DNA of 64,000 nt from Xiphophorus maculatus (taxonomy: Eukaryota > Chordata > Actinopteri > Cyprinodontiformes > Poeciliidae). Each line of letters opens with the position of its first letter. Within the stretch, counting starts at the first letter, position 1. Below, one piece after another: positions 1-64,000 of this stretch. The position numbers and the translations under genes are program-made. Below the pieces are notes generated by a model. That model did not search any database. It worked only from the letters and a program-made list of their open reading frames with translations, and was not told the origin of the DNA. The stretch is from positions 11,880,996 through 11,944,995 of the forward strand of contig NC_036457.1 in assembly GCF_002775205.1 (NCBI RefSeq), read 5' to 3'.

Positions 1-2573
1 AAAATACAAATATCTTGAAATCACTTTTTGTTTAAAGGACAAGGAAGAAATAAAAAACATGCCAGTCAGGCCTAATGAATTACCACTTAAAACTGAAACT
101 TATTACAGATGTGATTACCAAAGCTAAACTCAATCTGTCACATGATCTTTATAATTAATTGTAGGCTCTATAAATAGCTGCAAAACAAATTGTGTGATTC
201 CTGGTTCTAAGTCATTTTCGCCACATGTAGATGTGTGAATGCATCAACTTAATTGGTGGATTTTTACATTTGAGTTAAGCATTTGAAGAGGTGTATCTAA
301 TAATGTCTTTGCACAACTGTGTTGGGTGTTGGCATTTTCATTTGTTGAGTTATGAATGGCCTGAGGTGAGAAGCGATTTATCCTTATGAGTTTATGATAG
401 AAATGTTTTTCTTACATGCGCTGTCGTTTTTTCTTTACTGCAGAAATTCCTTCCGGGTCAATGCTTCTGTGTTTTTCTGTGTATCTTTCCTGGCCAGAAG
501 CATTGACTTTGTGTAGTCTCTTTATTTTTTCTTAACATAGAAAGTATTCCTGGCTAAGTGCTTTGTCACTTCTTTGCTCAAGAGGAAGAATTGCTGATTT
601 GTCAACGATTCAGTTACATCGCCTTCCTTTCATAAGCAACTTTTTACCCCTCGGCTTTAAATTATACAATTAAATTAATTTGACTATGCAATGTTATCTT
701 TAGGATGGGTTCAGACTGTATTTGTTATGATTACATCTTTAGATTGTATTGGTATTGAATTTCACAGTTTTGAATTGAATCCAAATTCTGATTTTGTTAA
801 CAAATTGTCTTGGAAATTACTTCCAGGTGGCATTCTCTTATTAATTAGTGCTAATAAACCAAATTGAACTTCATTGCCCTAATGTGAAGTAATTTACAGT
901 GCATCATTATGAGATATGTCTTATAACTACACTATCACTTTTCTCAGCCTAGTGGTGGAAGTAGGTTTCTATGAATTTGTAATGTGTAGATAAAATACAC
1001 AATAAGGATCCCAGTTATATGATTAGTTTTGATTTTGGTTTCTTTCTTTTTATTGTCTTTTTTTTTTTACAATGCAAATAATGTGAATGAAGCACAAGCA
1101 CTCACAAAGACTCACAAAGAAGTCTCACTGAAATGTCTGAAATGTAAAGCTAAAGGTATGCAGGTAACCCGGGACCCTGTAGGCACAAAGGTGTGATTTT
1201 CATTTTAGGAATATGTCTAAGCCTGTACACAACTTCAAAAACAGACTGCTGCCGCCTGCGGTCGTTTCTTTTTGTGTTTTCATAAATAAAGTCAACATTC
1301 AAGGTTGAGACAATGTGGGGCAGTGACGCCAGACCTTTGCATATAGTCTGGCATTTTTGCATACAAGCAACTTTTTTTGTAAAGGGCAAACAATCTGGGA
1401 ACATCAACCTTAACCCATTTATCTGATTAACATCAACATACCAGTCTTTTCATCTTTCTTATATAATAATCTTTCAGCATTAACAATAGGGAAGAGGTTG
1501 ATAGCTCCCCTTCATACTCTTGTCATTATTTCTGAATCTGTTTATGCTTTAAAATATTGTGCAAACTGTACATCATCACTATGTAATCCCTTGATCCGAA
1601 CAGGTTTAAGTCAGCTGATGCGGTGCTGTGAATACTTGGCTTGGTGAGACAGAAGTAGGCTGATCTCAAACTCTTTCTCCGTATTGGACCTTTCACAAAA
1701 CACACAGAGGCGACAAAAAGATGCCTTAGACTTGTCTTTGGTGAAAGTTTTATTAATGGCAGCAAAGGTTGCATCAACGGCTTTTTATAGGACATAAGCA
1801 CAACATCTAAGCATAGAAGTGCCTGTTGAAACAAAATTAATTTCAACAGTAAAAACCAAATAGCTTACACATGGTAAATGGCAATCCAGAAAAATACACA
1901 GCTAAACACAAAAGCAACGAGCTAGCATTTTACGAGAAGGAAAAACAAGCAAAAGCTCTTCCACTGATTTTGTCATGAAAGAAACTATGTTAAACATAAA
2001 ATCATTCAGCCAATCATCTTTCTAACAGAAAGACATAACAGAGTGGTAAGGTAAAGTTGCACCAATAACTGCAAAGCATTCATAATGACAACTAGAGAAA
2101 GGAAAGCCTGCAGAGTGAAGAAAGAAAATGTATAAGTACTGCTGCAGCCAAAGCTCAGTGCATAATTATAAAAGAAGTGTCAGCAGCACTGACAAAGTAA
2201 TTAAGCTGTCTTTCAAGCCTTTTGCTGAGGGAGATCAATCCTGCCTTTTTATTTTATGACTTTGTGTATAATGAAAACAAAATTAATTTCAGAGTTCAAG
2301 ATTGCTATCTGTCACAGTATGTTTTTTTTCACAATAAGATGTCAACTTACAGACAGATCTAGTCTAACATGTTTCTCAGCATATTTGTGTTTATACAGCA
2401 GAACCACTTTGTACAGTTCAGTCTGTACATGTTTTTTTTCCATTTTAATAAGACGAAATAAAATTTCAAAGAGAACAAAAAAATAAAAGCAGGCAAATGG
2501 AAAGTAAATAGTGTTACTGTCTTCGGCACCTTTTTTTCCGGTTTTGTCCTCCAGCCCCTATTCCCCTGAGGAG

Positions 2574-2617
<44 letters not shown>

Positions 2618-2900
2618 TTTAGGAAAAATAATTTTGAGGTTTTACTTTCAGGACAAAAATTTCTCTTAAACTATTTAACAGCAGACAAAACTCACAATCA
2701 AATTTCTTATAACCACACCACTGGATAGTCTTCGTGTGCAGCATTTACCTCAAGGGCTCAAAGCTGAATCGCAGCCAACCTCCATCATGAACATCCATTC
2801 ATCATTGTGACATGTCACGGTTTATCTTCTCTATTGCATTTTGTTCTTTCATGAGGCGTCACTGTCCCCATGAAAGAAACATGTGGTTTTGATTTACTCT
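1..2900. other. Upstream flank without a recognised gene
   Basis: No open frame here looks like a conserved protein, and no splice-consistent exons were found. The stretch is AT-rich single-copy-like DNA with one trinucleotide microsatellite near 2,580. It forms the 5' flank of the deaminase-like gene that starts at 3175. The longest minus-strand frames (about 1,150-1,850) have no recognisable motif and are probably chance. Confidence 0.5.
2576..2617. repeat. (TTA)n microsatellite
   Basis: About fourteen tandem TTA units, uninterrupted. Simple sequence repeat with no sign of function. Confidence 0.95.
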
Positions 2901-2910
2901 TTCTGCATGG

Positions 2911-2935
2911 AGTAAGGTGAACTATTCACCTTACT
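2911..2935. repeat. Perfect 11-bp inverted repeat just upstream of a TATA box
   Basis: Arms at 2911-2921 and 2925-2935 are perfect reverse complements around a 3-nt centre. The right arm ends one base before a TATA-like element, so this could be a palindromic promoter operator or simply another member of the window-wide set of short-loop palindromes. Confidence 0.8.
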
Positions 2936-2936
2936 C

Positions 2937-2943
2937 TATAAAA
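2937..2943 (+). promoter_or_regulatory. TATA box of the deaminase-like gene
   Basis: A TATAAAA element lies about 235 bases upstream of the first in-frame ATG of the deaminase-like gene. Transcription would be expected to start near 2,965-2,975, giving a leader of about 200 nt without an intron. A TATA promoter suits an inducible gene. Loose GAAA repeats near 2,871-2,880 resemble half of an interferon-response element but do not meet the full consensus, so inducibility is only inferred. Confidence 0.5.
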
Positions 2944-3174
2944 ACAGGGCCACCACGCAGAGATGATAAAAGTGTGGTTGAGACAAACTCATGGAGTGAC
3001 TATTGAAACAGTTTCCAGAATGTTTTTGTAGGACTGTGAGTGTTCATAAGAGGTGGAGCTTTGGGCTGGGGGAAGCAAAGTAATGAGCATAGCTGTCACT
3101 TCATTTAGCAGAAGTCCGGGAAGCGACTCAGCGTTCGCAAGCAGCAAGAGAACCTGAGAGTAAAACTTCAATAG

Positions 3175-6100
3175 ATGAAGAGCAGCATGGACATTCCCAT
3201 GTGAGTAACCTAAATATCTGAGTTTAGTAAAACAATAGATCTGTCTTTGTAATATTTATGCTGAAATAGCCCTTAACTCTTCTAATCTTCGCTTTCACCT
3301 CTGTCCTCTTGTCAGCCCACAGCCCTGTTGGCATAATTTAAGACTTTCTGAACATTTTCTTCTCGCCGGCTCTGTTCATCGAAATTACATGTGTGTTTTC
3401 ATCCAGGTTTAGTCGTAAGCGGCATCTGATATTTGGATGTAATGATCAGCTTCCACTCCGTAGGAGAAAATGCCTGATGGACTGGTCAGACTCAGCTGAA
3501 CATTCAGACAGACTGATGTGAGTACACTCTAATCTGAATATGCGGTGAAAAACTGTTTTCATTGTGTGTTTGTTGGACGGTGTGGTGCATTTTTGTCAGA
3601 AAAACAGGATTTATGAAACTTTATGACAGACAGTTTACCACTCAAGTTAATTTAATGTAGTTTAAAAGTAGGAGAATACAGTATGATGTTATCATAATCA
3701 TGGGAAGTCAATATCCAGCGTTCCAGTTCTATAATTGTGACATTAACATCTAAAACCATCAGATAGAAACCTCCATATTACCTAATTGCAGAAATATTAT
3801 AATATTTTCATTCCTATTGATTTAGAAAAAGAATTGGAACATTCCTTGATGCATGGAGATAATGGGTACAAATAAAGAAACTATTTTATTTCTTTGAAAT
3901 TATTCAAAATGGGTATGTTTAAGGCTACATTATGTTTTGTTTTATGTACTTCTGTTTTAAATAAGCAAAGCTTAGCCTAAATGATTTTACTTGAGACCAA
4001 CTTATTGACTAAACCAGTATACAACTGTCTTCGTCCTCACCTTTAAATAAATATCCCGACACCATTTTGCTGACTTCATTTAGGCAGATGTTTTCACTTA
4101 CGTCTGCTGCTCTGAGAGCGGAAGCGAGCTGATGAATTTTCTAAGATGTGGCCAACGAGGAACATGGTTTCCTGCAAAATTACTTTTACCCCATGATTTT
4201 TCTTTTCACCTTTCGTCATTTTACAGTCATAAAAGTCTTAAGTCACTCACTTAAGACTTTAATGGAGGTCTTAAGTGAGTGACCAAGCTAAAGGGGGTGG
4301 AGAACATTTGTGGATGTCAGTTTTTTTAAAGTTTCAACACAGATTCTTGACTGGGTTTCAGTCTGAGCTTGTCTTAACCATTCTGACATGTGAATATGCT
4401 TTGATATATACATGTGGGTTTCAAACCCCAGGAGCCATTTGCAAGGCATCTTATGAGTTTGTGGCAATTTTTCTTTTCTGATCCCATGCACAAAAAGTGA
4501 GCGCTAGTATTTGTTTGCATTTTTAAAGCCATATTTGGATGCATCTATGTACTGAGGTCAGGTGCAAGCTTTTTTGAAACTTTATGTGTAATTATGCATC
4601 ATAAACATGCATGTAAAAAACCAGTAGGCATAATACAAACTATCAACTAACTAATCATTTAGTGATTAAATAAAAAACAAAAAAGAGAAACTGATGTTTA
4701 CATATAAAACACAAATAATAATGAAAGGCATTTATTAAATAAATTATGAAATCTTCATATTTAGCCTGAAAGTTGTGGGACTCAATAAAATGTTTGAAAA
4801 ATAGAATCAAGTCATTCATTATGTATTCCAAGTACATTTTTTGTGCAATTCAACAGAAACAGTATGTCGCTGTATTCTAAGGTTGAGACACTTTTTTGAA
4901 ATACAGTCACTCTGTCATGTGTTGTTTGTGGCTGACTGTAGACACACATGCAGAACAGCAGAAGTGTGCAGGTGATGATGAAAATATTTAATGAAGTGAT
5001 GAGAAACAAAAAAACAAACTCACAAAATCTACAGGAGGCCTGGGTAGAAAATAAATCATAAATCCGAGGATATAACTGGGGGACTCATGGGGCAGAGAGA
5101 CAAACAGGAAGTAACTGGAGGAACAAACAAGTCATGACTGAGAAAGAGGTGAATAAATACTGCGAGGTAAAGTGTTTGAACAAAGAGCTGAGCTGGAGAG
5201 TACACTGGAAAACAGGAAATAAATTTAACACTAAAGAATAACTATACTGAATAAACAATTAAACTAGAGGTACTAAGAATAACTAGAACAAATAAACAAA
5301 ACTAGAAAGACTAAGAAGGACTGAACTAAAGAAGAGCCAAAACAAGACTAAACTAATCAGAAAATACACTAAGGAACACAGAATAATGAAATAAATCAAA
5401 TTCCAAAACAACTGAACAAACTGGGATCCTGACGAACAATATCCAAATCAATTCAACAAAGTATTTTAATTTGCAACCCTTTTATTTTATGGAGGGTAAC
5501 AGTAATACAATCTGCCCAAATTTTAATTAGCTTCAATTATCACTACTTCCTGGTTTGTTTATTGCAGCAAACTGTCTCTACTGTGAAAGTGTCTTCAGGG
5601 GTTTAATGCATTCAGTTGTTTGATAAATCCCGTAGACCGTGATCCCTGCACAGTTTTAGGTGGTTGATCTTCAATCTTTTAGCCATGTTAGTGTGAACTC
5701 CAAGTCTTTTTAAAATCTTTGAAGACAGTGAAAGGCATGTGGAGTATCTGTGGCATTAAAGTAGTACGTAATAGGATCACTCAGCACCGCATAGGTGCTG
5801 AGTGATTGATGTAACTACACCCTAATATTTACAGCAGCAGGCAGGGTGTGCCTTCTCATCATGCAGTAGAACAACCTGCACATTAACTACAAATGCATAA
5901 AAACAAAAGATAACAGAAAAATTAAAAAACTGATAAATGCCAGGTAATTTCAGTTGCAGCAGCAGGTCCTCCTTTTCTAACATAGCCCTTATTAACTAAC
6001 CATTTGGCTCATAACAAAAACTCCCACTGGTTTTTCGTGATGAAGTTTGTTTCATAATTTTCTCTATTGTACCTCAGTTGCCTTTACAGGTTTGTTTATG

Positions 6101-7563
6101 CTGAAATTAATTTGCACACAGTTGGACCGAGTTTTGGATGAGTTGGATTTTATTTTTGATTTATTTGGATATAGGGGACCAAATACATGCGAATGCCTAC
6201 AACGCATTTTAGATCTGGAACAATCATCTTTAATCTGAAATGTAGTTTTTTTATGAGGTTAGCAATGTTTAATTGGCAGCTTAGGAGACATAAAATGGTT
6301 TGATGTAAGTAAAAAACAGATTGCACCCAAAGAAGGAACGCTCTGACTAACTCAGCAAGAAAAATATGCTGATAAATAAGCTTCAGGCCAACTGATAAAA
6401 TCGTTGAATAAATTACTATTTTGTTTTTCAGGACAAGCAGTACTTCCACTTGGTTGTTCGACTCATGTGTGAACAGGTGGAAGATCAGTCACAAGAACAC
6501 ATTGGAGCTATTGGAGCTGACGCGTCTCTGGGCCGACGCAGAAAGTTCTGTGCAGAAAGTTTTAGAGTGTCTCAAAACCAAACGGGGCGACGTCTTCCTA
6601 GACCACTTGGTGAACAGCAAGTTTCTAGCCTTTCACAGAGACATCACGGATGAATATGGCAGGGAAGACAAGCAGCACTCGTGGGCGGTCATCGAAAAAC
6701 AGGAAGAGGTCATTATGTATGGGCCTTATTATCCTAACTACAACAGCGGAGAACACAGCGAGGACATCATCATTACACAAACTCAAGAGCTTCTGGAGGC
6801 AGAGGACTTCCCGCAAGGCTGGACAGTGTATATTTTCACCATGAACAGTCCTTGTTTGGCAAGAAATTCGGACCCATGCATGCTAAACCTCGTTCATTGG
6901 GCCCGAGACTGGTGGAGCATGTTTGCAGTTAAGACTTATATAGGCTATGTGAGAAGTTGGGGCTTTAAAGGAAACAAAGAAAATGTTTTTAAGGAACTCA
7001 ATTACAGACAAGTGGAAATGATAACTCAAAGTGTGGACTATGGGAGCTACGTTGAATTAATTGATAAGATCGATGATCTCAGTCCTTTATGTGAAACTGT
7101 GTTTATTGTTGCTAAGGACTTACTGAAAGGTGAGAAGCTCAACATTCCTTTGATAACCACAGAAGAAAAACAGGAACATAAGAGTTACTTCAAAAATATG
7201 AACAGTATACTTGAGTCCAAACAGGAAGAGGAGAAAAAACTCCTTATAAAGGAGCTGAATGCATTTGCGGAAGCAGCAGAGCCCTTGCTTTTAGGTGAAA
7301 ATCAAGGCTTAGAGGACCATTTGGAGAAAGGAAAGGTGTTTTCACTCAGTTACAATTTCAGCTCAGAGGTATGTGAAGGCCTCCAGGAAGAAATGAGAGT
7401 CAGGTTTCAACAGTGCTGGAGGGAGACAGTACAGGACAGGTGTGCGGAGTTTGTCAGGGAAAAGCTGACTGATGAGTTTAATCAACTCACTGTTCGGCTT
7501 TTTGTTGAGGACTTTCACAGGCTTACACAAGCATATTTGCAAATCGGAAAATTGAAGTTTTAA
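3175..7563 (+). CDS. AID/APOBEC-like zinc-dependent deaminase candidate, 3 exons, 422 aa
   Basis: Coding exons are 3175-3200, 3407-3517 and 6432-7563. Each junction has AG/GTGAGT-type signals, and both introns split an ATG codon after two bases, so the frame is continuous. An ATG at 3187 is an alternative start. The deaminase signature is a His-x-Glu at H154/E156 in a Gly-Glu-His-Ser-Glu context, then a helix, a strand ending FTMNSPC, and Pro-Cys at 186-187 with a second Cys at 195. This is the zinc-binding HxE...PCx(n)C layout, with nucleophilic water activation by E156. The FT..SPC strand echoes AID/APOBEC. The second cysteine spacing (seven residues) is longer than the usual two to four. 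A tryptophan-rich helix and a further strand follow, then a charged helical tail of about 200 residues. I see no signal peptide or membrane segment. The substrate (DNA, RNA or nucleoside) cannot be told. It is not AID or APOBEC1-4 by sequence; it may belong to the extra fish deaminase clades (NAD/SNAD type). Intron 2 (2.9 kb) holds repeat debris. Confidence 0.7.
4232..4283. repeat. Nested perfect inverted repeats
   Basis: Two overlapping palindromes share one arm. The 12-bp arms 4232-4243 and 4249-4260 have a 5-nt loop, and the 16-bp arms 4242-4257 and 4268-4283 have a 10-nt loop. One segment therefore exists in three alternating orientations, as expected from two successive strand-switch events. 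It lies in intron 2 of the deaminase-like gene. Confidence 0.85.
4955..5480. mobile_element. A-rich interspersed repeat relic
   Basis: The segment is rich in short ACTAA/ACTAGA-type units and aligned AAACAGGA motifs of the kind seen in decayed, dispersed teleost elements. It has no coding capacity and no clear terminal repeats. Family not identified; repetitiveness is inferred from style and needs a repeat-library match. Confidence 0.35.
5776..5806. repeat. 13-bp perfect inverted repeat, 5-nt loop
   Basis: Arms 5776-5788 and 5794-5806 are exact reverse complements. Located in intron 2 of the deaminase-like gene. Confidence 0.85.
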
Positions 7564-7977
7564 AATTCTAAGTAAAACTGAGTGTTTGGAAAGATTATGG
7601 GAATAGTAGTGCTAGGAATCCTTGTCACGCATTGAAAACTATCAAAAATCTCACCCGTCACTTAGAGTACGTCAAAATGCTTTTTCTTTAATACATTTGC
7701 TTACAATATATCACAAATAACAGAGTACATGATTATAGTGGAGTGATGTTTTTACAAAAGCTTGTACATTTCTCATTCTTGTAATTACTTAAGGTAGTAT
7801 CCCACATTTACACTGGTTACCTCTCGCTAGCAGCAGATTAGAAAGCATTGCAAATATTCTGTACAGTTTACCCATCAATAACCATATTATACAGGACGTG
7901 AATTTTAATGTAGGTTCCCACAAACCTTTCAAAGGCCCCATGTGCTACTGGCTAGAAGATGCAGATCTGATCTTAAG

Positions 7978-7989
7978 CCAGCAGAGGGA
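7978..7989 (+). promoter_or_regulatory. Possible CTCF site
   Basis: Matches eleven of twelve positions of the CCASYAGRKGGC core. It lies between two convergent genes, where an insulator would make sense. A single motif match is weak evidence. Confidence 0.25.
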
Positions 7990-9710
7990 GCTATGTGCCT
8001 GCTGTCACGCTCTCATTCCGAATAATCACCATTTACGCTGGTTAGGTAGTTTGTCTTTATAACTTTTTCAGACGTGACGTGCAATTAAGGAATCACAGCC
8101 AATGAGCCACGACGGAGGAGTTCTTGTTACACTAAACTGTAGATCACTTTCGCTGAGGTAATACTTCAGGTGAGGAGTGACGGATGAGACAGACTAGGAG
8201 GAATTTACAGGAATAGTTTGTATTCATTTATTTTGCAGCAGAGTTTTGCTGAGTGTTTCACAATTCCTAGCTGATTTTTTTCCTTTTAAAAGACTTTTAG
8301 GTCTTCTTGGATGCTGTGCATCTTAAAGGATTTTTACTGTTACTTCTTCGCTTATAAACAATTATTATGATGCAGAACCATAGCAAACGTTTTCCTGGTA
8401 AATGAGCCAGGGTTCCTTCTCTCTTGAAAAGACTTAAAAACTGTGAAGTTTGCTTTTATAATTTCCAAGGACTGGCTGTGAAATCAAATAGAGTAAGGAA
8501 TACATTTGTTTTTTCAGACTTTTTTTTGTTTCATACTATAAAGAATAAAAATCTGTTAATGCTTAACAAATGCAATTTACTTTAGTTATTTATATTTGAA
8601 CGATGTATTTTTTACTTTGATTTACCACCTCTGAACTTCATTTAACATTTTATCCATGACTGAACACATACTTTTTCAAACATTTAAAGACATATTTCAC
8701 AACGTTTTTGGATTCAAAACAGCTTCTGGTTTATTGAAATTGTTACTGTGGGTCTGAAGGAATATTCTTATTCTTATCCGAGAGTCCTTACAAATCCAAG
8801 AATCATTTATTTTACTCCAGATGTGAGTGAAGCTGTGAAACATCCCTACTACACACTCTGAAAAATGTTGACTTTAATATCTTTTTTGTTTTACTTATAG
8901 AATCTAAAGAAAAAAATTACCTTTAAAGACAAATGCCAAAGGTTTTTGCTTTCATGTCCTCCCCCAATGTAAGCTAAACTTGGGTTTTTGTCCTGCCTTT
9001 TATGTCAGTGTACCTGTTATTTTAAACTCTTCTGTAGATATAGGCAAGGTTAAGCTGAAAGCAATTTTCTTGTAGCCATTCTCTGACTCACCATGTTTTT
9101 ATTGACTGCACATAGGTCCTTAAATCAAATTTTTGTTATTGTAATGAAAGAAGGATTTATTTTACACATTTGCAGGGATCCAAGAAAATATTACTGTTCC
9201 TGCCCTTTTTATCAGTTAAAACGATTTCAGGCTATCTCTGTGATTGTTGAGGTTAATGTTCTGTCCAAATACTTATTTTTTCTTTTTCATTTTTTCAAGG
9301 ATATAAAATCTTAAATGCTTTCACATCTTCTGCTGCTAATACAACATTATACTAATTTATCATTAGCACAATCTCCCAGATAGATAATTTGAAAGTTTGC
9401 CAGGAATTAAATATTTTTCTTCCACTATTTTCCTGTAAACTGACCCTGATAACACTTGGTGTAGCACCTCTGTGGTGTAACCTTTGTCACAAAGTTGTCC
9501 ACTTATGATCTGTTTTTGTGTGTTGAATGTCCATAACGACCAGAGAAAAATGTCCAAAGCTATGAAGGCAATACTTACACTTAAGTCTTTCGTGTTTCTC
9601 ATAAGTGTCATGTACTCTTTCAGTATCTTTTAGGCAGTTTGTGCTTCCATACTGGCTTTGTAGGAAAAGGCTTGAGTTCGAAAAATGTTCCTTTATAATC
9701 CCAGTTTAAT

Positions 9711-9818
9711 TGTACTTTGTCCCAAGTCGGTGTCTTCTCATCGTGTCTTGGTGTGCAGTCATGACACTGATGCCACCGATTGGAGAAAACGGTGCAGCTA
9801 GCAGTTCCGGGAGAGTTT
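9711..9818. repeat. Left arm of an imperfect inverted duplication (gata4 3' UTR)
   Basis: This segment begins about 53 nt beyond the gata4 stop codon in the gene's direction. It matches the reverse complement of 10882-10978 inside gata4 intron 5. The core 9764-9794 pairs with 10906-10936 at 30 of 31 positions, and weaker similarity runs out to about 100 bp with a gap of about a dozen bases. See the partner arm and the finding. Confidence 0.75.
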
Positions 9819-9870
9819 TGTTAGGATGCTGTACATAGGTAGTGTTTTGAGATGCAGAGCTGTAGGTCTT

Positions 9871-16611
<6,741 letters not shown>

Positions 16612-16861
16612 ATCCCCACGAGCTGGTCATCCGTGGAGGTAAATCTGGAGAAGCCTGCAAATCACCGCAATGCGCGCTATCTGGCTTATTAACGCCGCTG
16701 TCCTGGTTCAGATCTGATCTGCTGACGTCCAGCGAAGCGACCACTTTATTGAGAAAATTAAAATCGGTCTGAAGGCAGGAAGACGATAGGCTGCATGAGA
16801 GAGGAGGAGGAGGTGGAGGAAGAGACTATCCAACTAAATCAAGATCCAGCTGTTATCTGCT

Positions 16862-16863
<2 letters not shown>

Positions 16864-16958
<95 letters not shown>
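16864..16958. repeat. (TC)n microsatellite, about 95 bp, upstream of gata4
   Basis: A nearly pure dinucleotide tract 250-350 bp upstream of the gata4 start codon; in the sense of gata4 it is a GA tract. It may fall in the gata4 5' UTR or promoter, since the first exon is unplaced. Confidence 0.95.
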
Positions 16959-16999
16959 AAACACACACTTTAATCCAAATTATGCTCATTCATGCCACA

Positions 17000-18660
<1,661 letters not shown>

Positions 18661-18961
18661 ACCTAAACTATGAATATCAGTCCATATGTATTTCAGTATT
18701 GATTCAATCAATCCACCCTTTCATGTAGGAGCAAAAGACAAACAGGGCAATATTGCCTCCATGGAAATGGGGAACTGCCATCAATGTGTAACTGCAGGCT
18801 GATAACACAAGCACCAATTGCTGACTAATAATATCAAGGTGTGGCTCCGTGTGGCCTCAGACGGCACAAAGTGGCATCAAAGTCACGGGTTATTCTGATT
18901 TTATGGCCCCAATTCAGTTAATGTACAAAGATTTGCTCACGTTTGAGGAAGAGCTGAAGGT

Positions 18962-19053
18962 TTATATATATATATATATAGATATAGATATATATAAATA
19001 TATCTATATCTATATATATATATATATATATATCTATATATATGTATATATAT
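18962..19053. repeat. (TA)n microsatellite with GATA interruptions
   Basis: Alternating TA tract broken by GATATA/TATC steps; self-complementary and likely variable in length. Confidence 0.9.
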
Positions 19054-22000
19054 CTGTGCTGGGTGGATTGTTACTGTCCGGACTGCTGGAGTGCAGGGTG
19101 AAAGGTTCACAAAAACAGTCTGAAATCAAGCATCCTCTCTCCCCTGTTGTTATACTGTAAAATGTGTTTTTTGGTTTGTGTGCCGCTGCACATGCCAGAC
19201 TGCAGTGCTGACAGTGACAGAGGCCAGAGCTTATTTGAAATGTGTGCGTGTTCATGTGTGTGTTTCAAACAATGATTCAGTGCTCAGTGTGTGTTTGCTG
19301 TCAGTGTGTATGAATGAGGAGGTGTCGGGTGAGGAACTAGATAGAGATGCTGGTATGTGCGGCACACTGTTGCTGTGAGGAAGGTGTGTGTCCGTGCGTG
19401 TGTGTGTGTGTGTGTATGTGTGTGTTTGAGCCAGGCACCAGGAAAACTGTCCCCGTCCTGGCTGGGGCAAAGACTCAATCACTTGGGGTCGGTGACTTAC
19501 TTTGGCCCTTCTTCCTTACACACAGACACTCACGCACACGCACGCCCACACACGCACACACGCTCTCAAGGAGAAAGAAGCCTGTAGACTCCTGGCTCCA
19601 GGAAGAACACTTCAAATGGAAAAGCAGGAAAACCCAGGAAGAGAAACGATATGAGGCCAGTGAAACACACACACATTCACACAGACGTCACTCTGTTGTA
19701 TTCGAGGTGTTCCTCACTGGCATTTTCCTTTGCAAAGTAAGCAGAAAATCTGAGTTCTTTCAGCTAAAGGCCTTTCATCTTCTCTACGTCTGTTCCTGCT
19801 GATGTCACCTATTTGTCTTGTTACAGCAGATCAGGCTGATGTTCCCTCATGTGACAAAAGAGTGAAAATCAATTCAAACACAGCTCAGATGTCTGCATTT
19901 ACCTGATGAGTTATGTTCAGTTTTACAGCTTTGTTGCTCAGAATACTCTTTCAAGTTTGACTGATTGCAGGTTTAGGAATATATCTAAAAGTTCACACAC
20001 AATTATTTATCATAAGCAAAATATTGAAGTGTACAATAAACTAACCAGTCAGAATGAAATACGTTCATACTAAATTGTTAGTTTGTTTACATAACATCGA
20101 CTCACAAGTAATGTTATCAAGAGGCATTTTACAAGGCAAACAAATCCAGTTTATACACAGAACAATATAGTCAATCCAATGAGACAGATTTAATGTCAGT
20201 TGCATACATTCCAGTTGTGGTCATAAAGCAACACATTCAGATTCTGTTTATTATGCTGATAAAAAAAAAATTGTCATCGAAGAGAACCTGAGCAATTACA
20301 TCAAACCATTGGCTCTACAACCATTCCTCCTCCTGAACAATGGACAGTTTGCTTCACCCAACCCTTAATCTTGCAGCAGTCTCTCATACTGAGCAGCACA
20401 CATGTGGTGACAGATTAAATGAAAGCTCACCTTTAATAGCAATAATATATATATTTTGAGTGGGGATTGTCAATTTGTTTTCAGAGGGGGGAATGGGTGC
20501 AGTAGCTCTGTATTTTGTTATCTGTTCTGTAATGATTGTTATAGTTCATACATGGTTGCAAGTTGTGTTTTTTAGGGCAATATTTGTTTTTGCTATTTAC
20601 TGTAAATGCTTTGGCATAGTTAGCGCCTTTTGCAAATAAAGTGTGTCAGTTGGAATATGAGTTCTGCTGATTATTATTATGTCAATTATTTTGAAAATGT
20701 GAAGTTTGAGTTGACAACGGCATTAAATGTAATCAAGAAAAACTGTATACATTTCCATTAGATTGTTTTTTCTTAATCTGTCTGGAAACGGCAAATTCGA
20801 GTTTCTCTAGTGATGGTAAATGTGTCTAGCATTAGATAAACCAATGATCTCCCAGTATTCTGAAATAGCTCAAATGTGCATCTCATGAACTGTGAACTTC
20901 CAAGTATATAGTGAAAACAGCCAGAGCACATCAGAGTGTTACCTTTCCCACAATAGAAGGACAAGGATTTGGAGAGTGAAAGAGTATGGATGTATGGTTT
21001 TCCTTAATGAGACTGTCCTATGTTCCCATTTCTATTTTTGGTTTTATTTTCTTTGAGATATGCAGTGCTGTCTTGTCCTTTCTGTATCACAATACAGTGA
21101 CCTGTCAACAAATCACAGTAAAAGAGTAAGTGTAATTTTGTCTAGTGTCTTGCCATAAATACAATTAGCAATTCTTGTCATCAAAACTTTAGACATAGTT
21201 TACAACGAAATATCCATCCAGAGTGCAGTTGTATTGACAATAAGCGTATGCAATTTAACTGTCGTATTCATACACACTTAAACAAGGACCTGTCACACTC
21301 AAACACTGACATGTTCATCAGGTAAGATATCTACTCTTGAGAGATGAACTAGGGATTTTCAGAAAGAAACTGGTTTTTGCAGGTAATCCATGGTGTTTTG
21401 CTGTTCGTACGAATTGTTCTGAGAATTACATTTCTGTTTTGCAAATGTAAAAGTTGATTTGAGAAATGCATCGAAGCGACTGAGAAAAACAAACCATCAG
21501 CAGAACCTGGCTTGGTGTTAGCAGCCGTCTGCCCCTATACCACCTTGGTATTTGAGAAGACAAAGAATGAACACAAACGTTTCCTAAAGTGTGAATATAT
21601 TTGTTAGTTAGCATAGTTAGCATCCAACTGTGTATAAAACTATCGATAGCTTTGCATGGACCTCTGTTTAGTAATGCACATGGTGTTATTCCTCTTTCTT
21701 CTTTAAACAAAGACGATTTGTACTCCATTCTCCATGTGACACAAAATCAAGGCTTTTTGATTTCACATTATTCATTTTGAACTTTTTTATATTTACTTTT
21801 GATAAGGTTGTTGGGTCTGGATTTGAGTGTTATTTTAAAGGATCTTGTGGATTAGGGTGTGTTTGTGTAGGTAAGGTTACACAGAGTCCCAGACGAACTG
21901 GTTTTCTTAGAGAGAGACCTGGACATCAGCAAGACGATCATCTCTTTTTCATACACACCCCTACACACACATGCAAACACACTCCCACATACATTATTAA

Positions 22001-24740
22001 CCAGAGGTGTATTTTTGAACAAATTATTAACTCTTCCGGTAATGGATCTCTCATGTGAGAGGCTGAAGAGCTGATTTGGACTCTATTTACACAATTTCAA
22101 GAACAAAACAAATACAAATACATCAAGCAGCATTTAACTACAGGTGATAAAAATCAAATAATCAAAATCATTGTTGTTCTCGTCAAGCAAAAGATATCAA
22201 CAAAAGATTGATTTCTATGTAAGGAGAAAGTTAGAGCCACCCGTAGGTGGCTTGTGGTACCAAGGCCACCTACGGGTCACTCAGATTGGTTTGAGATCGA
22301 TGTCATAGCATGTTTGAGGGGTTTCTGGTTTCAGGTGGCCCCACTTCATTGACATTTGGGGTTTGACTGGGCCCATGACTTCTCATTTCTAAATTCTCAG
22401 CTAAAATTTGATCGGCATACATGTATGCTTACTGTCATTGTCATTGTCATTGTCTTTTTTTATTCTGTTTTTTACAGATGGTATAGCATTTTTCTGCTAC
22501 AGAAAGCATTCCCAAACCCTTGTCTATGTTTGCTGGTTTTCTCTTTGCGCATCTCCCATGAGATTCTCTGGTCTCATCTTGATTGCACAGGCATGGATTT
22601 ATGCTCTGATTTCAGGGTGAACTTACTTGGCTTAGGGGTATAATCATTTTTTTGATGTCCTGCATTGGAAGACTATTTTTCAGGCAGTGATATGGCTGAT
22701 TTCAAATTCTTTAGAGACCTCTTTAAATGTGTACCAGACTTATATGCCACCACAGTCTTCTTTCTGAAGGCCCCATACAACTATTTTGTTCTCTCTTTTG
22801 TTTCAAAATTAAGGAGCAGACCAATCTACTCTTTGAAATTGCTGAATAACTGGGTTTTAATCATGTGCTAATTTGATCCACCGGTGTGTGATTTTAACAA
22901 AAGATTAAATATAGAGGTGTCCAAGTTAATTCCTACCAAGAAATTGGTTGCTTTTTATTACTAAAAAATGTTTGCATTTCCAACAGCTTTTCTGATCTCT
23001 AATGTTACAATTGATAAAAAAAAATGTTTTAGTTATTTCCAAATACGACAGAAAAGCTAAACAAAACAAATTTTGTTTTTTCAGATCCCAGATATGAAAG
23101 GTCCTCTGAAAATTTTGTGAATGATTCTCTACTATCGATGGGTTAACATGTGCTTCAACAGTATCATAAGTGCCAGTTTTAAATCTCATGCCCCGTGACA
23201 CTAAGTGCATGAGTGCAAGCAATAGCAAGAGTATATTTAGCAGCGCGGACCAAGGGATCCCGGGACCTCTCCCTGTGATAAGCTGTGACCAAAGTCCGCT
23301 GGCTAGAGAAGGCCGAAAGAGCAAATAGGGAACGCACACACACATACGGAGTGTTTAATAAACGCATACATGGGACTTAGCTGCAGTGTGATGTGGCAGG
23401 CAAAGGTAAGGCTGCTTGTTTGTACACGAGGGGCAAATTAGGGGCAAGATCCAGGTTAGGTAAAGGTGAAGTGATGTCATCAAAACAATGGGTTCTGGAG
23501 GTGATGAGGAGTTCAGGCAGAGTTCATGCAAAGGTGGTCAAAGAAGCTTCTGGGGGACTTCAAGGAGATGCTCTGAAATGTGGCGATGGCCAAAAACCTG
23601 TCTCGTTCTGTCAGTCAAAAAGCAGGAAAAAACAAAAACACTTTGAGGAAGCAGGAGGAGAAAAGGTGCCTCAACTGCACCCAACTGCACCAAGTCTGAT
23701 AACAGCAGGAATATTTTTGTTTGGACAGAGAGAGGAGGGATGATGTGTGAGAGGAGTTTAATAAATTGAGTAAGAAAAAAAAAAAAGAAGTTGAAGGTGA
23801 ATCAAGAAACAGAGCAACACCGAGAAGAAGGATGCCACCAGACAGGAGGAGCAGTGGAAAACAAAAGAGGCTCCACACTCTCCTCTGTCTTATCTGTCTG
23901 AGGGTCTTATCCACTGCTGGCTCTGTTAGTGTAACCCCTCTCCCTCCCTTCCAGCACGGCCGCTCTCCTTCCACCTCATCCCTCCATCTCCATGTCCCCC
24001 CTTCACCCCCATCCAACCAGCCCTCCACTGCTTGCGGTGGACCCCCGTTATCAGGCCAGGGCTGACGTCAGGGGGGGCCGGAGACAGAGGCTGATAGCGT
24101 GGCAGAGGCTGCCTCCGCAAAGGCTGTGGGAACCACCGGCCCAGCCCAGTTCAACCCAGTGGCCCTGCACGTCCACCACCAGAACAGACGGAGGCAAGCA
24201 ATAACAGCGAATCCATGACAGCACACACTCCATGTCAATTTATGGTTTCTTTGTTGTTTTTTTACTGTCGCACTAAAATAGAAAACTAAAATATCAATTG
24301 TTTGCACCTCTAGCAGCGCAGTTCATGTTTTACATTTCAGAAAACGCTGCAAAACTAACACAAAACAGAAACATTCATCAAAACTCAGAGTTTAGTATTA
24401 AATACAACAAATGTTTTCATCAGCATTTTCCTTAAAGTAACCAACTGAATTTCTTATCTTCTACTATTTTTGTCACAATAATTTACTTTCAATAATAGCT
24501 ACAAGTTTGAGAATTTAATGAATCTGAAAAAAATAACTGTGAAACTTTGTGTCATTTTGATAATACCAAGAATCAATACTTCATTCATTTAAGATGAAAC
24601 AGTTTTTTTTATCACTTATGCATCATTTGTCATACTTATTGGCATCCATTGTGAAGATGCTAAAAAGCCCTTATAATTATGTCATCCTTTATTGCAGAGG
24701 CATAAGTTGTTTTTAATTGTTTCTTTTTTTGTTTGTTTAT
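19054..24740. other. Gene-poor interval
   Basis: Contains short GT/CA microsatellites at about 19,395-19,425 and 19,520-19,562 and a palindrome at 22,239. A more GC-rich patch at about 23,900-24,200 has no conserved open frame. No RNA gene or coding exon could be supported. Confidence 0.4.
22239..22277. repeat. 13-bp perfect inverted repeat
   Basis: Arms 22239-22251 and 22265-22277 with a 13-nt loop. The pairing continues four more bases inward if one bulge is allowed. Confidence 0.85.
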
Positions 24741-24749
24741 TTTTTTTTA

Positions 24750-25550
24750 CAAAATGAACGCTGGAACAAATATTGGTACTCTTAATACAAGCTCTTTTTT
24801 GTACATGTAGAACAACATTTAGTCTTCTTTTCAATCTCTCTAGAGAGATCTAGAGAGTTTGGAGTCCAAACTCTCTAGGTCAAATGGGAAAAAGTTGATT
24901 TTGTGTCTGGTGAACCATATCGGTGCTGATTTGCTCCGAGGCTGTTGGATCAAATTCCCACTGAAAGATGACGACTCTTGATGACTTTCACGCTAACAAG
25001 TTTCCCAGACCCGTTGGAAAAGAATCAGGCCCAAAGCATCACAAATCCTCTATCATACTTAGCAGTGGTCATGATTTTTCACAAGTCCACTCTTTACTTA
25101 AGGTCAGACCCACCTCAGTCTTAGTCTTATCTGTCCAAAGCACACAGTTCCTGTTAAAGTCAAAGAAGAGTTTAGCAAACTGCCTCCAAACAACAGGTTG
25201 AGAATATTTTTGTTAGCTTCTTTCCTATATCAACAAGCTAAATCTGGGTCCTTGTCCAGATTTACATGTCACAGTTCCAGTTGTTTTAGAATTTTTCAGT
25301 TATTGCTTTGTGATGCTAGATGGGTCACTATACCAATTTTCTGTGTTGTCATTTTAGGACTTATTAAGATCAACACTCATATGCTTTACTCGAATGGGAT
25401 GTTTTCCTCTCTTTTCAACTTGGAAGAGTGGGTTTTTGAATCTACATTCACTCACCTGGGAAACAGAGGGTCATTTATTACTCATTCAAAGTTTACTGAT
25501 ACTGATTAACAGTAAACATTAAGTGTGAATTCTAAAATACTTCAATTATA
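24750..25550 (-). mobile_element. Decayed DNA-transposon relic (Tc1/mariner-like, antisense)
   Basis: Phrases such as 'ggcccaaagcatcaca' and 'ctgtccaaagcacacagttcc' on the plus strand are typical of antisense Tc1-like transposase debris in fish genomes. No intact frame or clear terminal repeats are left. A 14-bp palindrome with a 1-nt loop (24850-24878) lies inside. Confidence 0.4.
24850..24878. repeat. 14-bp perfect inverted repeat with 1-nt centre
   Basis: Arms 24850-24863 and 24865-24878. Such a tight hairpin can be extruded as a cruciform and is a typical template-switch product. Confidence 0.85.
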
Positions 25551-26599
25551 TTTATTTTAATGGGATGGTTAGTAGTACCCACAGTGCCACTGATGATTTG
25601 TAACTTTGTCAAGTGTGGCTTTACGTGATCCTGCCTATGGAATATTAAATAAAGGTCAAGTAAAATACAATAAAATGATATGTGAAATATTTTTTTTTGC
25701 TTGTTTTATTTGTTTACATTTAGGCTTTTTTTTGATAATTTTTACTACAAGAAACCTAACAAAAGTGTTTGTGTTGGTCCAGAAAAACCCAACATATTTG
25801 CACCACATGGAATAAAAACAAGAAATACATTTCCTCAGACTGTTTTAAGGGTGCTATTAACCCCAAATAGTTGACTTCGTATTGTCATGGCAGAAAGCTT
25901 GAGACAAGCAAAGTGAAAGAACATGTGAGTTTGTTGGTGCAGGTCAACAGGTGCAAGTTGTGAAGTGTGGGGAGTGAATGCAACATGGATGGCTGCAACA
26001 GATGAAGTTTCCCATCATTAAGTGCAGGTGCTGTACTCCCAAAACACACTCATGCACACCCCAAACACACACACGCACACACACAGATATCTCATGTCAT
26101 CTAAACCTTGTTAATTTTCGTACTTCGACATCAATAATCCCAACGAAAACGCTTAATGCGCCTTTGTTCCTCTGTCTAATTCTGGTTTGGCTCATTTACA
26201 CTCCAGGGGAGCAAGGTGAACCATCAATCTGTCCTTTGCTCAAGCATATATTTCCACTCTTCCTAAGTGTGTCACAGATGTTTTCGGTGATGGATTTGTC
26301 GGATGGGGAGTGGAGACACGCTTATCAGTGTGTTGTCCTCGATAAGCGAAGGAGATTTGTAACTGTTGTAGTTGGTCAGTCTTGGGTTTGTGCGTGTGCA
26401 TGTTTGTGTCTTGCATTGACCTCTTCCCCGTCGAGCTAGTAGGAGGAAGAAACAAGCGGCCTTGACAGAGAACAAGGAGGGGTGAGATCTTAAATAAGAA
26501 TCTGTGAAAGAAGGAAGCCGTTGTTTCTGAGCTCGTTATTACTTCCAGTCTTGCTCTCATTTCTCTGAGACACACTCCTTACACCAGATATCCTGTTAT

Positions 26600-27199
26600 A
26601 CTTTCAGTGTATTGTAGTTTGTTTGGATGGGATATGACAGACCAATACAAAGTACAGGTGCAACTTAAGGTTTTAGCTTTTGCTTTAATTTGTTTGCAAT
26701 TACAAAACTGAAAAGTTTGACATTCGTCTGTTATTTTTGCTCATTCTGATCTGCAAAACAGCCAGAGCTCGGTCCAATTTAATGGAAAGCATCTGAACAG
26801 CAATTTTCAGGTTTTGTTACATAATCTCAATTGGATTCAGGTCTGTTCTTTGACTTTGTTCTAACAAATGAATATGCTTTGATTAAAATCATTTCTTTGT
26901 AGCTCTTTTTTCTACCTCTGCCAGTATTTGGTCATCCCGCAGGAAAGCAAACCTCCACCCAAGTCTTAAATATTTTTCAGCATCTTAAAGGTTTTTTTCC
27001 ATAACAATTCTCAATTTTGCATTATTTTTATGTTTATCAATCCCATATAACCTCTGTTAAATACATTAGCTGTCAAGTTCAAATGGTATTGATACAAATA
27101 CAAAGAACCGTATGTGTGGCTATTAAACAAATATCACAATGTGGTTAAAGGTGAGTGACTGAGCAAAAATGTTTTGACTTATGCTGCACCCTGGCTGCT

Positions 27200-27200
<1 letters not shown>
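26600..27200 (-). mobile_element. Tc1-like transposon relic, antisense
   Basis: The run 'tctcaattggattcaggtctg' to 'atatgctttgat', followed by 'gaaagcaaacctccacccaagtctt', follows the usual order of antisense teleost Tc1-like elements with many substitutions. No intact transposase. Confidence 0.5.
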
Positions 27201-30849
<3,649 letters not shown>

Positions 30850-30850
<1 letters not shown>

Positions 30851-31325
30851 GTATTTTTACATTGCCCAAGCATCAGTAGTCCTCCTGTAAGGTTTTGTAC
30901 ACCTCTCTCTTGCCTTTAGGGTAGCTCTTAGTCATCGGCTATAACATTTCATAAAGTTGGAGCAAATTCCGAAAAGTCTTTTTGTCCATTCCTTTTTTGT
31001 TCAGTGTCTTTGTGTCATTTAGTGGGCCTGCCTTATGTACTCCTCTCTTCAGGTTATCCTGAAGGTCTTCGAAAGGATTTAGGTCTGGGGAGTCAGAATG
31101 CCATGAAAAAGGTTAATTTTGTGTCTGGTATGCTTTTTCTGTGTTCGTTTGACCTTTTGTTTTGGACGTTGAACGATCTCGTAATGGCTCATTTTCAGTT
31201 CACTTGCAGAAGCCACCAATTTTTTGTTCAAAATGTAGAATTATTTGGGAGGGTTTATGAAAGCATGCATTTTACCAAGGTTCTCATAGACATCACAAAT
31301 TCTTCACATAAGGTTTTATTTTATT
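30850..31325 (-). mobile_element. Decayed transposon-like repeat
   Basis: Wording such as 'gaaaggatttaggtctggggagt' and 'aattttgtgtctggt' recalls the antisense DNA-transposon relic at 24,750-25,550. It has no open frame and no defined ends. Confidence 0.35.
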
Positions 31326-31329
31326 AAAC

Positions 31330-33640
31330 ACACACACACTGGCGCACACCCCCACACGCACACATCCAAAGACATTTTTTCCATTTAATAAACGCACTTC
31401 AGAAGGGTTGGATTTTTCCATGTGGAATTATGCAACTGAAAAACCTCAATTTATTCTTCTGCATGACTTTTCAGATATCTTTACCAGGGCCCATAAGAAA
31501 TGTGGAAATTTACTGTATTGTGTTTTCTTGTTTTAAGATCTTATTTTAATTGTTTTTCTTTGGGTTTACATTATCTGCTAACCTTAGGGCTAAATAATAT
31601 TTTCAAAGTCTAAACCAAGTTGCTATTGTTGCTATTATTCTCTTCTAATCTTATAAACAATGGCAGGACAGATAAAGTCGCTAACTATCAGAAAGTAGGC
31701 CGTAATTTTGAATAAACCATGGCAATGCAAACATAAATAGCTTAGCATTAAGAAAATTGTGATTATAATAAAATCTCAATAACACAAATATGGACATCTC
31801 GTTTTGAACTTCTGCTATCTCAGATTCTTCAGTGCTGTGCTTATTTATGTTGAAGCTGTGTTGTAAGTAGGACGCTCAGTTCTCTGTTGTTTATCTTTGT
31901 GATTAACTCTGTTTTAAAGATTTCTTGCCCTAATTGGTTTATGACCCAACCCCTCTATCACCATCAATCATCTGACTGTAAACTCTGAGACAAAACACAA
32001 GATTTTTTTCCCCCCATAATACAGCAGCACGTATTTAACATGTTTTGGCTTATTATGAATGAATTATGACCCCATAGTCTCTATCAATTATCATTTGTGT
32101 GACATCTCCTTTTTCAGTGTTTAGGTCTTTCTCCTTCTTGTTGCCACTGTGTACTTGACGTTATCAGTGGCTGTAGTCTAAGCTGGAGCTTTTGACGTCT
32201 GAGCAAAATGATTTTAAATCAATCCAAGGACCAAGCTGGGTCAGACTTCTGTGTCAGTTTAAACAGATAGAGACAAGATATCATCTTTAGTTGCACTGAC
32301 TTACCAAAACAAAGCTTTTAGTCTATGCTCTTGGGAGAATGTCCAAACATGGGACCAGACAAAAGGTCCCATGTTGACATGTTGACAATAAAATGTGGAC
32401 AATTTTATTGAGAAATTGCTGAAAATGGCATACACTGATCAAAGAACGTGTTGAAATTAAATCTGTAAAGCTGGTGCAACACGCGTATTTGCGTACATTT
32501 CACTTGGGTAGATTTTAATCAGTATTTTTGAGTATTAAGTATGGATAAAAGACTCTTACAGAAAGATGCATTTTACCAGTACCTACTAAGTTAGTTCAAT
32601 TCTATCTAATCAAAACGATCATGTTGATCAGGTTTGTCCATGTTAAAATAAAACCACAAATGTAATTTTTTCTTTCCTATCAACCTTGGTTAAGATGATA
32701 ATTAACAAGGTTAAGTAGATCAACTTGAAAGGTCTGACTCTAGCATTAGCACTGAGGAGAAACTTTGTAAGTTTTTGGTGTGAAGGTATTTGCCTCCACT
32801 ACATCCTGTTCTGTGTCCCCTACACTTTTTTCAATCATTACAATAGTTACAACTGTTTAATCTGTAGTTAATATGCTGTAGTGTATTTTTCCTTTAAACT
32901 CAGCATAAGCATTCACACACTGTCGGTTTTAAACCTGTGGGTCAACGAGGGGAGACATGTTGTTGAGTATCACTGCGGCATGCTGGTGTGTGCTAGAATT
33001 ATGGCAGCAACCAATTTGCACTTTTTTTTTTTCAAACAAACCAGGTAGGCTAATTTGACTAATATTGTGGGATGCAAATAATAATTTAAAACTACTTAAT
33101 CCATACCAATATATCATGTTAAACTTGCTAATAGGAATACTAATGATGTTACCTCTGTAACATCTCTTTCTGGAAAAATAAAATGCTAGGAATAAAGCCA
33201 ATCATCCTCATTTCTGCACCAAAATTGTGTTTGCTATTTCTTATCACATTTTTGTTTCATTACTATCAAAAGAGCAAAGCCAGGGAGGAGACATGACACC
33301 AGAGGCCAGCAGCAGGGATGATGATGCATCGTCTTATCAGGTAAGTAGTGATTATAACTCGCTTTGAAAAATATATCTATTGCAAGGAGAAATCAGTCAC
33401 AGTGTCGGATTTTTGCATTTAAATAAATAGACTTTGAAGACTGTAAACATTAGTTGCTTAGATTTCTGCAACATAGGTGGTAAAGTTTGTGCTAATCTGA
33501 GCATAATTTTTGAGTATATTCTGTTGACTCGTGCACTTACATTTCACTGTTTATATCAATGTTTTTTATTTTGTATTAATAAACAACATGGTTGTTTCAT
33601 TCAAAAGGTTACATAAACGTATGTATTTACATTAGACAAA
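31330..33640. other. Gene-poor interval
   Basis: Contains a short CA-rich stretch near 31,327-31,370 and a 10-bp palindrome at 32347-32374. No gene seen. Confidence 0.4.
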
Positions 33641-34060
33641 AAGCATCCCCATCAAAATTCCTCTCCAACATGTTTTAAGATAAGACAAAGAAAAGCTGGG
33701 TGGATACAAGAGGCAGTTTTCAAATAAATGTATTTATTAAAGGAGAAAAGAGCTATCTAAATCTAAATCGCTCAGACGGCATCACTGTGGAAGAATCTTG
33801 GCCCACTTTTCTTTGCTGAATAGTTTGAATTCAGCAAAGAAAGACATATTGGATGTTTTTTGACCATGAGAAGTAAGCAAACTCAAAGCTTTTACCACAG
33901 GAACATAATCACATTTATGTTCAGAAATTGACCAGGTTACTGCTAAACCTTTAGCTTGTTTTAGATTATTTCTAAATTATTCAGAAGTGAACCTGCTGGG
34001 ATGCTTTTGATCATTGTCATAGTACAGAGTAGATCGGTTTCAGCAAGTCGTCCAAATACT
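33640..34060 (-). mobile_element. Decayed DNA-transposon relic
   Basis: The plus-strand run 'gtggaagaatcttggcccac' resembles antisense debris of a common fish DNA transposon. A 13-bp palindrome (33808-33820/33830-33842) lies inside. No coding capacity. Confidence 0.35.
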
Positions 34061-34098
34061 GTAACAGTTAAGGAGCCCAAGATTGTCACCTTTTAGCA

Positions 34099-34319
34099 CA
34101 GGTGTCAAACTCCAGTCATGGAGGGCCACTGCCCTACAACTTGTAGATGTGCCTCTGCTGCACCACACCTGAATAGAATAATTAGGTCATTAAGGCTCTG
34201 GAGAACTTATCTACACAGGAAGGAGGTAATTAAGCCATTTCATTCCAGCGTTTTATACCTGTGGCACATCTAAAAACTGCAGGACAGAGGCCCTTGAGGA
34301 CTGGAGTTTAACAGCCCTG
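34099..34319. mobile_element. Non-autonomous hAT-type element (MITE)
   Basis: The ends are imperfect inverted repeats: the left begins CAGGTGTCAAACTCCAG and the right ends CTGGAGTTTAACAGCCCTG. An 8-bp direct repeat with two differences may flank them. Length about 220 bp and no coding capacity. This layout, with the internal 'cacacctgaat' stretch, is a frequent miniature element in teleosts. Confidence 0.65.
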
Positions 34320-34329
34320 TCTTATAGCC

Positions 34330-34720
34330 ACCAGGTTTAATCCAGATATGATGTCTTCTTTTTTTTAAATGTTGTGTTAGTTTTATGCCTGAAGTAACAA
34401 GAAGCACACGTCCAGAAGGTTCCACAATAGGTTAGCAATGGTTTTTGCCTTGAAAATCTGCTATGGATGATATTCAGTCTATTATTGTTGAATCATGACC
34501 TTAGTTGAGGAGAAGGCCTGTAGTGCTAAGGGCGTTTTTTGTGATCTCCTGGACTCAGCAATGCCGTCTTGGAGTATATTTGATAGACTGCACTGTTTCA
34601 TGTTTTCTCCATTTGTGGATAATGGGTGTCACTGTGATTTGCCTGAGAGCAAAAGCCTTGGAAATGCTCAGAACACTTCCTACAACAGATGACAACAACA
34701 TATGATTTTGTTCCTCAGCA
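34330..34720. mobile_element. Decayed interspersed repeat
   Basis: The stretch from 'gatattcagtctattattg' to 'tttctccatttgtggataatggg' looks like a common dispersed teleost element, probably a DNA-transposon relic. Family not identified. Confidence 0.35.
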
Positions 34721-37100
34721 GTTCTTGAATTACTTTCGATCAGGGCATGATGTCTTGCTTTTAGAAAACTCTTAGCCTATTTCATGTTATCAGACAGATT
34801 CTGACAACAGGTTAAAGTGACTTCCCAATTCTAGGTCTGGTCGATCCATGCTGGGTGTGGCCGGTGAATCTGAACTCAGCTTTTTGATCAGCGTCTGATG
34901 ATCTGGACACTGTAAATTTATAAAGACAAACAGAAGAAATCTGGAAGTGGGTAAATGTAATTTTACTGTGCATCCATGGATGCATTAGAGCTGATTATGG
35001 GCCGCAACTTTGATATATGTGAATTGTGAAATCCCTTCATGTCAGGGGGACTAAATACAAACATACTGAACAGATAATGATGGTCTTTTTGATGTGCACC
35101 TCCATGACTCATATGAGCTTAAAGTTTACTCCACTTTTTGGCATTTTGAGTGCTTGAATTATGTGACCATGTAATACATCTCGGACTCAACATAATGTCT
35201 TTTAATTTCTTCTCTGGAACCAGATAAATGACAACATTAACTGAAAAAGAGTGGGTGGAAGGCTACGGTTTGAACTATCCAATTTTCCAGTCCCACAGTG
35301 GTATTGTGGATCTGGGACAATGACACCCAGATCCACAGCGTCCCTGCCAACACAAACCCTACTTCTGAACAGAGCCACCTCCCTCCCCATAATCCTTTGC
35401 TCTGAGTAGGGCAAGGAGAGGAGGTGGGGGACCGAGGGGAGGCCGACGAAAGTCTGAACAGGCCAGAGGAGCGACACGCCGGCGCCATGGCGATCCCTAA
35501 GACAACTTATCTCCTCTCTCTCAGTGATAGCGCCTGTCAAAATAACAGCCAAGATACACACCCAGCAAGGAACTGGTTAACTTGTAGGCCATCCAGCTAG
35601 AATGCCGGGGTCTTTGTCTTTCCTACAGGCTCACTTGGGCTTGATAATGTCACTGCTGTCTTGGCACCCAATTATATTTAACAGTAATACATAAAGGTAC
35701 AGATGACCCTCAGCATCACTATCTTCTCTTATTAAGAAAAAATAATTTTATTGTATTTCTGTTACGAAGAGGTGGGACATTTGTATGTAATTTAAAAAAT
35801 GAAAATATATTAATGGCTAGATTATGCTTTAAAGCATAGCATCTGACTGGTGGTTGTACATTCAAGTCTTCTAATTGTAGCTCTCAGATTTGCTCAAGAA
35901 GCTTCTCAGTGATAATAGCCAGATATGTTCACATCATACAACACTGGGGCAAGAATGCAAATGGAAAAAAAAGAAAGATAAACAAAACAAGCCTAACAAA
36001 TAAAAAATTCTGAGTTGTGAAAATGAGTTTTTGTTTTCATCAGTTGCATAACTGCAGAGTGGATTTGAAGACGACAGATCTTTTGGCGCCCTCTTGTGGT
36101 TGTTCCGCTCCTGTTTTAAATGTCATCAGAAAGTGCCACCATTTAATTTATTATAAAGTTATTTTTAAATGTATATGTGTGTTACCATTTATTTAAGTAA
36201 ATATAGAAATTCTATTTATTTAACAAACACATCGAATATGACTACATCAATAAAAAAAATAAAAGTGAAAAAATAAATTGCTATTCAAATCCATACATTT
36301 CTATTCAAACTTGGTGAATGTGAAGTCATTTAAGAATTTATTCTATTTCCAGATCCGGTGTTTATTTTGTCAGCTGTTTTGATCAAATCCAATGGGTCAA
36401 ATCAACACATCTTAAGACAAGATAAAATAATGATTTTAACTGATTATCAGTAACATTGTAAATAAATATTTTCAAGACTTAAACACAAAAATGTATTAAA
36501 TAAGTATTTGAAACTGGTAAATAATTATAACTCCATTATTTTATTTATGTTTTTACATCATACAATAAAACTTGTGCAATGATCAACTGATTATTACAAT
36601 AATAATAAAAAAAGAAGTAGTTATATGCTTTTAACATAATCAGCACAATATTTATTTGTTTGTAAATGTAGATAATTATGAATAAATTGATATATTTATT
36701 TAATGTTTCTTGTTTGTTTGTTGGGGTTTTTTTTGTTATTTTGCCACAAATAAATTATATTCAACTACTCAGTGACATATTAAAATGTGGTGATTTTCTC
36801 CCACAATAATAACAGTTCCAGTTACTTTGAGTAATTTTTTATGTTTTCGGTTTTTTAGGTGATGTTGGCCAAGTACATGAAATTGTAATTATTATTATCG
36901 TTTCACCACAAGTTTTCTGTTTTTGACTTCCTTGTTCAGTTGGGCTATCTCATTATGTTATGGATATTGTAGGAAAATAAGTGTATGATTATCTATTTCC
37001 ATACCTATGTGGTAATTTAGGTATTCTCACTTCGCTGATATACTAAAAAAAAATAACATTTTATGCTGTTGCTAAATAATTAATTGTTTAAAGTTGAAAA
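34720..37100. other. Gene-poor, mostly AT-rich interval with one GC-richer patch
   Basis: The patch 35,280-35,680 is GC-richer than its surroundings and includes a 12-bp palindrome (35305-35316/35326-35337). It could be regulatory DNA for ncoa7 or gata4. A CTCF-like site is at 36086-36099. No coding exon was found. Confidence 0.4.
36086..36099 (-). promoter_or_regulatory. Possible CTCF site
   Basis: On the minus strand it reads CCACAAGAGGGCGC, one mismatch from the CTCF core. It lies about 1 kb before the tRNA gene and the ncoa7 promoter region. Motif evidence only. Confidence 0.25.
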
Positions 37101-37106
37101 AACAAG

Positions 37107-37178
37107 TTCCCTGACCGGGAATCGAACCCGGGCCGCGGCGGTGAGAGCGCCGAATCCTAACCACTAGACCACCAGGGA
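37107..37178 (-). tRNA. tRNA-Glu (anticodon CTC)
   Basis: A 72-nt minus-strand gene with an intact cloverleaf. The acceptor stem TCCCTGG pairs with the 3' end, the discriminator is A, and the anticodon CTC is complementary to plus 37143-37145. The A box (TGGTCTAGTGG) and B box (GGTTCGATTCC) internal promoter elements are consensus. A T6 run just downstream on the minus strand (plus 37097-37102) is a Pol III terminator. It has no intron and no encoded CCA. It looks functional and decodes GAG codons. Confidence 0.97.
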
Positions 37179-37378
37179 AGGTGTTCAATATATCCGCACA
37201 ACATCTTATTGGCTCTCCTACAGTGATAATGTTTCGTGGTTATTTGTGTTTGTTCTATGAACTACTGTTTAACTTATACAACAAATGCCTTATTGCCTCA
37301 TTTATAGAAAAGAAGCACAAGGGAAATGCAATTCTAAACAAAAGGGACGGTCTTCCCCCTATTTTCTGGCACTGACGA

Positions 37379-37556
37379 CGCCAGAGGGCGTTGCAAAGAA
37401 GGAGAGGCTTCATGTAGCTCTTCGAAGATGCTCGCCTGGTGTGGGAGCTGCTTCAGCTGCCTGTTTTCAAAATCAATTTTGCACTTGATGGAGTCGTTGC
37501 ACAAAGACGTTACAGCCCGCTGCTGAGACAGGTTGCAGAAGCAGGGATGTCTCAGG
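37379..37556 (+). promoter_or_regulatory. ncoa7 promoter region and non-coding first exon (3' end 37556)
   Basis: A CpG-containing stretch ends at a strong splice donor (CAGG|GTAAGC at 37556/37557). No coding start follows before the donor, so this is a leader exon. Its 5' limit is unknown. The next leader segment starts after the acceptor at 38312. The link to ncoa7 is inferred from strand, position and splice signals. Confidence 0.5.
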
Positions 37557-38312
37557 GTAAGCAAACGGTTTTAAACCGCAATTCCATTCCTACCTTCAAT
37601 AGCAGGTTGCTATAGTGTGTAAACAAAGTGGCTAGCCGCTGTAGCAGCGTTAGCAGCAGCTGTGTGTGGTCAGCTGGAAGAAAGCTGGACCTTGTTCGAT
37701 GCGTCTTTGTTTGCTTAAATCTGCCGGCTGCTCGGGCGTTTTTTTTTTTTGACAATAGCATACCTGGCTGTTTTGTGGTTTGCTGACGCTGCTTCGACTG
37801 GTCATGATAAGTAAGCTATTTAGCTAAATTTAACAACGTAGCTTCAAATATTACGTTTTCTCAAAGGTCAACCATCTACCTGTTATATAAGACTTGAAAG
37901 CTACACATGGATCAACTTCTGTCTCTTTTTTAAGTATGTCTTCAATCGTTTCATTAATTTTGGCGTCGTGATAATTCCCTTGTATCTCAGTGTGGCTGTT
38001 TACATCAATTGGATTCCCAGTGCTCAGTGCTAATAATAGACAAACGGACTCCTACAATTAAGCCGTATTACATAATGAAAACACATGTTTGTGGTAGGAA
38101 ATCGGGAGCAGATGTGCTTGTGAAAGGAGCATTTTCTCCCTTTATGCTAATTAACCTGACACGAAGATCATTATGGGACGCTTTCATCGCCCTCCACACA
38201 AGCTGACTGCCTTATTGGATGCGTTATTAGGTTTTTGCAGTCCTACGGAGTGCTGCAGCTTGAGAAGGCAGACTGAGAGCTCTTCTGATTTCCTTCCTTC
38301 TCTCATTTGCAG

Positions 38313-38420
38313 GACAAAAAAGAAGTGTGCGAGACCACTGTGGGATCCTCATCTAGCTTGGCTGTGTGTGGATGTTTGTATGGATGAGTTTACTGTAACT
38401 GCATGCAGATTTGAAGCCTG
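38313..38420 (+). promoter_or_regulatory. ncoa7 5' leader with a 13-codon uORF overlapping the start codon
   Basis: The exon begins after TTTGCAG (acceptor ends 38312). An upstream ATG at 38380 opens a 13-codon frame whose TGA (38419-38421) shares its A with the ncoa7 ATG (38421-38423). Further ATGs at 38372 and 38384 lead to a TAA in another frame. Such a stop-start overlap could allow reinitiation and translational control. Confidence 0.55.
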
Positions 38421-52390
<13,970 letters not shown>

Positions 52391-53875
52391 CCTCATCTGC
52401 TCAAGCTCCTGACAAATCTACACATCTTGAGCCATTAGAAAAACACTCCCAAGTCTGTTATGCATCACTTGGAGCCACTCATGAATGAGACTGAGTGTCA
52501 TGTGAGACAGACACAAGCGGCAAAGGCGTCTGTGTTCTGCAGGGAGCCTCGTCATGAGTTTACATCCAGTTGCTTTTACAAGTGGAGGTGCGAAAAAAAA
52601 ATGCCCTGAGCTCATTTGCTGCCTTACAAATAGAACAGAGGCTCCAGTTTCCTCAGTGTGAAGGCTGCCTTGCAGTCAAAGCCTTGCAGTCAAAGTTGCT
52701 CTTTGACTGTGTGGCTAAGACCTAAAGAGGCCAAAGTGCTCACATTAATGTTCACATTATTCCGAACAACACCAGATGTAGGTCCATGTAAAGGAATAGG
52801 AAGCCTCAGAATGCTCTGAGGTTATCCTTACAGAAATTATAACAGTGTTGACAATATTTGTATGTTTGACAATGTACATATTTGTGTACTGAAGAAATTT
52901 GGAATGATAATCTTTTTTTGTTGTTATTGCTGCAGTTTACTCAAAACTTGAAGGAAAGTGACAATTGCCGGGGTTAATTTTAACCCATTCAACATCAAAT
53001 AGCTAAATTGTCTCCATCTGAAGCATTTGCTTCTCCTTTGGTGATAACTTTTTCTCTTGTGGTGAATCTGAAATGACAAGAGTGAGATACAGTTCACTTC
53101 CCAAATGAAAAAATGTGATCCAAAAAAAACTCTTACAGCCAGAAACAAGTTTGCAATGACCAAATTTAATGTTTTGTTCCTGACCTTGCATTTTATAAGA
53201 ATATTTTTGCATTTTATTTTTATATTATTTTTTTTATGAGAAAACTGCTCCTTTTTTAGTATTATTTTTTTTACAATAGTTTATTTCTGTTCTTGAGTAA
53301 TTTTATGTTAGAATTTTTTTGTTTGTTTGTTTTTTTTACTTGGTTATTGTTGTTGAGCCAATTTAACATGCTGCCACTTTGCACTACAGGATGCAGGCAA
53401 TGCTGCCTTTGTGGCCCCTGGTAATGAGCGTTACTTTAATATTACTGTTAAATTGTTACAAAATCTAGTGAAGGGAAGTCCAACCACGCCTCACTCTCTA
53501 CATTAGCTAAGCGTTGATGGAAAAAGGGATAAACTGTTATTGCACTCTGATGTGGCACTAACTACACAATCAAATCTGCTAACACAGAAATGAAGCCTCT
53601 TTTTGTATCTGATTCAGGCTTGTAGTGCATGAATACAACACCACTACCTGCCATACTCTGTTCACTAATGCCAGAAAAATGCTTCATGTTAAAATTGAGC
53701 GATATTACTTTAAGCTGGTTGGTGTTGTAACTGTGAATGCTCTCCAAGTATCATTTCTTGTGAATCCAAAACTGCTGCGCTCTGTGATGTCTCTAAGAAG
53801 CTATTTATTGTTGTTATTGCCACCACATTTAAATTTAAATAAATGTTAAATGTATAACACAAAAATAAAGATGAG
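52391..53875 (+). other. ncoa7 3' UTR
   Basis: After the TAG at 52388-52390 no further coding exon fits. The stretch is AT-rich with T-runs. Poly(A) signals AATAAA occur near 53,838 and 53,864, the second being the likelier end. A duplicated 'gccttgcagtcaaag' unit lies near 52,666-52,695. Confidence 0.5.
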
Positions 53876-53924
53876 CTGCTCATGATTTCAGTTTATTAAA
53901 GTTGAACCCACATATGGAGGCCTT

Positions 53925-54120
53925 AGTCCTCGACATGGCTGTCGTAGGTTCGATTCCCGGTCTGGCAATTTTTGCCGCATGTCTTCCCCTTCTCTCATTA
54001 CTCACTTCAATCAATCAATCAAATTTTATTTGTATAGCATATTTCAGCAGCAAGACATTTCAAAGTGCTTTACTTCCCTGACAATTAACTACCAAATAAA
54101 AGCCACTAGAGCCAAAAGAA
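53925..54120 (+). mobile_element. tRNA-derived SINE-like repeat with a nested tail fragment
   Basis: An intact Pol III B box (GGTTCGATTCC near 53,947) is followed by 'ttgccgcatgtcttcccc' and, at the end, 'aaataaaagccactagagcc', as in the 47,774 copy. Between them sits 'aatcaatcaaattttatttg' and 'catttcaaagtgctttac', a different common retroposon tail, suggesting a nested insertion. It lies between ncoa7 and hint3. Confidence 0.6.
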
Positions 54121-54540
54121 TTTACAAAAAAGACTGTTCTCTTGAAAGTTTGATTTATTTCCCTCTATAGTCTGGAGGGATTTGGCCCCTGGCCTTGAGT
54201 TTGACACGTGCTGCAGAACGTCATCTCAACACAGACCGTTTTCAGAAAAGATGCGTCACTCTGTAGATTGCAGACAGTTTTTAGCTCAGTTTAGCTTTAA
54301 AAGGAGGTTTGAAGGTGTTCGGGGGATTCAAGAGATTGGCAGATTGAATACGTTAACTAAATTGTACTTTTGTTTTACTCTTAAGGACTTTCTAAATAAT
54401 TTTAACCTAACTTCATCGCCATTTACCTTTAAGGAAAACTACCGAGTGATGTCCCCTCGCAAAAATTGACGATCTTTGGTAGACATGTAATGCGGAACAA
54501 AAACAAATATGTTGAACGGTAACTCGAACCGGGAAGGAAG

Positions 54541-56932
54541 ATGGAAGGAAAGACTTCTAGAGAGTTTGATGAATCGTGTATTTTCTGCCATTTTGCGCAC
54601 AATAGAGACGAAGAAACGACTGTTCTTAAGCAGGTAAGGAGTTTTTGTTGGGTTTAAAGAGGAGAAACTCTTAGGTCAGAGTTTCAGATTTATCATTTGA
54701 AACTCTTGTCACGTTCCGTTGTCACAGAACGTGACAAGTAATAAAAATAATCCCGTCCAGGATTTTTATTGATCTATCTACAATAACTCTTTGAAGAATT
54801 TGAATTAATATGAGTTACAACAATATTTAATTTCCCTTTGGAATCAATAAAGTATTTTTGAATTTGAATTGATTTATACATTTCAGAATTTTTAAATGGA
54901 TATCACGTCTGAATGTGAGTTATCTTTGGGTGGGTATTATTTATGTGTTTTGAATATTTAAAAGTAAAACGAAAAAAGTGACTAGAACTTGTCTGACGTA
55001 TTGACAGATCTCAAAGAGCAAAAGTTTTTGTCGCTTGAACAAAATATAGTTCGTGAATTTATTTCCAAGTTTTTAAATGCTAAATGTTAAATGCTTCCGG
55101 AAGTTTCATTATCCTCAAATGGAGAAAGCAGGAAGGAATGAATGGGCAACCATTCCAGAAGTGACAATCTCTAAATCCATTTCAAAAATACTCAACAGCA
55201 CGGCTCTGAATCATCCAGGAAGTAAAACGAACCCAGATCAACATCTCATTTAAGGCATCATGACCTTAAATGAAATAATTTCACTCTTCTGCAGGACAAA
55301 GAGTTTGTTTGCTTCAGAGATATTGATCCTGTTGCTCCTCATCACTACCTGGTTATTCCTAGAGACCACATTGTCAGCTGCAAATCACTGAACAGAACCC
55401 ACATTGACCTCGGTCAGTGACACCATCTCCTTACACTAGTACTATTATATTTTTATATCTGCTGCTCATAGCGGCCAGCAATAACAAACCATGTGTTTAA
55501 CAGTTGAAAGGATGGCCAAATTTGGGAAAGAAGTCCTCCTGGACCAGGGGATCACTGATATGGAGAATGTAAGGTGGGTGAGAAATCTAACAAGTGTGTT
55601 TATTTCTCACTTGTGGTCAGCAAACTTCCTCTGGCCTTTCTTCTGTCTGTTTTTTTTTTCTAGAGTTTTTACATGAGGGGAATAAAATAGAAATATAAGA
55701 TGTTTAAAGTGTAAAACGGGTCAAGTTTATAAAACAAAACAACATAAATTAAACAAAACATGTCAAACACAACATGCAGGGTGACCAGAAAATGTCCACA
55801 AAGAGACAGGTGGAAATGGTTGCACAGATTGTGACAGTAGAGCAATATATGAAATAAAGGAGAAAATAAACTGACAGACAACCAAAATGATCTAAACTAG
55901 GTCATTTTAAGCACAAAATGGCCATAGTGAGGCAATTCATTTAACCATAAAATTACTTTAAACAGCCTAAAAACTTTGGAAATGTCAGGAAAGTACTGAC
56001 TTTGAAATATATACATATATTTCAGCCCTGGATTGGTGAGAATGAAATTACTTTACAGACTTTCTATCAAGTTGTCTTTTCTTTCTTTCTGTTTCTTTCT
56101 TTTTTTGTATCCTTCCAATCTTCCATCTCTGTTTCCTTCCATCCTTCTTTTCTCCCTTCCTTCTTGATTCTCTTTTTTGGCCTTTTTCCCTTTCTTCTTT
56201 CCATGAGGCCTGCTGTCTTTTACTCTGTAATCCTTCCTAACTTTCTTTTTTAACTTTCGTTTTTTTTCTTTTTCTTGTTTTTGCAGGTTTCAGACAGAAA
56301 TTTGCATAGTTTTTGTTCACCAGTTATTGGAAGCAGTTGTCATTAAGGATGAATAAATACTTAGAGCATAAACTCAATTGGAAGTGTTTTTATTTGTGTT
56401 TTAAAATGGAAATTGGAGCTGAAAAAGAACGCTGAAATCCTGAGTCAGCTACAATACAAGACATTAGAAGTGAAGAAAAACTTGTTGCAACTCTGTTTAA
56501 TCTGTAACTTCGCTCACATATTGTGAGACTGCGGCAAAAAGAAACTGAGCTTGGCACTGATGTGTGTTTGTTCTTCAGGTTGGGGTTCCATCAGCCTCCC
56601 TTCATCTCAGTAGAACACCTTCACCTCCATGTGCTCGCCCCGGCTAGCCAGATCTCAACTTCTATGCAGTACAAGTTCACCCCAGGAACTGACCGTTTTA
56701 TTGCTGTGAGATTGGCTAACGAATTTTCTTCCTAATTTTTTTTTATACTATTGTAATGTTTTCTTCACTTAAAGAAAAAAAAAAACATTACATGAATCAG
56801 CTGTAACATGAATCAGATATAACGACGTGTGTCCTTTCTCTACTCTTTCTCCAGGAAAGGTCTCTAAGGGAGCGTTTAAAGAAAGTGTCTCCACTTACCT
56901 TTGCAAGTTTTAGACAATATTTGGGATTTTAG
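54541..56932 (+). CDS. hint3: Histidine triad nucleotide-binding protein 3, five exons, 161 aa
   Basis: Coding exons are 54541-54633, 55295-55412, 55504-55573, 56579-56705 and 56855-56932, with GT-AG junctions and continuous phase. The protein shows the HINT3-type Cys-x-x-Cys near the start (C13/C16, SCIFC), the PxAPHHYLVIPRDHI strand-turn region, NVRLGFHQPPF, and the HIT motif His-Leu-His-Leu-His-Val-Leu at H107/H109/H111. The HIT family hydrolyses nucleoside phosphoramidates and acyl-adenylates with the middle histidine as nucleophile. It is shorter than human HINT3 (182 aa), lacking most of the N-terminal extension, while the C-terminal end is somewhat longer. An out-of-frame ATG at 54509 overlaps the start in poorer context. 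Its place directly after ncoa7 matches the mammalian order and supports the call. Confidence 0.93.
54705..54738. repeat. 12-bp perfect inverted repeat, 10-nt loop
   Basis: Arms 54705-54716 and 54727-54738 in hint3 intron 1. Confidence 0.85.
56080..56280. repeat. Pyrimidine-rich (CTTT/CCTT) low-complexity tract
   Basis: Irregular T/C-rich tract in hint3 intron 3; the frames through it are low complexity. Confidence 0.8.
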
Positions 56933-57099
56933 GTTTTGGATCCAACATTTAACCTAAAGGGAAAATGTTGGAGCTTAAGGAGCCTCTAATGATCATGGAG
57001 CTGTGGTAAAAAAAAAAATTCAGCCTGGAAAGAAACTTTTACAAGCACTGGCTGTTAAGACAGAAAAGCTGAAATCCAGTGTGCTGTTTTGAACATTTA

Positions 57100-57375
57100 T
57101 TGTTCATCCATCCATTATGTAGCACCGAGGTTGCAAGGGGGGCTGGTGCCTCTCTCCAGTGGGATACACCTTGGACAGATCGTCGGTCTATCGCAGGGCA
57201 ACACAGAGACAAACAGGACAAACAACCACACATGCGCACACTCACACTTAAGGAGAAGCCAAAGTCCCCGGGGAGAACCCACGCATTTACAGAGAGAACA
57301 TGCAAACTCCAGGTTGGCTGGAACTCCAACCCAGGACCTTCTCGCTACAAGGCAACTATTCTACCCACTGCACCA
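57100..57375. mobile_element. Common teleost interspersed repeat
   Basis: 'gtctatcgcagggcaacaca', 'agacaaacaggacaaac', 'gagaacatgcaaactcc' and 'tacccactgcaccactgt' occur in the usual order of a very abundant fish repeat. It is non-coding and lies just beyond hint3. Confidence 0.6.
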
Positions 57376-58009
57376 CTGTACAACCAACACATTTATTTAC
57401 TTTTTATTTTTTAATCATTTTATCTTTATGTTTAGTCACATTTACATGTTAAGGAGACAATAAGCCAAACTGTGGCATATAAATCATCAATTTTAGATTG
57501 AATTGTTTACTGAAATATATGTAAAGCAAGTTATTATTTTATAGTTATTTATAATTAGTACCAAATGAACTGTTAGATAACTAATATAAACATTAAAAGG
57601 TGATTTTTGACTTGTTTGAAAAATGGTCTTGATATATAAAAAAGATGCGTACTTCTTGTAAAATGTGTTTTTTATCAGTGAAATGAAAAAGATTGTGATT
57701 GTGATTGAAAAAAAAGCTTCCTGTATTTATTCTTGGATTTATTTTAAAGTTATAAATGTCAATTTAAGCTTATAAAGCGATAAAACAATTGTTTATAGGA
57801 TAGAAATTCTCAATATTTGTTTCACCTCAAAATAGTTTTTGTTCACATCATTTGGAGTCAAGGGTTACAATTTTGTGACTGTTGTGTTTCTTTAAAGATG
57901 TACAGCATATGAGCCAACTTATGTTGTAATTTAAGTGCTGAAATCAAACTCATCCGCTTGATGTATTTTTTATTTCGTCAGTGTGCTTTTGATTCCTCGC
58001 TTGTATGAC

Positions 58010-58500
58010 AATTTGTAATGGCCATAATGAAGTTTACATACCTCTAAAAATGTTCATTTTTTTATTATGATCAAGACAAAATATTTTAGCACTTTTTCCC
58101 ACATTTATTGTGACATACATCCTACAAATAAACTAAATATAAACCAACATGTTAGAGCAAAACAAAAGTAATACATATACAAATGCTGCAATAACCTGAT
58201 TGTGTACTGTAAGTGTGTCAGGACAGTTAATAAATGTGGAAAATGAGGAAGAAGACTGCAAAAATAGGATGTTTATCATTGATGGGAAGATAAAAAGGGG
58301 AGAGAGCTTGCAAGAACTTCTATATGTGATAATGGTCTCTATTCTCCATACTGGACCGAGAAGTAGAGTTGAAAGACAATCATTTTCTTTCAAGGAAAAC
58401 ATCCAGGCCTGGCTAATATCTTCCAAAACCATGCGGGAAAATGAGTTGTCAGATAGGAGAACTTGAACATCTTGGGACAGAAACAAAGCAGCAAATCGCC
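58010..58500 (+). mobile_element. Degraded Tc1-like transposon relic
   Basis: 'catccaggcctggctaat' and 'catgcgggaaaatgagttgt' follow the sense order of a Tc1-type transposase region. Too damaged for a frame. Confidence 0.5.
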
Positions 58501-58779
58501 AAAAAATCCATGTTGACTTTCCAGCTGGAAAATAGGTTCTTAAGCAGAGCTAGGACAGGATGACTTTATTCACAGCATATTCATGTGTGTGGGTAGCCCA
58601 GTGAACTCAGTAAGTGTTATGTTACAAACAAAATGTGACATAAAGGCGAAATGTCATTATGTAGATGAAAAAATCTGGTGCTTTATTTGATTTAAATACA
58701 ACTGTTTGTTTTTGTTTTAGCTATTTTATTATTATGAGATTGGGACTTGTATCAATAGTTCCTTCTGCCTGTCATGGCT

Positions 58780-59200
58780 GGTGCTGACGTTGCATTCTTG
58801 ACATTCTACGTTAACGTGAAAGCGTCGCTGCTGTGGTGAAGTCCCGCCCCTCCCATCGTCAACAACTGGATTCCAGCTTTCTGTATTTTCGACAACTAGC
58901 ATCGCTAGCCCGCCAACGATGGTTGCGTTCATAAAGAAGTAACGTAACCTCGACTGACTTGAGTTTGTTTCTTTTAATCTGAGACGGGCTCCGGTCACGG
59001 CCCGTGTCGTCCATGCATGCTACTGGACCAGCGGCCGCAGAGAGACTCGCTGGCGTACCGTCCTTTAGCCTTCTCCGGAACAAGATTAGCAGCTATCGCT
59101 AGCTGGCTCGCTGACAGCTGCCTGGGTTAGCTACGTGCCTTTAACAACGACGTAGCAAGGATTTATTTGATAAAACAATGAGTCGTCTCTGACATTGGTG
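58780..59200 (+). promoter_or_regulatory. CpG-rich promoter and probable leader exon of an unidentified gene
   Basis: CpG density is far above the surrounding sequence from about 58,780 to 59,200. A perfect donor (TTG|GTGAGT at 59197/59198) follows on the plus strand. The only ATG close to it (in 'caatgagtcg') meets a stop after three codons, so the exon is taken as non-coding. Confidence 0.5.
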
Positions 59201-59425
59201 AGTCATCGTAGTAGTTTGATATGTTTTATATTTTTGAATGTTGTTTTTAATGCAACCGCGCTAACCATCGGCTTGTTTGTAGCCACACATCCAGAGCCAC
59301 GCCTGTACCATTTAAATCACTGCGCCGCATGACGCTGGGAACTTATTTCGGCTTCAACGCGCCTACTACTGTACAATGTTTGTGTTCAGGATATTTAAGG
59401 CATTTCTACTGTTTTTGGTTCACAG

Positions 59426-59484
59426 AGAGTACTGAGGCCTTGTTGGTTGTCACTTAGGAGTTATCCGAGCCCATTTCTTGCAAG
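59426..59484 (+). other. Possible second leader exon
   Basis: An acceptor (TTTTTGGTTCACAG) and a donor (AAG|GTGGGT) enclose 59 bp without a usable start codon. It is consistent with a 5' UTR exon of the gene starting at the CpG block. Splice-signal evidence only. Confidence 0.3.
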
Positions 59485-60613
59485 GTGGGTCTCGGTTGAC
59501 TCTGCATCGGTGCTATTGAAGATACGCTCGTCCGTGCACGCTGGTTTGGTTTTACCAGAGCTGCCAATATGATGCCGGTGCGTATGATCGCCTTTTAATA
59601 ATGTTGATTTGTGTGCTTAATTATACAGAAATCCTATGTGCTTTCACTAGGTAGGTGAAATTTTCCCAATGACTTATTTAAAATAAATTGCTTATTTAAA
59701 TGACAGAAGTGCATTGCATAGCATTTAAAACATTTAGATTTTGGGGTCATTCCTGTCTCTGATTTTACATAAAAATATATTGACCCAAATATCAAATTTC
59801 TTAAAATATCATCAATAAAATGTCAATTTAGAGTCCTACAAAACCCGTTGATATTTTATGTTTTAATTTACTTGGAATTGTTAAATTGTTGAATTCAGCC
59901 AAAAGGCCAAGTTCCTTACTGTAAAATATTTTTACAATGGATTGCAATTTATTGTTAATTTCTCAAATTAAGACATTTTGCACTTCACATCAACCTAAAA
60001 CACAGCTGTGGAATAAAAACCATGGCTTCTCCAAAATGGGTTCATTAAAACGGAAAGCTTTGGCATTTTGATCATAAACTATGCCATGTTTTGTATTTGT
60101 GTAAAGGTATTGCCATTTAACTTCTAATATATGCCAATTTGAAGTTTAATAAGAAGATACAGTATGTTTTGCACAATCTTCTGTCTAATTATAATATAAA
60201 ATACATTAAAGACATCTTATAATTTTATTTATTAAAACATTCTTGTTTAATATAACTATATTCAGATAAAACTCTAGCAATATCTTGATTACGTTTTATT
60301 ACTATATTTCATATTGTTTAACTCAGCATTCACTTTTTCATACATTTTGTCAAATAAAAGAAACATTTATCACCTCCACTGCTATTGGCTCCTTTCCACT
60401 TTATACAAAACTTATTTTTAAAATAAAGGCACTGGTGTACCTAAAGGAGTGTTGGTTTTTTGCTTGTTATATTTTTCTGTACCCTTTGTTGACCTGGTTT
60501 TATTGTTGTATGTGGTGTAGAATATAATAACTGAATTGCAGCTCTAGTACTAAGGCTTTGTTGTTGTCTGTCAGTGCTGAGAAAGCAGTGATGTATTTTG
60601 TGGAAAATTCATC

Positions 60614-60709
60614 AAATACAAATGACCTCCTTCTGTCATGACATTATGGATTCTGAAAACACAAATTCAGAATCCATAATGTCATGATTGAAGGAGGTAA
60701 TTTGTATTT
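60614..60709. repeat. 43-bp inverted repeat (40/43 matched), 10-nt loop
   Basis: Arms 60614-60656 and 60667-60709. The inner 21 bp (60636-60656 with 60667-60687) are perfect, and three mismatches lie in the outer part. It would fold as a long hairpin in DNA or RNA. Confidence 0.9.
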
Positions 60710-62396
60710 GGTTTGTTATCCAAGAGTTGCAGGAAACAAACACAGTGAGCCTTTTAAAGCTTCAAGTGTACAAAGTCGCTCTATATTTGTTCCAGTGGTG
60801 ACCTCCTCCGGTCCAAATGCAGCCACAGCCTTGGCGAACAGTTGCATCCTGTGGCACCAACCAGATATTGACAGAGTCAAAGAGTTAGTCCAGCAGAGAG
60901 GGACTCAGTTCTCTCGTGTGACTCGGCCAGCCAATGAGACCTCAGTAGATCTAGGTCTGTGCGACTGCGTCAACTAACGCTCTGTTGTTGGGGGGGCTTT
61001 TGAGCTGAGTGGATTGTCAAGAGGCATTAATCTCACACTGTGAAACTGAGCAAAGCTTGACTTAGAGGAAAAAGTAAACATTGTTTTTTTTTTTTTACTC
61101 TCACTTTTTTAGATTAGTTGCTTTAAAAGCAACACCAGGCGAGCCACCACGCTAAAAGTGCCTGTCATAAAAAAGTTAAATATTCGTAGTGTAATATGGT
61201 GGGTTTGTTTTTTTTGTCAAACCCAATATGAGTAGATGGATAGAGTCGGGTATTGATTTATTTAGGAACTTTCAGTTGTTTAAGATGCCCGTTTCTATTT
61301 TACTGCTTGAATAAAATACATTTTTGATTATGCTTTTAAAGTTTTGTCCTAATGGACATTAGTCAGCCTTCACTCTGAAGTGGTGCCTTAGGAAGGGCAG
61401 ATAAGATGTTGTTGGACTTTGACACCTTTTCGTCTGTAAGCTGAGGCTTTTCTTTTATTCTTTTTGAAGACCTTGGCAAATCTGCTTCATATTCTAAATG
61501 TGAAATATTAAGACTTGCTGCATATTAACAAACAAACCTGCATAAATGCTCAGGAACAATTTCCTAATCAGCTAAAGCAAGCCTTAAATCTGCTTATTCA
61601 ATGTGGAAAGATCCTGTTGTTATGTTGTTTAGGTCAAAGCAAAATAAAAAAAAGAAAATGTTTATTCAGGTTTTTGTTGCATGTGTTTCCATTTTTCATT
61701 CATACTGAGGCTCTTTTTCAGTAATGTTTGTGTTTAAGTACTGAGAATTGTGACATCCAGATTCAAAAAGCCCTTTCATCAAAGCACGCCAGTTTATTGA
61801 TGCTTACTCATGAGAGAAGCTTGTTAAAACCTTTCGATTCAATGATGTGCAGCAACAAATCACAAAGAAATGGTCACAAGTCATCCAAAGATGGAAATCA
61901 AATTTATTCAGTTTAAATGTGTGTGCATTTAATTCTTGGAAACGACCACGGCCATGTAGCTTGGTCAGCATACAGCCACGTAGACACTCCTGCTGTTTAC
62001 CACTGCCTCATGCAACACTTGCGGAGCCCTGAATATTTTTCCTTGCCACAAGTTTCTTATCCTCAATGGTGTCATAATAAGCTATGTTGACACAATAGAA
62101 CCTCATTCCTCTGCCTCAGTATTTGGCTACAATGCAATACATGCTTTTCATTCAAAGCAGAACATTTTCTTTGGCATCATTCAAGTTCTAAAAGAATATT
62201 TTATGTGGGGTTTTTTTCACTTTTATTTGAAGTAAAGGGAAAAAAATCTTGAAGCAGTTGGCAAATATACTTAGTAAATCATTGCGATAAAGCTCAGATG
62301 GTTTTGACTGTATAAGTCTTGTGTTCTGATGTCACTGTTTTATCTTGCTTTAGGAAAGTTTTATTTTGAATCTGGTTTTCGGGAAGCACTTTCGTG

Positions 62397-62430
62397 AAAG
62401 TGGAACATTCTCCTGCTTATGTTCCACTTT
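62397..62430. repeat. 12-bp perfect inverted repeat, 10-nt loop
   Basis: Arms 62397-62408 and 62419-62430. More palindromic steps occur 150 bp on, at about 62,565-62,650. Confidence 0.85.
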
Positions 62431-63541
62431 ATTGTGAGTAAGTGCAGGATAAAGTTTGAGTGAGTGATTGGTCGTTTTGTCCATTCACCATTTTTCTTGC
62501 GTTTTTGCAGTCTTGATCATTTTCTACCGGACTAAAAGAGCTGCCGGCCATGAGACATTTCGTATTGACCGTACAGTCAGTACGAAATGACTGTATGAAT
62601 AGAGGGGGCAATATGTTCTGCCTCCTCTATTCTGGGCAGAACATACTGTATTAATATTTACTAAAAGTATTTTTTATATTTTAAGAAAGGCTTCTGTAAG
62701 CAACTGTGGGTATGAGTTTCACTAAGACTTATTTTGGTTTGACTGGAGGTTATTAATCTGTCATGTTTGGTCATTTAATAGCCCCAAAAGGGGTTTAGAA
62801 TTGTAATCAGGGAAAACAGAGTTCAATATAAAAAACCTCTAAGTGTTATGCCTTAAATTTAAGTAATACTAATGGTTTCGTGAATTTTTGTTTATTTCCA
62901 TAAATCATAAAAACCCAAAACTACAACGCGAGTAAACAGATTTATAAAGGTTACAGAGGGAAACTATGTTCATTAGGTGAATATAGTAGTGAAAATAGGG
63001 TGACTTGGCCTGAGGCCTTTATCATTTGCTGGATTATCCTGTTCATGTTTAATACGTGTGTGTTTTTTTTTGTCTTTGAACTCAGTGAACATTAATCTGA
63101 ATCATGATTAGATCAACTAAAGGTTTAGCTTTTCACTAAGATTCTATGTCATTCTTTCACTCGAGGTTGTGGAAAAATAGTTTTAATTTAAAATTCTGTC
63201 AAGGTCTTTGATTAATAACCAGGTTTTAGAATGTTTCTTTCTTACTTTCATATTATAAGATGCTGCTTTACATATTTAGCCATGAAAAGACCGATCCTGT
63301 CCTTTTTTTGTTTTTTCCCCATGACGCCACAGTAGCCAGCACCACATCCCAGCCACAATCTTCTGTCAGAAAGTCTTTTCGTTATCCTCCTCTGCCCTCT
63401 CTCCCTCTTTTTCATTCTTTCTCTTACTGTTAGTTACACTCTTGCTCACTCTCCCCCCGTCCGTCCATCTATCCCTCCCTCCCCGAACTGTACATCCAGC
63501 TCGTGTTTTTTTTTTTTCCCCCTCCCAAGTCTCCTCTGCAG

Positions 63542-63795
63542 CACTTTTCTGATGCACGCACCGCTGTCGGCTTTAGAGGTCTGCTCGCGATGGCATAACG
63601 ATTAAGTCCCACGACTGCAAAAGCAGCAGCAGCGCCATGATGAAGAGGTTTGTGAATATAATGCTGCGTGGCCTTGTTAGCCTCTCCAAGGAGAGCCCTA
63701 TTTGGGCAAAGGAACACCAGCCGCTGCCAAAAAAGAAGATCAAGAGGAAACGGAGGGCGGTGAAGAGAAACAAGAGTATGGGCAGACGCAACTTA
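63542..63795 (+). CDS. Possible first coding exon of an unidentified gene (partial)
   Basis: A long polypyrimidine tract and CAG precede 63542. An ATG at 63637 in good context (GCGCC before it) opens a frame of 53 codons up to a GTGAGG donor at 63796. The peptide starts MMKRFVNIMLRG, then becomes strongly basic (KKKIKRKRR). I do not recognise it. The overlapping frame in the same exon reads acidic and is the alternative. It may be joined to the leader exons at 59,197 and 59,484. Confidence 0.25.
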
Positions 63796-64000
63796 GTGAG
63801 GGCGGTTGGTATTTCTCCAGTGGTCCTTCACCAGGATCACTGGAGTTCCTGTTTTCTGAGCTGCTGTTATCCCTATGCAGATTTTAGATTTTTTTTTTCC
63901 TGTCATGCTTTTTGTTCTTATTAGTGGATGATTTAAGTTTAAATTTGCAACTTTTTCCTGATAAGCCTGAGTAATTGTAGGTTGGTTTGGAGGCAGACAA

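Follow-up and report, generated by a model that had tools for sequence, protein, structure and literature searches.

The window, by which we mean the whole stretch of 64,000 nucleotides analysed here (G000:C15:11880996-11944995), carries on its plus strand a gene of three exons, 3175-3200, 3407-3517 and 6432-7563, which together encode a 422-aa product in one open frame. The start ATG lies at 3175 and the stop codon ends at 7563. Donors AT/GTGAGT are found after 3200 and 3517, acceptor CAGs end at 3406 and 6431, and an ATG codon is split by both introns. The features of the locus are:

2937..2943, plus strand: TATA-box-like TATAAAA, candidate core promoter (motif scan, weak)
3175..3200, plus strand: predicted exon 1, start at 3175, or at 3187 in a better context (splice consensus, frame)
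3407..3517, plus strand: predicted exon 2, 111 nt, encoding a basic stretch with a bipartite-NLS-like pattern (protein residues 12-29)
6432..7563, plus strand: exon 3, SNAD3 domain and stop codon (PF18749, E 1.6e-139)
6754..6762, plus strand: H154-S155-E156, predicted zinc ligand and catalytic glutamate (H154A -4.8, E156A -3.3 bits against PF18749)
6850..6879, plus strand: P186-C187-x7-C195, predicted zinc cysteines (C187A -5.1, C195A -5.1 bits against PF18749)

Coordinates, splice sites and open frame all reproduce the phase-consistent three-exon model proposed earlier from the letters of this DNA (hereafter the sequence-only reading), which had also pointed out the split ATG at both introns. 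Among the four donor combinations tried, this model was the one in frame, and the other three hit many stops. Exon 3, inside a 383-codon open frame and free of stops, matched the SNAD3 family (PF18749) on its own with an E of 1.6e-139, and is beyond chance. Predicted exons 1 (26 nt) and 2 (111 nt) are weaker: they are based on splice consensus and frame, and have no homology support, the Pfam match starting at residue 55 and the exon 2/3 junction falling at codon 46. This is the point that could speak for gene decay or for an error of gene prediction, an explanation that we regard as extremely improbable given the open frame of exon 3 and a family match that runs through to the last position. 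Exon 3 contains no complete Met codon ahead of residue 141; for the whole domain to be made, translation must therefore begin in an upstream exon. Two ATGs are found in exon 1, in the contexts CAATAG/ATGA (3175) and AGCAGC/ATGG (3187). By the usual start-context rule, the second is the better one, and the product may therefore be 418 aa long.

Exons of a GATA-family transcription factor, perhaps GATA4-like, lie at 12254-16626 on the minus strand, convergent with SNAD3 (Pfam GATA-N, E 5.3e-59; GATA zinc finger, E 5.3e-15). The open frame 9871-10332 looks by eye like a GATA C-terminal exon, but Pfam finds nothing convincing in it (best E 0.11). Exon-like open frames of a further gene were seen at 48627-51142 on the plus strand; three peptides from them, one of which was approximate at its start, were searched with Pfam at E up to 1 and matched nothing. 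Upstream of the window, at a distance of about 4-10 kb, an LTR-retroelement with gag-like and pol-like long frames, recognised by eye, occupies the minus strand (L016:431-5667).

Searched with Pfam, the whole 422-aa protein matched PF18749 with an E of 1.4e-139 and 465.9 bits (residues 55-417 on model positions 19-379 of 379), above the curated cut-off of 27 bits. Its two pieces matched separately, the N-terminal one with 285.8 bits and the C-terminal one (158 residues) with 165.4 bits. SNAD1 came as a weak second match, under its cut-off (E 0.036 with the whole protein, 0.079 with a fragment). We conclude, with a probability of about 0.9, that the gene is SNAD3 of ray-finned fish, a member of the AID/APOBEC-like zinc-dependent deaminase group, related to the AID/APOBEC enzymes known for antibody mutation and antiviral action. 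The sequence-only reading was right to see an intact deaminase gene of AID/APOBEC type that belongs to a poorly studied extra clade, apart from AID and APOBEC1-4, and the clade can now be named. SNAD3 is traced to Krishnan et al. 2018 (as cited in PMC11004436), and is confined to ray-finned fish according to PMC11004436 and PMC8201067. The family is already catalogued, though understudied, and the present gene is a real, intact member of it.

Several other candidates were rejected. T4 RNA ligase, the only other Pfam listing, was at chance level (E 0.46), a search of NCBIfam gave a single match under cut-off (PAS-box, E 0.061), and solved structures searched with the exon 3 sequence gave one chance match (E 1.1). 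As to a viral, phage or prokaryotic origin, no match was found in phages or viral_contigs, and none of 11 pattern matches in genome_contigs encoded a relative.

The motif residues H154-S-E156, P186-C187 and C195 are found in the 422-aa translation where they had been announced. To weigh them, nine single-alanine copies of the fragment 47-300 (254 aa) were scored against PF18749, the wild type giving 323.8 bits. Scores fell to 319.0 for H154A (-4.8), 320.5 for E156A (-3.3), and 318.7 for both C187A and C195A (-5.1 each). Among the controls, C58A (323.2, -0.6), C92A (324.4, +0.6) and H201A (321.7, -2.1) stand next to H128A (318.9, -4.9) and C266A (320.5, -3.3), so that, outside the motif, H128 equals H154 in conservation and C266 equals E156. 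All four motif residues thus fall on positions that the profile conserves; since two controls cost as much as motif residues, the probe reports conservation, not catalysis. The weak SNAD1 match, listed at E up to 1, disappeared with H154A, E156A and C187A and was kept in the other six copies, including C195A; the SNAD1 alignment on the wild-type fragment stops before C195.

Loss of C195 being as costly as that of C187, the C-x7-C spacing is most likely, at the level of the profile, a SNAD3 trait, rather than the oddity for which the seven-residue gap had been taken. More generally, what was thought peculiar to this gene in its cysteine spacing and in its N- and C-terminal parts lies mostly inside the SNAD3 profile (residues 55-417). 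The long C-terminal region is recognised by itself, with the score given above, and of the N-terminal part of about 130 residues, only the first 54 or so are outside the profile, and the remainder is inside. Most of what looked unusual in the architecture thus belongs to the family.

In the AID/APOBEC family, a His and two Cys hold the zinc, and a Glu shuttles a proton in cytosine deamination, as described in PMC11004436. By analogy, H154, C187 and C195 of SNAD3 would bind a zinc ion and E156 would move the proton, so that the enzyme would turn cytosine into uracil in single-stranded nucleic acid; this deamination would serve innate defence. We consider this catalytic mechanism probable; zinc binding, fold, catalysis, substrate and immune role are all inferred. 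Single-sequence AlphaFold yielded no usable model (pLDDT of 33.4 for exon 3, and 38.7 for the core fragment). For SNADs in general, catalytic activity and function are reported as not established in the relevant parts of PMC11004436 and PMC8201067.

Relatives were then looked for in the assembly (704 Mb, 101 contigs). SNAD3 gave one match over cut-off among the matches listed; two more matches, with E of 1.61 and 2.23, were under cut-off and were rejected as further copies. For SNAD1 (PF18744), 5 matches were found at E up to 1 among the matches listed, 4 of them over cut-off, and these four genes form a cluster on contig C5, at 7.53-7.57 Mb (loci L011-L014). They are close paralogues (78-94% identity to the first of the four), and score 53.2-60.7 bits against SNAD1, with SNAD2, SNAD4, NAD1 and APOBEC2 weaker; one of the four, at 26.7 bits, is just over the SNAD2 cut-off as well. 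The SNAD2 search at E up to 0.1 pointed to 2 places among the matches listed, both on these C5 genes. With APOBEC_N, 6 of the matches listed had an E of up to 1 and 5 of these passed the cut-off, at one place on contig C1 and one on contig C3. The four SNAD1-like frames read H-A-E, 28 residues, P-C-x3-C, where SNAD3 reads H-S-E, 29 residues, P-C-x7-C. A profile comparison of SNAD3 with the four placed HxE on HxE and SPC on SPC, at a non-significant P of 0.11. This weak resemblance beyond the motif, together with the wider cysteine spacing, would fit a non-catalytic descendant of the deaminase fold, keeping only structure or nucleic acid binding. Such a descendant is improbable, as all four motif residues are present and occupy conserved positions of the SNAD3 profile.

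The odd point of this SNAD3 is that, despite the family name of "secreted", a secretion signal was found neither in the model nor in a plus-strand scan of ∼26 kb. SNADs are characterised by a signal peptide in the description given by PMC11004436, which also counts it in 26 of 38 SNAD1 proteins; as only these 26 have it, its absence is compatible with SNAD membership. In the three-exon model, no 11-mer starting in residues 1-60 averages more than 0.79 in hydropathy. We scanned for signal exons, taken as frames that open with an ATG, contain a hydrophobic stretch and are followed by a consensus-like donor; this donor must be of phase 2 to suit exon 3. The positive control gave a phase-2-donor candidate in 4 of 4 SNAD1 loci, a score that is not made of independent cases, since these loci are close paralogues. 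On the plus strand, window positions 1-6431 gave a single candidate, at 916, whose phase-0 donor misfits exon 3, and the phase-2 filter left none in a further 19.5 kb upstream. A first scan of the window, under stricter settings, had turned up 10 ATG frames of hydrophobic character, and no consensus donor of phase 2 went with any of them. On the opposite strand, the phase-2 scan gave 7 entries, some of them nested, in the upstream stretch L016, another 2 in L017, and none in the part that belongs to the window. As the scan readily lists such chance frames, its silence on the plus strand carries information without being proof: it would overlook a signal interrupted by an intron, an exon with a weak donor, or one lying further away.

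It follows from this silence that SNAD3 may act inside the cell, exons 1 and 2 being predicted. The predicted N-terminal peptide fits the bipartite nuclear-signal pattern, as do 4.6% of its shuffles and 17 of the 611 46-mers taken from open frames of the window, which makes it a weak indication. A fuller proposal, tentative and rather unlikely, is that of an intracellular, perhaps nuclear deaminase, which would have lost the signal peptide and gained a basic, bipartite-NLS-like exon; equipped with a wide zinc loop and a helical C-terminus, it would have returned to AID/APOBEC3-like work. What competes with it, leaving the identity of SNAD3 aside, is that the protein is secreted like its relatives and that its signal-peptide first exon was missed, exons 1-2 being wrong or an alternative start. 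We hold this to be a serious possibility, somewhat short of even odds: it agrees with the description of SNADs and with the signal-like first exons of the four SNAD1 loci of the same assembly, and a missed secretory exon is conceivable where the predicted exons have no homology support, but it has against it the hydropathy of residues 1-60 and the empty plus-strand scan.

The promoter region was examined over 1.5 kb upstream of SNAD3. TATA-like motifs, counted on both strands, gave 3 matches for 0.76 expected (shuffle fraction 0.04). The ISRE, GAS and kB patterns gave 0 matches each (expected 0.24, 1.49 and 0.03), and a looser IRF pattern gave 1 for 0.62 expected. Interferon or NF-kB control is thus not retained, no such element standing out in this 1.5 kb.

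A single SNAD3 match, among the matches listed, beside AID/APOBEC and SNAD1 genes in the same assembly makes a tractable target. If it is true that SNAD3 has no signal peptide, the "secreted" label of the clade would be questioned, and intracellular work would be pointed to.

Compared to the AID/APOBEC family (PF08210), SNAD3 has the same zinc deaminase motif, from family knowledge and from what PMC11004436 describes, but differs from the canonical PCx2-4C given there by its C-x7-C, and its protein was not listed against APOBEC_N at E up to 10, a range where HMMER filters drop most matches above 0.1. With the four C5 genes of SNAD1 it shares the HxE...SPC...C motif and the deaminase group, whereas they have C-x3-C, a signal-like first exon and deaminase-exon frames that measure 230-260 aa and lack the long C-terminal region of SNAD3. 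Shark SNAD1 is described in plasma in the relevant part of PMC9207270, where an antiviral action after uptake by cells is suggested, and SNAD3 would differ from it if intracellular; in carp, snad1 expression is stage-dependent according to the corresponding part of PMC13402138. Finally, the present gene may differ from known SNAD3 by its signal peptide, none having been found here, and is the same in its match to PF18749, which runs from position 19 to the end at 379 with the motif residues at conserved positions.
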